The notes under the pieces are model-generated. The model was given only the letters and a program-made list of their open reading frames with translations. It had not been told where the DNA came from and searched no databases. A DNA stretch of 64,000 nt from Desertimonas flava (GTDB taxonomy: Bacteria; Actinomycetota; Acidimicrobiia; Acidimicrobiales; Ilumatobacteraceae): contig NZ_QKYK01000016.1 in the NCBI RefSeq assembly GCF_003426815.1, forward strand, positions 1-64,000, given 5' to 3'. The position numbers were made by a program, and so were the translations under genes. Position 1 is the first letter of the stretch. Each line of letters starts with the position of its first letter. Shown here piece after piece: positions 1 to 64,000 of this stretch.

Positions 1-51
1 CGTCAGCACCATCAACCGGCGAACCCGATCAGGAACACGACTCCGTGCCAT
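1..51 (-). CDS. 5' end of an unidentified gene (runs off the left edge)
   Basis: Seventeen codons are visible from an ATG at 51, reading MARSRVPDRVRRLMVLT and then leaving the window. The start is supported by a strong Shine-Dalgarno sequence, GGAGGTG, complementary to 58-64 and six bases from the ATG. The basic N-terminus fits a DNA-binding protein or a signal-anchor, but nothing more can be said. It diverges from the RAYT gene. Confidence 0.4.
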   Translation of the reverse strand, partial: MARSRVPDRVRRLMVLT

Positions 52-103
52 CACCAACACCTCCAAGGCTCAAGGTGTTGCACTCACCGCTGGCGGGCAG
101 GCA

Positions 104-120
104 GGCACCATCTGTTACGC
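104..120 (+). repeat. half copy of the RAYT-associated palindrome (REP)
   Basis: GGCACCATCTGTTAC at 104-118 equals the right arm of the complete palindromes at 955, 12454 and 31385; the left arm is missing. It lies just upstream of the RAYT gene, so the transposase is bracketed by REP sequence on both sides. Confidence 0.75.
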
Positions 121-151
121 GTTGTCACACCCCATCGTCACACTTGATTGG

Positions 152-946
152 ATGCCACGCGCACTTCGACCCGACGACCCCGGCGGCATCTATCACGTCA
201 TGAACCGAGGTGGTGCACATCGCACGATCTTCCACGCTGCGGTCGACGGCCGTCGCTTCCTCGACCTCATCGGGCAGGCAGCCGAACTTCATCACGTGCA
301 TGTCCTCGCGTACTGCCTGATGACCAACCACTATCACCTGCTCGTCTCGTGCCCAGATGGCGGGCTGTCGAAGTTCATGCATCGGGTCGGCTCCCTCTAC
401 GCCCGCCATCACAACGATCGCCTGGGTCGAGACGGCCCGATCTGCCGGGACCGCTTTCGTTCGCTACTCATCGACAGTGACGCGTACCTCGCCAACGCCG
501 GTCGATACATCCACCGCAATCCGCTCGACATCCGGCCACAGCCAGCACTCGATGAGTACCCCTGGTCGAGCTATCGCTACTACGTCACCGAAGCGCCTGC
601 ACCGCCCTGGCTCTCGACGACGGAGCTGCTCGAGCCCTTCACGAATGCTGCGGGCTATCGATCCGTCGTCGAGGGCCCGGTGAGTGGATTCCCAGTCGAC
701 TGGGCCGTCGACACCGCGATTCTCGAGTTGGGCGACGGCGAGCCCTCCGGAATCAAGGTTCGCCGGACCGTCCTGCTCGCGATGCTCGACCGAGCGGGAC
801 CCGAAGCCGCCGCTCGACTCGCCGGACGCCTCACCTTCACATCGACGCGGGCACGAGCGATGGCGACCCTCCGGATGCGGCGGGCACTCAGCGAGCATCC
901 TGGCGTGGTCGCAGTCGTGGAGCGCGCAGCAGAGCTCGCAGCCTGA
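152..946 (+). CDS. REP-associated tyrosine transposase (RAYT, Y1/HUH superfamily)
   Basis: This 264-residue protein belongs to the IS200/IS605-like Y1 transposase superfamily, in the branch that acts on REP palindromes by single-strand nicking. The metal-binding HUH motif is His60-Tyr61-His62 (in MTNHYHLL) and the likely nucleophile is Tyr119 in RYIHRNP. The N-terminal GGIYHVMNRG segment is typical of RAYTs. The ATG at 152 starts at the family's usual MPRALR-type N-terminus; a TTG at 122 would add ten unsupported residues. A half REP lies 32 bases upstream and a full 37-base REP 8 bases downstream. There are no IS ends or target duplications, so this looks like a domesticated single-copy gene. 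The C-terminal ~100 residues are a helical domain I cannot name. Confidence 0.9.
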   Translation: MPRALRPDDPGGIYHVMNRGGAHRTIFHAAVDGRRFLDLIGQAAELHHVHVLAYCLMTNHYHLLVSCPDGGLSKFMHRVGSLYARHHNDRLGRDGPICRDRFRSLLIDSDAYLANAGRYIHRNPLDIRPQPALDEYPWSSYRYYVTEAPAPPWLSTTELLEPFTNAAGYRSVVEGPVSGFPVDWAVDTAILELGDGEPSGIKVRRTVLLAMLDRAGPEAAARLAGRLTFTSTRARAMATLRMRRALSEHPGVVAVVERAAELAA

Positions 947-954
947 CGGTCGCA

Positions 955-991
955 GGGGTAACAGATGGTGCCTGGCACCATCTGTTACCCC
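955..991. repeat. complete REP palindrome, 37 bp
   Basis: Two perfect 18-base arms (left arm GGGGTAACAGATGGTGCC) surround a single central T at 973. It lies directly behind the RAYT gene. It also contains the TAA stop codon of the convergent sulfatase gene (985-987). Confidence 0.92.
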
Positions 992-3171
992 TGGCTGACC
1001 TCGTGGAGGGTGGGGTCGGGGTCGCGGGTGACCTCGTAGACGACGACGTCGTTGGCACCGTCGGCGTAGAGGTCGGCGACGAACCCGAGGAACGACCAGT
1101 CGTCCCCCGACGGCGAGTAGCCACCGATGACGCCGGCGATGCGACCGTTGATCGCCACGACGAGTTCGGGCGGCTCGCTCGACGCCACCACGGTGCCGGA
1201 CAGGCCGAGCGGGATCTGGCCCTGCGGGGTGGGCAGCGAGGCGAACTGATCGGCCTGGTCGATGCTGACGGACATCTCGCTCGGATCGCCGAGCGTGAGG
1301 GCGTCGACGTCCTCCCCCACCAGGTCGCCGTTGTCACCGACGGCGGCCAGGGCGACCCAGTCGTCGCCGTGCGGGAACTCCTCGGCGCGTCGGGCGGCGA
1401 CGTCGATGACGGCGTCGACGTCGGGCGACACCCGCGGCTCGATCGTCGCCTCGCTGCCGTCGTACAACGAGTGTCCGTCGAACTCCCAGTCGACCTCGGC
1501 GTCGAGCAGGTCGACGATCGACGGCAGCACGTCGAGGTTCTGGACGGGATCGTCGCGCACCTCGCCCTCGGTCTGGCCCGGCGCCTTGATGAACAACGGG
1601 ACGCGCAACGCCTCGTCGACGTTGGCGTCGGTGATCCGCATCCGTCCCAGGTCGGGCGGTGTGAGGTTCGATCCGTGATCGGACGTCACGACGAGGAGCG
1701 TGTCCTCCCAGTTGGGCAGGCTCTGGAGCCGGTCGAGGAGTTGCACCATCAACGTGTCGGCCGCCCCCACCTGCAAGGCGTGGAACTGGTACTCCATGCG
1801 GTTCTCGAACTCGAACGCCGGGTCGGCATCGTCCCGGATCAGCGTCGGGGTGAACGATGACGTGAGCCCGTCGGCGGTGAGCACCCACGGCCGATGCGGA
1901 AGGGCGACGTGCGAGAAGTGCAGCGCCGGCTCCTCGGTGATCGCATCGATGCCCGCCTGCAGGATGGCGGCCTGGCCCACGGGGCTGCGCTCGTCGGCGG
2001 CGAGGCCCCGCCAGCGCGAGTACGCCTGGTTGATGTACGACGGCGGTTCGGTGCCATCACCGGCGTCTCCCGGGCTTCCGGAATCGCCGGACGCGCCGGA
2101 CTCGCCGGCCTGCGCGTCGTCCACCGACGATGTCGGCGCGGCGTCGGCGGCGGCGGGTGCGCCGTAGGCACCCCACGAGTTGTCGATCGCCGGCAGCTCG
2201 TCGCGGAACGTCCCCGGCAGCACGCGATGGCCGTACACGATCGAGGCGTCCTCGATCGCCTGAGCGAGCGACTGGCCCTCGGCGGCAGCGCACACCGACT
2301 CCGGGCACATGTCTGTCACCGACTCGTACCGGTACACGGGAACGACCGCACCGAGCAGGGTGAACAGGTTCTCCGGGTAGTCCGCATACACCGGCAACGC
2401 TCCGTCCTCGGCGAGATGCCCGTCGAGGATCGATGGCACGGCTTGGTGGGTCAGGTTGTACTGGCTCGACGCATTGCGGAACCACGTGCTCACCGACGCC
2501 AAAGCGGCGAACCCCGGATAGCGCTCGGCGTTGATCGTGCCGTCCGCCCGCATGATCGTCGCCGCCGGAAACTCGTCGAGGATGATCACCACGACGGGGC
2601 CCGCCGGTGTCTCCAGCGACACCGTCCCGACGTCGGCTGCCGATGCCCCCCGGACGAGATCGGCAGCCGGGCTGGCGAAGAGGAACATGCCCACGAACAG
2701 CAGGTTCGCCGCGGCCAGGTACGTCACGAGCAGGCGTCCGCCGGTGGTTCGTTGGACGAGCCACACCACCGCCACGGCGCCGGCGATGCCGAGCAGCAAC
2801 ACCGGAACCAGCACCTCGAGACCGGCGGTTCGGAGCACGGCGAGAACGAACGCCGCAGCGAAGATGCCGGCAACGGCCATGAAGGCGATCGTGCCGGCCT
2901 TCGGCTTGATCGCCGTGGCGATGGCGACGATCGCCGTACCCACGAGCGGCGGGACGATCGCGATCAGGAGCGCGAAGGCGACGATCTGCCCACGGCTGTA
3001 GTCACCGGCGACGAAGAACTCCGGATTCTTCCCGAACAGGTCGAGGAGCGGCTGGACCACCGCCAGTGCCGAGAGGCCGAGGATGACGAACGCCCGACCG
3101 CCCACCACCCGCAGGAAACTGGGCTCGGTGGCCGACGGCACGGTGGACGATTCGGCAGCCTCGGTGGTCAT
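985..3171 (-). CDS. membrane-anchored sulfatase/alkaline-phosphatase superfamily protein
   Basis: A 728-residue protein with about five N-terminal transmembrane helices (roughly residues 24-165) and an extracellular hydrolase domain. The domain opens with VVVIILDEFP near residue 200, the metal-binding Asp position of the alkaline-phosphatase superfamily, and carries HFSHVALPHRPW and VTSDHGSNL, the C-terminal metal-ligand block. This layout is that of LTA-synthase-like or sulfatase-like envelope enzymes acting on lipid or glycan phospho- or sulfo-groups; the substrate is unknown. I chose the ATG at 3171 because a TAGATT -10 box lies 11 bases upstream. A low-complexity Ser/Gly/Asp stretch lies near residues 340-380. 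The stop codon falls inside a REP palindrome. It is probably co-oriented with the membrane protein upstream. Confidence 0.8.
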   Translation of the reverse strand: MTTEAAESSTVPSATEPSFLRVVGGRAFVILGLSALAVVQPLLDLFGKNPEFFVAGDYSRGQIVAFALLIAIVPPLVGTAIVAIATAIKPKAGTIAFMAVAGIFAAAFVLAVLRTAGLEVLVPVLLLGIAGAVAVVWLVQRTTGGRLLVTYLAAANLLFVGMFLFASPAADLVRGASAADVGTVSLETPAGPVVVIILDEFPAATIMRADGTINAERYPGFAALASVSTWFRNASSQYNLTHQAVPSILDGHLAEDGALPVYADYPENLFTLLGAVVPVYRYESVTDMCPESVCAAAEGQSLAQAIEDASIVYGHRVLPGTFRDELPAIDNSWGAYGAPAAADAAPTSSVDDAQAGESGASGDSGSPGDAGDGTEPPSYINQAYSRWRGLAADERSPVGQAAILQAGIDAITEEPALHFSHVALPHRPWVLTADGLTSSFTPTLIRDDADPAFEFENRMEYQFHALQVGAADTLMVQLLDRLQSLPNWEDTLLVVTSDHGSNLTPPDLGRMRITDANVDEALRVPLFIKAPGQTEGEVRDDPVQNLDVLPSIVDLLDAEVDWEFDGHSLYDGSEATIEPRVSPDVDAVIDVAARRAEEFPHGDDWVALAAVGDNGDLVGEDVDALTLGDPSEMSVSIDQADQFASLPTPQGQIPLGLSGTVVASSEPPELVVAINGRIAGVIGGYSPSGDDWSFLGFVADLYADGANDVVVYEVTRDPDPTLHEVSQG

Positions 3172-3182
3172 AGCAGGGGTCG

Positions 3183-3188
3183 AATCTA
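3183..3188 (-). promoter_or_regulatory. -10 box of the sulfatase gene
   Basis: TAGATT on the minus strand, 11 bases before the ATG at 3171, giving a 5' leader of only a few bases. Confidence 0.45.
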
Positions 3189-3239
3189 CTCCCGCACACC
3201 CGGCCGGCGACGTAGCCCTCGGGCGTTCGTGACCACGGT

Positions 3240-4700
3240 TTACGGGCGCGCCCCCCGCTCCGTCGAGGATCGCGACCTCGCCGCGCCTCCGGCGAGGGCG
3301 AGGGTGACCGATGCGGTGAGCGCTGCCACGACGACCGCAGCCGACGCGGTCGCCAGCACGGCGATCACGACCCGCGGCCCATCGCCCGCCGGGAGCGATT
3401 GCAGCGCCACGGGCGGCAGCCCGCGATCGCGAGGCCGCTCGAGTGCCGTCGCATCCACGCCGATCGGGACGCGGGTCGCCAACCAGCCTCCCATCACCAC
3501 GATCATGGCCACGGCGACCACCCCCTTGGCCAGGCGGCCCAGTCCGGCGGCGACGAGCACGGCGGCCGGACCGAGGGCCGGAAAGAGGTAGCGAGAGTAC
3601 GGGCTGCCGCCTCCGGCGAGATGCTGCGCGACGGTCAGCACCACCGCGACGACGGCGGCCAGCAGCAGGCCGACCGTGAACAGCTTCCGGCGATCCCGCC
3701 GCCGCAGGGCCGATGCAACGAGGGCGACAACAGCGAGCGCCATCAGGACGGCGACGGCAGTGGCGAACCGCGGGACCCCCCAATCGAGCGGCGCCGTCGA
3801 CGCGAGGCGCCGGTACAGCTCACTCCAGACATTTCCCTCGGTCAGCATGCCGAGCACGCTGTTCTGGCGGGTTCGACGGAAGCGTTCGAGCAGGAAGCTC
3901 GACGCACCCACGTCGCCGTACAGCGCGATGTTGCGGACGTAGAACCATCCCCAGAGGGCGACAGCCGGACCGAGTCCGATCGTGCCCACCCGCGCCGCGG
4001 CGGCGACCCGATCGAGGCCGTCTCCCGGTCCCCGTACTGCGTGATAGGCGGCCACGACGATGACGACGACGATCGCCATCAGCATCGTCGCCGCGCGAGT
4101 TCCCGCCGCGACGGCCACCAATGCCGACAGGGCCACGAGATCCCCTCGTCGAGGAAGAGGTCGAGAACATCGCACGGCCGCCCACACGAGGCCCGTCGCC
4201 GCGGCAAAGGCCAAGCCGTCGTTCAGGGCCCTGGAGAAGTACGTGTAGCACTGCGGGACGAGAGCGACGATGGTGGCGGCGAGCAGCCCGATGCGGCGAC
4301 TGCCCGCCACCTCCTTGCCGAGCAGGTAGATGAAGACGATGCCGACGGCGGCGAACGTGACGCTGAGGAGTCGCAGGTACAGCAGTCCGCCATCGGCTCG
4401 TCCCGTGGCGTCGGACAGCCAGATCAGCGGCGCTGCGGCGATGTAATGGAGCGGCGGGTGATTGGCGACCCAGACGCCTCGGTACCGGTCGTCCTGGGCC
4501 GACGCGAGCTCGGCTCGCCATTGCACCGCATCGGCGGGTGGATCGGCCAGCGTCTCGATCTCCGGGAGGTGGAACGAGGCAATCTCGTGGGCGTAGGCGA
4601 GGTGGGCCTTCTCGTCGGCGTCGTAGAACGGCGGCTGCTGGAGGGCGAACAGCGTGGCGATCGACATGAACGCGATGACGACGGCGACCAACCCGACCAC
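3240..4700 (-). CDS. polytopic membrane protein, GT-C glycosyltransferase-like (DUF2142-like)
   Basis: A 486-residue protein with about ten to twelve hydrophobic segments. The first extracytoplasmic loop has PPFYDADEKAHLAYAHEIA, the acidic DE.AH motif seen in DUF2142 and related GT-C polyprenyl-phosphate-sugar transferases, followed by a second loop motif, VANHPPLHYIAA. It probably transfers a sugar from a lipid carrier outside the membrane, in keeping with the envelope hydrolase next to it. The only ATG/GTG/TTG in frame is the GTG at 4700, which puts the first membrane helix at the very N-terminus. About 30 upstream codons look protein-like, so a rarer start such as CTG is possible. The donor and acceptor are unknown. 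Confidence 0.6.
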   Translation of the reverse strand: MVGLVAVVIAFMSIATLFALQQPPFYDADEKAHLAYAHEIASFHLPEIETLADPPADAVQWRAELASAQDDRYRGVWVANHPPLHYIAAAPLIWLSDATGRADGGLLYLRLLSVTFAAVGIVFIYLLGKEVAGSRRIGLLAATIVALVPQCYTYFSRALNDGLAFAAATGLVWAAVRCSRPLPRRGDLVALSALVAVAAGTRAATMLMAIVVVIVVAAYHAVRGPGDGLDRVAAAARVGTIGLGPAVALWGWFYVRNIALYGDVGASSFLLERFRRTRQNSVLGMLTEGNVWSELYRRLASTAPLDWGVPRFATAVAVLMALAVVALVASALRRRDRRKLFTVGLLLAAVVAVVLTVAQHLAGGGSPYSRYLFPALGPAAVLVAAGLGRLAKGVVAVAMIVVMGGWLATRVPIGVDATALERPRDRGLPPVALQSLPAGDGPRVVIAVLATASAAVVVAALTASVTLALAGGAARSRSSTERGARP

Positions 4701-4885
4701 CTCGACCGAAAGTCGCGTGCGCGGCGCGTCGAACGTCGGTCCTCGGGTCTCGGCGTCGAGCGGAGGGGGCGCGGTCGTCGTGACGACCAGCTCGTCAGTG
4801 CTGATGAGGCGATGGTAGGCGCGGAACTGGGTCCGGCGCTCGGGGACCTCCGATCAGGGCCCACCACGCCGGGCGAGACAGCTGG

Positions 4886-5658
4886 TCAGCCGGCGTCGAT
4901 CGCTGCTCGCACCTCGGCGACGTAGTCACCGACTGCGTCCGGGCCGCCTTCCATCAAGCGACGCACCACCGACGCTCCCTGGACGACACCGTCGGCGACG
5001 GCGCACGCCTCACGCGCCTGCTCGGCATTGGACACGCCGACACCCACCAGCACCGGCTTGTCGGTCAACCGCATCACACGCGCCGCAGTCGCCGTGGCAG
5101 TGGCCGCCAGCTCGCTTCGCTCCCCCGTGACCCCAAGCAGGCCGACCGAGTACACGAAGCCGCGAGCGCGTTCGGCGACGCGCGCCAGGCGCTCGTCGGA
5201 CCCGGTGGGCGCGGCGAGCATGATCGTCTCGACGCCCTCGTGGTCGGCCGACTCGGTCCAGGGGCGTGACTCCTCGAGGGGCAGATCGGGAAGGATGCAG
5301 CCACTGATGCCCGCCGCGACGAGTCGGCCGGCGAATCGGCGATGGCCATCGTGATGCACGATGTTGTAGTACGTCATCACACCGAGCGGGATGCCGACGT
5401 CGAGCTTCGCGGCCTCGTCGATGATCGCCGGCGGGATCGCTCCGCCGTCGAGCGCCACTTGCGACGCTTGCTGGATGACCGGCCCGTCCATGACGGGATC
5501 GGAGAACGGGATGCCGAGCTCGATCGCGTCGGCCCCGTTCGCCGCGGCCGCCCGCACGGCGTCGGCCCAGCCCGGATAGCCACCGGTGATGTAGGGAACG
5601 AGCAGCTTGCGACCGGCCGCCTTCGCCGCGGTGAAGCGCTCGGTGAACGTGATCGCCG

Positions 5659-5662
<4 letters not shown>
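4886..5662 (-). CDS. trpA: tryptophan synthase alpha chain
   Basis: This 258-residue TIM barrel cleaves indole-3-glycerol phosphate to indole and glyceraldehyde 3-phosphate in the last step of tryptophan synthesis, passing indole to TrpB. The catalytic acids are Glu48 ([10 protein letters not shown]) and Asp59 (VMDGPVIQ). Normal length for the family. Its ATG overlaps the trpB stop by ATGA, so the two subunits are translationally coupled. It is the last gene of the trpF-trpB-trpA run, and about 185 bases without a recognisable gene follow before the membrane-protein gene. Confidence 0.97.
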
Positions 5663-6824
<1,162 letters not shown>

Positions 6825-6828
<4 letters not shown>

Positions 6829-7481
6829 TCGTCGAACGACCAGTCGTAGGGGAGGTCTCCGGCGGCTACGTACGGCTCGCGTGCGGCCGCTCGTGCCCGT
6901 TCGACGAATCGCTTCACCTTGAGCGCGTCCTTCTTCCCCGGCGATTGCTCCACGCCGGTGGAGACGTCGACGCCCCACGGCTCGACGGTCTGGACGGCGT
7001 CGGCGACGTTGTCGGGGTCGAGGCCGCCGGCGAGGATCAGTCGCATGCCCTCGGGGACCTCGCCGACGAGCGACCAGTCGAACAGGTGGCCCGAGCCTGG
7101 CGTCGATCCGTCGAGGAGGATGGTGTCGGTGGCAAGCTTCGACGCCTCGGCCACGCGCGGCGATCCCGCCGGATACGCCTTGACGACGAATGGCACCGCC
7201 TTGGCGACCTCGGCGACCGCCTCGACCGACTCGTTGCCGTGCAGCTGTGCCCCCTTCACGCCAGAGCGGTGGACGAGCTCGACGACCCGTTTGGGGAGCT
7301 CGTCGCGGAAGACGCCGACCGTGAGGATCTCCGGCGGCAGCCGGCGGGTGATGTCGTAGACCTGCTGCACCGGCACCTGGCGCGTCGACGGGGCGAACAC
7401 GAAGCCCAGCGCGTCGGCGCCCATGGCCACGGCGAGCAGGGCGTCGTCCTCGGTGGTGATGCCGCAGATCTTCACGAACAT
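6825..7481 (-). CDS. trpF: phosphoribosylanthranilate isomerase
   Basis: This 218-residue TIM-barrel enzyme performs the Amadori rearrangement of phosphoribosylanthranilate. The general base Cys6 lies in MFVKICGIT and the acid Asp in DVSTGVE near the C-terminus. The ATG at 7481 gives the canonical KICG start. It heads the trpF-trpB-trpA operon with 4-base overlaps, a common partial trp cluster, while trpC lies about 1.2 kb away on the same strand beyond a gene on the other strand. Confidence 0.96.
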
Positions 7482-7490
7482 GCGATGCGT

Positions 7491-7496
7491 ACGGTA
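7491..7496 (-). promoter_or_regulatory. -10 box of trpFBA
   Basis: TACCGT on the minus strand, nine bases from the trpF ATG, consistent with a leaderless or near-leaderless transcript. No good -35 is seen. Confidence 0.4.
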
Positions 7497-7598
7497 CCGG
7501 GTCGGCTGGGCCGCGGATGGGTTCGGTTCTGCTCCCTCCGTCGCCGCCTCGATGATGGGTTCTTGCCCAGTGATGTTCAGCGTGCTTAACTGCTCGCC

Positions 7599-8630
7599 AT
7601 GCCTCGCGCCACAGGCCCTCAGACCACTCGCCGACGGCTCTCCCGGATCGGCCTCGCGCTCGCCGTGGCCGTCGGTAGCGCCGGCCTGACCGCGATGGGA
7701 GGCGACGGAGAGGATGACGTGGCCACCGGCGGTGCGCACTTCTCCACGGCCGACGAGGAGACGGCCAAGCTGGGAAGCGACGCGGCTCCGGGTGAGTACC
7801 CGCGCACGATCGTGCACGCGATGGGCGAGACCGAGCTCACCGAGCGCCCCGAGCGCGTCGTCGTGCTCGACGGCGGTGAGCTCGACGATGTCGTGTCGCT
7901 CGGCGTCACGCCGGTGGGGATCGCCTACGCCGAGGGTTCCCCGCAGGCACCGGCGTACCTTCCGATCGACGTGAGCGACGTCGCCGAGGTCGGCACGATC
8001 AACGCGCTCAACCTCGAGGCGATCGCCGCCCTCGAGCCCGATCTGATCATCGGCAGCCAGCTCCGTGCCGCCGACCTGTACCCCGGCCTGTCCGAGATCG
8101 CTCCGACCGTGTTCAGCATCCGGCCCGGCTTCCCGTGGAAGGAGAACTTCCTCCTCGTCGCCGACGCGCTCGGCATGGAGACCGAGGCGATCGACCTCCT
8201 CAACGCGTATCAGGCTCGGGCGACCGAGGTCGGCGACCTCGTCGACGGTGATCCGACGATCTCGATCCTGCGCTTCATGCCCGACAAGATCCGGCTCTAC
8301 GGCAACCTCTCGTTCATCGGCGTGGTGCTCGCCGATGCCGGGCTCTCACGTCCGGCGAATCAGGACTTCGACGAGCTGGCGGTCGAGATCTCGACGGAGC
8401 AGATCGACCAGGCCGACGGCGACTGGGTGTTCTACTCGAGCTACGGCGGGGCCGACGCCACCGACGAGGGCGAGGTGGTCGACGGCCCGCTGTGGGGCAC
8501 GCTCGGCGCAGTGGCCGACGGGCAGGCAATCGCCGTCGACGACGAGTTGTGGTTCCTCGGCCTCGGACCGAGCGGGGCGATGGCGCTGCTCGACGAGCTC
8601 GCCGGCATCCTCCGTTCCGCCGACGCCTAG
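7599..8630 (+). CDS. iron-siderophore-type ABC transporter substrate-binding protein without lipobox cysteine
   Basis: A 343-residue protein of the FecB/FhuD type. It has a basic N-terminus and hydrophobic core (residues about 12-32), a Ser/Thr/Asp-rich linker, then a two-lobed binding domain with [22 protein letters not shown] and [16 protein letters not shown], the usual lobe-1 motifs. Lobe 2 ends with [20 protein letters not shown]. Relatives are normally lipoproteins, but the expected LTAC-GG lipobox reads LTAM-GG here, so no lipidation site is visible. There is no permease or ATPase gene nearby, so it is an orphan that may serve a transporter elsewhere. It diverges from trpF and faces trpC, with a REP between the 3' ends. 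Confidence 0.85.
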
Positions 8631-8647
8631 CGGCACGAATCAAGCCG

Positions 8648-8686
8648 TGAGGTAACAGATGGTGCCTGACACCATCTGTTACCTCA
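8648..8686. repeat. REP palindrome variant, 39 bp
   Basis: Arms of 17 bases (TGAGGTAACAGATGGTG and its complement) around CCTGA. It has the same core as the RAYT-linked REPs, but a TGCCTGACA centre and compensated outer bases. It lies between two convergent genes and could also act as a bidirectional terminator. Confidence 0.88.
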
Positions 8687-8691
8687 GACAC

Positions 8692-9471
8692 TCAGCCGGC
8701 AGCGACGCGTAGCGACGCCAGGGTGGCCGCCGGATCGGTGGCGGTGACCAGCGTTTCGCCGACGAGGAGGGCGTCGAAGCCCGCCTCGGCGAGCCGGCGG
8801 GCGTCGTCGGCGTCCCGGATTCCGGACTCGGCGACCTTGACGACGCCGTCGGGGATGGCCCGGCCGACGCGCTCGGCCCGGGCGTGGTCGACCTCGAACG
8901 TGACGAGGTCTCGCTGGTTCACGCCGACGACCGTGGCACCGGCCTCGAGGGCGAGCTCCAGTTCCGGCTCGTCGTGCACCTCGACGAGCGCCGTGAGCCC
9001 GAGCTCGGTCGCCAGCTGGTGGAACTCGACGAGCTCGAACTCATCGAGGGCGGCGGCGATGAGAAGCACGGCGTCGGCCCCCATCAGGCGGGCGTCGGCG
9101 ACGTCGCGCGGATCGACGGTGAAGTCCTTGCGGATGACCGGCAGCGCCGTGGCGGCCCGGGCCGCCTTGAGATCGTCGACCGACCCGGCGAAGAACTCGG
9201 CGTCCGTGAGCACCGAGAGGCACGCGGCGCCGCCCGCGGCGTAGGTGGTGGCCATCGCGACGGGGTCGAGGTGGCGGTGCAGGTCCCCCTTCGACGGCGA
9301 GCGGCGCTTGATCTCGGCGATGACCGCCAGCTCGGACGACGCCGACAGCGCGGCACCGAAGTCCCGCGCCGGCGGCAACGACCCGGCTGACGCGACCAGA
9401 TCCTCGAGCGACCGGGTGTCGGCCGCGGCCACCTCGCGGTGACGCTCGATGATCCGATCGAGGTAGGTCAT
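8692..9471 (-). CDS. trpC: indole-3-glycerol phosphate synthase
   Basis: This 259-residue TIM-barrel enzyme closes the indole ring from the deoxyribulose phosphate made by TrpF. Active-site residues are visible: Glu53 and Lys55 in IAEIKRRSPSKG, Lys115 in VIRKDF, and Glu in VAESGI. Normal length. It follows the small monooxygenase-like gene by 16 bases and may be co-transcribed with it. It is separated from trpFBA by the substrate-binding protein gene and a REP. Confidence 0.96.
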   Translation of the reverse strand: MTYLDRIIERHREVAAADTRSLEDLVASAGSLPPARDFGAALSASSELAVIAEIKRRSPSKGDLHRHLDPVAMATTYAAGGAACLSVLTDAEFFAGSVDDLKAARAATALPVIRKDFTVDPRDVADARLMGADAVLLIAAALDEFELVEFHQLATELGLTALVEVHDEPELELALEAGATVVGVNQRDLVTFEVDHARAERVGRAIPDGVVKVAESGIRDADDARRLAEAGFDALLVGETLVTATDPAATLASLRVAAG

Positions 9472-9487
9472 CGCGTGGCGACCGGTC

Positions 9488-9793
9488 TCAGAGACCCTTG
9501 CCGTCGACGACGTCGAGGATGATCAGTTCGGGGCGGGCGGCGGCGAGGTCGCGCACGCTGCCGCCGAGCGCCTTCATCGCCTCGCTGGAGCCGTGGGCGG
9601 CCAGCGCCTCCTGCGACTCGTAGCGCTCGTAGAACCACACCAGGTTCTCGTCGCCGGTGTCGGTGTGCAGGACGTACTGCAGCGTCCCGTCCTCGGTCTT
9701 GACGTGCTCGACCATCGCCTTGAGGGCGGTGACGAGCTCGTCGCGCTTGCCGGGCTGGGCGGTGATCTTGGCGATGATGGCGGGTCCACTCAT
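9488..9793 (-). CDS. ABM-domain (antibiotic biosynthesis monooxygenase-like) protein
   Basis: A 101-residue single-domain protein of the YgiN/ABM dimeric ferredoxin-like fold: IIAKITAQPGKRDELVTALKAM, then EDGTLQYVLHTDTGDENLVWFYERYES, then AHGSSEAMKAL. Family members oxidise quinols or small aromatics without a bound cofactor, or serve as dimeric scaffolds. The start is the ATG at 9793, which follows a TACCGT -10 box by eight bases. It precedes trpC by 16 bases on the same strand. Its link to tryptophan synthesis, if any, is unknown. Confidence 0.85.
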   Translation of the reverse strand: MSGPAIIAKITAQPGKRDELVTALKAMVEHVKTEDGTLQYVLHTDTGDENLVWFYERYESQEALAAHGSSEAMKALGGSVRDLAAARPELIILDVVDGKGL

Positions 9794-9801
9794 GTCGTGC
9801 G

Positions 9802-9807
9802 ACGGTA
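9802..9807 (-). promoter_or_regulatory. -10 box of the ABM gene
   Basis: TACCGT eight bases before the ATG at 9793, consistent with leaderless transcription of the ABM-trpC pair. Confidence 0.45.
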
Positions 9808-9846
9808 CTCGGCGACGGCCGCTGATTCCCGATCGGCCCCCCGGGG

Positions 9847-11457
9847 TCACCGACCGCCGACGGCGACGACTTCGGGCTCGGTGCCGCATTCGATGGCGTC
9901 CACGATCTCGGCGTCGCGATCCGCGAGCGGAGCCTTCGTTGCCAGCACCGACCGCAGGATCAGGGCGGCCAGAACGACCAGACCGGCGGCGACGAGGGCT
10001 GCGGTGCCGAGGCCGGCCGTGAACGACTCCCTGGCCTGCCGGCTCAGCTCACGAGACGCCTCGCCCGGCAGCGAGTCGGCCGCGCGCAGCGCCCCGGCCA
10101 GTCCGCTGTCCACCTCGGCGGCCGTGGCCGGCGGCAGCGATTCGAGCGGACCCGCCACACCTTGGTGGAAGCGCGTCGTCACGAGGGAACCGAGCACGGC
10201 GACGCCGAGGGCCCCACCCAGCTCGCGGGTCGTGTCGTTCATGGCCGAGCCGACTCCGGCCCGTTCCCTCGGCACGGCGGACATGATCGTCGCCGTCAAC
10301 GCCGGTGTGGTCGACGACAGACCCACGATCATCGGGCCGAGCGCGAGGTACACCGCCGGGCCGGGCGAATCGGTGTCGAGGAACGACAGGGCCACGAGAC
10401 CGGCGGCGACCAGGCTCATCCCCACCGGCACGACCCTGGCCACCCCGTGACGGGCCACCACCTTGGCGGCCTGTGGGGCGAGCACCATCATCGTCAACGA
10501 CATCGGCAGCATCAGCAGGCCGGCGCCGAACGGCGAGTACCCGAGCACCATCTGCAGGTACTGCGTGAGGAGGAACATCATCCCGAACATCACGAGGTAG
10601 CTCACGGCGATCCCGAACGACGCGCCGCTGAAGGCCCGGTTGCGGAACAGCTCGAAGTCGACCATCGGCTCCCGGGCGGTCAGCTCCCGTGCCGCGAACA
10701 GCAGCAGCGCCACGACGGCCACCGTCGCTACCACCATCGTGTGAGCCGACAGCCAGCCTTTCGCGGGCGCTTCGATGATGGCGTAGACGAGAGCACCGAT
10801 CCCGACGATCGACAACGCCACGCCCGGGAGGTCGATCCGGTGCCCGTCGGGATCGCGGGACTCGGGGAGCAGGATGCGTCCGGCGACGATCGCGATCACG
10901 AGCACCGGCACGTTCACCAGGAACACCGATCCCCACCAGAAGTGCTCGACGAGGAACCCCGACGTCGGCGGACCGAGCGCCGCCCCGCCGGCGGCGATGC
11001 CGGCCCACAGGGCGATGGCCCGCCCCCGCTCCTCGGCTGGGAAGACGTTGGCGAGCAGCGACAGCGTGGACGGCATCACGAAGGCGGCGGCGAATCCCAT
11101 CACGGCGCGGGCCCCGATGATCTGATTGGCCGTGTCGGACTGAACGGCGAAGAGCGCTGCGCCGAGGAACAGCACGAGCCCGAACTGCAGGGCGCGCTTG
11201 CGGCCGAACCGGTCGCCCAGCGTGCCGGCGGCGAACAGCATCCCGGCGAAGACGAGGGCGTAGGAGTCGACCATCCATTGCAGCGAGCTGCTCGAGGCGC
11301 CGAGGCTGTCGGCGAGGATCGGGAGGGCGACGTTCAGGCTGCCGTTGGCCACCATCACGACGGTGAGGCTCAGGCAGAGGACGATCAGGATCTGCCACCG
11401 GCGGGCGTAGACGGCGGGGTCGATGGCATCGCTGCGGTCGGACGTACGGGGGGACAT
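9847..11457 (-). CDS. MFS drug exporter, DHA2 (EmrB/QacA, 14-helix) family
   Basis: A 536-residue inner-membrane proton antiporter of the 14-helix DHA2 type. Family motifs include SLNVALPILADSL (motif D1 region), LGDRFGRKRAL (motif A, loop 2-3) and a motif C-like GLPP segment in helix 5 (GGAALGPPTSGFLVE). The C-terminal third has MNDTTRELGGALGVAVLG, typical of EmrB/QacA proteins. The substrate cannot be told from sequence. The ATG at 11457 is the first base or so of the mRNA if the MerR-type promoter upstream is real. It diverges from the SCO6745-family gene by 106 bases. No regulator gene is adjacent. Confidence 0.92.
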   Translation of the reverse strand: MSPRTSDRSDAIDPAVYARRWQILIVLCLSLTVVMVANGSLNVALPILADSLGASSSSLQWMVDSYALVFAGMLFAAGTLGDRFGRKRALQFGLVLFLGAALFAVQSDTANQIIGARAVMGFAAAFVMPSTLSLLANVFPAEERGRAIALWAGIAAGGAALGPPTSGFLVEHFWWGSVFLVNVPVLVIAIVAGRILLPESRDPDGHRIDLPGVALSIVGIGALVYAIIEAPAKGWLSAHTMVVATVAVVALLLFAARELTAREPMVDFELFRNRAFSGASFGIAVSYLVMFGMMFLLTQYLQMVLGYSPFGAGLLMLPMSLTMMVLAPQAAKVVARHGVARVVPVGMSLVAAGLVALSFLDTDSPGPAVYLALGPMIVGLSSTTPALTATIMSAVPRERAGVGSAMNDTTRELGGALGVAVLGSLVTTRFHQGVAGPLESLPPATAAEVDSGLAGALRAADSLPGEASRELSRQARESFTAGLGTAALVAAGLVVLAALILRSVLATKAPLADRDAEIVDAIECGTEPEVVAVGGR

Positions 11458-11464
11458 ACGGCCG

Positions 11465-11495
11465 ACCGTACGAATTCAAGTTCGCTTGAGGTCAA
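11465..11495 (-). promoter_or_regulatory. MerR/SoxR-type promoter-operator of the MFS exporter
   Basis: On the minus strand TTGACC (11490-11495) and TACGGT (11465-11470) are separated by 19 bases, the overlong spacer typical of MerR-family promoters. The spacer contains the inverted repeat TCAAG-CGAA-CTTGA (11476-11489), like SoxR/MerR operators. The -10 lies seven bases from the ATG, so the transcript would be leaderless. Confidence 0.65.
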
Positions 11496-11563
11496 GGGGC
11501 GACGCCGTGACGCTCGACACGTCCAGCTCTCCCCGGGCGGTCCGGGACTGATCTACTCGGGTC

Positions 11564-12445
11564 ATGAGTTCCCGCTCCCCAGCCATCCGGCTCGCCGGTG
11601 CCATCGAGCCGTTCACCGCCCAGGTGTACTTCTCCCCCGAAGCCCACGCCGCCTACGAGGCGCTCGGCTTCAACGGCTCGCGCGGGGAGTTCAACGGCGT
11701 CGCTGCGCCCGACGGGCCCGCCTATTTCACCAGCAGAGGGTCGGTGATGGGCCAGGTGCCGGGCGAGATCGTGGCCGCCGCCTTCGGTGTGTTCAACCCC
11801 GCCGCCGTGGTCCCCAGCGTCGCCCACGGGTGGTCGCTCACGGACGCGACGACCATCGAGCGGGCCCGCACCATGGGCGGCGTCGCACAGCTGGAACGGA
11901 TCCTCGGTGCCGAGCCGGAGGGCGCCGGGCGGGCCGCCGAGCTGCTGCAGCGGGCGGGCGATGGCCTGGGCGTCGAGGGTCGTCCCCTGTACGCCGGGTT
12001 GATGGCGTGCCCGGTGCCCGAGACCGAGCTCGGCGCGGCGTGGCGGTACGGCGATCGTCTTCGGGAGTTCCGTGGGGACGCCCACGTCGCGGTGTGGTCG
12101 ACCACCGGTCTCGACGCCGTCGAGATCGGCTTGCTGACCGAGCCGTACTGGGGTCTCCCATTCAAGACGTACGTGCGGTCCAGAGCGTGGAGCGAGGCCG
12201 AGCTCGATGCCGGCTTGGAGCGACTCGAGGCCCGTGGGCTCGTCGCCGACGGCAACCTCACCCCCGCCGGCCGCGAGCTCCGAGAGCAGATCGAGGCCCG
12301 CACCGACGAGGCGTGCTCGCGGATGATCGCCAACCTCGGTGACGACCTCGACGAGCTCCTCTCGATCCTCGAGCCGTGGGGCGCGGCCATCCGCGAAGCA
12401 CGCGGCTACCCCAAGGGCGGACCTCACGACATCGCCGGCCGCTGA
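11564..12445 (+). CDS. SCO6745-family protein
   Basis: This 293-residue actinobacterial protein matches the SCO6745 type by its opening (AIEPFTAQVYFSPEAHAAYEALGF) and by the conserved YFTSRGSVMGQVPGEIVAAAFGVFNP block. The C-terminal region around DAGLERLEARGLV and LTPAGRELREQIEARTDEA looks like a winged-helix wing, as in MarR-like proteins. No enzyme activity is established to my knowledge. The ATG at 11564 follows a weak TCTACT box by six bases. It diverges from the MFS exporter and converges on the giant ATPase gene, with a REP between them. Confidence 0.8.
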   Translation: MSSRSPAIRLAGAIEPFTAQVYFSPEAHAAYEALGFNGSRGEFNGVAAPDGPAYFTSRGSVMGQVPGEIVAAAFGVFNPAAVVPSVAHGWSLTDATTIERARTMGGVAQLERILGAEPEGAGRAAELLQRAGDGLGVEGRPLYAGLMACPVPETELGAAWRYGDRLREFRGDAHVAVWSTTGLDAVEIGLLTEPYWGLPFKTYVRSRAWSEAELDAGLERLEARGLVADGNLTPAGRELREQIEARTDEACSRMIANLGDDLDELLSILEPWGAAIREARGYPKGGPHDIAGR

Positions 12446-12453
12446 GATCGCCG

Positions 12454-12490
12454 GGGGTAACAGATGGTGCCTGGCACCATCTGTTACCCC
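12454..12490. repeat. complete REP palindrome, 37 bp
   Basis: Base-for-base the same element as at 955-991, with 18-base arms and a central T. It fills the 46-base gap between two convergent genes and ends one base before the stop codon of the AAA+ gene. Confidence 0.92.
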
Positions 12491-12491
12491 G

Positions 12492-15400
12492 TCACGGGCG
12501 GAGCTTCTGCTCGATGTTGCGCAGGGCGCTGGCGATCGCCGCCAACGGGTCGCCGGCGATGTTGGCCTCGCCCCAGCGCAGACGCATCTGATCGATCTCG
12601 GCCAGTTCCGCGGGGCCTGCGCTCCCGGTCACCTCGGCGAGTTTGGCGAGATTCCATGCGGACGCCGCCGCCAGCGTCTGACTCTCGCCCCGATAGTGAT
12701 CGGCGACGAGCGTGTCGACCTCTTCAGCGGTCATCGCCGGGACCACCCGCTGCGCGATGCGCGCCATGTTGCGGTACGAGCCCTGGAGGAGGAATGCCGG
12801 TTCACCGCGCAGATGGTCGTCGACAGAGGCCGACGCGATGTAGGCGGCATTGACCTTCAGCAACACGTCGCGGATACGCACCATGTGCCCGAGCGTCTTG
12901 GTGATCGCCGTCAGCTCGCCCGCCGGATACGACCGGCTGAGCGCGTCGCTGCGAACCGGCTCACCGTCGGCGACCCGCAGCAGGGTCGTGAGATCGCCCC
13001 GATCGGCCGTCAGCAACGGCGCGACCACCTCGTTCACTCCGCACGAGTTCTCGATGTAGCTCTGCGCGAACGCGTCGCCCGCCCCACTCGCCACGTCGCC
13101 GAGGTTGTGCACGTCGGCACGGTTGGCGAGCATGTCGGGGATCCGGAACGTCGCGCCCGCCGACGTGTACGGGTTGCCGGCCATCACCATCACGAAACGG
13201 CGACCCGACAACGAGAACGTCTGGGCCTGACCGTCGAGGACGCCTTCGATGCGCCGGGTTGCATCACACAGCGGGATGAACTTCTGCAACAGCTCGGGCG
13301 ACGTGTGCTGGATGTCGTCGAGACAACAGATGACGTTGTTGCCCATGGCGAACGCCCGGTTGAGCTTGGTGAGCTCCTCCGCGGACGCGGCGTCGGGCGC
13401 GGCCCGCGGATCGAGCGACGTGACGCCCGTGCCGAGCGCCGGCCCGTTGACCTTCACCATGGCGAAGCCCATCAGGTCGGCCAGGTACTCGATGAGCGTC
13501 GTCTTGCCGTAGCCGGGCGGTGAGATCAGCATCAGCAGGCCCTGGGCGGCGCCGTTGAGGCCGAGCTGACGGGCGAAGTTGTCGCCGATCAACGGCAGGT
13601 AGACCTCGTCGATGAGCCGGTTGCGCACGAACGAGGTGAGCACCTTCGGCCGCAACCGATCGATCTCGAGGCGGGCTCGTTCGGCGGCGAGGACGCGCTG
13701 CCGGACCTCGGCGAAGCGCCGGAATCGGGTCACACCTTCGCGGCGATAGCGGAGGTAGTCGGTGTGGGCCCGACCGACGTCGACCGTGAGCACCCCGCCC
13801 GAGATCATCGGATGCGTGCTCAGCAACCCGGAGATCGACACCTCGGCGGCCACCCCCGCCACGACGGTGACCATCGGATCGTGGAGCAGCCACGCCGCCT
13901 CCGCCGCCACCGAGGCCGGGGCCTGCGGTGCGTGGTCACGCACCCAGCGGACGACGTCGCCGAAGGCGACCGCGGCGGGATCGATGGATCGCGGTTCGGC
14001 CCACGCCCGGAAGCGTTCGGCGACCTGGCCGCCGGTGGCTGACACTTCGCCCGATGTTGCGTGGTCGACCAGGGCGTCGACCGCGGCCACCACGTCGAAC
14101 CGCTCGTCGAGGCCGGCCTCGGCAGCGACCGCATGGAGCTCGGGCCCGTACCGGGTCACCATCGCTCCCAGGGCGTGCCCGCCTTGTTGGTCGGTGACCT
14201 CGGCCTGCAAGGCCGCCACGGTCCGGAACCGGCGCAACAGATCGTCACGGACGGTCGGCTTCTGGTCGCGCAGCCAGACGGCGCCGACGGCCCGCTCCAC
14301 ACCGTGGACGGTGAGCGCCGGATGGCCCCACCACGGAGCCAGGGCGGTCAGGATCGTCGCCGCGTCGGCATCGTGGACGCCCGGCTCGTACCCGTCCTCG
14401 ATGCGGCTGGCGGCGAACGCCGCGATCTGCTCGGCAGGGACCCCGGCGGCGTGCGCCTCAAAGGCAAGGAACAGCGCCCGTGGCAGTCCCGGCGGCTCCG
14501 ACGGATAGATCTGCCCCGCCAGGTCGGCGAACTCGGCCAGCTCGGGGTGGTCGAGGGGCAGCGACAGCTCGGTTCCCGTGAGGCGCGTGCGGAATCGCCC
14601 GTCGTCAGTGGTGTCGAGGCGCAGTTCGAAGGATTCGGTGTTGAGACCGAACCGCCAGCGCCCGACCTTGACCGTCCCCTCCTCGAAGAGCTCGGCGTGG
14701 TCGACGACGGCTCGGCGCGCTTGATCGCGAGCGCGATTGAGGGCGACGTCCAGCTCCGAGGCGCGGCCGGACTCCCCCATCGCTCGCAGCTCGTCCATGA
14801 GCGACCGGACCTTGGCGACCAACGGATCGGCGGCGAAGAAGCCTTCGACCGCCGCCTTGTCCGACTGGGCCGACGCGCGGTGGACCACCGTGTCGAGCAC
14901 CCGCTCGGCGGACGCCACGAGGCGGTCGATGTGGCGGGTGCGCTCGCCGGCGAGCTGATCGCGTCGCTGGGTGAACGCCGTCACCAACTCGTCCCGCTTG
15001 GTGGCGACCGCGGCGGCGAACGTGTCGACGTCGCCGAAGGACAGCTCGGTCGTCTCCAACTCGGCCAGCAGCGAGGTCAACGCGGCGTCACATGCGTCGG
15101 CGTCGCCGGCGGCCGTCAACGACGCCTGCGCCCGCTGCGACAACACGGCCATCGCCGCCTGGAACGCCGCAGCCCCCTCCGCGGCGCGCAGTTCGGCGGC
15201 ACGGGCATCGAGCGTCGCCCGGACCCCGTTGCGCCGGGCCAGTACGTCGGAGAGCCGGGTGAGGACGCCGGTCTTCACCGTCGTGTCCTCCACCGCCAGC
15301 CCGCCGACCACCTCGGTGAGCAGCACCACGCGTTCGCCGATCCCGTCGACGACGGCCGCTTGCTCGGTCACCTGCACTGCGGTCGTCGCCTCGGCGCCGA

Positions 15401-17312
15401 GTCGCTCGGCCTCGTCGAGCTCGGCTCCCAGCCCGGTCAGCGCGTCGTCGCTGCCGAGGAAGTCGATCGCCCGGGCAGCGAGTCGATCGTGCACCTCCTG
15501 GGCCCGCTGCCGGGCGGCTGCCACGGCCTCGAGGTCCATTTCGCGCACCTCGGTCAGCTCGGCGAGCTGGCCGAGCACGCCGCGGGCATCGGCCAGACGC
15601 TCGATGTAGGTCGTCGTGTCCCGCAGGTCGAGCTCGGCGTCGGCCGACAGGTCGTCGACGACGCGCACGGCGGCCGCCAGCGTGGCCGCCGCGTCCTTCT
15701 TGGCCGCGACCACGGCGGCGAACTCGTCGAGCACGTCGCCGGCGGTGCGGCGGAGGTCGGCGAGCAGACCGCCGATCCCGTTCGCCTCGGGAGCGTTCAC
15801 CCACGGGTGGGTGTCGACCAGCGTCGTGGCCCGAGCCACGAACGCTTCGAAGACCGCGGCGTTGAAGTCGGGCATCGCCGCGTCGCGGGCGAGTGAGAGG
15901 GTCTCACCGAGGACGCCCACCAGCTCGGCGTTGCCGATCCGCCCGAAGAAGCTGTCGCCGGCCACGTTCGGCGCGTAGTGCTCGACGTCGCAGAACGGGC
16001 TCGTGTACACGCTGATCGCGTGCACGCGCTGCGGGTCGGGCGTCTCGCGGATCGTGACGAGCATGCCGTCGTCGAAGACGGCGTAGCCGTGGCTGGCAAT
16101 CGGCGACGACATCGTCCGGGCGACGACGTTGTACGCGCACAGCAGGTACTCGCCGCTCGACCGCCGGTGGTACGTGTAGAGAATGTCCTCGCCGTTCGGG
16201 CTGCGAACGAGGTCGTGGAACTCGTAGCCCGACGCGTCGGTGGCGAAGACCTTTGTCTCGCCGTTCTGCAGGTGATAGCCGCCGGGGAAGACGACGCCCT
16301 GACCCTCGGGCAGCTGGCGGCAGTTGCGGCCGATGGCATCGGCACGCGTCACGTTGCGCGTCAGCCGGTTGAAGACGTAGTAGCGCGCCGCGTCCTCGCG
16401 ATACGGCGAGATCCGCACCAGGATGACGTCGCCGAGCACGGCGTAGGCGACCGCCAGCTCGTCCAGCTCCTGTTCCTCGGCCAGGCCCTCGGAGTGGATC
16501 GTCCGACCGCCGGCGACCACGTCGTCGATCCGGAACTCCACCGTGTGGCCACCGGTCGCCGCACGCGATGGCGCCAACCCGACGTAGAGCGCGCCACCGA
16601 TCTCGTAGTGCCTCCAGCGGCCCTCGTTGATCTGCTCCCGACTGGCCTCGGTCCACATGAAGTCGAAGGCGTCGGCGACGACGAGATCGTTGTCGCCGTA
16701 CGCATCGATGTAGCGAGGAACGTCGTTCTCCACCTGCCAGCGCAACACCCGGACGTCGGCTGCCCCCGATCCGACGGCGAACACCATGAGGAGCCGGTCG
16801 TTGCGCAGCTGAAGCCCGGCGAGGCGAGCTTCGCTGTAGTACGTGAACAGCTCACCGACGTCGCGGGTGAACGTCGGGTCGTCGAGGAACCAGGCCGGGT
16901 CGTCGGGTCCGATCGGCGTGAACGCCCAGTCCGAATCCCCGTCATGGGTCACCCGGAAGAGCGAGAAGGCGTCGGCGACCGAGCGGGTCCGGCCCAGCGC
17001 GGCGCCGGCGTCGAATCCGAACAGGAGGAGGTCGCCGACGCTCACGATGTCGTGGGGGATGCTCGGCTGCTCGGTACGGAGCCGCTCCTGCTCGGCCAGC
17101 GTCAGGGGCACCGGGGCGAACACCTCGGCCCGCTGCGCGTTGAGCCGCTCGGACGCCTCGCGCAGCTGATCGGCCACGCCGCGCAGGCGATCGCGCAGGA
17201 GTTGATAGGTGCTGGTGGCCAGCGTGTCGGGCGGACCGGCCGCAGCTGCTGCAGCCGACCCGCCAGCGTCGCTCGGCGGCGCGGGCGGTGGGGCCACCCC
17301 GTCGGTGCTCAT
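12492..17312 (-). CDS. giant AAA+ ATPase of the 'DNA repair ATPase' (DUF3686) type
   Basis: A 1606-residue protein. Residues about 30-450 form a beta-rich region with repeated strand blocks (VGDLLLFGFDAG, NDRLLMVFAVGSG, EDILYTYHRRSSGEYLLCAYN), propeller-like. Residues about 500-870 are helical and coiled-coil-rich. A second beta segment (KVGRWRFGLNTESFELRLDT) follows near 880. The C-terminal AAA+ module has Walker A SPPGYGKTTL near 1260, Walker B VICCLDDIQH near 1327 and sensor region VMVMAGNPYTSAG near 1380. This matches my memory of DUF3686 proteins, which are named DNA-repair ATPases without direct evidence. It starts 15 bases after the flotillin stop and is surely co-transcribed with it. 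A role in remodelling flotillin assemblies is more plausible here than DNA repair, but that is inference. Confidence 0.8.
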   Translation of the reverse strand: MSTDGVAPPPAPPSDAGGSAAAAAAGPPDTLATSTYQLLRDRLRGVADQLREASERLNAQRAEVFAPVPLTLAEQERLRTEQPSIPHDIVSVGDLLLFGFDAGAALGRTRSVADAFSLFRVTHDGDSDWAFTPIGPDDPAWFLDDPTFTRDVGELFTYYSEARLAGLQLRNDRLLMVFAVGSGAADVRVLRWQVENDVPRYIDAYGDNDLVVADAFDFMWTEASREQINEGRWRHYEIGGALYVGLAPSRAATGGHTVEFRIDDVVAGGRTIHSEGLAEEQELDELAVAYAVLGDVILVRISPYREDAARYYVFNRLTRNVTRADAIGRNCRQLPEGQGVVFPGGYHLQNGETKVFATDASGYEFHDLVRSPNGEDILYTYHRRSSGEYLLCAYNVVARTMSSPIASHGYAVFDDGMLVTIRETPDPQRVHAISVYTSPFCDVEHYAPNVAGDSFFGRIGNAELVGVLGETLSLARDAAMPDFNAAVFEAFVARATTLVDTHPWVNAPEANGIGGLLADLRRTAGDVLDEFAAVVAAKKDAAATLAAAVRVVDDLSADAELDLRDTTTYIERLADARGVLGQLAELTEVREMDLEAVAAARQRAQEVHDRLAARAIDFLGSDDALTGLGAELDEAERLGAEATTAVQVTEQAAVVDGIGERVVLLTEVVGGLAVEDTTVKTGVLTRLSDVLARRNGVRATLDARAAELRAAEGAAAFQAAMAVLSQRAQASLTAAGDADACDAALTSLLAELETTELSFGDVDTFAAAVATKRDELVTAFTQRRDQLAGERTRHIDRLVASAERVLDTVVHRASAQSDKAAVEGFFAADPLVAKVRSLMDELRAMGESGRASELDVALNRARDQARRAVVDHAELFEEGTVKVGRWRFGLNTESFELRLDTTDDGRFRTRLTGTELSLPLDHPELAEFADLAGQIYPSEPPGLPRALFLAFEAHAAGVPAEQIAAFAASRIEDGYEPGVHDADAATILTALAPWWGHPALTVHGVERAVGAVWLRDQKPTVRDDLLRRFRTVAALQAEVTDQQGGHALGAMVTRYGPELHAVAAEAGLDERFDVVAAVDALVDHATSGEVSATGGQVAERFRAWAEPRSIDPAAVAFGDVVRWVRDHAPQAPASVAAEAAWLLHDPMVTVVAGVAAEVSISGLLSTHPMISGGVLTVDVGRAHTDYLRYRREGVTRFRRFAEVRQRVLAAERARLEIDRLRPKVLTSFVRNRLIDEVYLPLIGDNFARQLGLNGAAQGLLMLISPPGYGKTTLIEYLADLMGFAMVKVNGPALGTGVTSLDPRAAPDAASAEELTKLNRAFAMGNNVICCLDDIQHTSPELLQKFIPLCDATRRIEGVLDGQAQTFSLSGRRFVMVMAGNPYTSAGATFRIPDMLANRADVHNLGDVASGAGDAFAQSYIENSCGVNEVVAPLLTADRGDLTTLLRVADGEPVRSDALSRSYPAGELTAITKTLGHMVRIRDVLLKVNAAYIASASVDDHLRGEPAFLLQGSYRNMARIAQRVVPAMTAEEVDTLVADHYRGESQTLAAASAWNLAKLAEVTGSAGPAELAEIDQMRLRWGEANIAGDPLAAIASALRNIEQKLRP

Positions 17313-17327
17313 CGCAGGGCCTTCGCG

Positions 17328-19355
17328 TTACTTCGAGAGCGAGTTGAGCGTGATGCTGTCGAGGCCCTTGTCCTTCAGGGATCCGACGAGCTCGTCGAGC
17401 AACGCGCCGTCGGCGCCGCCGATCTTCCCGGCGAGGGTGTGCAGGAAGTTGGCCAACGACAGGTTGGCGAGGCCTCCCGACCCACCGATCGCACTGGCGA
17501 GCGTGGCGATCAGGTCGCTGTCGCCGTTGAGGTACGGAGCCGCGATCGCCTGCGTCGCTGCGCTGGCCTCGGTGAAGCTGCCGACCGCCTTACCCGACGC
17601 CGTGGCGCCGAGGATGCGGTCGACGAAGAGGTCGGTGCCACCGACGATGTCGATGTCGGCCGCCTGGAGCGCCGCGCCCAACGCCTGAGCCGACGCGATC
17701 TGCGCCTCCTTCTGGGCGTCGATCGACGCCGTGCGTACCTGCACGTCAGCGTCGATGTGACGCACCGCGAGGTCGTACTCCTTGCCGACGCCCTCGAGCT
17801 CCTTCATCGCCGCCGCCTTCTCGGTGAGACCAGCGGCCTCTCCCGCGAGGCGAGCCTGCAGCGCGGCGCCGTCGGCCTCGCCGGCGAGGCGGGCGACATT
17901 GGCCGCCGTCTCGCCCCTCTGCAGATCGGCATCGGCCATCGCCTGGATCACGCGGGCCTCGGCGAGACCCTTCTGCTCGATCGCCGCGGCGTTGGCCTTC
18001 TCGACCTCGACCTGGGCGAGCCCCTCGGCTGCGGCCTCGGCCCGGATGCCGTCGGCGAGGCGGATCTTGCCCGCCGCCTCCATCTCGGCCGCCTGGCGCT
18101 CGGCCTCGGCGAGGGTCAGCCGTTCCTTGCTCATGTGCAGGCTGGCCTGGGCCTTGGCATCGGCTTCCTTGATCGTCTTGATGAGCTCGCTCTCGGCGGC
18201 CGCTCCGGCGGCGATGACCTCGGCGTCCCGCAGACGATTGGCCTCCTCCACCACGCGGAGCGTCTTCACGCTCTCCTCCTGCTCGGCGACCGTCTTCTCC
18301 ACGGCGATGCGGGCCTTGGCGAGCTCGGCGACCCGCGCCTTCTCGGCCTCGAGGTCCTTGCTCGCGCTCAGCGTCTCGATCTCGCGGGCGACGATCTCGA
18401 GCTGACGCGCCTTCTCCACCTTCTCGGCCTCGGCGGCGAGCACGCGTTCGCGAGCCTTCGACGCGACCTGGACCTCGCGCTGGACGTTCTCGTTCTGCAC
18501 GCCGACCTGCTCGTCGCTCTTGAGCCGGGCTTGCTCGGCCTTCAGCCGCTCCTCGGCCTCGACCTGGCGGGTGAGGCTCTCCTCGCGTGCCTTACTGGTG
18601 GCCACCTCGCGCTGGGCCCGATACTCGGCAGCCTTCTCCTGGCGGTCCATCTCGAAGACGGCTTGCTGTGTCTCGACGTCCTTGGCCTTGATCTGCTTCT
18701 CGGCCTCACGACGGAATGCATTGGCCTGGATCGACTCGCGGCTCGTGATGTCGGTGATCTTCTTGATGCCCTCGGCGTCGAGCACGTTGTTCGGGTCGAG
18801 GCGCTCCATCGGGGTCTGCTCGAGGTACTCGATGGCGACGTCGTCGAGCATGTAGCCGTTGAGGTCGTCACCGATCACGTCGATGACACCGGTCCGGAAC
18901 TGCTCACGCAGCTCGTACAGCTCGACGAAGTCCATGCGCTTACCGGCGGTCTTGAGGGCCTCGGCGAACTTGGCGCTGAACAGCTCGACGAGCTTGCGGG
19001 GGTCGGAGGCGCTCTCGCAGCCGACGAGCTGCGCCACCTTCTTGACGTCCTCCGCCGTCGGGTTGACCCGCACGTAGAAGCTCACCCGGATGTCGGCGCG
19101 GATGTTGTCCTTGCAGATCAATCCTTCCATGCCCATCTTCTCGACCTCGACGACCTTGACGCCGATGTCCATGAACTCGCCCTTGTGGACGACCGGGATG
19201 ATGATCCCGCCGGTGAATGTGACGTCGATGCTCCTGGCCTTGGAGATGATCAGGGCCTGGCCCTGCTGCACCTTTCGGTACAGCCGGGTCACCGTGTAGG
19301 CGGTGACGAAGGCGAGGAACGCCAGCACCACCACGATGATGAGGACGATGATCAT
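17328..19355 (-). CDS. flotillin-like SPFH/band-7 protein (YqiK type)
   Basis: A 675-residue protein with a single N-terminal membrane anchor (residues 1-22, MIIVLIIVVVLAFLAFV), an SPFH domain (about 25-215, with GGIIIPVVHKGEFMDIG and YELREQFRTGVIDVIGDDLNGY), and a long Ala/Glu-rich coiled coil (about 215-560, EAEK/QREV repeats). The C-terminal part is weakly hydrophobic (about 580-675). Flotillins form large membrane-bound oligomers that organise membrane domains. The closest named relative is E. coli YqiK, whose partner YqiJ corresponds to the gene upstream. A GGAG Shine-Dalgarno lies nine bases before the ATG. The gene sits between its putative OB-fold partner and the AAA+ ATPase. Confidence 0.93.
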   Translation of the reverse strand: MIIVLIIVVVLAFLAFVTAYTVTRLYRKVQQGQALIISKARSIDVTFTGGIIIPVVHKGEFMDIGVKVVEVEKMGMEGLICKDNIRADIRVSFYVRVNPTAEDVKKVAQLVGCESASDPRKLVELFSAKFAEALKTAGKRMDFVELYELREQFRTGVIDVIGDDLNGYMLDDVAIEYLEQTPMERLDPNNVLDAEGIKKITDITSRESIQANAFRREAEKQIKAKDVETQQAVFEMDRQEKAAEYRAQREVATSKAREESLTRQVEAEERLKAEQARLKSDEQVGVQNENVQREVQVASKARERVLAAEAEKVEKARQLEIVAREIETLSASKDLEAEKARVAELAKARIAVEKTVAEQEESVKTLRVVEEANRLRDAEVIAAGAAAESELIKTIKEADAKAQASLHMSKERLTLAEAERQAAEMEAAGKIRLADGIRAEAAAEGLAQVEVEKANAAAIEQKGLAEARVIQAMADADLQRGETAANVARLAGEADGAALQARLAGEAAGLTEKAAAMKELEGVGKEYDLAVRHIDADVQVRTASIDAQKEAQIASAQALGAALQAADIDIVGGTDLFVDRILGATASGKAVGSFTEASAATQAIAAPYLNGDSDLIATLASAIGGSGGLANLSLANFLHTLAGKIGGADGALLDELVGSLKDKGLDSITLNSLSK

Positions 19356-19455
19356 GGGATAGCTCTCCGTGTTGTTCGGGGTACGGGGATCGGGGGCGGT
19401 GGCTCACCGCGACACCGATCAGACGTGGCGTCGTGGGGTTCGGTTCGCCGGTCGG

Positions 19456-20076
19456 TCAGGTGCCGGGAACGAACTCCTCGTCGATCTCGGCGATGAGGTA
19501 GCGGTTGGCGGCGTCGTCGTAGTCGACGATGAGGGCGTGGTCCCCTCGCTGGAACGGTCCGCCGGAGGCTGCCCGCACGGCGATCAGGCTGCCGCGCAAT
19601 CCGCCGTTGACGATCTCGGCCTGGCCCCCGGCGGCGACGGTCACGGTGCGGATCTTGCAGATGCTGCCCACGGCGTCACGGCGGCTCGGCGCCGCCTCTG
19701 TGTGGAACAGACGGCGCAGCGGCTTGGCCGCCTGGCGCACGACGACGAGGCCGACGGCGACGGCGACGGCGATGACGAGCAGGGCGATGCCCACGCCGAG
19801 GCGAGGTGAGTCGTCGTCAGCGACGATCGCTTGCAGCACGAGCGACGACGCCCACATGGCAAAGGCGAGGATCGTGACCGCCAGTGGGATCGGGACCGGC
19901 CCGCTGCCGAGGACCCGCCCGATCTGGTCGCCGATGCCGTCGCCGTCACCACCGCCGTCACCGGAGTCGGTACCGAAGTCGGCGGCGCTGAACAGCAGCG
20001 ACATCACCCACCAGGCGACGCAGAACACGAGCAGGACGGTGAAGACCGCCGTCGGGAATGAAGTCAGGTACTGCAA
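19456..20076 (-). CDS. membrane protein with C-terminal OB fold (YqiJ/NfeD-like)
   Basis: A 206-residue protein. Hydrophobic segments lie at about 10-30, 62-85 and 92-113, with an acidic Gly/Asp loop between the first two. The C-terminal 75 residues carry SICKIRTVTVAAGGQAEIVNGG and DHALIVDYDDAANRYLIAEID, an OB-fold layout as in YqiJ and NfeD partners of flotillins. The start is the TTG at 20076, preceded by AGGAAG about eight bases away. It is first in the operon, 100 bases ahead of the flotillin. OB-fold partners are thought to bind the SPFH protein and tune assembly; that role is transferred from the family. Confidence 0.8.
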   Translation of the reverse strand: MQYLTSFPTAVFTVLLVFCVAWWVMSLLFSAADFGTDSGDGGGDGDGIGDQIGRVLGSGPVPIPLAVTILAFAMWASSLVLQAIVADDDSPRLGVGIALLVIAVAVAVGLVVVRQAAKPLRRLFHTEAAPSRRDAVGSICKIRTVTVAAGGQAEIVNGGLRGSLIAVRAASGGPFQRGDHALIVDYDDAANRYLIAEIDEEFVPGT

Positions 20077-20090
20077 GGCCCGGACTTCCT

Positions 20091-20119
20091 ATCATCGCCA
20101 CCCACCGCAGAGACTCCAA
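20091..20119 (-). promoter_or_regulatory. candidate promoter of the OB-fold/flotillin/AAA+ operon
   Basis: TTGGAG (20114-20119) and GATGAT (20091-20096) on the minus strand are separated by 17 bases, with a short leader carrying the AGGAAG ribosome site before the TTG at 20076. Confidence 0.4.
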
Positions 20120-20201
20120 TTCCCGTCTTGGAACACGACCGTTACAGGACGGACCCTAGTGGACTGTCGCCGGTCGGCCGGCCGGGATCGGCGGGCCGGC
20201 G

Positions 20202-21512
20202 TCAGAAGCCGAGGCGGTCGCCGACCTCGCTGACGAGGTTGGCGATGGGGACCCGGACCTGTTCGGTGGTGTCGCGGTCGCGGATGGTGACGGCCTTGTC
20301 CTCGAGGCTGTCGAAGTCGACCGTGACGCACAACGGCGTGCCGATCTCGTCCTGGCGGCGGTAGCGGCGACCGATGGCCTGGGTCTCGTCGTAGTCGACC
20401 ATGTAGCGCTCGGCGAGCGCCTTGCGCACCTCGTGGGCGAGCGGCGTGAGCGTGTCCTTCTTCGACAGCGGCAGCACGGCCACCGAGTACGGGGCGAGGC
20501 GAGGATGGAACCGCATGACAGTGCGCTCCTCGCCGCCGACCTCGTCGACGTCGTAGGCCGCCAGCATGAACGCCGCCATGGTGCGCGTGGCACCGGCCGC
20601 CGGCTCGACGACGTACGGCGTGTAGCGCTCGTTGGTCTGCGGATCGAAGTAGTCGAGCTTCTCCCCCGACGCCGCGCTGTGCGCCTTCAGGTCGTAGTCG
20701 GTGCGCTGGGCGATGCCCTCGAGCTCGTCGAAGCCCCACGGGAACAGGAACTCGACGTCGGAGGTACCGGCCGAGTAGTGCGAGAGCTCGTCGGGGCCGT
20801 GCGGGCGCAGCTGCAGCTGCTCGCGGGGGATGCCGTGGCGGACGTACCAGTCGAGGCGCTCTGCGCACCAGTACTCGTACCAGCGTGGACCGTCGGCCGG
20901 CGGCACGAAGAACTGCATCTCCATCTGCTCGAACTCCCGCGTGCGGAAGATCCAGTTCTGCGGCGTGATCTCGTTACGGAACGACTTGCCGACCTGGGCG
21001 ATGCCGAACGGCGGCTTCTTGCGGCTGGTCTGCAGCACGTTGGAGAAGTTGACGAACATGCCCTGCGCCGTCTCGGGACGGAGGTAGGCGACGGCCGCCG
21101 AGTCCTCGATCGGCCCGGCGAACGTCTTGAACATCAAGTTGAACTGGCGGGCCTCGGTGAACGTGCCGTGCTTGCCGCAGTTGGGGCAGGTGTCGGGATC
21201 CTCGAGCTTGTCGAGGCGGTAGCGCTGCTTGCAGTTGGTGCAGTCGACCAGCGGATCGGTGAAGTTGGCGAGGTGGCCGCTGGCTTCCCAGATGGCCGGC
21301 GGTCCGAGGATCGCCGCGTCGATGAGCACGACGTCGTCGCGCTCTTGCACCATGGCCCGGATCCACGCGTTCTTGACGTTGCGCAGGAGCAGCGAGCCGA
21401 GCGGGCCGTAGTCGTAGGTGCTGCGGAAGCCGCCGTAGATCTCGGCCGACGGGAACACGAACCCGCGCCGTTTCGAGAGGTTGACGATCTGGTCCAACTC
21501 GGTCGCAGCCAT
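20202..21512 (-). CDS. glyS: glycine--tRNA ligase (dimeric, eukaryote/archaea-like type)
   Basis: This 436-residue class II synthetase charges tRNA-Gly. Visible features are the N-terminal RRGFVFPSAEIYGG block, a four-cysteine zinc site (CTNC about residue 90 and CPNC about 110), motif 2 (GKSFRNEITPQ), the ETAQGMFVNF loop, motif 3 (VEPAAGATRTMAAFM) and a C-terminal anticodon-binding domain. A TAGCCT -10 box lies nine bases before the ATG at 21512, so the message is probably leaderless. A palindrome of the second repeat family lies just upstream. Confidence 0.96.
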   Translation of the reverse strand: MAATELDQIVNLSKRRGFVFPSAEIYGGFRSTYDYGPLGSLLLRNVKNAWIRAMVQERDDVVLIDAAILGPPAIWEASGHLANFTDPLVDCTNCKQRYRLDKLEDPDTCPNCGKHGTFTEARQFNLMFKTFAGPIEDSAAVAYLRPETAQGMFVNFSNVLQTSRKKPPFGIAQVGKSFRNEITPQNWIFRTREFEQMEMQFFVPPADGPRWYEYWCAERLDWYVRHGIPREQLQLRPHGPDELSHYSAGTSDVEFLFPWGFDELEGIAQRTDYDLKAHSAASGEKLDYFDPQTNERYTPYVVEPAAGATRTMAAFMLAAYDVDEVGGEERTVMRFHPRLAPYSVAVLPLSKKDTLTPLAHEVRKALAERYMVDYDETQAIGRRYRRQDEIGTPLCVTVDFDSLEDKAVTIRDRDTTEQVRVPIANLVSEVGDRLGF

Positions 21513-21521
21513 AGCCCCACC

Positions 21522-21527
21522 AGGCTA
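21522..21527 (-). promoter_or_regulatory. -10 box of glyS
   Basis: TAGCCT on the minus strand, nine bases before the glyS ATG. The palindrome beginning at 21544 lies where the -35 would be expected. Confidence 0.45.
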
Positions 21528-21543
21528 CGGGCCGTCCACCCCC

Positions 21544-21597
21544 AACTTCTTGTACTGATCTCTTCTCACCGGTGAGGAGAGATCAGTACAGGAAGTT
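21544..21597. repeat. second-family palindrome, left copy (54 bp)
   Basis: Two 27-base arms with two mismatches. The 40-base core (21551-21590) starts TGTACTGATCTCTTCTCACC and is followed by its near-perfect complement. It differs from the copy at 22580 at only one core position. The outer bases differ but are compensated (AACTT/AAGTT here, GAGTT/AACTC there). Confidence 0.9.
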
Positions 21598-21639
21598 TCC
21601 CTTTCCGGATCGCGGTGCTGGTGACGCTCTGGGTGGGTG

Positions 21640-22594
21640 ATGATGGGACACCCGGAAGCACTCGAGTTGTTCGGCCGTCAGTACGGCGTGGCGGCCACCC
21701 GCCAGCTGCGCGACCTCGGGATCTCCCAGGCCGCGATCTCCCGGGCGATCGACCAGCGGGTGCTCCTGCGCGAGACCACCTCGGTCGTCCGCTTGGCGGG
21801 CTACCCCTTCGGCTTCGAGGCTCGGGCGATGACGGCCTGCCTGCAGTGCGGGCCACGGTCGTTCCTCGCCGGGTCGACGGCAGCAGCGATCCACGGCATG
21901 CGGTACATGTCCAAGGGGCGGATCTACGTGGCCGTCCTCAACCGCTGCCAGGTGTCGCCGCCGCCCCTGGCTGCGGATCTCACGGACGACGTGGATGCTC
22001 GCCGGTGACATCGTCACCCACCCCTCGGGGATGCGGCTGATGTCGCCGCTGCGCACCTTGCACCACCTCGCGGGGATCCTGTCGGCCGAACGCTTCGAAC
22101 GTGCTGCCGAAGACGCCTGGCACCTCGGGCTCGTCGTCCCGCCGGATGCGGCCGACTACCTGGCCCGGATGCGCCGGCAGGGCCGCTCGGGCGTGAGCGG
22201 ACTCGATGCCTGGCTGGAGCGGACCAGCGTGCGGCCGCGCCCGTCGCAGTCGGGGCTCGAGATGGATGCTCTCGAGGCCATCCGACGCGTCGGCCTGCCA
22301 GAGCCTCAGCGCCAGCACCAGGTCCTGCTGAGGAGCGGCGAGCCCCGCCATCTCGATCTCGCGTGGCCGGACATCCGGTACGGGGTGGAGCCGGGCCATT
22401 CGTGGTGGCACGGCGGCGACCTCGGACAACGGCGGAGCCAATCCCGCCAGCGTGACTTCGAAGAGGTCGGCTGGCAGGTCACCTACTTCGATGAGTCGAT
22501 GAGTGCCGACATCCCTGGCGCAGGTCGACAGATCAGGCAGATCTACCTCGCCCGCCGAGCACTCTTCGACCACAAATCCGAGTTCTTGTACTGA
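21640..22594 (+). pseudogene. frameshifted AbiEi-like/DUF559 protein gene
   Basis: Two overlapping frames give one family-typical protein. Frame 1 (to 22008) has the AbiEi-type winged-helix domain (QYGVAATRQLRDLGISQAAISRAIDQRVL) and the start of the middle domain. Frame 2 (ATG at 21995) gives MLAGDIVTHPSGMRLMSPLRTLHHLA and a nuclease-like DUF559 domain (LDLAWPDIRYGVE..WWH..RQRDFEEVGWQVTYFDE). Reading frame 2 back gives WLRISRTTW before MLAGD, so the break lies near the CGCCGCCGCCCC run at about 21957-21967. A one-base indel or a sequencing error would explain it; coupling through the 14-base overlap is less likely. Palindromes bracket the gene, and the right one contains its stop codon. Function unknown; family relatives act as type IV antitoxins or are orphan. 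Confidence 0.75.
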
Positions 22595-22633
22595 TCTCTT
22601 CTCACCGGTGATGAGAGATCAGTACAGGAACTC
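22580..22633. repeat. second-family palindrome, right copy (54 bp)
   Basis: Core at 22587-22626 with one difference from the left copy (GGTGATG for GGTGAGG). It includes the last codons and stop (TGA, 22592-22594) of the AbiEi-like gene and ends five bases before the recO stop. Confidence 0.9.
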
Positions 22634-22638
22634 GGCGG

Positions 22639-23391
22639 TCAGCGTTCGAACATGGCGACGGTGCGGAGGCGGCGTTCGATGTGGTGCTCGACGGCTCGGG
22701 TGGCCAGGACGCCGACCTCGTGGGTCGCCGGCGACTCCGGCGCCGCCAGCGCCTCGTTGAGGCGGCCGCCGAGGATGTCTCGCAGCAGTGCAAGGGCGGC
22801 GGCGCTGATGGGCCCGCCCGAGCGGCACGAGCGGCACAGCACCCCGCCCTCGTTGACGTCGAAGGCCACAAGCTCGATGCCGTGGTCCTCGGTCTCGCCG
22901 CAGCGGATGCAGGCGTCGAGCTCGGGGCGGAAGCCCTCCGCCGCCAGCGCCTTCCAGTAGAACGCCGGCACCACGAGCGCCCCGGCCCGCCCCGAGCCGA
23001 TGGTCCGCAGCACGCCGACCACCATGCGGTAGAGCTGGGGGTTGGGCTCGCGGTCCAGCGCCAACTGATCGGTCGCCTCGAGCACGGCGATGCCCTGCGA
23101 CGCCCGGTCGAGCGAGCCGAGCATCGGGGCCAGCGGCTCCACCGACTCGGCCTGGCTGACGATGTCGAGGGCATCGGGACTGTTCGAGCGGCTGCGGTAC
23201 ATCAGCACCCGGACGTGGCTCATCGGCTCGAGGCGGGCGCCGAACTTCGACATCGTCTTGCGCACGCCCTTGGCGACCGCTCGGACCTTGCCGTGATCCT
23301 CGGTGAGCAGCACGACGATGCGGTCGGCCTCACCGAGCTTGTAGGTGCGCAGCACCACCCCCGTGTCGCGATAGAGGTTGGAGCCGCTCAC
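22639..23391 (-). CDS. recO: DNA repair protein RecO
   Basis: This 250-residue protein helps load RecA onto SSB-coated DNA in RecF-pathway repair. It has an N-terminal OB fold (YRDTGVVLRTYKLGEADRIVVLLTEDHG), a helical domain, and a zinc site CIRCGE...CRSC at about residues 160-188. The start is the GTG at 23391, overlapping the stop of the degenerate cis-prenyltransferase gene as GTGA, so the two are coupled. Linkage of recO to uppS is common in actinobacteria and supports both calls. Confidence 0.95.
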   Translation of the reverse strand: MSGSNLYRDTGVVLRTYKLGEADRIVVLLTEDHGKVRAVAKGVRKTMSKFGARLEPMSHVRVLMYRSRSNSPDALDIVSQAESVEPLAPMLGSLDRASQGIAVLEATDQLALDREPNPQLYRMVVGVLRTIGSGRAGALVVPAFYWKALAAEGFRPELDACIRCGETEDHGIELVAFDVNEGGVLCRSCRSGGPISAAALALLRDILGGRLNEALAAPESPATHEVGVLATRAVEHHIERRLRTVAMFER

Positions 23392-23918
23392 GACGGGCTC
23401 AGGCCGCCGAAGCGGCGGTCTCGCCGGGCGAACGCCCGCAGGGCCTCGTCGAGCAGAGCACGGTCGAGCGACTCGAAAGGCCTCGCCGAGTAGACCAGCT
23501 CACCGTAGGCCAGCTCCCACACCAGCGAGGGCGGCAGATGGTCGGCCGGGCCGAGGATCACGATGAGGTCGGGTTCGCCGACCGCCGGTTCGTACAACGC
23601 CTCGGCAACGCGCTTCTCGTCGACCTCGCCACCACCGGGGATGCGGGCCACCGCCGAGGCGAAGGCCACCCGACCGTCCGCGGTGGAGTCGACGATGGCC
23701 ACCAGATCGTGGCCGACCTCCCGGGTCCAGCGGGTGCCCGGTCCACCCGACGGGGCACCGTAGGGGCGCATCGTGAGCCAGCGACCACCGGCCTCGGCGA
23801 CGCCGCGACCGAGCTCGTCGATCAGATCGTCCCAGCGAGCGGGCGTCATCGCCTCCCAGTCGCCCTCATCGCCGCCGACGATCATCACGTGGTCGAGCGA
23901 CGTACCCATCGCCTTCAT
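23388..23918 (-). CDS. degenerate cis-prenyltransferase paralogue (NgBR/Nus1-like), possible UppS partner
   Basis: A 176-residue protein. Its N-terminus LDHVMIVGGDEGDW and RWLTMRPYG align by eye with the HV..IMDGNGRW and GWLTVFGFS blocks of UppS, but the DGNGR catalytic loop is gone. The C-terminal part PDLIVILGPADHLPPSLVWELAYGELVYSARPF matches the UppS RTSGE..SNFLLWQ..YFTD region with the Arg, Ser and Glu ligands lost. Unlike the neighbouring UppS, it keeps the terminal RRDRRFGG with the RxG motif (Arg169-Gly171). In known heteromeric cis-prenyltransferases the non-catalytic subunit supplies this motif. I chose the ATG at 23918; 23909 is also possible. It overlaps recO by GTGA and diverges from uppS by 25 bases. 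Confidence 0.7.
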   Translation of the reverse strand: MKAMGTSLDHVMIVGGDEGDWEAMTPARWDDLIDELGRGVAEAGGRWLTMRPYGAPSGGPGTRWTREVGHDLVAIVDSTADGRVAFASAVARIPGGGEVDEKRVAEALYEPAVGEPDLIVILGPADHLPPSLVWELAYGELVYSARPFESLDRALLDEALRAFARRDRRFGGLSPS

Positions 23919-23929
23919 TCTCACACGCG

Positions 23930-23935
23930 TATCCT
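23930..23935 (+). promoter_or_regulatory. -10 box of uppS
   Basis: TATCCT eight bases before the GTG at 23944, fitting a leaderless uppS transcript. The divergent partner gene starts only 25 bases away, so its promoter must overlap. Confidence 0.45.
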
Positions 23936-23943
23936 CGATTCCG

Positions 23944-24624
23944 GTGAGCATTCACGTGGGTTGCATCATGGACGGCAACGGCCGCTGGGCGGAACGTCGT
24001 GGTGAGCCGCGTACGGCTGGGCACACCGAGGGCGAGGAGAACCTCGCCAGGCTGGTGCGGGTGGCGGTGAAACGCGACATCGGCTGGCTCACCGTGTTCG
24101 GCTTCTCGACCGAGAACTGGGTGCGGCCCCGATCGGAGGTGCGCCACATCGTCGGGCTGCACAAGAAGCTGTTCGGCCGCGTCGCCGAGCTCAACGAGCT
24201 CAACGTCCGCGTCCAGTGGATCGGCCGGCCGTTCGATTCGAAGTCTGCCCGCACCCCCGCCCTCGTGCAGCGGGCGATCCGCAAGGCGATCGCCGACACC
24301 CGTCGCAACACCGGGATGCTGCTCACCGTGGCCTTCGACTACGGCGCCAAGGCCGAACTGGTCGACGCCGTCAATCACCTGCGGGCCGAAGGTCGGTCGA
24401 TCACGCCGGACCACATCTCCGAGTCGCTCTACCTCCCGGAACTTCCGCCGGTCGACGTGCTGGTGCGCACGAGCGGCGAGGGCCGGCTCTCCAACTTCCT
24501 GCTCTGGCAGTCGACGGGCTCCCCCGTGTACTTCACCGACAAGACCTGGCCCGAGTTCGACGAGGCCGAGCTCGACGCGGCGCTGGCGCTGGTTCCCGCG
24601 CACGGGACCGCGCCCACGCGGTGA
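23944..24624 (+). CDS. uppS: cis-prenyltransferase (undecaprenyl/decaprenyl diphosphate synthase type), C-terminally short
   Basis: This 226-residue enzyme adds isopentenyl units in cis to make the polyprenyl carrier for envelope synthesis. Catalytic features are intact: HVGCIMDGNGRWA with Asp10, FGFSTENW, and RTSGEGRLSNFLLWQ with Arg175, Ser177 and Glu179. It is shorter than usual bacterial enzymes (about 240-250 residues). After WPEFDEAELDAALALV it ends PAHGTAPTR, lacking the conserved C-terminal RRFGG (RxG) motif. The usual QLAYSELYF is also changed to QSTGSPVYF. The missing tail is present in the divergent paralogue at 23388. The GTG at 23944 gives the family's N-terminus. Its TGA overlaps the helicase GTG. 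Confidence 0.9.
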   Translation: MSIHVGCIMDGNGRWAERRGEPRTAGHTEGEENLARLVRVAVKRDIGWLTVFGFSTENWVRPRSEVRHIVGLHKKLFGRVAELNELNVRVQWIGRPFDSKSARTPALVQRAIRKAIADTRRNTGMLLTVAFDYGAKAELVDAVNHLRAEGRSITPDHISESLYLPELPPVDVLVRTSGEGRLSNFLLWQSTGSPVYFTDKTWPEFDEAELDAALALVPAHGTAPTR

Positions 24625-26519
24625 CCAGCGCCTTCGACGTCGTCACCGCGGCCCTTCCCGGGGCCGAGGACCGGCCGGGCCAGCGTGAGATGGCGTCGCT
24701 GGTGGCTTCGGCGATCGCCGACGGCCGCCACCTCATCGTGCAGGCCGGCACCGGCACGGGCAAGACGCTGGCCTATCTCGTCCCGGCGATCGAGGCCGGC
24801 CGGCGCGTCGTGGTGGCCACAGCCACCAAGGCGCTCCAGGACCAGCTCGGGGCCAAGGATCTGCCGTTCCTCACCGAGGCCCTGCCGGGCGACTTCGAGT
24901 TCGCCGTGCTCAAGGGCCGCAGCAACTACGTCTGCCTCCAGCGGATCCGCGAGCTGAGCGCCGTCGACGATGCCGCCCAGACACAGCTCGAGCTGGGCGA
25001 CATGTCGCAGCGGGCCCGAGCTGAACTGAAGCGGATCACGGCGTGGATGGCCACCACCGACACCGGCGACCTCGCCGATCTGCCCTTCGCCCCGAGCGAG
25101 GCCACGACGCGGGCGATCACCGTCGGCAGCGACGAGTGCCCCGGCCGGGACCGCTGCCCGCTCGGGGAGTCGTGCTACGCCGAGGGCGCCCGGCGGCGCG
25201 CCCAGGCCGCCGACGTGGTCGTCGTCAACACCTATCTCTACGGTCTCGATGTCGCCAGCGAAGGAGCGATCCTCCCCGAGCACGACGTGGTGGTGTTCGA
25301 CGAGGCCCACGGCCTCGAGGACATCATGAGCGACACGGTCGGTGTGCAGATCGCACCGGGGCGCTTCGTCACGGTCGGGGCGGCCGTCCGCCGGATCCTC
25401 GCCGATCCGGCGATCGTCGCCGGCGTGCTCGACATCAGCGACAAGCTGCGCTCCGCCATCGCACCGTACGCCGGACAGCGGCTCCGCCTGCCGTACCCGG
25501 TCGAGATCAACGAGGTGCTGGTCGATGCCCGTGGCCGCCTCGACGCCGCCCACAAGGCGGTCACGGCGATCACCCCGGCCACGGACGACGCCAAGCAGCA
25601 GCGCCTCCGCGCCCAGCTGATGCTCGGACGTTCGATCGAGGGCATCGACATCGCCCTCGGCACCGCCGAGTCCGCTGCGGTCCCGGCACGGGATCAGTTC
25701 GTCGACTTCGTCTCCGGCACCGCCGAACACCCGCGCCTCGAGCTGGCGCCGCTCGACGTCGGCCCGGCGCTGCGTGACGGGGTGTGGAACCAGCGCACAG
25801 CGATCCTCACCAGCGCAACGATCCCGACGGGGCTCGCCGTCCGAGTCGGCCTCCCGCCCGGATCGGTGGACGAAGCCGACGTCGGGAGCCCCTTCGACTA
25901 CCCGGCCCACGGCCTCCTGTACTGCCCGGTGACGATGCCCGACCCGCGCGACGCAAGGTATCGCGACGCAGTGCACGAAGAGCTCGCCGCGCTCATCACG
26001 GCGGCCGGCGGGAGGACGCTCGCCCTGTTCACCAGCTGGAAGGCGATGGACGCCGCGGCCCAGGCGCTGAAGGATCGGGTGGACGTGCCGATCCTCACCC
26101 AGCGCGACCTCCCGAAGCCGGCGCTGGTGAAGGCGTTCGCCGCCGACGAGGCCACGTGCCTGTTCGCCACGGCGGGGTTCTTCCAGGGTGTCGACGTTCC
26201 CGGCTCCACACTCATCCAGGTGGTGATCGACCGCCTCCCGTTCCCCCGCCCCGACGATCCGCTGCTGTCGGCGCGGCGCGAGCTGCTGGGTCCGGCGGCG
26301 TTCTCCCAGATCGACATCCCCAGGGCATCGATGATGCTCGCCCAGGCTGCCGGCCGGCTGATCCGCACGGCGACCGATCGTGGCGTGGTCGCCGTCCTCG
26401 ACCGCCGCCTGGGCACGGCCCGCTACCGCTGGGACATCGTCAACGCCCTGCCGCCCATGCGCAGGACCCGTCACCGGGCCGACGTCGAGGCGTTCCTCCG
26501 CGAGATCACCGGCGACTGA
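24621..26519 (+). CDS. DinG/XPD-type ATP-dependent helicase with Fe-S cysteines
   Basis: A 632-residue superfamily 2 helicase. Motif I is QAGTGTGKTLAYL near residue 42 and motif II VVFDEAHGLED near 227. Four cysteines lie between them (YVCLQR near 104, then DECPGRDRCPLGESC at about 172-184), the layout of the XPD/DinG iron-sulfur domain. C-terminal motifs are VWNQRTAILTSATI, FTSWKAMDAA, FFQGVDVPG and QAAGRLIRT. Such enzymes unwind 5'-overhang DNA, R-loops or D-loops. It starts with GTG overlapping the uppS TGA (GTGA), so it is coupled to uppS, although no functional link is evident. Confidence 0.93.
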   Translation: MTSAFDVVTAALPGAEDRPGQREMASLVASAIADGRHLIVQAGTGTGKTLAYLVPAIEAGRRVVVATATKALQDQLGAKDLPFLTEALPGDFEFAVLKGRSNYVCLQRIRELSAVDDAAQTQLELGDMSQRARAELKRITAWMATTDTGDLADLPFAPSEATTRAITVGSDECPGRDRCPLGESCYAEGARRRAQAADVVVVNTYLYGLDVASEGAILPEHDVVVFDEAHGLEDIMSDTVGVQIAPGRFVTVGAAVRRILADPAIVAGVLDISDKLRSAIAPYAGQRLRLPYPVEINEVLVDARGRLDAAHKAVTAITPATDDAKQQRLRAQLMLGRSIEGIDIALGTAESAAVPARDQFVDFVSGTAEHPRLELAPLDVGPALRDGVWNQRTAILTSATIPTGLAVRVGLPPGSVDEADVGSPFDYPAHGLLYCPVTMPDPRDARYRDAVHEELAALITAAGGRTLALFTSWKAMDAAAQALKDRVDVPILTQRDLPKPALVKAFAADEATCLFATAGFFQGVDVPGSTLIQVVIDRLPFPRPDDPLLSARRELLGPAAFSQIDIPRASMMLAQAAGRLIRTATDRGVVAVLDRRLGTARYRWDIVNALPPMRRTRHRADVEAFLREITGD

Positions 26520-26540
26520 CGTCACCGCGCAGCAAAGAAC

Positions 26541-26568
26541 TTCACGTCGGGGCTCGACGTCCTAGCTT
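26541..26568 (+). promoter_or_regulatory. promoter of the secreted protein gene
   Basis: TTCACG (26541-26546) and TAGCTT (26563-26568) are separated by 16 bases. The -10 is nine bases from the ATG at 26578, so the message is near-leaderless. Confidence 0.4.
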
Positions 26569-26577
26569 GCCGTGGTC

Positions 26578-27693
26578 ATGAAACGCGTACTCTCCCTCGC
26601 CGCCGCCCTCCCCGCTGTCCTCGTCGCGCCGACGTTGGTGAGCGCCTCGGCGCCCACCGTCCCGTCCGCCGGCTCCGTGTTCGCCGCCAAGCTCGACCAG
26701 CTGCCGGCGTCGTTCCTCGCCAACGACAGCGTCATGCTCACCTACGTCGACATGAGTCTGGCGTGGGAGCGACTCGGCGTCGGGACCGACCCCGCCGAGC
26801 GCCTCGACGCCCTCGGACGTACCGGCGACATCGAGACGTTCACGCAACCGGGCGAGATGTTCGGCGCGTGGGCAGCCCAAGTCGACGACGCTCGCGCCGA
26901 GGTCGGGTTCTCGATGTTCGAGATCGATCGCGAGGCAGCCCTTGTGGCGCCCCCGTACCGCGTGATCGTGGCCGACACGACCGTTCCGGCAACCGCCATC
27001 GCCGACGCCGTGACGACCGACCCGCTGTGGTCGGCGGACCTCAACGCCGTCGAGTCCGAGACGGGCCCGTACTGGACCTGGGGCGACGACCCGATGGCCC
27101 AGGACATCAGTCGCCGTTCGCCGATGCGCCAGCTCGGCCAGGGCGGCGCCCTGGCCGTGGTCGGCGACGCGCCCGCGACCGCCGTACGCACCCTCACCGC
27201 CGAGGACGCCGAAGCCACGATCCGCGCGATCGGAGGCACGGACCCCTCGGTCGCCGACGAAGGGCCCTTCGCTCCCGTGGTCGAGGTCGTCGGGGATGCC
27301 GATGTCGTTCAGGCGCTCGGCTCCACCGCGATGGCGACCTACATGCCGCCGCTGTCGGGGGACGCGGATGACGTCGCCGAGGCGGTCGAGTCGGCGACCC
27401 GGTTCCTGCCGTACGCGTCGTCGACCGTCGTCGAAACGCTCGTGGACGGCGAGTACCACACGTCGATCGTCGTGGTGCACTTCGATGCGGCGAGCGCCAC
27501 CGCGAACGCCGACATCGCCGCCACCTGGCTGGCCGAGGGCACCGACGCGATGACTCAGAGGCCGATCGCCGACGTGTTCCCTGACGCGACGATCACGACG
27601 GACGGCACGGTGCTGGTCGTCGAGCTCGGCTCGGCGACTCCGTACGCTCACGCCGTGCGAATGCTGACCGCCGGGGCTCTCTTCCCGGTCTGA
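26578..27693 (+). CDS. secreted protein of unknown function
   Basis: A 371-residue protein with a clear Sec signal peptide (MKRVLSLAAALPAVLVAPTLVSASA, likely cleaved after an AxA near residue 25) and no lipobox. The mature part is acidic and Asp/Ala/Thr-rich, without cysteines or membrane segments. I recognise no domain; segments such as DSVMLTYVDMSLAWERLG and YRVIVADTTVPATAIADAV suggest a repeated alpha/beta fold. The ATG at 26578 gives the better signal peptide; a GTG at 26572 adds two residues. It converges on the 2-oxoacid dehydrogenase gene and shares a strong hairpin with it. Confidence 0.75.
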   Translation: MKRVLSLAAALPAVLVAPTLVSASAPTVPSAGSVFAAKLDQLPASFLANDSVMLTYVDMSLAWERLGVGTDPAERLDALGRTGDIETFTQPGEMFGAWAAQVDDARAEVGFSMFEIDREAALVAPPYRVIVADTTVPATAIADAVTTDPLWSADLNAVESETGPYWTWGDDPMAQDISRRSPMRQLGQGGALAVVGDAPATAVRTLTAEDAEATIRAIGGTDPSVADEGPFAPVVEVVGDADVVQALGSTAMATYMPPLSGDADDVAEAVESATRFLPYASSTVVETLVDGEYHTSIVVVHFDAASATANADIAATWLAEGTDAMTQRPIADVFPDATITTDGTVLVVELGSATPYAHAVRMLTAGALFPV

Positions 27694-27703
27694 GGCCGGT
27701 TCG

Positions 27704-27733
27704 GCGCCGGATCAGCTGCGGCTGATCCGGCGC
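27704..27733. terminator. perfect 13-bp hairpin between convergent genes
   Basis: GCGCCGGATCAGC at 27704-27716, loop TGCG, then the exact complement at 27721-27733. There is no T-run. It includes the stop codon and last codons of the 2-oxoacid dehydrogenase gene and lies 10 bases after the secreted protein's stop, so it probably ends transcription from both sides. Confidence 0.65.
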
Positions 27734-29997
27734 ACGGCGTCGGCGATGTCGTCCTCCGACACCAGCACGAGGTTGGCGGCATCGCCGAGCGGCACGAACG
27801 AGTCGTGCGCGGCCACCCGCGTCAGCGGACCGCGATAGCCCCGCTCCACCAGCCCGCTCACGATCGCCTCGCCCACGCCACCCTGGTGTCGGGTCTCGTC
27901 GACGACGACGACCCGGCCGACCGCATCGGCGTGGGCGAGGACGTCGTCGATGGGCATCGGGACGAGCCAGCGCAGGTCGTACACGCGACACCCGATGCCC
28001 TCCCGCTGCAGCCGTTCCGCCGCCCGTAGCGACAGGTGGAGCCCGTTGGCCCACGTGACGATCAGCACCTCGGCGCCCGGCGCGTCGCGGGCGACCCGAC
28101 CGGCGCCGATCGCCACGTGCCCCGACTCCCAACCGTCGGGGGCGGTGGGCGGTGAGATCCAACCGCTGTCGCCGGCGGCGTGCAGGTCGCGCGTGTGGTA
28201 GAGGGCGATCGGCTCGAGGAACACCGACACGGTTCCGTCGGCCCGCGCGGCGGCAGCACACGTCCGGAGCATCGCCGAGGCGTCGGCACCCGTGGCCGGC
28301 GAAGCGACGACCACGCCTGGCAGATCACGCAAGCCGCCCAGCGAGTTGTCGTTGTGGAAGTGCCCGCCGAAGCCCTTCTGGTAGGCGTAGCCGGCGATGC
28401 GGACGACCATCCCGTTCGTGTACTGGCCGCGCGAGAAGAACGACAGCGTGGCCGCCTCGCCGCGCAGCTGGTCGATGGCGTTGTGGACGTACGCCAGGTA
28501 CTGGATCTCGGGGATCGGGAGCAATCCCGAGACGGCGGCGCCGAGCGCCAGACCGAGGATCGTCTGCTCGTCGAGCAGCGTGTCGAAGACCCGATCGGGT
28601 CCGGCTACCCGTTGCAGCCCGCGTGTCACGCCGTACACACCGCCCTTCACGCCGACGTCCTCGCCGAACACGAGCGTGCCGCGGTCGGCGGCGAGCAGCT
28701 CACCGAGCGTGCGGTTGATCGACTCAGCGAGCGTCAGCCCGTCGGCTGGGGCGGCACCGCCCCCCGTGGCCACGGCCAGCGACGCGACCCGAGCGCGGAC
28801 CGCGTCAGGGCGGCGCGGCGCCAGCGGCGCCATCACCTCGGCCGCACTGGAGAGGCGTTCGACGCCGACGAGCGACTCGGCGTGGGCCCTGACCACCGCT
28901 CGGGACGCGAGGGCGCGGTCGACCATCTCGCCCGCGCTGGCCAGACCGGCGCCGACCAAGGCGCGGGCGGTGGCCACGATCGGGTCGGCCGCGAGGTCGG
29001 CGCGGATCTCGGTGGCCGAGCGATACGAGGACTCGACGTCGGTGCCGGCATGGCCGCCGAACCGTACGCAACGCATGTGGAGGACGGCCGGGCGCCCCGT
29101 GGACCTCACGTAGTCGGCGAGATCCTCGGCGGTGTCGAAGAGGGCGACCGGATCGCAGCTGTCGGCGAACTCGTAGCGCAGCCCGGCCCGCGATCGCAAC
29201 GACGCGCCCACCCAACCGTCGGGGCTGGGAACGCTGATGCCGAGCCCGTTGTCCTCGCAGACGAACAGGAGCGGCAGTGGGCTGCCACGATGGCTGAAGT
29301 AGCCGGCGGCGTTGAGTGCGCCCTGCGTGGTGGAGTGGTTGAGCGAGGCGTCGCCGAACGTGCACACGGCGACGGCGTCGGCCTCCCACTCGTGCGACAC
29401 TCGGCCCGCCGGCGAGCCGTCACGACGTTCGCGTCCGATGGCGTAGGCCACCCCGACGGCGCGCGGGAGGTGCGAGGCGATGGTGGACGTCTGCGGGATG
29501 ACGGCCAGGTCATGGTGGCCGAACACCTTGTGACGGCCCCCGGCGATGGGCTCGTCGGCGGCAGCGAGGAGCCCGCGCAAGATGTCGTCGACGCCGTCGT
29601 GGCCCGGGACCTGCTGGGACCGGGCCAGATAGAACCCACCCGAGCGGTAGTGCAACAGGGCCGGGTCGTCAGGTCGCAGGGCGGCAGCCACCAGCGCGTT
29701 GCCCTCGTGGCCCGACGACCCGATCGTGTAGAAGCCGAGTCCTCGGCCGCGGAGCCAACGCGCTGCGTGGTCGAGGTTGCGGCTGGCGAGCTGGGCGTCG
29801 AGGAGCACGTCGAGACGGCGTCCGGTGAGGTCGGAGCCCGGCGCCAACGGCCGATCGGGGTCGCCGCCGCCGGAACCGGCGTCGAGCCCGGCCAGGGCGT
29901 CGAGCAGCGGCAGTTCGGCGTCCACCAGATCGTCGGGTCGCGTCATCGGCACGAGGGGCATCCTGCCAGCAACCGACGGCCCAGCAACCGACGTCAT
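27712..29997 (-). CDS. 2-oxoacid dehydrogenase E1, alpha and beta subunits fused
   Basis: A 761-residue thiamine-diphosphate enzyme in which the E1 alpha domain (about residues 60-400) and E1 beta domain (about 415-760) form one chain. Alpha has the ThDP motif GDASLNHSTTQGALN..N (CEDNGLGIS). Beta opens LAESINRTLGELL and has FGEDVGVKGGVYGVTRGL and DEQTILGLALGAA. It would decarboxylate branched-chain or similar 2-oxo acids and transfer the acyl group to an E2 lipoyl protein, but no E2 or E3 gene is in the window. The ATG at 29997 is chosen because a TAACAT box lies seven bases before it; ATGs at about 29959 and 29946 are possible. It diverges from the aminotransferase. Confidence 0.88.
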   Translation of the reverse strand: MTSVAGPSVAGRMPLVPMTRPDDLVDAELPLLDALAGLDAGSGGGDPDRPLAPGSDLTGRRLDVLLDAQLASRNLDHAARWLRGRGLGFYTIGSSGHEGNALVAAALRPDDPALLHYRSGGFYLARSQQVPGHDGVDDILRGLLAAADEPIAGGRHKVFGHHDLAVIPQTSTIASHLPRAVGVAYAIGRERRDGSPAGRVSHEWEADAVAVCTFGDASLNHSTTQGALNAAGYFSHRGSPLPLLFVCEDNGLGISVPSPDGWVGASLRSRAGLRYEFADSCDPVALFDTAEDLADYVRSTGRPAVLHMRCVRFGGHAGTDVESSYRSATEIRADLAADPIVATARALVGAGLASAGEMVDRALASRAVVRAHAESLVGVERLSSAAEVMAPLAPRRPDAVRARVASLAVATGGGAAPADGLTLAESINRTLGELLAADRGTLVFGEDVGVKGGVYGVTRGLQRVAGPDRVFDTLLDEQTILGLALGAAVSGLLPIPEIQYLAYVHNAIDQLRGEAATLSFFSRGQYTNGMVVRIAGYAYQKGFGGHFHNDNSLGGLRDLPGVVVASPATGADASAMLRTCAAAARADGTVSVFLEPIALYHTRDLHAAGDSGWISPPTAPDGWESGHVAIGAGRVARDAPGAEVLIVTWANGLHLSLRAAERLQREGIGCRVYDLRWLVPMPIDDVLAHADAVGRVVVVDETRHQGGVGEAIVSGLVERGYRGPLTRVAAHDSFVPLGDAANLVLVSEDDIADAVRRISRS

Positions 29998-30004
29998 GGA
30001 ACAG

Positions 30005-30010
30005 ATGTTA
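30005..30010 (-). promoter_or_regulatory. -10 box of the fused E1 gene
   Basis: TAACAT on the minus strand, seven bases before the ATG at 29997, giving a leaderless transcript. The region to 30042 must also hold the aminotransferase promoter. Confidence 0.45.
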
Positions 30011-30042
30011 CAGTGACCCGACAGTCTGGAACGGAGGCACTC

Positions 30043-31383
30043 ATGACGATCACCGACCGCGTACCGACGCCGGCCATCGACCCCGCTGCCGAGCTCACGG
30101 CCGACTCCCCCGCGCCCGCGCTGCGCACCGAGCTGCCCGGGCCGATCGCGGCCGAGATCATCGCCCGCGACGACGCTGTCACGAGTCCGTCGCTCACCCG
30201 CCTCTACCCGCTGGTCGCCAAGCGCGGCCGCGGACTCGTCATCGAGGACGTCGACGGCAACCGCTTCTTGGACTTCAACGCCGGCATCGCCGTCGTCGCC
30301 GCCGGGCACGGCCACCCCGAGGTCAACGCCGCCATCCACGCTCAGGTCGACGACATCCTGCACTACTGCTCGAGCGACTTCTACCTCCCGTCGTATGCCG
30401 ACCTGTCGGTCAAGCTCGCCGAGATCGCCCCGATGTCGGGCCCCACCAAGTCGTTCCTGTGCAACTCGGGCACCGAGGCCGTCGAGGCCGCCCTGAAGCT
30501 CGCCCGCCATCGCACCGGCCGGCCCAACGTCATCGCCTTCCTCGGGGGCTTCCATGGACGCTCGCTCGGCAGCCTGTCGCTCACCGCCAGCAAGGTCCGC
30601 CAGCGCGCCGGCTTCGGGATCACCGTGCCCGGCAGCTTCCACGCTCCCTACTGGGATCCGTACAACCCCGATGCCCTCACCGGCGCCGACTACATCGAGC
30701 AGGTGCTGTTCACCAAGCTCACCGACGCGTCCGACGTGGCGGCGATCTTCGTCGAGGCGGTGCAGGGCGAGGGCGGCTACATCGTCCCGCCGGCCGAGTG
30801 GCTCACCGAGCTCCGTGAGCTCTGCGACCGCCACGGCATCGTCCTCGTCGTCGACGAGGTGCAGTCGGGCATCGGCCGCACGGGCACCATGTGGGCCTGC
30901 CGCCCGGCCGACGGCCCCGGCATCGAACCCGACATCATGTGCATCGGCAAGGGCCTCGCCAGCGGCCTACCGCTGGCCGGCATCATCGCCAAGGCCGAGC
31001 TGATGGACTGGGAGCCGGGTGGCCACGGCTCGACGTTCGGCGGCAACCCCGTCGCCTGCGCCGCGGCCGTCGCCACCATCGACCTCGTCGAGCGCGAGCT
31101 CGCCGACAACGCCCGCACCGTCGGCGCCCACCTCCTCGCTGCGCTCGAGTCGCTCGCCGCCGAGCAGCCCAAGATCACCCAGGTCCGCGGCCGCGGTCTG
31201 ATGATCGGCATCGACCTGCCCGACCACGACGCCGCCGAGGCGCTCCAGGAGGCGGCGTTCCGGCGCGGTCTGCTCACGCTCACCTGCGGCGAGCGCACGC
31301 TGCGCCTCGCTCCCCCGCTCGTCGTCACGATCGACCAGGCCGACACGGCCGTCGCCATCATCCGCGACGCGCTGAACGACTGA
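30043..31383 (+). CDS. class III PLP-dependent aminotransferase (GabT/lysine/ornithine aminotransferase type)
   Basis: A 446-residue fold-type I aminotransferase that moves an omega-amino group to 2-oxoglutarate or similar. Visible motifs are NSGTEAVEAALKLAR (phosphate loop), GGFHGRS, EAVQGEGGY, VVDEVQSGIGRTG and the Schiff-base lysine in CIGKGLASGLPL. A GGAGG site lies just before the ATG at 30043. Downstream, after a REP, comes an ALDH7-type semialdehyde dehydrogenase. The pair would turn an omega-amino acid such as lysine into a dicarboxylate; lysine is an inference from the dehydrogenase type. 4-Aminobutyrate or ornithine remain possible. Confidence 0.9.
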   Translation: MTITDRVPTPAIDPAAELTADSPAPALRTELPGPIAAEIIARDDAVTSPSLTRLYPLVAKRGRGLVIEDVDGNRFLDFNAGIAVVAAGHGHPEVNAAIHAQVDDILHYCSSDFYLPSYADLSVKLAEIAPMSGPTKSFLCNSGTEAVEAALKLARHRTGRPNVIAFLGGFHGRSLGSLSLTASKVRQRAGFGITVPGSFHAPYWDPYNPDALTGADYIEQVLFTKLTDASDVAAIFVEAVQGEGGYIVPPAEWLTELRELCDRHGIVLVVDEVQSGIGRTGTMWACRPADGPGIEPDIMCIGKGLASGLPLAGIIAKAELMDWEPGGHGSTFGGNPVACAAAVATIDLVERELADNARTVGAHLLAALESLAAEQPKITQVRGRGLMIGIDLPDHDAAEALQEAAFRRGLLTLTCGERTLRLAPPLVVTIDQADTAVAIIRDALND

Positions 31384-31384
31384 C

Positions 31385-31421
31385 GCGGTAACAGATGGTG
31401 CCTGGCACCATCTGTTACCGC
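31385..31421. repeat. complete REP palindrome, 37 bp
   Basis: Same core as the RAYT-linked REPs, with 18-base perfect arms that begin GCGGTAAC and end GTTACCGC, so the outermost base pairs differ from the 955 copy but still match each other. It starts two bases after the aminotransferase stop, inside a probable operon. Confidence 0.92.
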
Positions 31422-31456
31422 CAGCTCTCGCTGAACTCTCTGGAAAGGACGTCGTC

Positions 31457-32971
31457 ATGACGCTGCCCTCGCACGATGAACTCATCTCACGCGTCGACGC
31501 GACCTTCGCCGGCATCGGCGTCACGTCGCGGTCGGGCGATCTCCCGTCGCGGACTCCGATCACCGGCGGCTCGCTCGGTGCCGGTGGCGCCGTCGGCGAC
31601 GTCGACAAGACCGTGGCCGCGGCCCACGAGGCGTTCCTCGCCTGGCGCACGACGCCGGCCCCCGTCCGCGGCAACCTCGTGCGTCGCCTCGGCGAGCTGC
31701 TGCGGGAGCACAAGGACGATCTCGGCGCCTTGGTGTCGATCGAGGCCGGCAAGATCCGCTCCGAAGGGCTCGGCGAGGTCCAGGAGATGATCGACATCTG
31801 CGACTTCGCCGTCGGGCTGTCGCGCCAGCTGCACGGTCTCACCATCGCCAGCGAACGCCCCGGCCACCGCCTGATGGAGACGTGGCACCCGATGGGCCCC
31901 TGCGCGGTCATCACTGCGTTCAACTTCCCCGTGGCCGTGTGGTCGTGGAACGCCGCTCTCGCCCTCGTGGCCGGCGACCCCGTGATCTGGAAGCCGTCGG
32001 ACAAGACCCCGCTCACGGCGATGGCCTGCAACGCCCTGTTCCAGCGGGCGGCAGCCGACGTCGGAGCACCCGCCGCGCTGAATCAGGTGCTGTACGGCGG
32101 CGCCGACATCGGCGCCGCGCTCGTCGCGCACCCGGACGTGGCCATCGTGTCGGCCACCGGGTCGACCCGTATGGGCCGCGCCGTCGCCCCGGTGGTGGCC
32201 GGACGCTTCGGACGCCTGATCCTCGAGCTCGGCGGCAACAACGCGGCGATCATCGCTCCCACGGCCGACCTCGACCTCGCCGTGCGCGGCATCGCCTTCT
32301 CGGCGGTCGGTACAGCCGGGCAGCGGTGCACCAGTCTCCGCCGCCTGATCGCCCACCGGTCGGTGCGCGACGAGCTCGTCGACCGCCTGGCCGCCGCCTA
32401 CCGCAGCGTGCCCATCGGCGACCCGCTGGCCGACGGCACGCTGGTCGGTCCGCTGATCGACGCCCAGGCGTTCGCCAACGTCGCCTCGGCGATCGACGCG
32501 GCGAACCAGCAAGGCGGCGAACTCGTCGTCGGTGGCGACCGTGTGCTGGCCGATGCCGCCAGCGACGCCTACTACGTCGCCCCGGCGATCATGTCGATGC
32601 CCGCCCAGACCGACATCGTGCGCACCGAGACGTTCGGGCCGCTGCTCTACGTGATGACCTACGACGAACTCGACGAGGCGGTGTCCATCCACAACGACGT
32701 GCCCCAAGGCCTGGCGTCGAGCATCTTCACCAACGACATCCGTGAGGCCGAGCGCTTCATGGCCGCCAACGGCTCCGACTGCGGCATCGCCAACGTCAAC
32801 ATCGGGCCCTCCGGCGCCGAGATCGGCGGGGCGTTCGGCGGCGAGAAGGAGACCGGCGGTGGCCGCGAGTCGGGTTCCGACGCGTGGAAGTCGTACATGC
32901 GCCGCGCCACCAACACCGTGAACTACAGCCGCGACCTCCCGCTGGCCCAAGGCGTGTCGTTCGACATCTGA
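31457..32971 (+). CDS. ALDH7-type aldehyde dehydrogenase (aminoadipate-semialdehyde/piperideine-6-carboxylate type)
   Basis: This 504-residue NAD(P)-dependent dehydrogenase resembles antiquitin-family enzymes: TAFNFPVAVWSWNAALALVAGDPVIWKPSDKTPLTA, then ATGSTRMGRAVAP, the general-base Glu in LELGGNNAAI and the nucleophile in AGQRCTSLRR. C-terminal GGAFGGEKETGGGRESGSDAWKSYMRR is typical of the family. It would oxidise the semialdehyde made by the aminotransferase upstream. A GGAAAGGA site precedes the ATG. The gap between the two genes (73 bases) holds a REP, which could modulate the ratio of the two products. A stem-loop follows the gene. Confidence 0.9.
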   Translation: MTLPSHDELISRVDATFAGIGVTSRSGDLPSRTPITGGSLGAGGAVGDVDKTVAAAHEAFLAWRTTPAPVRGNLVRRLGELLREHKDDLGALVSIEAGKIRSEGLGEVQEMIDICDFAVGLSRQLHGLTIASERPGHRLMETWHPMGPCAVITAFNFPVAVWSWNAALALVAGDPVIWKPSDKTPLTAMACNALFQRAAADVGAPAALNQVLYGGADIGAALVAHPDVAIVSATGSTRMGRAVAPVVAGRFGRLILELGGNNAAIIAPTADLDLAVRGIAFSAVGTAGQRCTSLRRLIAHRSVRDELVDRLAAAYRSVPIGDPLADGTLVGPLIDAQAFANVASAIDAANQQGGELVVGGDRVLADAASDAYYVAPAIMSMPAQTDIVRTETFGPLLYVMTYDELDEAVSIHNDVPQGLASSIFTNDIREAERFMAANGSDCGIANVNIGPSGAEIGGAFGGEKETGGGRESGSDAWKSYMRRATNTVNYSRDLPLAQGVSFDI

Positions 32972-33039
32972 ACGCCACGCCCACGTCCCGCGCCCGAAGA
33001 ATCCGGGGCTGGACCGTGCCATCCGACGATCGAGGGCCC

Positions 33040-33064
33040 GATCGTGACGGAAATCGTCACGATC
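33040..33064. terminator. stem-loop after the aldehyde dehydrogenase gene
   Basis: GATCGTGACG (33040-33049), loop GAAAT, and exact complement CGTCACGATC (33055-33064), with GC-rich flanks and no T-run. It lies between the dehydrogenase and the carboxylase genes. Confidence 0.55.
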
Positions 33065-33108
33065 CCGCCCCAGATCGCTCCGCCGACGAGCCGCGGACTG
33101 CGCTGATG

Positions 33109-33114
33109 TAGGTT
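33109..33114 (+). promoter_or_regulatory. -10 box of the carboxylase operon
   Basis: TAGGTT seven bases before the GTG at 33122, consistent with leaderless transcription of the two carboxylase genes. Confidence 0.45.
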
Positions 33115-33121
33115 CCCCGTC

Positions 33122-34720
33122 GTGCCGGTGCTCACCAGCAATGTCGACGTCCGCAGCGACACCTTCCAGGCCAACCGGGCGAGCCTGCTGGAACAGCTCG
33201 CCGAGCACGACCGCCAACTGGCCCTGGTGAACAACGGCGGTGGGGACAAGTACGTCGAACGCCACCGCAAGCGAGGCAAGCTGCTCGCCCGCGAGCGCGT
33301 CGAGCTCCTCGTCGACGAAGGTTCGCCGCTGCTCGAGCTGTCGCCACTCGCCGCCTGGGGCACCGACTTCCCCGTCGGTGCCGGCATGTTCACCGGCGTC
33401 GGCGTCATCGAGGGCGTCGAGTGCGTCATCGTCGCCAACGATCCGACCGTTCGCGGCGGGACGAGCACGACCTCCACCGTGCGCAAGAACCTGCGGGCGA
33501 TGGAGATCTCTCGCGCGAACCGGATGCCGCTGGTCAACCTCGTCGAGTCGGGTGGCGCCGACCTCCCCCACCAGGCGGAGATCTTCATCCCCGGCGGACA
33601 GAGCTTCCACGACATCACCGCCCTCTCGGCGGCCGGCATCCCGACGATCGCCCTCGTGTTCGGCAACTCCACCGCCGGCGGCGCCTACGTGCCGGGCATG
33701 AGCGACTACGTCGTCATGATCGACGGGCGTTCCAAGGTGTTCCTCGGCGGACCGCCACTCGTCAAGATGGCGACCGGCGAGGAGAGCGGCGAGGAGAGCC
33801 TCGGCGGCGCCGACATGCACTCGCGGGTGTCGGGCCTGGCCGACTACTTCGCCGTCGACGAGGCCGACGCGTTACGTCTCGGCCGGCAGATCGTCCGGCG
33901 CCTCAACCACCGCAAACTCGGCCCCGGGCCGCGCGGACCCGCCCTGCCGCCCCGGTACGACCACGAGGAGTTGCTCGGCATCGTGTCGGCCGATCTCCGC
34001 CAGCCGTTCGATCCTCGCGACGTGCTCGCCCGCCTGGTCGACGACAGCGACTTCGACGAGTTCAAGCCGCGCTTCGGACCCTCCCTCGTCACCGGCTTCG
34101 CCGAGATCCACGGCTACCCGGTCGGTGTGCTCGCCAACCACCACGGCGTGCTGTTCAGCGAGGAGTCGAACAAGGCGGCCCAGTTCATCCAGCTCGCCAA
34201 CCAGACCGACACGCCGCTGGTGTTCCTCCAGAACACCACGGGCTACATGGTCGGCAAGGAGTACGAGCAGCGCGGCATCATCAAGGACGGCTCCAAGATG
34301 ATCAACGCCGTGAGCAACTCCACCGTGCCTCACCTCACCGTGAACATGGCGGCCAGCTACGGCGCCGGCAACTACGGCATGTGCGGGCGCGGGTACGGCC
34401 CACGGTTCCTGTTCACCTGGCCCAATGCCAAGACGGCCGTGATGGGGCCCCAGCAGCTCGCCGGCGTGCTGTCGATCGTGGCCAGGGCGTCGGCCGAGTC
34501 GATGGGCCGGCCGTTCGACGAGGAGGCCGACGCGGCGATGCGGGCGATGGTCGAGGACCAGATCGAGCGCGAGTCGCTCGCCCTGTTCATGACCGGCCGG
34601 CTCTACGACGACGGCATCATCGACCCCCGCGACACTCGCACCGTGCTCGGCATCTGCCTCTCCGCCATCCACAACAACGTCGTCCAGGGCACCTCCGGCT
34701 TCGGCGTGTTTCGGATGTGA
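33122..34720 (+). CDS. acyl-CoA carboxylase carboxyltransferase subunit (methylcrotonyl-CoA type likely)
   Basis: A 532-residue crotonase-fold carboxyltransferase that moves CO2 from carboxybiotin to an acyl-CoA. The N-terminal half has the VNLVESGGADLPHQ segment and FGNSTAGGAYVPGMSDY; the C-terminal half has FLQNTTGYMVGKEYEQRG and MAASYGAGNYGMCGRGYGPRF. The ESGGADLPHQ wording resembles methylcrotonyl-CoA or geranyl-CoA carboxylase beta more than propionyl-CoA carboxylase. It is followed eight bases later by the biotin carboxylase gene. With the E1 and aminotransferase genes nearby it fits leucine or branched-chain catabolism, but propionyl-CoA cannot be excluded. Confidence 0.9.
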   Translation: MPVLTSNVDVRSDTFQANRASLLEQLAEHDRQLALVNNGGGDKYVERHRKRGKLLARERVELLVDEGSPLLELSPLAAWGTDFPVGAGMFTGVGVIEGVECVIVANDPTVRGGTSTTSTVRKNLRAMEISRANRMPLVNLVESGGADLPHQAEIFIPGGQSFHDITALSAAGIPTIALVFGNSTAGGAYVPGMSDYVVMIDGRSKVFLGGPPLVKMATGEESGEESLGGADMHSRVSGLADYFAVDEADALRLGRQIVRRLNHRKLGPGPRGPALPPRYDHEELLGIVSADLRQPFDPRDVLARLVDDSDFDEFKPRFGPSLVTGFAEIHGYPVGVLANHHGVLFSEESNKAAQFIQLANQTDTPLVFLQNTTGYMVGKEYEQRGIIKDGSKMINAVSNSTVPHLTVNMAASYGAGNYGMCGRGYGPRFLFTWPNAKTAVMGPQQLAGVLSIVARASAESMGRPFDEEADAAMRAMVEDQIERESLALFMTGRLYDDGIIDPRDTRTVLGICLSAIHNNVVQGTSGFGVFRM

Positions 34721-34728
34721 GGATGAAC

Positions 34729-36642
34729 GTGATCCAGACCCTGCTCATCGCCAATCGGGGCGAGATCGCCTGCCGGATCGCCCGAACGTGCCGACGCCTC
34801 GGCATCGAGACGGTGGCCGTGTTCAGCGACGCCGATGCCGACGCGCTCCACGCCGCCGCGTGCGACCACGCCGTGCGCCTGCCCGGCAACGCCCCTGCCG
34901 ACACGTACCTGCGCGCCGATCTCCTCCTCGACGCCGCGGCTCGCACGGGCGCCGACGCCGTCCACCCCGGCTACGGCTTCCTCGCCGAGTCCGCTGACTT
35001 CGCCGCCGCGGTCGAAGCCGCCGGGCTCACGTGGATCGGCCCTCCGCCCCCGGCGATCGCCGCGATGGGCTCGAAGATCGCCGCCAAGGACCTGATGCGG
35101 CAGTCCGGCGTTCCCGTCCTCCCCGAGATCCGAGTCGGTGGCGGCGTGGAGATCATCGATGCCCACTTCCCGCTCCTCGTGAAGGCGTCGGCGGGCGGCG
35201 GCGGACGGGGCATGCGCATCGTGCGCACCGCCGACGAGCTCGACGAGGCGATCGCCGCGGCCAGCCGCGAGGCGGCAGCGGCGTTCGGCGACGGCGAGGT
35301 GTTCCTCGAGCGCTACGTGGAACGCGGCCGCCACGTCGAGATCCAGGTGCTCGCCGACACCCACGGAACCGTCAGCGCCCTGTTCGAGCGCGACTGCTCG
35401 GTCCAGCGCCGGCACCAGAAGATCATCGAGGAGGCGCCGTCGCCCATCGTGGACGAGGCGCTGCGTTCCGCGATGAGCAAGGCCGCCGTCGACGCCGCCC
35501 GCGCCGTCGGGTACGTCGGCGCCGGCACCGTCGAGTTCCTCGTCGACGACGCTTCGGGCGAGTTCCACTTCCTCGAGATGAACACCCGCCTGCAGGTGGA
35601 GCACCCCGTCACCGAGGCGGTGACCGGCCTCGACCTGGTCGAGCTGCAGATCCGCGTCGCCGAGGGCGAGCCGCTCCCGCCGGAGGCCGAGTTCCCCGCG
35701 CTCACCGGCCATGCGATCGAAGCCCGCCTCACCGCCGAGGATCCGGCTGCCGGCTATCTGCCGTCGACGGGCCGGCTGGTGCGGTTCGACGTCGGCGGCG
35801 ACGGGGACGTGCGCGTGGACGCCGGGGTGGCCACGGGATCGGTCGTCTCGCCGTTCTACGACTCGATGGTCGCCAAGGTGATCGCCCACGGGCCGACCCG
35901 CGCCGCCGCCATCCGATCGCTACGCGCCGCCCTGACCTCCGCTCGTGTCGCCGGTGTCGCCACCAACCGTGACCAGCTCGTCAACGTGCTCGACCACCCG
36001 GAGTTCCGGGCCGGGCGGACCCACACCGGGTTCCTCGACGCCGACCCGTGTGCGACGCCACGCCGCCTCGACCGTGAGGTCGCGGGCGCGGTCGTGTGGT
36101 TCGCCGACGAGGCCATCGCCAGGAGCGCGGCAACGGTGATGCCGACGATTCCGCCCGGGTGGCGCAACAACCGGGCGGTCGAGCCGACCCGCGCGGTGCG
36201 CGACGGCGACGACGAGTTCGTCCTCCGCCGGTCCCACCTGCCCGTCATCCTGGCGGCGCCCGTGGGCATCGACGCCGACGGTCTCGCCCACGTCACCGTC
36301 GAACGCGACGGTGTCAGGGAACAGTTCACGGTGGTCGGCGACGGCCCGCGCCGGTGGGTCGACGGGCGCCAGGGCCACCTCACGGTCGACGTCGTCCCGC
36401 GGCACCCGGAGCCGTCCATCGGCGGTGCCGAGGGATCGCTCGTGGCCACGATGCCCGGTGCGATCCGCCGTGTCCTCGTGTCCGCCGGCGACACCGTGAC
36501 CGCCGGTCAACCCGTCGTCGTGATCGAGGCGATGAAGATGGAGCACCGGCTCACCGCTCCGGCCGACGGCGTGGTGGTGACGGTGTTCGTGTCCGAGGGC
36601 GACCAGGTGGAGACCGGCGCAGCCCTCGTCGAGCTCGAGTGA
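34729..36642 (+). CDS. biotin carboxylase/biotin carboxyl carrier fusion subunit of acyl-CoA carboxylase
   Basis: A 637-residue alpha subunit. Residues 1-450 are a biotin carboxylase (TLLIANRGEIACRIARTCRRLG, ATP-grasp KASAGGGGRGM, EMNTRLQVEHPVTE). The last 75 residues are a biotinyl domain with the biotinylated lysine in EAMKMEH. I prefer the GTG at 34729 because GAGG lies six bases upstream; the ATG at 34723 has no spacing for a ribosome site. It pairs with the carboxyltransferase gene before it. A 7-bp stem-loop follows the stop. Confidence 0.92.
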   Translation: MIQTLLIANRGEIACRIARTCRRLGIETVAVFSDADADALHAAACDHAVRLPGNAPADTYLRADLLLDAAARTGADAVHPGYGFLAESADFAAAVEAAGLTWIGPPPPAIAAMGSKIAAKDLMRQSGVPVLPEIRVGGGVEIIDAHFPLLVKASAGGGGRGMRIVRTADELDEAIAAASREAAAAFGDGEVFLERYVERGRHVEIQVLADTHGTVSALFERDCSVQRRHQKIIEEAPSPIVDEALRSAMSKAAVDAARAVGYVGAGTVEFLVDDASGEFHFLEMNTRLQVEHPVTEAVTGLDLVELQIRVAEGEPLPPEAEFPALTGHAIEARLTAEDPAAGYLPSTGRLVRFDVGGDGDVRVDAGVATGSVVSPFYDSMVAKVIAHGPTRAAAIRSLRAALTSARVAGVATNRDQLVNVLDHPEFRAGRTHTGFLDADPCATPRRLDREVAGAVVWFADEAIARSAATVMPTIPPGWRNNRAVEPTRAVRDGDDEFVLRRSHLPVILAAPVGIDADGLAHVTVERDGVREQFTVVGDGPRRWVDGRQGHLTVDVVPRHPEPSIGGAEGSLVATMPGAIRRVLVSAGDTVTAGQPVVVIEAMKMEHRLTAPADGVVVTVFVSEGDQVETGAALVELE

Positions 36643-36645
36643 CGC

Positions 36646-36663
36646 CGAGCGGTCACCCGCTCG
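36646..36663. terminator. stem-loop between carboxylase and response regulator genes
   Basis: CGAGCGG, loop TCAC, CCGCTCG in the 28-base gap between convergent genes. Short and without a T-run, so only a moderate candidate. Confidence 0.4.
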
Positions 36664-36670
36664 TGTGCGG

Positions 36671-37354
36671 TCAGCCGACGAGGCGGTAGCCGAGCCCTCG
36701 CACGGTGAGAATGATCGTCGGCTCGTCGGGGTGCTGTTCGATCTTCACGCGCAGGCGCCGCACGTGGGCGTCGACGAGGCGCGAGTCGCCGAGGTACTCG
36801 TAGCCCCACACCCGCTCGAGCAGCTGATCCCGCGAGAGCACCGAGCCGGGATGGTCGGCGAACTCGCACAGCAGACGGAACTCGGTCTTGGTGAGGCTGA
36901 GCTCCTTGCCGCCCTTGAGCACGATGCCCTGCTCTCGACGCAGTTCGAGATCGGGACCGATGCGGACCGAACGCGGCTGCACGTGCTCGTGGAGCTGCAC
37001 CCTGCGCAGCAGCGCACGGATGCGGGCCGCCAGCTCCTTGGCGACGATGGGCTTGGTGACGTAGTCGTCAGCCCCGGCCTCGAGGCCGGCGACGAGGTCG
37101 TGGGTGTCGGTCTGAGCCGTGACCATGATGATCGGCACGATGCTCCGTGAGCGGATCGCCCGGCACACCTCGAATCCCGACAGGTCGGGGAGCCGGAGAT
37201 CGAGCAGGACCAGGTCGAAGTCCTCCTCGCCGAACGCGAGCAGCCCGGCTGCGCCGTTCTCCGCCTGCGCCACCTTGTAGCCCTCGTCCTCGAGCGCCAG
37301 CGACAACGCCAGACGGATCTGGTCGTCGTCCTCGATGAACAGCAGCGTGTACAC
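36671..37354 (-). CDS. OmpR-family response regulator (MtrA-like)
   Basis: A 227-residue regulator with a receiver domain (acidic pocket EDD at residues 8-10, phosphorylated Asp52 in LVLLDLRLPD, Lys in DDYVTKPI) and a C-terminal winged helix (LSLTKTEFRLLCEFADHPGSVLSRDQLLERVWGYEYLGDSRLVDAHVRRLRVKIE). The GTG at 37354 is preceded by GAGGAGG; longer starts run into a non-coding-like stretch. The divergent kinase and the GerMN lipoprotein make this resemble the MtrA-MtrB-LpqB system, which controls cell-wall and division genes in actinobacteria. The identity with MtrA is inference. Confidence 0.9.
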   Translation of the reverse strand: MYTLLFIEDDDQIRLALSLALEDEGYKVAQAENGAAGLLAFGEEDFDLVLLDLRLPDLSGFEVCRAIRSRSIVPIIMVTAQTDTHDLVAGLEAGADDYVTKPIVAKELAARIRALLRRVQLHEHVQPRSVRIGPDLELRREQGIVLKGGKELSLTKTEFRLLCEFADHPGSVLSRDQLLERVWGYEYLGDSRLVDAHVRRLRVKIEQHPDEPTIILTVRGLGYRLVG

Positions 37355-37452
37355 AGTCCTCCTCGCTCCCACGACGTCGCCCCCGGACGAGGTACTCGTC
37401 GGGACGAGCCGTCGTATGACCAGTGTGCCAGGGAATGCCCTGACAGGTGGTG

Positions 37453-37472
37453 GGTTTCGCTCGGTTTCGTTA
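37453..37472 (+). promoter_or_regulatory. tandem direct repeat, possible OmpR-type operator
   Basis: GGTTTCGCTC is followed directly by GGTTTCGTTA, two half-sites at 10-base pitch as OmpR-family dimers bind. The complement contains GTAACG, like the GTAAC element of MtrA sites. It could serve autoregulation of the divergent pair. Confidence 0.4.
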
Positions 37473-37722
37473 CGCAAATCGCGCAAGCCCGTAATCCCGT
37501 CGTCACGCGCCGTCGCGATCGTGGCTCCTGTTCACGCTGCCTCGGCGGGCACGTCCTCCCCCTTCGACGGCCTTCCGGTAGCGCGACGCTGTCGGCTCCA
37601 ACGACAGGTGGGCGGAAAACCTGATGTTCGGGGAGGGATCCGGCCATGCCGCCAGGTGGAGGCGGCAGCCGGGATCCCCGGGGTTCCGCACCGCCGAGCA
37701 TCGAGGGCGGCCCCGGTGATGT

Positions 37723-37728
37723 CACACT
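37723..37728 (+). promoter_or_regulatory. weak -10 box of the kinase gene
   Basis: CACACT seven bases before the GTG at 37736, the spacing seen at the leaderless starts of this window. Confidence 0.3.
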
Positions 37729-37735
37729 GGTCGGC

Positions 37736-39247
37736 GTGCCGAACTCGTCGCCCTCCCGTCGCCGGCGTTTCGCCCCGACGCGGCCGCGCCGGCTCCGGCT
37801 GCGCACGAAGGTGTCGGTGCTGTTCGGCTTCGTGGCCCTGGTCGCCGGGGCGTCGGTCGCCGTGTTCGCCTACAACTTCGCCCGGGCGTCGCTGCTCGAC
37901 CAACGCCGCGTCGAGGCCCGCCAGGCGGCCCTGGTGAACGCCCGGGAGGTGTTGAACCTGCTCGAGTCGGGCGAAGAGCTCCAGCCAGCCCTCGACGAGC
38001 TCACCGACGAAGGCGGGTTCATCCAGGTGTTCCGCGACAACGGGAGGATGGAGGCTGCGGCCCCGATCGGCCTCACACAGTCCGACATCATTCCTGATGC
38101 GCTGCGGCAGTCGGTCACCGAGGGCGTGTCGGCGATCCAGCGGTTCCGCTACGGCGGGACTCCGTACTTCGGTGTCGGCATCCGGCTGGCGCGCGTCGAC
38201 GCCCAGTACTTCGAGGCCTTCTCCCTCGAATCGACGGAGCGGACGCTGAGGGGCATCCTGTTCCGCTTCTCGCTGGGCTCGGCGGCCGCCGTGCTCCTCC
38301 TCGGCGGCTTCGGCATCTGGACCGGCCGACGGCTGCTCCGCCCGCTCGGCCAGGTCACCGAAGCGGCCCAGGACATCGCCGAGGGCGACCTGTCGACGCG
38401 CGTCGCGCCCCAGCGCGACCGGGACCTCGAACCGCTCGTCGATGCCTTCAACGGTATGGCCGACGCCGTGCAGGACCGGATCGAGCGGGAGAGCAGGTTC
38501 GTGTCCGACGTCAGCCACGAGCTGCGCTCCCCCATCACAGCGCTGCAGGCCGCCACTGACGTGCTCGAGCGCCGGCGCAGCGAGTTCTCGGACCGCCCGG
38601 GGCAAGCCGTCGACGTGATCATCGACCAGGTCCGCCGGTTCGACGGCATGGTGCTCGACCTCCTCGAGCTCTCGCGCATCGACGCCGGGGCATCCGACAT
38701 GCACGTCGAGTCGAGTGACATCGTCGACACGAGCCGGCGCATCGCCGCCCACTACGGCTTCCCCGACCTCGTCATCGACGTCGATCCGAACGCACCGTCG
38801 CGGGCGCTCATCGACCGCGTGCGCTACGAACGCATCCTCGGCAACCTGCTGGAGAACGCCAAGCATCACGCCGACGGGCCCACGCGAATTTCCGTGGAAC
38901 GCCCCCCGGCTGGCCCCGACGACGCCGACGACGAGACCACCGGTTCGTTCGTCCTCGTCGCCGTGGAGGACGACGGACCAGGGGTGGAACCCGCCGAGCG
39001 CGAGCGCATCTTCGGCCGCTTCGCCCGCGGGCGGGTGTCACGCCACCGCGTCGGCACGGGCCTCGGGCTGGCACTCGTGACCGAGCACGCCAAGGCCCTG
39101 GGCGGCAGCACCTGGGTCGAAGAGGCGCCGGGCGGCGGCGCCAGGTTCGTGGTCAGCCTTCCTGCCGACACCACGTTCACACACACCGACGCCGAGGCCG
39201 CCGCGCTCGGCGCTGGGAACATGAATCAGATGGAGGCCGGGCGATGA
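37736..39247 (+). CDS. membrane sensor histidine kinase (MtrB-like)
   Basis: A 503-residue kinase with two membrane helices (about 20-42 and 178-198) bounding an extracytoplasmic sensor, then a HAMP domain (GQVTEAAQDIAEGDLSTRV). The phospho-acceptor His is in SDVSHELRSPIT near residue 260, followed by an N box LGNLLENAKHH near 371 and G boxes (DDGPGV, GTGLGLALVTEHAKAL). The GTG at 37736 puts a basic stretch before helix 1 and follows a weak -10; an upstream start at 37646 adds a Pro/Gly-rich tail and is less likely. Its TGA overlaps the lipoprotein ATG. Together with the divergent regulator it forms a two-component system. Confidence 0.9.
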   Translation: MPNSSPSRRRRFAPTRPRRLRLRTKVSVLFGFVALVAGASVAVFAYNFARASLLDQRRVEARQAALVNAREVLNLLESGEELQPALDELTDEGGFIQVFRDNGRMEAAAPIGLTQSDIIPDALRQSVTEGVSAIQRFRYGGTPYFGVGIRLARVDAQYFEAFSLESTERTLRGILFRFSLGSAAAVLLLGGFGIWTGRRLLRPLGQVTEAAQDIAEGDLSTRVAPQRDRDLEPLVDAFNGMADAVQDRIERESRFVSDVSHELRSPITALQAATDVLERRRSEFSDRPGQAVDVIIDQVRRFDGMVLDLLELSRIDAGASDMHVESSDIVDTSRRIAAHYGFPDLVIDVDPNAPSRALIDRVRYERILGNLLENAKHHADGPTRISVERPPAGPDDADDETTGSFVLVAVEDDGPGVEPAERERIFGRFARGRVSRHRVGTGLGLALVTEHAKALGGSTWVEEAPGGGARFVVSLPADTTFTHTDAEAAALGAGNMNQMEAGR

Positions 39248-39918
39248 CAGCGATGGCGTCGCGATGCCTTGCGCGCCGAGCGCTCGTCGCACTCGCCGGG
39301 CTGTTCATGGCGACGGTCGCCGCGGCGTGTGGCATCGACGCCCAAGAGAGTGCCCAGCCGATCAACCCCAACGCGCTCGGCGGACTCGACCAGACGGTCC
39401 CACCCGCGACCGATCTTCCGGGCCAGCCCACCGCCCCGTCGACCACCACGGCCAACGTACCGGCCTCGACGACACCGGACAGCCTGGTGAGCACCGGGAC
39501 GAAAACAACGACGATGTACTTCATCCAGGGCCCCGGGTTGGTCGGCGTGCCGGTCGACGTGCCGGTCGGTCTCGGCCTGTCCGGCGTCCTCGCCCGGCTC
39601 GCGACGCCGCCCGCCGACGAGGCCGAGGCCGGCATCCGCTCGGCGATCCCAGAGGGCCTCATCCTGGACGTCACGATGAGGGACGACAGAGCGACGATCG
39701 ACTTCGACCCGACCCTGTTCCAGGGCGTCAGCAACCAGGACCGGCCCCTGCTGATCGGTCAGGTCGTCCTCACGGTGAGCGAGGGTTGCTGTGATGACGT
39801 GCGCTTCACGCTCGCCGGCGAGGCACTGCAGGTGCTGCGCCGCGACAACAGCCTCACCAACCCAGGGGAATACGTGACGGCCGACGATTACGAGCAGCTG
39901 GTGGTTCCCGAGGACTGA
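39244..39918 (+). CDS. lipoprotein with GerMN domain (LpqB-like role)
   Basis: A 224-residue protein with a lipoprotein signal (LVALAGLFMATVAAAC, lipobox VAAAC), a Pro/Thr-rich linker (about 45-80), and a GerMN domain (TTMYFIQGPGLVGVPVDVPVGLGLSGVLARLATPP...GVSNQDRPLLIGQVVLTVSE). It overlaps the kinase stop by ATGA. In mycobacteria and streptomycetes LpqB, which also has a GerMN domain, follows MtrB and modulates it. This protein lacks LpqB's large C-terminal propeller, so it is a short version. A weak inverted repeat (ACTGAC/GTCAGT, 39914-39934) overlaps its end and that of era. Confidence 0.88.
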   Translation: MTAMASRCLARRALVALAGLFMATVAAACGIDAQESAQPINPNALGGLDQTVPPATDLPGQPTAPSTTTANVPASTTPDSLVSTGTKTTTMYFIQGPGLVGVPVDVPVGLGLSGVLARLATPPADEAEAGIRSAIPEGLILDVTMRDDRATIDFDPTLFQGVSNQDRPLLIGQVVLTVSEGCCDDVRFTLAGEALQVLRRDNSLTNPGEYVTADDYEQLVVPED

Positions 39919-39929
39919 CGTCCGGACGG

Positions 39930-40808
39930 TCAGTAGCCGAGGCGTTCGACCCGTTCGGGCCGGCGCTGCCAGTCCTTGTCGACTTTCACCTTGAGCTCGA
40001 GGTAGGTGCCCTCGGGGAGCTGCTCCCGGGTGCGCTGACCGACCTGTTTGAGGATGGAGCCGCCCTTGCCGATCACCATGCCCTTCTGGCTGTCGCGCTC
40101 GACGACGATCTCGACGGTGATGTGGCGGCCCTCCCACTCGGTCACCCGGGTGGCGATCGAGTACGGCAGCTCCTGACGCGTCACGGCGAGGAGCTGCTCG
40201 CGCACCAGCTCGGCCACCCACTGCTCATCGGGGAGGTCGCGCACGGCGTCGACTGGGAACATCGGGGGACCCACCGGCGCCCGCGCGACGAGGTGATCGG
40301 TGAGCCGGTCGAGCCCCTCGCCGGTGCGCGCCGACACCGGGAAGTAGGCCGCCGCACCGAGCTCGCCCGCCGCGCCCAGCTGGGCGATCACCTGCTCGGG
40401 CCTGACGCGATCGATCTTGTTGACGACGACGATGGCGTTGGCGATGTCGAGATGGTCGGCCACCCAGCGATCGCCCGAGCCGAACGGCGCCGACGCGTCG
40501 AGCACGAGGCCGACCACGTCGACCGAGCTGTCTGCCTCGGAGACCGAGTCGATGGCCGTGGCGTTCACCTTGCGGCCGAGCGCACTGACCGGCTTGTGGA
40601 GGCCGGGTGTGTCGACGAACACGAGCTGTGCGTTGGGCCGGTTGTAGACGCCGCGGACCCGGTGCCGCGTGGTCTGCGGCTTGTCGGACACGATCGACAC
40701 CTTGGCGCCGCAGATGGCGTTGACGAGCGACGACTTGCCGACGTTGGGCCGACCGACCAACGTGACGAAGCCGCAGACGAACTTGTCGGGCTCGGGCTGG
40801 TCGGTCAT
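39930..40808 (-). CDS. era: GTPase Era
   Basis: This 292-residue ribosome-assembly GTPase binds 16S rRNA. It has G1 GRPNVGKSS, the switch region KPQTTRHRVRG, G3 DTPGLHKP, G4 NKIDRV, and a C-terminal KH domain with GKGGSILKQVG. Normal length. The start is the ATG at 40808, eight bases after a TACCCT -10 box. In many actinobacteria era follows ybeY and corC; here those genes lie 22 kb away. Confidence 0.96.
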   Translation of the reverse strand: MTDQPEPDKFVCGFVTLVGRPNVGKSSLVNAICGAKVSIVSDKPQTTRHRVRGVYNRPNAQLVFVDTPGLHKPVSALGRKVNATAIDSVSEADSSVDVVGLVLDASAPFGSGDRWVADHLDIANAIVVVNKIDRVRPEQVIAQLGAAGELGAAAYFPVSARTGEGLDRLTDHLVARAPVGPPMFPVDAVRDLPDEQWVAELVREQLLAVTRQELPYSIATRVTEWEGRHITVEIVVERDSQKGMVIGKGGSILKQVGQRTREQLPEGTYLELKVKVDKDWQRRPERVERLGY

Positions 40809-40816
40809 CCCCCCGG

Positions 40817-40822
40817 AGGGTA
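40817..40822 (-). promoter_or_regulatory. -10 box of era
   Basis: TACCCT eight bases before the ATG at 40808, within the short gap behind the acyl-CoA synthetase gene. Confidence 0.4.
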
Positions 40823-40834
40823 CCGCCCGGGGCC

Positions 40835-42400
40835 TCACACGTTGGCGGTGCGGTCGGCCCAGAACGGGGCGCGCAGCTCGCGCTTGAGGATCTTGCCGCT
40901 GCCGGTCTTGGGCAACTCGTCGAGCCAGGCGATCGAACGCGGCACCTTGTAGCCGGCGAGATGGGCCCGGGCATGGGCCACCACGCCGGCGTCGTCGAGC
41001 GACGAGCCGGGGCGCTTGACCACCACGGCGTGCACCGCCTCCCCCCACTCGTCGCTCGGGATGCCGAAGACCGCCGCCTCGTAGATGTCGGGGTGGTGCT
41101 CGAGGGCCGCTTCGATCTCGGCCGGATAGATGTTGACGCCGCCGGAGATGATCATGTCCTTCTTGCGGTCGCAGATGTAGACGAAGCCCTCGTCGTCGAC
41201 ATAAGCGATGTCGCCGACGGTCTGCCAGCCGTCGCGCTGGTCGTCGAGGTACTTGTCGTGCTGCTTGTAGTAGTCGTCGAACACCGAGCTGCTGCGCACG
41301 AACAGTTCGCCCGTGTGCTCGGGCCCCGTGCCCTCGACCACGTTGCCGTCGTCGTCGAAGAGGCGGATCTCCACGCCGGGAGCCGGCTGGCCGCACGAGC
41401 CGGGCTTGCGCAGCTGGTCCTCGGGCCGCAGCAGCGTGTTGACACCGAGCTCGGTGGAGCCGTACACCTCGAACAGCGACTCGGGCGGGAAGACCTCGAC
41501 GTAGCGCTGCTTGAGGGCGAAGCTCCACGGTGCGGCGTTGGCGATCATCACCCTCATCGAGGAGCGGTCGTAGCGAGCGAGGATCTCCTCGTCGAGGTTG
41601 GTGATCATGCGGATCGGCGTCGGCGCCGAGAACGTCGAGCTGCATCCGTAGGTCTGTACGAGGCGCAGCCAATCCTCGGCGTCGAACTTGCGCTGGACGA
41701 CGACGGTCTGGCCGAACAGCTGGGCGATCCCCATGAATCCGCCGGGTCCCGAGTGATAGAGCGGCCCGGTGGTCAGATAGACGTCGTCGGGCCGGTAGCC
41801 GATGGCCTGCACGAGCGCCATCGCCCCCTCGAGGTTGACGGCCTTGCGGAGCGCACCTTTCGGCTTCCCGGTGGTGCCCGACGTGTAGATGATCGTCGAG
41901 CCGGCGAGCTCGGCCTCGGGCTCGGGCACGTCGTCGGCTGGCGCCGCAGCGATCGCCGCGTCGGCGTCGATCATCCAGTTGGGATCGGAGCCGTCGGGGA
42001 GGCTGCCGCCGAAGACGTACGCCGTCGTGACCTTGGGGATCTCGGCCCGGATGCGCTGGAACATCGGCGCCAGCTCGGCGTCGACGAACACGGCGATGGC
42101 ATCGGAATGGTCGGTGACGTAGGCCGCCTCCTCGTCGGCGAACCGGTAGTTGACCGGCACCCCCGTGACGCCGAGCTTGCGGGCCGCGTCGAGGAACACG
42201 ACGATACCCATCGAGTTCGGGCCGCACCACGCGATCTTGTCGCCGCTCTTGGCCCCGTGGGACGCGAGCACGTTGGCCAGGCGGGTGGCGCGGTCGTCGA
42301 GCTCGGCCCACGTGAGCGTCCGCACGTCGTCACCGCCACGATCGTCGACGACCGCCAGCTTGTCGGGGTGGGCCTGGGCATGCATGCGGATGAGGTCCAT
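40835..42400 (-). CDS. acyl-CoA synthetase (AMP-forming, FadD-type)
   Basis: A 521-residue ANL-superfamily ligase that activates a carboxylic acid as acyl-AMP and then acyl-CoA. The AMP-binding loop is IIYTSGTTGKPKGALRK, followed by LFEVYGSTELG, GWQTVGDIAYVDDEGFVYICDRKKDMIISGG (hinge) and the catalytic lysine in LPKTGSGKILKRELR. The acid cannot be told; fatty, aromatic and short acids are all possible. It precedes era by 26 bases on the same strand and follows the MaoC hydratase, with which it may form an acyl-CoA pathway. Confidence 0.9.
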   Translation of the reverse strand: MDLIRMHAQAHPDKLAVVDDRGGDDVRTLTWAELDDRATRLANVLASHGAKSGDKIAWCGPNSMGIVVFLDAARKLGVTGVPVNYRFADEEAAYVTDHSDAIAVFVDAELAPMFQRIRAEIPKVTTAYVFGGSLPDGSDPNWMIDADAAIAAAPADDVPEPEAELAGSTIIYTSGTTGKPKGALRKAVNLEGAMALVQAIGYRPDDVYLTTGPLYHSGPGGFMGIAQLFGQTVVVQRKFDAEDWLRLVQTYGCSSTFSAPTPIRMITNLDEEILARYDRSSMRVMIANAAPWSFALKQRYVEVFPPESLFEVYGSTELGVNTLLRPEDQLRKPGSCGQPAPGVEIRLFDDDGNVVEGTGPEHTGELFVRSSSVFDDYYKQHDKYLDDQRDGWQTVGDIAYVDDEGFVYICDRKKDMIISGGVNIYPAEIEAALEHHPDIYEAAVFGIPSDEWGEAVHAVVVKRPGSSLDDAGVVAHARAHLAGYKVPRSIAWLDELPKTGSGKILKRELRAPFWADRTANV

Positions 42401-42455
42401 GCCGCATTCGTAGCAGTTCGCCCCGCCCGACCCGTGACCGAGGTCACGTCATGGG

Positions 42456-42914
42456 CTAGTGGTACATTCGGAAGAGGACCTCGGCGATGCAGCTCGGCTT
42501 GGCAGCGCCTTCGACCTCGAACGTGTACTCGAACTTCACCTGCACGCCGCCGGTGACGTCGGTGACGTCGAGCAGCTTGGCGCCGACGCGCAGCTTGCTG
42601 CCGACGGGGACCGGCGACGGGAAGCGCAGCTTGTCGATGCCGTAGTTGACACCCATCGCCACGCCCTTCACCGCCCACACCTGCTCGCCGAGCATGGGGC
42701 CGAGCGACAGCGTGAGGTACCCGTGGGCGATCGGGCCGCCGAACGGGCCGGCCTTGGCCTTCTCGACGTCGACGTGGATCCACTGGAAGTCACCGGTGGC
42801 TTCGGCGAACTGGTTGACCCGTTCCTGGGTGATCTCGAGCCAGTCGCTGTAGCCGATGTGCTCGCCCACGAGGGTCCGAAGCTCGTCGACGCCGTTGATG
42901 ATGCGTGGTGCCAT
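42456..42914 (-). CDS. MaoC-family dehydratase (enoyl-CoA hydratase 2 type)
   Basis: A 152-residue hot-dog-fold protein with the R-hydratase motif FAEATGDFQWIHVD, whose Asp and His form the catalytic pair, and the flanking GPFGGPIAHGYLTLSL. It probably hydrates trans-2-enoyl-CoA. The ATG at 42914 follows TATGGT by eight bases. It lies upstream of the acyl-CoA synthetase on the same strand, supporting a role in acyl-CoA metabolism. Confidence 0.92.
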   Translation of the reverse strand: MAPRIINGVDELRTLVGEHIGYSDWLEITQERVNQFAEATGDFQWIHVDVEKAKAGPFGGPIAHGYLTLSLGPMLGEQVWAVKGVAMGVNYGIDKLRFPSPVPVGSKLRVGAKLLDVTDVTGGVQVKFEYTFEVEGAAKPSCIAEVLFRMYH

Positions 42915-42922
42915 GGCCCGCA

Positions 42923-42928
42923 ACCATA
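42923..42928 (-). promoter_or_regulatory. -10 box of the MaoC gene
   Basis: TATGGT eight bases before the ATG at 42914, consistent with a leaderless message. Confidence 0.45.
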
Positions 42929-42978
42929 CGGTCCCGACTCCCGTCGCCGAGAAGTCCACCGCTCTGCCGTCGACCCAC

Positions 42979-43002
42979 CGGGTGGTGCCTGACACCAACC
43001 GT
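42979..43002. repeat. degenerate REP-like palindrome
   Basis: GGTGGTGCCTGACACCAACC shares the GGTGCCTGACACCA centre of the 8648 element, but the AGATGG/CCATCT arms are replaced. A relic or a related REP subfamily. Confidence 0.5.
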
Positions 43003-43045
43003 CAGGTGCATCACGAACGCTGATCGGCTTGGGGCTAGCGGCGGG

Positions 43046-44008
43046 CTAGCGGAAGTTGGGCATCACCTCGTTGGCGAACAGGGTGAGCGTCTCGGTGTCG
43101 GGATAGTCGGCGCACCAGGGGATGACCCCGCCCAGTCCGAGGTCGACGTAGCGCTGGATCTTCTCGGCGACCTGCTCGGGCGTGCCGACGAGGTTGGTGT
43201 CGCGCCAGCTGTCGATGTTGTCGCCCCACAGGTTGCGCGACCCGGCCGCCTCGATCTCGGCCTCCGTGCTGCGGACGAACACTTCCGGCGACCACGTCAG
43301 CCGCAGTTCGTCGAAGTCGCGACCGACGGCCTTGCAGTGTCCCTGCAGGACATCGCGCTTGTGCTCCCACTGCTCCGGGTTGCCGCCGAAGTTCGAGCAA
43401 TCGGCGTACTTGGCGACGATGCGCAGCGTCAGCTGCTCGCCGCCGCCGCCGATCCACACCGGCGGTCGCGGGTCCTGCAACGGCTTGGGGTCGCAGTTGG
43501 CACGGACGACTTCGTAGTGCTTGCCACGGAAGGTGGTCTCCGGCTCGGTCCACATGCTGGTGACGATCTGCACCGCCTCGGCGAGCATCTCCAGTCGCAC
43601 CGACGGCTTGGGGAAGTCGTAGCCGTAGCTGCGGTACTCGTTCTCGTACCAGCCGGCGCCGATCCCCCAGTCGAGGCGCCCGCCCGACACGACGTCCACC
43701 GTGGACGTGATCTTGGCGAGCAGGGCCGGGTTGCGGTAGCTGTTGCAGCCGACCATCTGACCGAGGCGGATGCGGCTGGTGAGCTGGCTGATCGCCGTGA
43801 CCGTGGTCCAGCACTCGAACACCGCCTCATGGGCCGGGCGGGGCACGTTGTGGACGTGGTCGTACACCCAGATCGAGTCGTAGCCGAGGTCTTCGGCGAG
43901 CTTGGCGATCTCCACGGACTTCGCCCACTTCGCTGCGGCGCCGTCGATCGACGCCAACTCCATCTTCCAGCCCTGAGGAACGAACGTCCCGAAGATCAAC
44001 TTCGTCAT
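43046..44008 (-). CDS. LLM-class (F420-type) oxidoreductase
   Basis: A 320-residue luciferase-like TIM-barrel protein: AEDLGYDSIWVYDHVHNVPRP, TVTAISQLTSRIRLGQMVGCNSYRNPALLAKITSTVDVVSGGRLDWGIGAGWYENEYRSYGYDFP, and PPVWIGGGGEQLTLRIVAKYAD. The wording of the N-terminal half resembles actinobacterial F420-dependent members, but FMN cannot be excluded. The substrate is unknown. A TACGTT box lies six bases before the ATG. It follows the SRPBCC gene on the same strand by 45 bases but appears to have its own promoter. Confidence 0.88.
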   Translation of the reverse strand: MTKLIFGTFVPQGWKMELASIDGAAAKWAKSVEIAKLAEDLGYDSIWVYDHVHNVPRPAHEAVFECWTTVTAISQLTSRIRLGQMVGCNSYRNPALLAKITSTVDVVSGGRLDWGIGAGWYENEYRSYGYDFPKPSVRLEMLAEAVQIVTSMWTEPETTFRGKHYEVVRANCDPKPLQDPRPPVWIGGGGEQLTLRIVAKYADCSNFGGNPEQWEHKRDVLQGHCKAVGRDFDELRLTWSPEVFVRSTEAEIEAAGSRNLWGDNIDSWRDTNLVGTPEQVAEKIQRYVDLGLGGVIPWCADYPDTETLTLFANEVMPNFR

Positions 44009-44014
44009 GTCGCC

Positions 44015-44020
44015 AACGTA
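44015..44020 (-). promoter_or_regulatory. -10 box of the LLM oxidoreductase gene
   Basis: TACGTT six bases before the ATG at 44008. Confidence 0.4.
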
Positions 44021-44053
44021 GTGGTCGGCTGGCGGGCCCGCCCCGGACCGCCG

Positions 44054-44521
44054 CTATTTCCGGGCGGCGCGGCGTGCCTCCGGCGGAGGATCGTGCCGCC
44101 ACGGATCGTCGCCCGGGTTGCGACCGGCGCCGACGATCCGCAGTCGCTCGACGAAGTGAGCCCACCCACGGGCGTGCCCCGGCGCCATCTCGTCGGGGAG
44201 ATCGCGATGCACCAGTTCCACGACCGTCCGCGGACCCGGGTGCTCGGTGAGGACGATCTCGACGGTGCTGGCGCCCGGGGGCAGCACGGCACTACCGGCG
44301 TGGCCCCACGTGAAGACGACTCGGCGCGGCGGTTCCACCGTCACGAAAGTTCCGCGGACCGGCACGCCGATGATGTCGAGATGCAGGAGACCGCCGGCGA
44401 TCGGCTCGGTCTCGGCGTACTCTCCCATCCACTTCACGATGAGGTCGGCATCGACGAGGTAAGGGAACACGTCGCCGGGCGCGGCCTCGATGGTGACCGA
44501 CGTACGGAACGGCTCGGTCAC
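44054..44521 (-). CDS. SRPBCC (AHSA1-like) domain protein
   Basis: A 155-residue START/SRPBCC-fold protein of the AHSA1 type: VTIEAAPGDVFPYLVDADLIVKWMGEYAETEPIAGG, RRVVFTWGH, and the C-terminal GWAHFVERLRIV. Such proteins bind small hydrophobic ligands. The GTG at 44521 overlaps the ArsR stop as GTGA. The pairing of an ArsR regulator with an AHSA1-domain protein is very common, and the two presumably act together in a stress or ligand response. The C-terminal ~25 residues are a charged tail. Confidence 0.9.
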   Translation of the reverse strand: MTEPFRTSVTIEAAPGDVFPYLVDADLIVKWMGEYAETEPIAGGLLHLDIIGVPVRGTFVTVEPPRRVVFTWGHAGSAVLPPGASTVEIVLTEHPGPRTVVELVHRDLPDEMAPGHARGWAHFVERLRIVGAGRNPGDDPWRHDPPPEARRAARK

Positions 44522-44874
44522 GCGTTCGCTCCCCGCGATGGAGACCCCCGCTGCTCGGCCTCGACGACCTCCTTCAACCGCGCCAGGCCGGAGGGCCACA
44601 GCTCCTCGACGAACTGGCGCACGCCCCGCAGACCGTCGGGACGGACGAGATAGAGGCGACGGGTTCCGGCCCGCTGTTCCACCACCAGGTCGGCGTCCTT
44701 GAGGGTCCGCAGGTGCTGAGACACCGCCTGCTGGCTGATCGAGAAGTGTTCGGCGATCTCGCCGACCGCCAATGGTCGATCGCGAACGAGCCGCAACATG
44801 GCACGGCGGTTGGGCTCGGCCAGGGCCCGGAAGACAGCATCGTCGCCGTCGAGCGCGGCTGGAGATGACGTCAC
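44518..44874 (-). CDS. ArsR-family transcriptional regulator
   Basis: A 118-residue winged-helix repressor: DAVFRALAEPNRRAMLRLVRDRPLAVGEIAEHFSISQQAVSQHLRTLKDADLVVEQRAGTRRLYLV. It has no cysteine pair for metal binding, as expected for the ArsR type that accompanies SRPBCC proteins. The GTG at 44874 overlaps the stop of the gene before it and its TGA overlaps the next start, so three genes form one coupled operon. The inverted and direct ACAAGT repeats at 45441-45472 are its likely autoregulatory site. Confidence 0.92.
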   Translation of the reverse strand: MTSSPAALDGDDAVFRALAEPNRRAMLRLVRDRPLAVGEIAEHFSISQQAVSQHLRTLKDADLVVEQRAGTRRLYLVRPDGLRGVRQFVEELWPSGLARLKEVVEAEQRGSPSRGANA

Positions 44875-45428
44875 GGCGTGCGTCCGAGGAAGGCGACGAG
44901 CTGCGTCGACGGGTTCGTGCTGTCGGTCGGCGTCGCCGGTCCGAAGGCCCTCCCGCGGGCGCCGTCGGCGAACACTCGGGCGAACTCCAACAGCGGCGCA
45001 GCGACGGCCGTCGGGATGGACACCGGCGATCCGGTGGCCGTGGCGACGTCCCACGAATGGACGGTGGCGTCGGTCAGCGCCAGGTGGAGCACCATCCGGC
45101 CGGGGAGTTCCATACCGCGCAGGTCGAACCCCCGGCCGAGCACGGCGTCGTCCCGGGCGACGAGCGACAACCTCGACGCCGCCGCGGTCAGCGCGACGAC
45201 GTGATCCTCACACGCCGTGGCCGCCGAGTGCCGCGGATCCGTGCGCGCCGGGTCGACGTCGCGTCCTTCGAGCACGTCGGCCAGTGCGGTGAGCGCGCCG
45301 ACCGTGTGGTTCTGGAGGTCCGTCAGCGTCCAGTCGGCACACGGGGTCGGGACCGTGCCGTCGTGGCCGCGGGCCGCGGTGAACTGAGTGATGGCGAACG
45401 CGAACGCGTCGTCGGCGAGCTGCTGCAT
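44871..45428 (-). CDS. TIGR03086-type metal-binding protein (DinB/MDMPI-like fold)
   Basis: A 185-residue protein of the mycothiol-dependent maleylpyruvate isomerase/DinB helical-bundle type: PCADWTLTDLQNHTVGALTALADVLEGRD with a first His ligand, and MVLHLALTDATVHSWDVATATG with the later His ligands. Members bind a divalent metal and may use mycothiol. First gene of the ArsR-SRPBCC operon, with a TAGAGT box seven bases before the ATG. Confidence 0.85.
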   Translation of the reverse strand: MQQLADDAFAFAITQFTAARGHDGTVPTPCADWTLTDLQNHTVGALTALADVLEGRDVDPARTDPRHSAATACEDHVVALTAAASRLSLVARDDAVLGRGFDLRGMELPGRMVLHLALTDATVHSWDVATATGSPVSIPTAVAAPLLEFARVFADGARGRAFGPATPTDSTNPSTQLVAFLGRTP

Positions 45429-45435
45429 GCCGACG

Positions 45436-45472
45436 ACTCTACAAGTATCTGCTTACACAAGTCCAGACTTGT
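45436..45472 (-). promoter_or_regulatory. promoter-operator of the ArsR operon
   Basis: TAGAGT (45436-45441) lies seven bases before the ATG. ACAAGT occurs at 45441 and 45457, and the 16-base palindrome ACAAGTC-CA-GACTTGT spans 45457-45472, overlapping the -35 region. This layout suits repression by the operon's own ArsR. Confidence 0.6.
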
Positions 45473-45497
45473 GACGTGAGTGGTCAGCCGGGTGTCG

Positions 45498-47255
45498 TCA
45501 GTCGGCGGGAACCAACTCCGACCGCAACTGGCGCTTGAGGAACTTGCCGTTGGCGTTGCGCGGCAAGGGCTCGTCGCGGAACCAGATGGTCGTCGGGATC
45601 TTGTGTTTGGCGATCCGTTCGCCGACGAACGCCTGAAGCGCCTCAGCGGTCAGCGTGGACCCGGGCCGCCGGACGATGACTGCGGCGACCGCCTCACCGA
45701 GCCGGTCGTCGGGAATGCCGAACACCGCTGCTTCCGCCACCTCGTCGGACTGGTGGATGGCCGCCTCGACCTCGGAGCTGTAGATGTTCTCCCCGCCGCG
45801 CAACACCATGTCCTTGGCCCGGTCGACGATGTAGAGGAATCCGTCCTCGTCGATGCGAGCCACGTCGCCGGTGTTGAACCAGCCGTCGACGATGGCCTCG
45901 GCCGTCGCCTCGGGCCGGTTGAGGTAGCCCTTGATGACGACAGCGCCGCGCACGCAGAGCTGGCCGACCGTGTCCGGGCCCGGCGGCAGGTCGTTGCCCT
46001 CCTCGTCGACCAGCTTGGCGTCGAGCGTGGGCACCACCGGACCCGCCGACGACGGCTTGGCGAGGTAGTACCGAGAGGCGTTCGCCGACACGATGCCGTG
46101 GGTCTCGGTGAGGCCGTAGCCGGTGACGGGTGCGCCGCCCTGATCGTGCAGCGACTTGTCGATCTTCTGCACGAGGTCGGGTTGCAGCGGGGCGCCACCG
46201 CCGCCGAGCGACTTGAGCGACGACGTGTCGCGCTTGGCCCAGTCCGGGTGGTTGAGCATCTCGCGGCTCATCGACGGCACCCCGGAGAAGTTGGTCGCCC
46301 GCTCCCGCTCGATCAGCTCGAGGGCCCGGCCGGCGTCCCACTTGTACATCAGCACGATCGTGCCGCCGGCCAGCGTGCAGGGGTGCAGGATGCAGTTGCA
46401 GGCCGTGACGTGGAACAGCGGGGTCGGGGCCATGAACACCGGCGCTGCCGGTGCCGCATCGGGATCGGCCGGCGGCGGGGCCGGCAGCTCACCGGCGGCG
46501 ACCGCCTTGCCGTCGGCCGTGGCGGTGACGACCGTCCAGAAGATCAGGTTCAAGATGTTGTGCACCGAGCCGCGGTGGGTGAGCTGAGCCCCCTTGGGGT
46601 ACCCGGTCGTGCCCGACGTGTAGAAGATCGTCACGTCGTCGTCAGGGTCGATGTCGGCTTCGGGCAGACCGGCAGGGGCGTCGGCGGGCACCACGACATC
46701 GGTCCAGCGGCTGGCGTCGGCCGGAAGCTCCCGGTCGGTACGCACGCTGATCACGTGCAGCGGCGCGGTCTCGCGCAGCCCGTCGAGCACCGGCAGCACG
46801 CGCTCGAGTCGCTCGTCGTCGACGATGAGGACCTTGGAACGGGAGTCGGACAGCCCGTACTCCATCTCTGGTGTGGTCCACCAGGCGTTCATCCCGACCA
46901 CCGCGGCGCCGATCGACGCCGTCGCCCAGTAGCCGACGACCCACTCGGGGTAGTTGCGCATGGCCAGGGCGACCCGGTCGCCCGATCCCACACCGTGGGT
47001 GTTGCGCAGCAGGTGGGCGAGCGCGCGGACCTGTCCGGCGATGTCGGCGTACGTGTAGTGCTCGTCCTCGTACACGACGTACGGCTTGTCGCCGTGGAGC
47101 GAGGCCAGCTCCCACAGCGCCCGCATGTTCGGCGGTGCCGAGTCGAACACCCGCATCGGGATCCCCCGGACCTCGATGTCCGACATCGAGAAGCCACCGC
47201 CGGGGGCGGTGATCTCGTTCCAAGCCGCGCGCAAGTGCTCGATCATCGGGCACAT
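45498..47255 (-). CDS. acyl-CoA synthetase (AMP-forming)
   Basis: A 585-residue ANL-superfamily ligase. The AMP loop is IFYTSGTTGYPKGAQLTHRG, then TGYGLTETHGI, GWFNTGDVARIDEDGFLYIVDRAKDMVLRGGENIYS and the catalytic lysine region LPRNANGKFLKRQLR. It has a Pro/Ala-rich insert (ELPAPPPADPDAAPAAP, about residues 265-282). The start could be the ATG at 47255 or 47246. It is not MenE, which is recognised at 58864. The substrate is unknown. It diverges from menG. Confidence 0.88.
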   Translation of the reverse strand: MCPMIEHLRAAWNEITAPGGGFSMSDIEVRGIPMRVFDSAPPNMRALWELASLHGDKPYVVYEDEHYTYADIAGQVRALAHLLRNTHGVGSGDRVALAMRNYPEWVVGYWATASIGAAVVGMNAWWTTPEMEYGLSDSRSKVLIVDDERLERVLPVLDGLRETAPLHVISVRTDRELPADASRWTDVVVPADAPAGLPEADIDPDDDVTIFYTSGTTGYPKGAQLTHRGSVHNILNLIFWTVVTATADGKAVAAGELPAPPPADPDAAPAAPVFMAPTPLFHVTACNCILHPCTLAGGTIVLMYKWDAGRALELIERERATNFSGVPSMSREMLNHPDWAKRDTSSLKSLGGGGAPLQPDLVQKIDKSLHDQGGAPVTGYGLTETHGIVSANASRYYLAKPSSAGPVVPTLDAKLVDEEGNDLPPGPDTVGQLCVRGAVVIKGYLNRPEATAEAIVDGWFNTGDVARIDEDGFLYIVDRAKDMVLRGGENIYSSEVEAAIHQSDEVAEAAVFGIPDDRLGEAVAAVIVRRPGSTLTAEALQAFVGERIAKHKIPTTIWFRDEPLPRNANGKFLKRQLRSELVPAD

Positions 47256-47371
47256 GGTGGCAGATGTCGCTCGCGATTCCATGGCCGAAGCCGGTACCCG
47301 GCGCGGGCGCACCGATGCGTCGGACCCGGCCGCAGCGCCTGGCGGCGCCGTGCTCGCTCGGCCGCCGGCTC

Positions 47372-47377
47372 TAGCCT
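47372..47377 (+). promoter_or_regulatory. -10 box of menG
   Basis: TAGCCT six bases before the GTG at 47384, a leaderless arrangement. Confidence 0.45.
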
Positions 47378-47383
47378 GATGCC

Positions 47384-48106
47384 GTGGCCGACGTGCTCCC
47401 CCGTGCTTCCTCCTGGGATCGAACCACCCTGCCCGAGGGCGACGAGAAGGTGAAGGCGGTGCGCGACATGTTCGACACGATCGCCCCGCGCTACGACCTG
47501 GTGAACCGCATCATGACGTTCCGGCTGGACGTTCGTTGGCGCCGCAAGGCGGTGGCCGCCCTGTCGCTGCCGCTCGGCAGCACCGTGCTCGACCTGGCCA
47601 GCGGCACGGGCGACATGTGCATCGACCTCGCTGCGGCCGGCCATCGCCCCGTGTCGGTCGATCTCAGCCTCGGCATGCTCCGGGCCGATCGCAGCGGCGC
47701 GCCACGCGTGCAGGCCGACATCCTCCGCTTGCCCGTCGCCGACGGCTCGATCGACGGCGTCACGTGCGGCTTCGCCCTGCGCAACCTCGTCGAGTTGCCG
47801 CGCTTCTTCGCCGAGCTCGGTCGGGTGGTGCGCCCCGGCGGCCGCATCGCCCTGCTCGACGTCGGCGTGCCCCGCAACCCGGTGGTCCGGTTCGGCCACA
47901 GCCTGTACTTCGGCAAGATCGTGCCCAAGATCGGTGGTCTGCTGTCGGATCCGGCCGCCTACCGCTACCTCCCGCGCAGCGTCGCCTACCTCCCGCCCGC
48001 CGACCAGATGGTGGCCGACCTGCAAGCGAACGGCTTCGACGACGCCCGCCACCGAGTGTTCTCGCTGGGGATCACGCAGCTCCTCACCGGCACGCGCACG
48101 TCGTGA
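47384..48106 (+). CDS. menG: demethylmenaquinone methyltransferase
   Basis: This 240-residue SAM-dependent methyltransferase of the UbiE/MenG type makes the last step of menaquinone synthesis. Motifs: VRDMFDTIAPRYDLVNRIMTFRLDVRWRRKAV, motif I VLDLASGTGDMCIDLA, DGVTCGFALRNLVELPRFFAELGRVVRPGG, and the end GITQLLTGT. The GTG at 47384 follows a TAGCCT box. Its last codons (ACG TCG TGA) are copied twice in the repeats downstream, before menF. It heads the menaquinone gene region. Confidence 0.93.
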   Translation: MADVLPRASSWDRTTLPEGDEKVKAVRDMFDTIAPRYDLVNRIMTFRLDVRWRRKAVAALSLPLGSTVLDLASGTGDMCIDLAAAGHRPVSVDLSLGMLRADRSGAPRVQADILRLPVADGSIDGVTCGFALRNLVELPRFFAELGRVVRPGGRIALLDVGVPRNPVVRFGHSLYFGKIVPKIGGLLSDPAAYRYLPRSVAYLPPADQMVADLQANGFDDARHRVFSLGITQLLTGTRTS

Positions 48107-48147
48107 GCGCAGCGAGCGGGGGCGCAGCCCCCTGGAGCACGTCGTGA
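48105..48147 (+). repeat. 43-bp direct repeat, copy 1
   Basis: Identical to 48206-48248. It begins within the menG stop codon. It contains the hairpin GGGGGC-GCA-GCCCCC (48118-48132) and ends with CACGTCGTGA, which repeats the menG terminus. Confidence 0.9.
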
Positions 48148-48205
48148 GCGCAGCGAGCGACGGCCGTTCGCGCGAGCGCCAGCGAGCCGGACGGCGATGG
48201 GGCGC

Positions 48206-48248
48206 GAGCGCAGCGAGCGGGGGCGCAGCCCCCTGGAGCACGTCGTGA
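48206..48248 (+). repeat. 43-bp direct repeat, copy 2
   Basis: Exact copy of 48105-48147, with the same hairpin at 48219-48233. Its final CACGTCGTGA supplies the GTG at 48245 that could start menF. A partial third GAGCGCAGCGAGCG unit lies between the copies. Confidence 0.9.
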
Positions 48249-48250
48249 CG

Positions 48251-49477
48251 ATGCGGGCGGTGAGCCGCTTGGCCGACGCTGCGACGCGGGCGCTCGACCT
48301 CAACGACGTCGCTCGCGACGACGGGTTCCTGTTCGTTCGTGACGGTGTGGGTTTCGCCGGGCGCGGTGTCGCAGCCCGCGTTCGCGTCGACGAGGCGGCC
48401 GCCGTCTTGGCCGCCATCGACCACGACGACCAGACCGGGATCCGGGCCGGCGACGGCGGCGGCATCGGTCCCGGCCCCCGGGCGCTCGGCTGGGTGCCGT
48501 TCGTTCCGGGAGGGGCCGGCGAGGCCGTCGTACCCGCCGTCATCGTGGCCAAGGATCCCGACGGCTCGTGCTGGGTCACCACCATCGCGGGCGACGGCAT
48601 CGACGGTGCATCCGAGACCCTCGCCCCGGCTGGGCCCCCGCGGCCGGCTGCCGACAGCTATCGGCTGGCACCGGTCACGCCGGTGGACACGTATCTCGCT
48701 GCGGTGGCCGCGGCGCGCGACGCCGTCAACGAGGAGCGGATCCTCAAGGCCGTGATCGCCCGCGAGATCAGCGTGACGGCCACGGCGCCGATCGACCGCC
48801 ACGGCGTGCTGCACCGTCTGAAGGCGGCGTTCGGTTCGAGCTATCGCTTCGCCATCGACGGCTTCGTCGGGGCGTCACCAGAGTTGTTGGTGGAGGTCGA
48901 CGGGCGGACGGTCCGCTCCACTCCCCTGGCCGGAACGGCGCCGCGGGCGGGCGATCCGCACCAGGATGCGGCGATCGCCGCGGCCCTGATCGCCAGCACC
49001 AAGAACCAGATCGAACACCGTGTGGTCATCGACGTCGTGCACGACACGCTCCTGCCGTGGTGCAGCTACCTCGACTGGGAGCCCGAACCGCAGGTCCTCA
49101 CGGTGGCCAACGTGCAGCACCTCGCGACGCGGATCGAGGGTCAGCTGTCGAGGCCGACACCGCCGGTGACGACGCTCGTCCGCGCCCTGTCGCCGACGCC
49201 GGCGCTCGGCGGGCACCCACGCGACGAGGCCCTGGCCCTGATCGCCGAGGTCGAGGGGGTCGACCGCGACCGCTACGGCGGTGCGGTCGGCTGGACCGAC
49301 GCCGCCGGCAACGGCACGTGGGCCGTGTCGATCCGCTGCGCGCAACTCTCCGACGATCGCCGGGTGGCCCGGCTCCACGCCGGCGGCGGCATCGTCGCCG
49401 AGAGCGATCCGCTCGCTGAGCTGGCCGAGACGCAGGCGAAGTTCCAGGCGATGCTCAGCGCCCTCGTCCGCCCCTGA
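48251..49477 (+). CDS. menF: isochorismate synthase (menaquinone)
   Basis: This 408-residue chorismate-binding enzyme converts chorismate to isochorismate, the first committed step to menaquinone. Typical blocks: ILKAVIAREISVTA, GFVGASPELLVEVDGRTVRSTPLAGTAPR, NQIEHRVVIDVV, LSPTPALGGHPRDEALALI and RYGGAVGWTDAAGNGTWAVSIRCAQL. The N-terminal domain is short and divergent. The ATG at 48251 or the GTG at 48245 is the likely start, because upstream in-frame sequence belongs to the repeat. It converges on menD. The menG-menF pair is read together unless the repeat hairpins stop transcription. Confidence 0.92.
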   Translation: MRAVSRLADAATRALDLNDVARDDGFLFVRDGVGFAGRGVAARVRVDEAAAVLAAIDHDDQTGIRAGDGGGIGPGPRALGWVPFVPGGAGEAVVPAVIVAKDPDGSCWVTTIAGDGIDGASETLAPAGPPRPAADSYRLAPVTPVDTYLAAVAAARDAVNEERILKAVIAREISVTATAPIDRHGVLHRLKAAFGSSYRFAIDGFVGASPELLVEVDGRTVRSTPLAGTAPRAGDPHQDAAIAAALIASTKNQIEHRVVIDVVHDTLLPWCSYLDWEPEPQVLTVANVQHLATRIEGQLSRPTPPVTTLVRALSPTPALGGHPRDEALALIAEVEGVDRDRYGGAVGWTDAAGNGTWAVSIRCAQLSDDRRVARLHAGGGIVAESDPLAELAETQAKFQAMLSALVRP

Positions 49478-49482
49478 GAGCT

Positions 49483-49499
49483 TCTGGGCGCGAATCGTG
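49483..49499. repeat. half copy of the third palindrome family
   Basis: TCTGGGCGCGAATCGTG repeats the arm of the palindrome at 49510-49554; it starts six bases after the menF stop. Confidence 0.6.
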
Positions 49500-49509
49500 C
49501 CTTCGCCCT

Positions 49510-49554
49510 TCTGGGCGCGATGCGTGACGCTGAGCGTCACGAATCGCGCCCAGA
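49510..49554. repeat. third-family palindrome, 45 bp
   Basis: Two 22-base arms (TCTGGGCGCGATGCGTGACG and two more bases, then the complement) with one mismatch around a single G. It overlaps the last codons and stop of menD (TGA, complement of 49537-49539), so it lies between convergent genes like the REPs, but it has unrelated sequence. Confidence 0.85.
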
Positions 49555-51258
49555 TGCGTCGATCGCGGACGTGACGGCGGCGTGGAGGGCGGCGTGGGCG
49601 GCGACGTTGGCGACGCGGTCGGTGGCGACATGGGTGACGTGCGGACCGGGCCGCTCCAGCCGGGCGCGCAATTCGTCAGCGGTGGCCACGGTGACGGCGT
49701 CGAGGCCGTGGGCCGCGGCGAGGATCACGACGTCGGTGCCGTGCGGCGTGCCGAACAGCTGCTCGAAGCGCTCGCCGGCGAGGGCCGTCGCCTGCGGGAG
49801 GAACGAGAAGATGCCGCCGCCGTCGTTGTCGACGACGACGATGCGCACGTCGACGCCGCGGCGGCGCAACGCCGTCAGGGCCCCGGCGTCGTGGACGAAC
49901 GCCACGTCGCCGACGAGCACCACGACCGGCCGGCCGGAGAGCGCCACACCGATCGCCGTCGAGACGACCCCGTCGATGCCGTTGGCGCCCCGATTGGAGT
50001 ACCCCGCGGCCGTCGGGCCACCGAACCACTCGTAGTCCCGCATCGGCATCGAGGCCGACACCACCACGGTGCCGCCGGCCGGCCGGTGCCGGGCGACGAT
50101 GCGGGCCACCCCCGGCTCGGTGAGCTCGGCGCCGGCGTCCAGCGGTCGATCGAGGGCGTCGGCGATCGCCGCCTCGGCCGTCCTGGAGACCGTCAGCCAG
50201 TCGTCGCGCCACGCAGGGTCGGCGATGCTGTCGACCGCTGCGATCACCTCCTCGATCGTCTCGACGCGCACCGCCACGTTGCCGTCGGGATCGATCGTGC
50301 CCGGACCTCCCACCTGCACCACGGGCGCGCCGGACGTCACCACCCATTGGGTCAGCACCTTCGACGCGGCCGGCCGGCCGACCCGGATCACCACGTCGGG
50401 GCGGTGCGCCTCGGCGAACCCCGCGTGGCGCAGGATGCTGTCGAAGGCGGTGACGGCGCCGTCGAGGTGCCGGCAGCCCGACGGCGGGTCGGCGAGCACC
50501 GGCCAGCCCGTCGCCTCGGCCAGCGCGGCGACCTGTTCGGGACGTGCGGATACCGGCGACGGCGGGGCAGTGAGTGCGCTGCCGCTGCGCCCCCCGGCGA
50601 GGATGACGCCCCGCCCCTTACCGGCGAGCACCGGCACGGCGGTGGGCCGCGACCCCGTCCACGCCCACCGGGCACTGGAATGGTCCCGGGCGGGCAGCGG
50701 GGCCGCGGCGCCGACGAGCGGCTCACGGAACGGAAGGTTGAGGTGCACCGGTCCGGTGCGTGCGTGCACCATCGCCGTGGTGGCGAGTCGGCGCCAGCGC
50801 TTGCCGATCGGCAGGTCGGGCACGCCGGGGTCGTGGAACCAGCGCACCGACGTGCCGTACAGGCCGGTCTGATCGATTGCCTGTGGGGCCCCCACGCCGA
50901 TCAGCTCGGGCGGGCGGTCGGCGGTGAGCACGATCATCGGGACGTCGGACAGTCCCGCTTCCACCACCGCTGGGTGGAAGTTGACCGCCGCCGTCCCGCT
51001 GGTGCACAGGAGCAGCGCCGGTCGGTCGGTGGCCACGCCGAGACCAAGGGCCACGAAGGCGGCGACCCGCTCGTCGTGCACGACGTGGACGGCCAGCTCG
51101 GGGCGGGACGCGATCGCCAGCGCCATCGGCGTGCTGCGGGATCCCGGGGCCACGACGGCATGGTCGACGCCGGCGGCGATCCATTCGTCCACGAGCGTGG
51201 CGCAGAACGTCGCCTGGACGTCGGCCTGGCTCAGCAGCACGTCGGAGGACTCGGTCAC
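49537..51258 (-). CDS. menD: SEPHCHC synthase (2-succinyl-5-enolpyruvyl-6-hydroxy-3-cyclohexene-1-carboxylate synthase)
   Basis: This 573-residue thiamine-diphosphate enzyme joins isochorismate and 2-oxoglutarate. Blocks: VVAPGSRSTPMALAIASRPELAVHVVHDERVAAFVALG, TSGTAAVNFHPAVVEA, TADRPPEL, and the ThDP motif GDVAFVHDAGALTAL with VVDNDGGGIFSFLPQ. The start is the GTG at 51258, seven bases after a TATCGT box; longer starts at 51330 lie in the control region. It diverges from the DsbA-like gene, and menH lies just beyond that gene. Confidence 0.95.
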   Translation of the reverse strand: MTESSDVLLSQADVQATFCATLVDEWIAAGVDHAVVAPGSRSTPMALAIASRPELAVHVVHDERVAAFVALGLGVATDRPALLLCTSGTAAVNFHPAVVEAGLSDVPMIVLTADRPPELIGVGAPQAIDQTGLYGTSVRWFHDPGVPDLPIGKRWRRLATTAMVHARTGPVHLNLPFREPLVGAAAPLPARDHSSARWAWTGSRPTAVPVLAGKGRGVILAGGRSGSALTAPPSPVSARPEQVAALAEATGWPVLADPPSGCRHLDGAVTAFDSILRHAGFAEAHRPDVVIRVGRPAASKVLTQWVVTSGAPVVQVGGPGTIDPDGNVAVRVETIEEVIAAVDSIADPAWRDDWLTVSRTAEAAIADALDRPLDAGAELTEPGVARIVARHRPAGGTVVVSASMPMRDYEWFGGPTAAGYSNRGANGIDGVVSTAIGVALSGRPVVVLVGDVAFVHDAGALTALRRRGVDVRIVVVDNDGGGIFSFLPQATALAGERFEQLFGTPHGTDVVILAAAHGLDAVTVATADELRARLERPGPHVTHVATDRVANVAAHAALHAAVTSAIDASGRDS

Positions 51259-51265
51259 CCGTCCG

Positions 51266-51271
51266 ACGATA
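51266..51271 (-). promoter_or_regulatory. -10 box of menD
   Basis: TATCGT on the minus strand, seven bases before the GTG at 51258. Confidence 0.5.
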
Positions 51272-51285
51272 CGGGTTGCCTCATC

Positions 51286-51341
51286 CGAGTACAGACGGGC
51301 CCAATCCGGGGCCTCCCGTACTCGGGTCACCTCGAGTACTC
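51286..51341. promoter_or_regulatory. triple CGAGTAC site between divergent menD and DsbA-like genes
   Basis: CGAGTAC at 51286-51292, its complement GTACTCG at 51318-51324 and CGAGTAC at 51333-51339 (inside the palindrome GAGTACTC, 51334-51341). It lies upstream of both promoters, so a shared regulator is likely; no such regulator gene is evident. Confidence 0.5.
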
Positions 51342-51361
51342 GGATCGGGAGGCGTCGTCGG

Positions 51362-51367
51362 TACCGT
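51362..51367 (+). promoter_or_regulatory. -10 box of the DsbA-like gene
   Basis: TACCGT seven bases before the GTG at 51375, which is why I prefer that start over the GTGs at 51366 and 51369. Confidence 0.45.
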
Positions 51368-51374
51368 GGTGGAG

Positions 51375-52058
51375 GTGACCGACCGGGCGACGATCTCGAT
51401 CGAGGTGTTCTCCGACGTCGTGTGCCCGTGGTGCTTCATCGGCAAGCGACGGCTGGCGAAGGCCCTCGGCACGCTGGCCGACGATCCGGAGTTCGACGCC
51501 GACGTCGAGGTCGTCTACCGGCCGTTCCAGCTCGATCCCCGCGCCCCGCTCGACCGCGCCGACCCGGTGCTCGAGGTCTACGCCCGCAAGTTCGGCGGGC
51601 CCGACCAGGCGGCGACGATCGTCGCCCGCACCACCGCCATGGCCGCCGCCGAGGGCATCGAGTTCCACATGGACCGTGCGGTACGCGCCAACACTGCCGA
51701 CGCCCACCGCCTGCTCAACTGGACGCTCCAGCACGCCGGCCGCGACAAGCAGGCCGAGGTCAAAGAGGCGCTGATGACCGCCTACTTCTGCGACGGCGAG
51801 AACGTGGCCGACCACGACGTCTTGGTCCGGCGGGCCGAGGCGTGCGGGCTCGACGGAGGTGCCGTGCGCACGATGCTCTCCGAGGAGGCTGGCCTCGAGG
51901 ATCTCGAGGTCGGCCTGCAACGGGCCGCCGACCTCGACGTCACGGCGGTGCCGACGTACGTCGTCAACGGCCGCTGGTCGATTCCCGGCGCGCAGGATCC
52001 CGACACCTTCGTCACCGCCCTGCGCCGCCTCGCCACCAAGCTGCGCGACGCCTCGTGA
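51375..52058 (+). CDS. DsbA-family oxidoreductase (FrnE-like)
   Basis: A 227-residue cytoplasmic thioredoxin-fold protein of the FrnE type: ISIEVFSDVVCPWCFIGKRRL carries the CPWC redox pair near residue 17, a helical insertion follows, and VTAVPTYVVNGRWSIPGAQDPDTF is the cis-Pro/C-terminal block. There is no signal peptide. It lies directly before menH, seven bases apart, and may be co-transcribed. FrnE proteins act in polyketide synthesis or oxidative stress; no specific role is shown here. Confidence 0.9.
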   Translation: MTDRATISIEVFSDVVCPWCFIGKRRLAKALGTLADDPEFDADVEVVYRPFQLDPRAPLDRADPVLEVYARKFGGPDQAATIVARTTAMAAAEGIEFHMDRAVRANTADAHRLLNWTLQHAGRDKQAEVKEALMTAYFCDGENVADHDVLVRRAEACGLDGGAVRTMLSEEAGLEDLEVGLQRAADLDVTAVPTYVVNGRWSIPGAQDPDTFVTALRRLATKLRDAS

Positions 52059-52065
52059 GCACGCG

Positions 52066-52860
52066 GTGAGCCACGGGCCCGCCGTGCTCGCCGCCGACGT
52101 CCGGCCCGCCGCACACGCCACCGACGACGGCGGCACCGCCGACCGGGTCGTGTTCGTGCACGGCTTCACCCAGACGCGGCGATCGTGGGACGGCGTCCGG
52201 GAGGTGCTGGCCGATCGCTACGAGACGGTCGCCGTGGATGCACCGGGCCACGGTGAGTCAGGCCACCTCAAGTTGTCGATGGCCGAAGGCGCCGAGGCGC
52301 TCGGCGCCGCCGGCGGGACGGCGACCTACGCCGGCTACTCCATGGGCGCCCGTCTCGCCCTGCACCTCGCGGTCGCCCGGCCCGACCTCGTCGAACGGCT
52401 CGTGCTGGTGAGCGGTACGGCCGGTCTCGACACCGCCGCCGAGCGGACGGCCCGCGTGGCCTCCGACGACGTGCTGGCGTCCGAGATCGAGCGCGACGGG
52501 GTCGCCGCGTTCGTCGAGCGCTGGCTCGCGCTCCCGCTGTTCGCCGGTCTCCCCCGCGAGCGCGCGGGCGTGGCCGAACGCCTGACCAACACGGCGGCCG
52601 GGCTGGCCTCGAGCCTGCGCCTGGCGGGCACGGGTGCTCAGGAGCCGCTCTGGGATCGCCTCGGAGAGCTCTCGATGCCTGTCCTCCTCGTGGTCGGCGC
52701 CGACGACGCCAAGTTCGTCGCCATCGGCGAACGCCTCCACGGGGCCATCACCGGCTCACACCTGGTCGTCGTCCCCGGCGCCGGCCACACGGTCCACCTC
52801 GAGCAGCCCGAGCGGTTCACCGACGCGCTCACCCACTGGTTGGACGGCTCGTCTCGCTGA
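52066..52860 (+). CDS. menH: alpha/beta hydrolase, probable SHCHC synthase
   Basis: A 264-residue alpha/beta-hydrolase. The oxyanion block VVFVHGFTQTRRSWDGVREVL is followed by DAPGHGESG, the nucleophile Ser in YAGYSMGARLALHLAVARP, an acid in VVGADDAKF and the His in GAGHTVHLEQP. In the MenH family such an enzyme removes pyruvate from the MenD product. The menD gene diverges 1 kb away and no other hydrolase is near, so MenH is the best call, though the fold alone is not specific. The GTG at 52066 lies seven bases after the DsbA-like stop. Confidence 0.8.
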   Translation: MSHGPAVLAADVRPAAHATDDGGTADRVVFVHGFTQTRRSWDGVREVLADRYETVAVDAPGHGESGHLKLSMAEGAEALGAAGGTATYAGYSMGARLALHLAVARPDLVERLVLVSGTAGLDTAAERTARVASDDVLASEIERDGVAAFVERWLALPLFAGLPRERAGVAERLTNTAAGLASSLRLAGTGAQEPLWDRLGELSMPVLLVVGADDAKFVAIGERLHGAITGSHLVVVPGAGHTVHLEQPERFTDALTHWLDGSSR

Positions 52861-52866
52861 GACCGC

Positions 52867-52910
52867 TTCAAGCGGGCTGCAAGCGTCCGCCAATCGCGTT
52901 TCGGCATCGT
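52867..52910 (+). promoter_or_regulatory. SARP-type heptamers and -10 box of the MBL-fold gene
   Basis: TTCAAGC at 52867, TGCAAGC at 52878 and GCCAATC at 52889 lie at exactly 11-base pitch. A CATCGT -10 box (52905-52910) begins nine bases after the last heptamer and lies seven bases before the GTG. This is the geometry of SARP-activated promoters. Confidence 0.55.
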
Positions 52911-52917
52911 CGCCGGC

Positions 52918-53763
52918 GTGACCGCAACCATCTCATCCGCCAAGACCCATCTCCCTCCCACCCAGGTGGCCAGGGACACGTTCGTCATCCACGACCACGT
53001 GGGCGAGGGCGTCGCACCGGCCATCGTCCCGGTGAACTCGATGCTGATCCGCGGCGCCGAGCCGGTGGTGGTCGACACGGGCCTCGCCGCCAACGGTGAC
53101 GGGTTCTTCGCCGACCTCTTCGCGCTGGTCGAGCCCGAAGACATCCGCTGGGTCTTCGTCAGCCACGACGACATCGATCACACGGGCAACATCGATGAGC
53201 TGATGGAGCTCGCCCCGAACGCGACGCTCGTCGTCAACTGGTTCCTGCAGGAACGGTTGGGGCCGACCTTGTCGGTGTCGCCGCTCCGCCAGCGTTGGGT
53301 GGGCGACAACGAGGTGCTCGATGCCGGCGACCGCCGTCTCGTGGCCGTGCGGCCGCCCGTCTACGACTCGCCGACAACCCGGGGGTTGTACGACACGACG
53401 ACCGGCGTGTACTGGGCGTCGGACGCGTTCGGCACGCCGGTGGAGACGCCGACCCGTGACGCCGCCGAACTTTCGCCGGAGATGTTCGAGATGGGCGTCG
53501 CCACGTTCAGCCGCTACCTGGCACCGTGGCTCGAGATCGCCGATCCGGCCCGCTACGACATGAGCGTCGACCGAGTCGCCGCCCTCGCCCCCTCGGTCAT
53601 CGCCGGATGCCATGGTCCGATCGTCTCGGGGCGGCTCGTCGACCGAGCGATCGAGGTCACGCGCACCGCACCCACGGCGCCGATCCTCCCGCAGCCCGAC
53701 CAGCAAGCGCTCGAGGCAATACAGCAGCAGATTCTCTCGGTCCAGGACGAGCCGATCTGCTAG
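52918..53763 (+). CDS. MBL-fold metallo-hydrolase
   Basis: A 281-residue metallo-beta-lactamase-fold protein. The metal motif reads VSHDDIDHTGN, that is HxDxDH in place of the usual HxHxDH, like oxygen-diiron enzyme domains where the second His is an acid. Other blocks are VVVDTGLAANG, TTTGVYWASDAFG and a final His in VIAGCHGPIVSG. There is no flavodoxin domain or signal peptide. The likely metal site is di-iron, perhaps used in O2 or NO handling, which would match the hemerythrin-like gene downstream. The GTG at 52918 is probably leaderless. It stops 11 bases before the SARP regulator. Confidence 0.85.
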   Translation: MTATISSAKTHLPPTQVARDTFVIHDHVGEGVAPAIVPVNSMLIRGAEPVVVDTGLAANGDGFFADLFALVEPEDIRWVFVSHDDIDHTGNIDELMELAPNATLVVNWFLQERLGPTLSVSPLRQRWVGDNEVLDAGDRRLVAVRPPVYDSPTTRGLYDTTTGVYWASDAFGTPVETPTRDAAELSPEMFEMGVATFSRYLAPWLEIADPARYDMSVDRVAALAPSVIAGCHGPIVSGRLVDRAIEVTRTAPTAPILPQPDQQALEAIQQQILSVQDEPIC

Positions 53764-53774
53764 ACCGGCGGTCG

Positions 53775-56700
53775 ATGGCGGGACTGGGCGACGACGAGCT
53801 GTCGGCTCGGCTGTCCATCCGCCTGCTCGGCGCCGTGGAGGTGCGGATCGAGGGCACGCCCGTCGACATCGGAGGCACCCAGCCACGGGCCATCATCGCC
53901 CATCTCGCGCTCGATGCCGGCCGGATCGTGCCCGTCGACCGACTGATCACTCGGCTCTGGGACGAGGAACCGCCGCGGACCCCGCTCGGCACGCTGCAGA
54001 GCTACGTCTCGCGTCTCCGGCGGCTCCTCGAACCGCAGCGTGCCGCCGGTGCGCCGCCGAGCGTGCTCGTGTCGGAGGCGCCCGGCTACGTGCTGGTCGT
54101 CCCGCGGACACAGGTCGACGTGCATCGTTTCACCGCCCTGGCCGACGAGGCCCGGTCGGCGCTCGGCGCCGACGATCCCGCTCGGGCGTTGTCGGCCGCC
54201 GACCGGGCGTTGGCGCTGTGGCTCGGTGATCCGCTGGCCGGGATCGGTCCCGAACAACAGGTCGGGCCCATCGCCCTGCCGTTCGTCGAACAGCACGCAG
54301 CGACGATCGAGGACCGCTTCGAGGCGCTCCTCGCCCTCGGTCGGCATCGCGAGGCGGTCCCGGCGCTGCATGCGGCCAGCGAGGACGCACCGCTGCGGGA
54401 GCGGAGGTGGGGACTGCTGGCGACCGCGCTCTACCGGAGCGGCCGCCAGGCCGACGCGCTCCGGGCCATCGCCGACGTCCGGTCCCGTCTGCTCGACGAG
54501 CTCGGCCTGGACATCAGCCCCGACCTCCGGACGCTGGAACGACGCATCCTCGACCAGGATCCGGCGCTGGCGCACCACGCCCACGCCCACGCCGGCAGCG
54601 CGTCGGCGCCCACCGTCGTCACGGAGGCTCCGCCCACCACGGAACCCACGGCCGAGCGGGCCGCCGCCGCCCCTGCCGGCCCCGATCAGGCGACCGGCAA
54701 CGAGCCATCGACGGACCGGCCACCGCGCGTCGTCGGCCGCCAGCGCGAGTGGCGAGAGCTGGTGGCCGCGCTCGACCGCGCCGAGCGCGGCTCGACGCAG
54801 CTCGTGCTCCTCGAGGGCGAGGCCGGCATCGGCAAATCGACGCTGCTCGAGGCCCTCGCCCAGTACGCCACGCAGCGCGGCTGGCGACAGGCGACCGGCC
54901 GCTGTGTCGAGGCCGGGCTCGCCCCGTCCCTGTGGCCGGCGCTCGAGATCGTCCGCGATCTCGTCGATGGAGGGACTCCCCCGGACGCGGCCACCAATCC
55001 GCTCGTGCAGTTGATCGTCGACGACGTCCGCCCGTCCGCGCCTACCTCGGTCGAGCTCGTCACGTCGTTCGTCGAACTGCTCGACGCGCTCGGATCCGGT
55101 CCTCTGCTCGTGATCCTCGACGACGTCCACTGGGCCGACCGGGCGACGCTGGACGTGCTGAACGTCGCTGCGCAACGGCTCGGTCAGCGCCCCGTCGTGA
55201 TCGTCGCCGCCTTCCGTCCGCCGGGCGAGATCCCCGGCAGCCAGCTCACCGAGACGCTCGGGCGCCTGCGGCGCCTCCCGGCACTGACGTCGGTCGTCGT
55301 CTCGCCGCTCGAGGTCGACGAGGTCGCCGAGCTGATGACCCAGACCAGCGGCGCCACGCCCGACAGCGAGCTGGCCGCGCACGTCCGTGCCCGGGCGGGC
55401 GGGAACCCGCTGTTCGTCGTCGAGTTGGCCCGGCTCGCCGGTGAGCGGGGCGTGGCCGGCCCGACGAACGTCCCCGACGCCATTCGCGACGTGGTGCGCG
55501 AGCGCCTGGCCCGCCTGCCCGAGCGGGCGACGGCCGAGCTCGAGATCGCCGCCGTGCTCGGCGAGCGCTTCCAGCTCCAGACCGTCATCGCGGCGAGCGA
55601 TCGCTCCGCAGACGACTGCCTCGATGCTCTCGATGCCGCGATCGTCACCCGCATCATCGTTCCGGACGGCCCGGACTACCGCTTCGCCCACGCGTTGGTG
55701 CGCGATGCGGTGCTCGCAGATCTCAGCCCGGTGCGTCGGCAACGGCTCCACGCCGCGGTCGCCGACGCCATCGCCGCGACGCTCGGCGACGGGCCGAGCA
55801 CCGCCGAGCCGATCGCCCACCACCGGCTCGCCGCCCGCGCCGTGCTCGACCCGGTCCTCGTCGCCGAGGCCCTCGTCGCTGCTGCCGATGTGGCGCGTTG
55901 GAAGAACGCGCTCGACGACGGGGAGTGGTTCGCCGAGCAGGCACTCGAGGTGCTGGAGGGTGCCCGACGAGGCCCCGGGCGACTGCGCGCCGAGGTCAAC
56001 GCCGTCGAGGCGATCATCTCGGTGTCGTACCGGCGCGGCGAGTCGGCGGCCGACGGGCTCGTCGATCGCATCGGCCAGATCGCGACCCGTTCGCGAAGCG
56101 AGTCGGTGGCCGCCCTGGTGCTGTTCCTGCGCTTCGGGGAGATCGACGATGTCGCCCATGTGACCGAGGTGCAGTCCGTCGTCGCCGAGGCGCGCGAGCT
56201 GGCGGCCCGGGCCACCGAGCCGTACGCCGTGGTGACCCTGGCCTACCTGCTCGCGTCCTGGTCGCTGCTGATCGGCGACCCGGTCTCGGCCGTCGCCGAA
56301 TGCCGGCGCGGTTTCGCCGCCACGGGGAGCGCCACACCGGACGACCCGCCCGAACACGTCCCGCTCGTCCTGCTCCCGCTCATCGCCGGGATGGCCGAGG
56401 CCCTCACCGGCGACGCCGACTCGGCGCGCGTCCAGGTGAACCGGCGGATGCGCGCGTGGCTGGCCCGCCGCAGCGAGGTGGACGACATCGGCGAGCAGAA
56501 CGTCACGTTCTCAGCGGCCCTCATCGAGGCCGTGCTCGGCGATCCCGAGCGCTTGATCGCCCGCGTCGCCGGGTATTCGGCGGTGGGGTCGGCGGGGCTG
56601 TTCCCCGAGCAGGACGCGTCGGTCGAGCTGCTCATCACGTGGGCCGAATCGTCGTTGGGCCGCCCAGGTGAGCTCGACCGCGCCGACCGCGCGATGGCCA

Positions 56701-57020
56701 CCCTCGACGCCGGACCCGATCTCGTGCTCGTGGCCGCCATGCGGAGCTTCCACGCCTCGGCGGCGATGGCCGCCGGCGACCCACGGTGCGTGGACATGCT
56801 CGCCGATGCCCGGTCGGAGGCCGAAAGGCGCGGCGAGGTGTGGTGGCTGGCCGAGATCGTCCGCCTCCAGGCCCTCGCCGACGCCCGCTTCGGTGATGGG
56901 GCCCGGGTCAACGACCTGCTCGACGAGGCAGCCGCCATCGCCGGTGACCAGCGGGCTTCGCTGCTGTCGGCTCGTGTCGACGACACCCGGGCCCGGTTGG
57001 CCGCAGCGACTCGGGCCTGA
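53775..57020 (+). CDS. SARP/LAL-type giant transcriptional regulator (OmpR wHTH-BTAD-ATPase)
   Basis: A 1081-residue regulator. Residues about 12-105 form an OmpR-like winged helix (LSIRLLGAVEVRIEGTPVDIGGTQPRAIIAHL...TLQSYVSRLRRLLEP). About 110-255 is the bacterial transcriptional activation domain with ELGLDISPDLRTLERRIL. A low-complexity linker follows. A STAND-type ATPase has Walker A LEGEAGIGKSTLLEAL near 350 and Walker B LLVILDDVHWAD near 445. The rest is helical TPR-like. Such regulators bind heptamers at 11-base pitch over the -35. Matching heptamers occur before both flanking genes (52867 and 57057). The ATG at 53775 gives the family's N-terminus. Confidence 0.92.
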   Translation: MAGLGDDELSARLSIRLLGAVEVRIEGTPVDIGGTQPRAIIAHLALDAGRIVPVDRLITRLWDEEPPRTPLGTLQSYVSRLRRLLEPQRAAGAPPSVLVSEAPGYVLVVPRTQVDVHRFTALADEARSALGADDPARALSAADRALALWLGDPLAGIGPEQQVGPIALPFVEQHAATIEDRFEALLALGRHREAVPALHAASEDAPLRERRWGLLATALYRSGRQADALRAIADVRSRLLDELGLDISPDLRTLERRILDQDPALAHHAHAHAGSASAPTVVTEAPPTTEPTAERAAAAPAGPDQATGNEPSTDRPPRVVGRQREWRELVAALDRAERGSTQLVLLEGEAGIGKSTLLEALAQYATQRGWRQATGRCVEAGLAPSLWPALEIVRDLVDGGTPPDAATNPLVQLIVDDVRPSAPTSVELVTSFVELLDALGSGPLLVILDDVHWADRATLDVLNVAAQRLGQRPVVIVAAFRPPGEIPGSQLTETLGRLRRLPALTSVVVSPLEVDEVAELMTQTSGATPDSELAAHVRARAGGNPLFVVELARLAGERGVAGPTNVPDAIRDVVRERLARLPERATAELEIAAVLGERFQLQTVIAASDRSADDCLDALDAAIVTRIIVPDGPDYRFAHALVRDAVLADLSPVRRQRLHAAVADAIAATLGDGPSTAEPIAHHRLAARAVLDPVLVAEALVAAADVARWKNALDDGEWFAEQALEVLEGARRGPGRLRAEVNAVEAIISVSYRRGESAADGLVDRIGQIATRSRSESVAALVLFLRFGEIDDVAHVTEVQSVVAEARELAARATEPYAVVTLAYLLASWSLLIGDPVSAVAECRRGFAATGSATPDDPPEHVPLVLLPLIAGMAEALTGDADSARVQVNRRMRAWLARRSEVDDIGEQNVTFSAALIEAVLGDPERLIARVAGYSAVGSAGLFPEQDASVELLITWAESSLGRPGELDRADRAMATLDAGPDLVLVAAMRSFHASAAMAAGDPRCVDMLADARSEAERRGEVWWLAEIVRLQALADARFGDGARVNDLLDEAAAIAGDQRASLLSARVDDTRARLAAATRA

Positions 57021-57056
57021 GCGCGTCTCCCCTGGTCACGGCGGCGTCGACCCGCC

Positions 57057-57100
57057 TGCAACCGCGCGCCCAGCCGGCTGCAAGGAGTCCGGGTGATGGT
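57057..57100 (+). promoter_or_regulatory. SARP-type heptamers and -10 box of the hemerythrin-like gene
   Basis: TGCAACC at 57057, a poor GCCCAGC at 57068 and TGCAAGG at 57079 keep an 11-base pitch. A GATGGT box (57095-57100) begins nine bases after the last one, matching the arrangement at 52867-52910. Confidence 0.5.
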
Positions 57101-57150
57101 TGACCCGACACCCGGACGATCCACGCCGGGACCGCGAAGGAGACCACGCC

Positions 57151-57921
57151 ATGATCCAGTCACCCGACCTCTCGCACCTCGCCACGGCGATCGGTGACGA
57201 GCGCATGCTCGCTCGTGCGGAGGCCGCGCACACGTCACCTCGCGCCACGAGGTCCGACGACCGCCCGACCGGATGCGACGTCGGTGACTACCTCGCCATC
57301 CACGGCGTGATCCGGCGGGCCACCCGCGCGCTGCGGTTGGCCACGGCCCCGGGCCGTGTCGTCGACGCTCGGACGGCGGAGGCCCTGCGCACGTACTGGA
57401 CGGGCTACGCCATGGACCTGCACGGACATCACACCGTCGAGGACACGATCTTCTTCCCCGCGCTCGCCGAACGCGATCCGAGCGTCTCCGCCGAGCTCGT
57501 TCGCAGCGATGGCGATCACGCCGAGCTCGACGAGCTGATCTCGATGGGGCATGCCGCGTTCGGGGCCATCGAGGCCGGTGACGACCTCGCCGCCGCCCAC
57601 GACCTGATGGTCCGCCTCGAGCGGCTGATGACCGAACACCTCGACTTCGAGGACGCCGACTTCCTCCCCCGATTCGCCCGCTTGTTCGATCAGTCCGAGT
57701 ACGACGCCATGCACCAGCGTGCGGTCAAGTCGTCGACGTCGCTCAAGCACCTGGCGTTCGTCGTCCCGTTCATCGCCACCTGGATCGCCCCCGACGCGTG
57801 GCGGTCGCTGTGGTCGACCGCACCGCTGCCCCTACGTGTGGTCTACCGGTTGACGAAGCGCCGCCACGCTCGTCTGGTGCGGACGGTGTTCGGTCCCGTT
57901 CTCGCCGAGGCGCTCGCCTGA
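57151..57921 (+). CDS. hemerythrin-like HHE-domain protein
   Basis: A 256-residue protein with a four-helix iron-binding bundle: YLAIHGVIRRATRAL, MDLHGHHTVEDTIFFPAL (His and Glu ligands), DHAELDELI and MTEHLDFEDADFLPRF supply the His/Asp/Glu pattern. About 70 C-terminal residues (FVVPFIATWIAPDAWRSLW) are amphipathic and may touch the membrane. Such proteins sense or bind O2 or NO. AAGGAGA lies about nine bases before the ATG at 57151, so unlike many neighbours it has a leader. It is probably in the local SARP regulon. Confidence 0.88.
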   Translation: MIQSPDLSHLATAIGDERMLARAEAAHTSPRATRSDDRPTGCDVGDYLAIHGVIRRATRALRLATAPGRVVDARTAEALRTYWTGYAMDLHGHHTVEDTIFFPALAERDPSVSAELVRSDGDHAELDELISMGHAAFGAIEAGDDLAAAHDLMVRLERLMTEHLDFEDADFLPRFARLFDQSEYDAMHQRAVKSSTSLKHLAFVVPFIATWIAPDAWRSLWSTAPLPLRVVYRLTKRRHARLVRTVFGPVLAEALA

Positions 57922-57942
57922 CGTTCCGGCCGGACCGGCACC

Positions 57943-58812
57943 TCAGGCGCCGATCGCGAGTCCGAGGGTGACGAACAACCCGAAGATGAGCTGGGTCCGA
58001 CCGGTTTCGCCGAGCACCGGGATGAGGTCCTTGCCGCTCGCGCCGCCGTGGATGCGGCGCACGGCAGGGACGGCGAACGGCGCGGCAGCGAGACCGAGGA
58101 GGGCGGCGGGACGCCACACGACGGCGCCGATCACCACGAGCACGAACGTGGCGGCGACGAGCGCCGTGTAGAACACGCGGGTCCGGGCGTCACCGAGGCG
58201 GACGGCGAGTGTTCGTTTGCCGGCGACGGTGTCGGTGGGGATGTCGCGCAGATTGTTGACGACGAGCAGGGCGCAGATGATCGACCCGGCGGCACAGCCC
58301 ATCGTCACGCTGACCCCGGTGATCTTCTCGACCGCCGCGTACGTCGTGCCGCACGTGGCCACGAGGCCGAAGAACGTGAACACGAACAGTTCACCGAGGC
58401 CGAGGTAGCCGTAGGGCTTCGGGCCTCCCGTGTAGCCCCACGCAGCGGCGACGGCGACGACGCCCACGGCGATGAGCCACCACGACGTCGCCGCGGCGAG
58501 GGCGACGCCGGCCACACCGGCGGCGGCGAACGCGAGCAGGGCCGCCCGTTTCACCTCGCCGGGACGGGCGAGACCGGAGGCGACGAGGCGCACGGGTCCG
58601 ACGCGCACGTCGTCGGTGCCGCGGACTCCGTCCGAGTAGTCGTTGGCGTAGTTCACCCCCACTTGGAGGGCCAGGCTGACCACCAGGGCGGCGCCGACGC
58701 GCCACCACTCGATCGGGCCGTGGCCCGCCGCACAACCGGCGCCGATGGCCACGGGGACGACGGCGGCGGGGAGGGTGCGGGGGCGGGCGCCGACCACCCA
58801 ACGATTCGTCAT
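57943..58812 (-). CDS. menA: 1,4-dihydroxy-2-naphthoate octaprenyltransferase
   Basis: This 289-residue UbiA-superfamily membrane prenyltransferase attaches the isoprenoid tail to dihydroxynaphthoate. The Asp-rich motifs are NYANDYSDGVRGTDD and NNLRDIPTDTVAGKRTLAVRLG, with about eight to nine helices. ATG at 58812. It diverges from menE by 51 bases. Confidence 0.95.
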   Translation of the reverse strand: MTNRWVVGARPRTLPAAVVPVAIGAGCAAGHGPIEWWRVGAALVVSLALQVGVNYANDYSDGVRGTDDVRVGPVRLVASGLARPGEVKRAALLAFAAAGVAGVALAAATSWWLIAVGVVAVAAAWGYTGGPKPYGYLGLGELFVFTFFGLVATCGTTYAAVEKITGVSVTMGCAAGSIICALLVVNNLRDIPTDTVAGKRTLAVRLGDARTRVFYTALVAATFVLVVIGAVVWRPAALLGLAAAPFAVPAVRRIHGGASGKDLIPVLGETGRTQLIFGLFVTLGLAIGA

Positions 58813-58851
58813 GCGAGCGCCATGATGGTTTCCCCTCCCGGTCGCTGGCAA

Positions 58852-58857
58852 GATCAT
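58852..58857 (+). promoter_or_regulatory. -10 box of menE
   Basis: GATCAT six bases before the ATG at 58864, consistent with the leaderless pattern. Confidence 0.35.
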
Positions 58858-58863
58858 CGGCGA

Positions 58864-60069
58864 ATGAGCCCACGACTCGTCGCCATCGATCTGCCCGGCG
58901 GCCCCGCGTTCGTGACCGCATTGCAGCGGGTCTGGGACGCCGGCGACGTGGCCTTCCCCGTCGAGCAGCGTCTCCCGCCGGCCGCCCGCGACGTGCTCCT
59001 CGCCGCCATCGGTCCCGACGCCGTCGTCGATTCCGACGACCCCGACACGACCATCCCGATGCACGACGCGAGCGAACGCCGGTCGCCGCGGGCCCCGCTC
59101 GAGGAGGGCGACGCCCTGGTCATGGCCACGAGCGGCTCGACAGGCACTCCCAAGGGTGTGGTGCTCACACACGACGCCGTCGCCGCATCGGCGGTGGCGA
59201 CCTCCGCCCGGCTGGGCCGAGCCGATGACGACCACTGGCTCGCCTGCCTACCGTTGTCGCACATCGGCGGGCTCGCCGTGGTCACCCGGGCACTGACGCT
59301 GGGGACGCGTCTCACCGTGCACGATCGGTTCGACGCCGGCGCAGTGGCGGCCGCCGCCGCGTCCGGCGCGACGCTCGTGTCACTCGTGAAGACCGCCCTC
59401 GCCCGCGTGGACGCGGCGACCTTCCGAGTCATCGTCGTCGGCGGCGCCCCGGCCCCCGAGCACCGGGCGCAGAACGTGGTGGCCACCTACGGCCTGACCG
59501 AGACGGGATCGGGGGTGGTGTATGACGGACGGCCGCTCGACGGCGTGGAGGTGCGCATCGCCGAGTCCGGCGAGATCCACCTGCGCGGCCCGATGCTGCT
59601 GCGCGCCTATCGCGACGGTACCGACCCCAAGGTTGGCGGGTGGCTCCCCACGGGGGACCAGGGCCGATGGAACGACGACGGCAGTCTCCACGTGATCGGG
59701 CGGCGCGGCGACATGATCATCACCGGCGGCGAGAACGTCTGGCCCGAGCCGGTGGAAGCCGTGCTGCGTTCGCACCCGCTCGTGGCCGACGTGGCGGTCG
59801 CCGGCACCGACGATGCGGAGTGGGGACAGGCCGTCACCGCCTTCGTGGTGCCGTCCGGGCCGACGCCGCCGACCCTCGAGGCGCTCCGAGACGCCGTGAA
59901 GGCGCAACTCCCTCCCTACTGCGCGCCCCAACGCCTCGAGCTGGTGACGGCGATCCCCCGGACCTCCCTCGGCAAACCGCGGCGGTCGGCGCTGGTCAGC
60001 GCGCCCAGCGCCGCGGGCGGAGGGGGAGGACCACGGCATCGGGAAGGGCGTCACGCTCAGCCGGGGTGA
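58864..60069 (+). CDS. menE: o-succinylbenzoate--CoA ligase
   Basis: A 401-residue ANL ligase, compact as actinobacterial MenE usually is. The AMP loop is VMATSGSTGTPKGVVLTHDA; LPLSHIGGLAVVTRAL, VVATYGLTETGSGVVYDG, WLPTGDQGRWNDDGSLHVIGRRGDMIITGGENVWP and IPRTSLGKPRR follow. It activates o-succinylbenzoate for MenB. After the catalytic-lysine block the chain continues with a Gly/Arg-rich tail (about 20 residues) that overlaps the 3' end of whiB by 74 bases. The tail is unlikely to be structured. menB and menC are not in the window. Confidence 0.93.
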   Translation: MSPRLVAIDLPGGPAFVTALQRVWDAGDVAFPVEQRLPPAARDVLLAAIGPDAVVDSDDPDTTIPMHDASERRSPRAPLEEGDALVMATSGSTGTPKGVVLTHDAVAASAVATSARLGRADDDHWLACLPLSHIGGLAVVTRALTLGTRLTVHDRFDAGAVAAAAASGATLVSLVKTALARVDAATFRVIVVGGAPAPEHRAQNVVATYGLTETGSGVVYDGRPLDGVEVRIAESGEIHLRGPMLLRAYRDGTDPKVGGWLPTGDQGRWNDDGSLHVIGRRGDMIITGGENVWPEPVEAVLRSHPLVADVAVAGTDDAEWGQAVTAFVVPSGPTPPTLEALRDAVKAQLPPYCAPQRLELVTAIPRTSLGKPRRSALVSAPSAAGGGGGPRHREGRHAQPG

Positions 60070-60268
60070 GCCCGCCCCACACGCCGAGACGCTCGTCGGC
60101 GGCCAGCGCCTCGTCGAGGCACCGGGCCCGGTGCGAGCACTTGGCGCACAGCCGCTTGCCGCGGGCGAACTGCGCCTCCTCGAACCACCACTCCGGATTG
60201 CCGTTCGTGCACGCCGGGTCGCCGAGCTCGACGACTTCGGCACGGGGAAACTGGACCACAACGCTCAT
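59996..60268 (-). CDS. WhiB-family iron-sulfur transcriptional regulator
   Basis: A 90-residue Wbl protein with the four [4Fe-4S] cysteines Cys20, Cys41, Cys44 and Cys50 (DPACTNGNPEWWFEE, CAKCSHRARC) and the GVWGGLTPAERD turn. A basic tail (PLRPRRWAR) ends it. It is an actinobacterial hallmark, sensing O2/NO or redox with sigma factor region 4. The ATG at 60268 lies seven bases after a TATGGT box. The 3' end overlaps menE tail to tail. Confidence 0.96.
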   Translation of the reverse strand: MSVVVQFPRAEVVELGDPACTNGNPEWWFEEAQFARGKRLCAKCSHRARCLDEALAADERLGVWGGLTPAERDALPDAVVLPLRPRRWAR

Positions 60269-60275
60269 GACGCCG

Positions 60276-60305
60276 ACCATAGAGATGGGGTGTCACAGAG
60301 TTCCC
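60276..60305 (-). promoter_or_regulatory. promoter of whiB
   Basis: GGGAAC (60300-60305) and TATGGT (60276-60281) are 18 bases apart; the -10 is seven bases from the ATG. The GGGAAC element recalls alternative-sigma -35 boxes. Confidence 0.45.
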
Positions 60306-60385
60306 GGGCCTGACGGTCACTGGCAATACCGCGGGTCGCGACAGCGTTGATGCTTGCACTCGCAACTATCAGGAGATCGCAGATC

Positions 60386-61441
60386 ATGCAGCATCAACTC
60401 GAGATCGGTGTCGACACGTTCGGCGACGTCACGGTCGACGAGAACGGCCAGGCCAACAGCGACGCCCAGGTCATCCGCGAAGTGGTCGCCGAAGGTGTGC
60501 TCGCCGATTCGGTCGGTCTCGACTTCATCGGCATCGGGGAGCATCACCGGGCCGACTTCGCCGTGTCGGCTCCCGAGATCGTCATGGCGGCGATCGCCGC
60601 CCGCACGGAGCGGATCCATGTCGGCTCGGCGGTCACGGTGCTCAGTTCCGACGATCCCGTTCGCGTGTATCAGCGCTTCGCCACCGTCGACGCGATCTCG
60701 GGCGGCCGGGCCGAGGTGATCCTCGGACGGGGCTCGTTCACCGAGTCGTTCCCGCTGTTCGGCTACGACCTCGACCGGTACGAAGAGCTCTTCTCGGACA
60801 AGATCGACCTGTTCAGCGTGCTGCGCCGCGAAGGCCCGATCGAGTGGGCGGGTACCACCCGGGCGCCGATCCACGGCCTCGAGGTACATCCCAGGACCGA
60901 GTCGGGCTCGCTCACCACCTGGGTCGGCGTCGGTGGCTCGCCCGAGTCCGTGGTGAGGGCGGCGCACTACGGCCTGCCGCTCATGCTGGCGATCATCGGC
61001 GGTGACAGCGCCCGCTTCCGCCCGTACGTCGACCTCTACCACCGTGCGCTCGACGAGTTCGGCCAACCCCGGCTCCCGGTCGGCGTCCACTCCCCTGGCC
61101 ACGTCGCCCCGACGGACGAGGAGGCCCGTGAGGAGCTGTGGCCGCACTTCCGCGAGTCGCGGAACCGCATCGGGGCCGAGCGCGGCTGGGGCCCGACGTC
61201 CCGCGACGAGTTCGAGCGCCTCGCCGGGCCGACGGGCGCGCTCTACGTCGGCTCGCCCGAGACCGTCGCCCGCAAGATCGCCGACACGGCCCGCACGCTC
61301 GAGCTCACCCGCTTCGACCTCAAGTACAGCAACGGCACGCTCCCCCACGCCGCCAAGTCCCGCAGCATCGAGCTGATGGGCACGCAGGTCCGCCCACTCG
61401 TCGACGAACTGCTCGCCGACGACCTCGTCCCAGCGAGGTGA
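60386..61441 (+). CDS. LLM-class flavin-dependent oxidoreductase
   Basis: A 351-residue luciferase-like protein: LEIGVDTFGDV, GLDFIGIGEHHRADFAVSAPEIVMAAIAARTERIHVGSAVTVLSSDDPVRVYQRFATVDAISGGRAEVILGRGSFTESFPLFG. The EHHR..D and SDDPVRVYQ wording is typical of FMN-dependent LLM proteins annotated as putative monooxygenases. An AGGAGA site nine bases upstream fixes the ATG at 60386; a start at 60347 would add 13 residues. The substrate is unknown. It converges on the SDR gene across a strong hairpin. Confidence 0.9.
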   Translation: MQHQLEIGVDTFGDVTVDENGQANSDAQVIREVVAEGVLADSVGLDFIGIGEHHRADFAVSAPEIVMAAIAARTERIHVGSAVTVLSSDDPVRVYQRFATVDAISGGRAEVILGRGSFTESFPLFGYDLDRYEELFSDKIDLFSVLRREGPIEWAGTTRAPIHGLEVHPRTESGSLTTWVGVGGSPESVVRAAHYGLPLMLAIIGGDSARFRPYVDLYHRALDEFGQPRLPVGVHSPGHVAPTDEEAREELWPHFRESRNRIGAERGWGPTSRDEFERLAGPTGALYVGSPETVARKIADTARTLELTRFDLKYSNGTLPHAAKSRSIELMGTQVRPLVDELLADDLVPAR

Positions 61442-61446
61442 GCGCC

Positions 61447-61479
61447 CCTGACGGGATGGGCCCGGCACATCCCGTCAGG
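61447..61479. terminator. 12-bp stem-loop between convergent genes
   Basis: CCTGACGGGATG (61447-61458), nine-base loop, exact complement CATCCCGTCAGG (61468-61479). It lies six bases after one stop and seven before the other, so it is a likely bidirectional terminator. There is no T-run. Confidence 0.65.
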
Positions 61480-61486
61480 TCGGACG

Positions 61487-62248
61487 TCAGTGGGCGGACG
61501 CGACCCCGGCGCCGCCGTCGATCACGTAGGTCTCGCCGGTGATCCAGCTCGCCGCGTCGCTGACGAGGAACGTCGTCAGGTTGGCGATGTCGGCGGGGTC
61601 ACCCAAGCGCTTCGTCGGCAGGCGTGCCGCCAGCGACTCGCCGAAGTTCTCCACGAGCAGGGCGGCGAAGTCGGTCTCGACGAGGCCCGGCGCAACGCCG
61701 ACGACACGTGTGGGCCCGAGCTCGGACGCCAGCTGTCGCGTCATGTGGATGACCGCCGCCTTGGTGATGTTGTAGACACCGAGCCCGAACTCGGCGCGCA
61801 AACCGCCGACGGAGGCGACGTTGACGATGACCCCTGGCTTGTCCTTCAAGGCGGCGTTCCATGCCTCCTTGCTCCAGAACAACGGCGCCCGCACGTTGAC
61901 CTCGAACGTCTTGTCGTAACGGCCCTCGTCGATGTCGAGCGAGGCCCCGAAGTGCGGGTTCGTGGCTGCGTTGTTGACGAGGATGTCGAGCCCGCCGAAC
62001 CGCTCGATCGTGGCGGCGACACACGCCTTGGCCGCCTCGAGGTTGCCGGCGTTGGCGGCGAACACGTCGACGTCGCCGGCGGCACCCGACTCGCGGATCT
62101 CGGCCGCGGCCGCCTCCAGCTGGTCCTGCTTGCGCGAGCTCAACATGACATTGGCGCCCGACGCGGCGAACTGCTTGGCGATCGCCTTACCGATGCCCTT
62201 CGACGCTCCGGTCACCAGCGCTGTCTTGCCCTCGAGTGAGATCTGCAT
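61487..62248 (-). CDS. short-chain dehydrogenase/reductase
   Basis: A 253-residue classical SDR: cofactor motif TGASKGIGKAIA, NNAATNP, catalytic Ser in VNVASVGGL, YNITK with the Tyr and Lys, and the C-terminal WITGETYVIDGGAG. Arg36 and the SSRK context suggest NADP(H). The substrate is unknown; it resembles FabG-like or alcohol dehydrogenases. The ATG at 62248 lies seven bases after TACGTT. Confidence 0.93.
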   Translation of the reverse strand: MQISLEGKTALVTGASKGIGKAIAKQFAASGANVMLSSRKQDQLEAAAAEIRESGAAGDVDVFAANAGNLEAAKACVAATIERFGGLDILVNNAATNPHFGASLDIDEGRYDKTFEVNVRAPLFWSKEAWNAALKDKPGVIVNVASVGGLRAEFGLGVYNITKAAVIHMTRQLASELGPTRVVGVAPGLVETDFAALLVENFGESLAARLPTKRLGDPADIANLTTFLVSDAASWITGETYVIDGGAGVASAH

Positions 62249-62255
62249 GGCCGCG

Positions 62256-62261
62256 AACGTA
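62256..62261 (-). promoter_or_regulatory. -10 box of the SDR gene
   Basis: TACGTT seven bases before the ATG at 62248. Confidence 0.45.
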
Positions 62262-62314
62262 CCGGCCCGATCGTCCACGGAACCGGTCGGACCGCCGGGC
62301 GGTGCCGGACGGCG

Positions 62315-63706
62315 TCAGGAGCCGTGATCGGCGTCGGCGTGCTCGTTGACCGTCGGGCCGGAGCGCGACGGGTCGTCCTCGGGCACGTAGGTGATGCGCA
62401 CGGACCGGATGCGGCGTCCGTCGAGTTCGGCCACCGCGAACCGCCAGCCCTCGTGGAACACCGCCTCGCCAACCTCGGGCACGTGGCCCAGAGTGCCGAA
62501 GATGAACCCACCGACGCTGTCCCAGTCCTCATCTGGCAGTTTCAGGTCGAGCAGTTCCGACAGGTCGCCGACCGGCGTCCCGCCGGCGACCACGTAGTCG
62601 CCGTTGGGCTGGCGCTGCACGTCCTGCTCCTCCACGTCGTACTCGTCGACGATCTCGCCGACCAGCTCCTCGAGACAGTCCTCGAGGGTGACGAGGCCGG
62701 CGACGCCGCCGTACTCGTCGGCGACGATCGCCAGATGGAACTTGCCGGTCTGCATCTCGCGCATCAGCTGACGCACCGGCTTGTTCTCGGGGACGAAGCG
62801 CACCGGTCGGGCGAGGTCGAGCACCGGTTCGTCGCCCCGGCCCTCACGCTCGGAGCGGATGAGGTCCTTGGTGTAAGCGAGGCCGACGATGTCGTCGCCG
62901 TCGGACGCGTACACCGGCAGACGGCTCACCCCGTTGGCGATCGCCATGTCGAGCGCCGCCGTCACGGTGGCGTCGTTGTCGATGATGAGCATGTCCGGGC
63001 GGGGCACCATCACCTCGCGGGCCACGGTGTCGCCGAACTCGATGATGCTCTCGATGAGCTGGCGTTCCTCGTCCTCGATCACCTCGTCCTCGGCCGCCGC
63101 GCCGACGATGCCGAGCAGTTCTTGCTCGCTCACGAACGGGCCCTGCTTCAGACCCTTGCCGGGGATCAACACGTTGGTGAGCGAGATCAGCCCGCGGCTG
63201 ACGAAGCGCAGCGGCGGGAACGACACGAGCCAGTCGGTGAGGCGGGACGTGAGCAGCGCGGCCCGCTCGGCCGAGAGCACGGCCCACGTCTTCGGCATCG
63301 CCTCGGTGATGACGAAGAACACGATGACGTTGAGGATGAAGCCAACGATGATCCCCGTGGGGCCGAAGAGGCTGTCGGCGAGCAGCGTGACGAGGAACGA
63401 CTGCCCCATCTGCAGCACGGTGACCGTGACGAGCAACGGGTTGATGAACCGTTCCGGGTTGGTGACGAGCCGGAGTAGGGCGGCCGATGACTTCGTCCCG
63501 GTCGAGTCGGCGATCGCCTGCGCCTTGACCCTCGAGATGCGGTTCAGCGATGTCTCGGCGATGGCGAGGAAGGCCAGGACGAACAGGCTGAGGATGATCC
63601 CGACGAGCATCAAGAAGTCCGCCGACGAGAATCCCCCGCCGCTGTCTCCGGACGCGTTGGCGGTCGGCTCGGCGGCCGCGACGAGCAAGCCGATGGACGC
63701 GATCAT
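62315..63706 (-). CDS. HlyC/CorC-family membrane protein (CNNM and CBS domains)
   Basis: A 463-residue protein with a CNNM/DUF21 membrane domain (about residues 25-210, FLAIAETSLNRISRVKAQAIAD), a CBS pair (VMVPRPDMLIIDNDATVTAALDMAIANGVSRLPVYASDGDDIVGLAYTKDLI and the following RFVPENKPVRQLMREMQ), and a C-terminal CorC_HlyC domain (DEYDVEEQDVQRQPNGDYVVAGGTPVGDLSELL). It is likely to export or regulate magnesium or cobalt. The ATG overlaps the ybeY stop by ATGA, the normal ybeY-corC linkage. Confidence 0.94.
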   Translation of the reverse strand: MIASIGLLVAAAEPTANASGDSGGGFSSADFLMLVGIILSLFVLAFLAIAETSLNRISRVKAQAIADSTGTKSSAALLRLVTNPERFINPLLVTVTVLQMGQSFLVTLLADSLFGPTGIIVGFILNVIVFFVITEAMPKTWAVLSAERAALLTSRLTDWLVSFPPLRFVSRGLISLTNVLIPGKGLKQGPFVSEQELLGIVGAAAEDEVIEDEERQLIESIIEFGDTVAREVMVPRPDMLIIDNDATVTAALDMAIANGVSRLPVYASDGDDIVGLAYTKDLIRSEREGRGDEPVLDLARPVRFVPENKPVRQLMREMQTGKFHLAIVADEYGGVAGLVTLEDCLEELVGEIVDEYDVEEQDVQRQPNGDYVVAGGTPVGDLSELLDLKLPDEDWDSVGGFIFGTLGHVPEVGEAVFHEGWRFAVAELDGRRIRSVRITYVPEDDPSRSGPTVNEHADADHGS

Positions 63707-64000
63707 GAGTCGTGCTCCTGACGGAAGGCAGTCGGGGCCGGACCGCCCCAGTGGAATCGTTCGAGATGTGCGAGCTCGGCGGCCCGCATCTCGGCGGTCT
63801 CGGCGGGCTCGGCGTGGTCGTGGCCGAGGACGTGGAGGATGCCGTGGACCACGAGGAGCGCCAGCTCGTCGTCGAGCGTGCCGGCATGGTCGGCCGCCTG
63901 CTCGGCCGCGACGGCGGGGCAGATGACGACGTCGCCCAGCAGTACCGGCACGTCCGCGCCGGCGAGCGCGTCGGCATCGGTGTCGTCGTCGAGCGGGAAC
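63703..64000 (-). CDS. ybeY: endoribonuclease YbeY, N-terminus beyond the right edge
   Basis: The last 98 codons are present, starting FPLDDDTDADALAGADVPVLLGDVVICP. The zinc motif HGILHVLGHDHAEP (three His) identifies the 16S rRNA maturation endoribonuclease. The C-terminal tail RFHWGGPAPTAFRQEHDS follows it. The gene start lies outside the window. It is coupled to the CorC gene by ATGA. Confidence 0.95.
   Translation of the reverse strand, partial: FPLDDDTDADALAGADVPVLLGDVVICPAVAAEQAADHAGTLDDELALLVVHGILHVLGHDHAEPAETAEMRAAELAHLERFHWGGPAPTAFRQEHDS

Follow-up and report, generated by a model that had tools for sequence, protein, structure and literature searches.

A divergent UppS-Par gene pair in Ilumatobacteraceae with active-site residues divided between the two proteins: a probable heteromeric cis-prenyltransferase

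The stretch of Desertimonas flava DNA analysed here (64,000 nucleotides, hereafter the window) carries two divergently transcribed genes, uppS and Par, flanked by recO and a DinG-like helicase gene (Table 1). Par leads recO and uppS leads the helicase gene, with a GTGA stop/start overlap at both junctions. The longest open reading frames of uppS and Par overlap by 8 bp, while the two start codons closest to the conserved domains lie 34 bp apart; across 120 loci (duplicates included) the median spacing between such codons was 74 bp. The distance of 25 bp given in an earlier note on this DNA holds only if Par begins at its second ATG, and the equal expression it drew from that proximity is not supported, because the two genes lie on divergent transcripts.

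Table 1. Genes and sequence features of the uppS-Par locus (positions in the window).
Feature	Position	Strand	Remarks
recO, downstream of Par	22639..23391	-	RecO_N and RecO_C domains; marks the ancestral uppS position
Par: pseudo-cis-prenyltransferase, proposed non-catalytic subunit	23388..23951	-	187 aa when read from first ATG; start probably at 23918 (second ATG) or 23909
RRDRRFGG (RxG tail), C-terminal in Par	23403..23426	-	Would complete the UppS active site; R.RRFGG residues invariant in aligned Par
uppS: UppS-type cis-prenyltransferase, proposed catalytic subunit	23944..24624	+	226 aa; GTG start at 23944, stop codon 24622-24624; without C-terminal RxG tail
DGNGR loop of UppS, residues 10-14	23971..23985	+	Asp10 = E. 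coli D26
RTSGE loop of UppS, residues 175-179	24466..24480	+	Arg175 = E. coli R194
DinG-like helicase gene, downstream of uppS	24621..26519	+	Helicase_C_2 and DEAD domains; start read by eye

UppS matched PF01255 over profile positions 1-208 of 219 (E 1.1e-62, 212 bits, Pfam cut-off 27), and its AlphaFold2 model (pLDDT 86.5) had S. pneumoniae UppS as best Foldseek match in the PDB (5kh4_A, 42% identity, TM 0.84). The match above the curated cut-off and the predicted fold both identify it as a cis-prenyltransferase. Reading of the ORF, together with the profile match, confirmed that UppS keeps DGNGR and RTSGE without an RxG tail, as the earlier note had described; the protein ends in ...DAALALVPAHGTAPTR, and the residue numbers of both loops agree with invariant columns of the family alignment. 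The combination of catalytic loops and RxG tail in one protein, as expected of a homodimeric UppS, was not found at this locus.

Par matched the same profile over positions 145-219 only (2.7e-7, 30.8 bits), again above the 27-bit cut-off. About 20 residues precede the first strand in the window protein, and a 173-aa form was modelled at pLDDT 90.5 with a predicted cis-prenyltransferase fold. Among the 50 VIA matches listed for this model (Z 10.9-11.9), every one was a cis-prenyltransferase, with human DHDDS (7pb1_A) present and NgBR/NUS1 chains absent, an absence that is uninformative; Foldseek gave E 3.7e-6, TM 0.63 and rmsd 8.0. Profile match and predicted fold thus place Par, too, among the cis-prenyltransferases. 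Its C-terminus reads RRDRRFGGLSPS, and ORF and family alignment bore out the description of a paralogue that lacks the catalytic motifs and ends in RRDRRFGG. A PF01255 search of the genome (96.6% complete) at E up to 0.001 returned uppS and Par as the sole matches, with no third match and no second complete uppS, a finding that the earlier note had listed as contrary evidence.

Conserved residues were compared using alignments of 40 Par sequences (23 genera) and 35 UppS sequences, chosen at one to five per genus and leaving out one cut UppS (L097), with 58 ordinary UppS rows, some of which are paired rows from a single genome and some of which come from further families within the phylum. All 40 aligned Par matched PF01255 at E up to 0.01. 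Ordinary UppS gave 83 conserved columns, of which 42 were kept only in UppS, including D26, R30, R194 and S202; nine were kept only in Par, including Y211, E213, R239, R241, R242 and G244; 10 were kept in both, and 22 fell elsewhere. Every UppS kept D26, N28, R30, R39, H43, F70, S71, N74, R77, R194, E198, R200 and S202. In Par, D26 was replaced by G in 40/40 sequences and R194 by V, I, A or L in 40/40, S202 was lost from all 40, and R200 was retained in 16. The Par tail (R163, R165, R166, F167, G168 and G169) was invariant in all 40 sequences, contributing to 16 invariant columns in the alignment. Par also retains Y211 and E213, which most UppS lack; E213 survives in 3/35 UppS. UppS therefore shows the sequence pattern of the DHDDS-NgBR type, with the catalytic Asp/Arg/Ser set kept and the RxG gone, and Par shows the reverse. 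This partition supports, at the level of sequence, the earlier proposal that each protein has what the other lost, and Y211 and E213 extend it beyond the tail. We infer, rather than take as established, a cross-subunit role for E213, since no confirmation was found in the accessible literature.

The RxG tail (R.R[RK].G) occurred in 0 of 109 distinct UppS C-termini from Par-bearing lineages of Ilumatobacteraceae, R.RRFGG in 101/101 distinct Par C-termini, and RxR[RK]xG in all 34 one-piece relatives read, 30 of which were the best-scoring matches of other families. Over 75 residues the counts were 0/110, 105/105 and 34/34, respectively. The counts took ORFs with a visible stop and more than 230 bits (UppS) or 150 bits (Par), which set aside eight UppS and seven Par entries, whole ORFs or pieces of them; some loci of the two locus sets are the same contigs, and the sets hence overlap. 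A tail hidden by frameshift or read-through was rejected, because no RRFG was found 3′ of the UppS stop in three frames of 135 family ORFs (duplicates and the window copy counted in). The 12 matches beyond these stops were all of the loose R.GG form. Of four PF01255 matches extending past the stop (G102, G213, G218 and G230), those of G102, G218 and G230 were read and held no tail beyond it.

A table of PF01255 matches for 200 family genomes, its second matches read in part, listed two matches in 171 genomes, three in 4, one in 15 and none in 10. The Par profile was then run against the 25 genomes with one or no match. Intact or contig-cut Par was recovered in G309, G177 and G171, a contig-end fragment in G273, and broken Par in G242 and G296; the remaining 19 gave no Par match, among them the four found to have a UppS that is complete and in one piece (G156, G165, G199 and G252). 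A tailed UppS accompanied by Par, which the earlier note had named as contrary evidence, was accordingly found neither among the UppS termini counted above nor in these four genomes. Tail-less UppS without a Par match sits at a contig end in G289, G340, G295, G316 and G263; UppS alone was detected in the first two, and Par alone in G883. The pair is kept despite lost adjacency in G881 (about 9.6 kb apart) and G882 (separate contigs).

These data suggest that uppS and Par very likely encode one heteromeric cis-prenyltransferase, which would work as DHDDS-NgBR does and have a separate bacterial origin. UppS would supply the tunnel and all residues of its own half of the active site. Par would perform no chemistry; it would dock on the dimer face and extend its RRDRRFGG across to the UppS site, which this tail would close while assisting in binding of the diphosphates. 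In homodimers each monomer's tail does this for its partner, and NgBR does so for DHDDS. The product would be a polyprenyl diphosphate carrier, probably undecaprenyl diphosphate. The sequences show the divided residues, their conservation across the family, purifying selection, synteny and the lack of another uppS in the genome; the physical heteromer, the crossing over of the tail, the mutual need and the product are what we infer for this pair.

For NgBR R290H a large loss of activity is reported. In the human enzyme the RxG tail of NgBR takes part in forming the two substrate sites of DHDDS, and kcat is about 400-fold above that of the DHDDS homodimer (PMC7573591). Human DHDDS-NgBR and yeast Rer2/Srt1-Nus1 resemble UppS-Par in that a catalytic subunit is completed by a dead relative giving a C-terminal RxG (PMC7573591, PMC7839719), though yeast Nus1 is there said to lack a canonical RxG (PMC7573591). 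The dead subunit of DHDDS-NgBR, like Par, resembles cis-prenyltransferases in sequence at the C-terminus only (PMC7573591, PMC7839719). UppS-Par differs in being bacterial, in a Par that resembles bacterial UppS more than it does NgBR, in a UppS that ends near profile position 208 without the DHDDS C-terminal extension, in a likely product that is a cell-wall carrier and not dolichol, and in its proposed local-duplication origin. M. mazei MM_0618/MM_1083, an archaeal heteromeric cis-prenyltransferase cited in PMC8131916, is likewise a two-subunit prokaryotic enzyme for a glycosyl carrier lipid; it belongs to another domain of life, and is likened here by description, not by sequence. Homodimeric UppS (E. 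coli, M. tuberculosis Rv2361c) shares the fold, the catalytic residues and an RxG tail acting across the dimer, whereas in UppS-Par the active-site halves lie on two different proteins. HexA/HexB of M. luteus B-P 26 and HepS/HepT of B. subtilis are heterodimeric trans-prenyltransferases, E-type, with a fold differing from that of cis-prenyltransferases. With UppS-Par they share a two-subunit make-up, being bacterial prenyl diphosphate synthases in which one subunit is a helper (PMC7839719). The same review describes heteromeric cis-prenyltransferases as characteristic of eukaryotes and the bacterial enzymes as homodimeric (PMC7839719), and no bacterial heteromeric cis-prenyltransferase was found in the open-licence PMC literature searched.

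UppS might instead act alone as a tail-less homodimer, with Par doing another job such as isoprenoid binding or scaffolding. Activity can survive without RxG: M. mazei MM_0014, whose tail is TLGG, works as a homodimer (PMC8131916), and tail-less UppS stands intact beside the broken Par of G242 and G296. However, the element that closes the active site is the most conserved part of Par, Par keeps Y211, E213 and the tail where UppS lost them, and tailed UppS and Par occurred together in no genome read. We consider this reading unlikely. A heteromer in which Par served chiefly to regulate, to anchor the enzyme in the membrane or to set chain length, rather than to donate residues, would accord with NgBR, described as an allosteric modulator with a membrane domain (PMC7573591); yet the strongest constraint on Par falls on the tail, which touches substrate in solved structures and which UppS no longer has, making such a role for Par decidedly improbable.

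Descent and gene order were examined for the origin of the heteromer proposed here. UppS and Par each formed one clade (100/100 each), so that the correlation between the subunits rests on few evolutionary events. UppS branched among Acidimicrobiales UppS, with family f59 as its neighbour (89/81), in a tree of 21/40 Par, 18/35 UppS and 54/58 ordinary rows without archaeal or eukaryotic sequences. In controls, uppS and recO were co-oriented in 31/31 loci showing both, and dinG was divergent in 12/12 showing uppS, recO and dinG; in the family, Par-recO was opposed to uppS-dinG in 50/50 loci with all four genes (duplicates included). The place next to recO that Par holds is thus the ancestral one of uppS. 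With phmmer, window Par matched one-piece uppS from other families of the order Acidimicrobiales at 4e-15 to 7e-9 and family UppS at 2e-5 at best. In PDB profile searches the UppS profile matched DHDDS (4e-41); the Par profile had a far stronger match in E. coli UppS (3.1e-22) than in DHDDS (2.2e-5) or NUS1/NgBR (1.5e-5, reaching its C-terminus), so that Par lacks the closer likeness to NgBR/Nus1 expected of a member of that family by descent. Heteromers do exist in eukaryotes and in archaea, where the A. fulgidus pair is another example beside that of M. mazei, and the pair could have been acquired ready-made from such a system; the placement of UppS, the slot of Par and its profile matches argue against this, and we regard it as very unlikely. 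The uppS beside recO would rather have lost its catalytic half within Ilumatobacteraceae to become Par, and the divergent uppS copy beside dinG would have lost the tail and kept catalysis.

In genus g133 (G165, G184 and G199) both uppS and Par are missing from the interval between dinG and recO, and in G165 the start codons of these two flanking genes are separated by 65 bp. G165 and G199 encode a complete UppS at another place; in G184 (81% complete) none was found. Joint loss showing mutual need is not claimed for this genus: RecO+DinG trees, with 38 of 69 RecO loci, allow both such a loss and a split of g124 and g133 that preceded the origin of the pair (AU p 0.063, or 0.498 once six fast rows were removed).

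Across the family, purifying selection acts on Par, with a median omega of 0.054 over 116 close pairs and no pair at or above 0.5. Without an identity filter the medians were 0.511 (Par) and 0.235 (UppS), which we put down to synonymous saturation in distant pairs. Window Par is the longest branch in the tree (1.92), and a close relative for omega is absent. Par carries stops or a frame break in G242 and G296, at a contig end in the latter, and an in-frame TAG in G169; assembly error is possible in these copies. That Par is a functionless, decaying uppS duplicate, as its fast evolution, long branches and interrupted copies might suggest, is hardly credible and already refuted for the family by the selection data, the omega of close pairs rejecting a pseudogene and the invariant columns across 23 genera arguing the same way.

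For Ilumatobacteraceae, the sequences make it likely that this is the first heteromeric cis-prenyltransferase to be found in a bacterium, an independent replay of DHDDS-NgBR in which head-to-head duplication of uppS and reciprocal loss of cis and trans active-site elements would have produced an obligate two-protein form of an essential cell-wall enzyme, the further loss of Y211 and E213 from UppS locking out the homodimer. If so, the design of a catalytic plus a dead subunit would have evolved more than once, with a bacterial case among them. The evolution of an obligate heteromer from a homodimer would become directly testable, because close relatives keep the one-piece enzyme and both proteins are small, and in this family a cell-wall target would take the uncommon form of two proteins.

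Two adjacent cis-prenyltransferase genes in the window encode proteins with complementary motifs, as the earlier note had claimed. The catalytic UppS contains both the DGNGR and RTSGE loops and has a tail-less end; the divergent paralogue, Par, has neither loop and terminates in RRDRRFGGLSPS. A genome-wide PF01255 search (6.22 Mb; completeness 96.6%) at E ≤ 0.001 found no third match, so that the second complete uppS named in that note as a potential refutation was not found. A BacA/UppP phosphatase match (PF02673) is present in the genome, as would be predicted if the cell recycles a polyprenyl carrier. GTGA stop/start overlaps join Par to recO (23388-23391) and uppS to the dinG-like helicase gene (24621-24624). 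From these overlaps, each putative subunit gene looks as if it leads, and is translationally coupled to, a gene for DNA repair.

Cis-prenyltransferase genes of the window and their PF01255 matches
Feature	Position	Strand	PF01255 match
UppS-type cis-prenyltransferase, 226 aa	23944-24624	+	positions 1-208 of 219, E 1.1e-62
Par, 187 aa	23388-23951	-	positions 145-219 only, 30.8 bits, cut-off 27

The tail motif R.R[RK].G was absent from the last 60 residues of all UppS C-termini from Par-bearing lineages (0/109 distinct), and present in 34/34 one-piece controls. Thirty of these controls are top-scoring UppS drawn from the order's other families, and four are from the Ilumatobacteraceae (genomes G156, G165, G199 and G252). 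All distinct Par C-termini (101/101) carried R.RRFGG. A Par-profile search of the four Ilumatobacteraceae control genomes matched only their UppS and found no Par; thus no relative combining a tailed UppS with Par, the other refutation proposed, was encountered. Named contigs yielded 348 loci encoding a relative, of which the best 80 Par-bearing ones were examined. Both genes were present in 73 of these 80, divergent in every case, and the UppS C-terminus, visible in 70 of the 73, never bore the tail (0/70). Par ended in RFGG at all 80 loci, though at one locus it was in two pieces. Seven of the best 80 were without UppS, and three were traced to genome level: both genes were present about 9.6 kb apart in G881 and on different contigs in G882, and only Par, not UppS, was found in G883. 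In the other four, Par begins less than 760 bases from the locus start, with a cut UppS fragment in one.

Across the order, PF01255 matched in 143/148 genomes. The main match in other families reaches profile position 218-219, the exceptions being contig-cut fragments in G094 and G128; each of the five Ilumatobacteraceae genomes in this sample had two matches, and the larger of them stopped at 208-215. A survey of 200 genomes of the family gave two matches in 171, three in 4, one in 15 and none in 10, as counted from the result table, with second matches read individually in part. The genome set includes many drafts, and some one-match rows reflect contig breaks (in G177, Par begins at contig base 5). 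Sequences read by genus placed both genes in 24 genera, and the matching contigs include Ilumatobacter nonamiensis YM16-303. Among the 24, the genes lie on two contigs in g126 and Par is interrupted in g137. A one-piece UppS occurs in g124 and g133, and the single g119 genome (77% complete) gave no PF01255 match. When the Par profile was searched across the class and the phylum, scores of at least 165 bits occurred only in the family, in 22/23 of its genomes among 296 searched and 11/11 among 346 searched, the two sets overlapping; all other matches, judged by score, stood at 108.5 bits or below.

Many genomes of four other families of the class (f62, f65, f67 and f70) gave two Par-profile matches at ordinary-UppS scores; those of f65 are about 1 Mb. 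Six loci titled Ferrithrix thermotolerans or Bifidobacterium breve (L130, L135, L146, L152, L154 and L169) have an Ilumatobacteraceae-type Par locus and are apparently mislabelled metagenome bins.

Active-site residues were compared on E. coli UppS numbering, using the 83 columns whose identity reached 90% or more across 58 ordinary UppS rows. UppS alone kept 42, including D26, N28, R30, R39, H43, N74, R77, R194, E198, S202 and N203; Par alone kept nine (G61, E174, L191, Y211, E213, R239, R241, R242 and G244); both kept 10, and 22 fell in none of these classes. At Y211, UppS has Gly in 28/35; at E213 it has Lys, Ala or Arg in 29/35, with Glu retained in three. R200 is retained in 16/40 Par. 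PMC7573591 describes the NgBR tail of the human enzyme as spanning the interface and helping to form both DHDDS substrate sites, with the same transverse contacts in homodimers. PMC8131916 reports that the RxG arginine contacts a Mg ion via water in several homodimers, and that the glycine nitrogen touches the acceptor phosphate in some. The tail residues kept by Par are those crossing the dimer in known structures, and we infer that Y211 and E213 likewise act across the interface.

Par is a constrained protein. Sixteen columns were invariant in 40 Par sequences from 23 genera, RxRRFGG tail residues among them. Among close pairs (identity ≥ 80%, dS > 0.1), median omega was 0.054 in 116 Par pairs and 0.087 in 375 UppS pairs, and no pair reached 0.5; the window's own Par was too distant from the others for this estimate. 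AlphaFold2 models had mean pLDDT of 90.5 for Par (173-aa form) and 86.5 for UppS. The Par model resembled cis-prenyltransferases (Foldseek E 3.7e-6, TM 0.63; VIA Z up to 11.9), and that of UppS matched cis-prenyltransferase 5kh4 at 42% identity. The UppS middle segment aligns with a gap in Par, recalling the lack of substrate-binding sites reported for NgBR.

Gene order indicates that Par holds the ancestral uppS slot: among controls, uppS and recO were co-oriented in 31/31 loci showing both, with dinG divergent in 12/12 showing all three, and in the family Par-recO opposed uppS-dinG in 50/50 four-gene loci (duplicates included). Against one-piece uppS from the order's other families, the window's Par gave E-values of 4e-15 to 7e-9; against the family's UppS, the best was 2e-5. 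In a tree of 93 rows, the family's UppS grouped as a single clade (100/100), placed within Acidimicrobiales UppS and beside family f59 (89/81); Par formed another (100/100) with a long stem and unsure attachment. The catalytic copy may be a local duplicate or derive from a relative such as f59, and the Par-less g124 and g133 may belong to the clade that bears the pair or branch outside it.

In g133 (G165, G184 and G199; L264, L265, L266 and L267 2812-2878), neither cis-prenyltransferase gene lies between dinG and recO, whose start codons are 65 bp apart in G165. Complete UppS ending in RRRRKG or RRRRMG are encoded elsewhere in G165 and G199. This genus is a natural comparator, in which a one-piece enzyme possibly replaced the pair. 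The one-piece UppS of L034, L035 and L036 form their own long-stemmed clade (100/100) and end in RRRRKG, RRRRMG or KRRKGG, not RRFGG; G252 (L036) is assigned to g5, other read members of which have the pair.

Some genomes cut against mutual need. Par is broken by stops or a frame break beside an intact tail-less UppS in G242 (L276) and G296 (L278), at a contig end in the latter, and has an in-frame TAG in G169 (L088 650-1255; also L121). These breaks are possibly assembly errors; if real, UppS would be dispensing with Par in those genomes. UppS occurs alone in G289 and G340, at contig ends. The M. mazei enzyme MM_0014 is described in PMC8131916 as an active homodimer without RxG.

The best reading is that UppS and Par would form a heteromeric cis-prenyltransferase. 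UppS would bind FPP and IPP and perform catalysis, and Par would dock on the dimer face, where its RRFGG tail would contribute to the active site of UppS. In this reading the two would work like DHDDS-NgBR, a pair with a kcat about 400-fold over the DHDDS homodimer (PMC7573591). Par is not an orthologue of NgBR, judged by Par profile scores of 3.1e-22 for E. coli UppS, 1.5e-5 for human NUS1 and 2.2e-5 for DHDDS. A review (PMC7839719) describes bacterial cis-prenyltransferases as homodimeric and treats heteromers as a typically eukaryotic form, and searches of open-licence papers listed no bacterial heteromer. The correlation between UppS and Par spans many genomes but few evolutionary events. 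Judged by the sequences compared, the divided motif pattern is a trait of the family and not a local accident.
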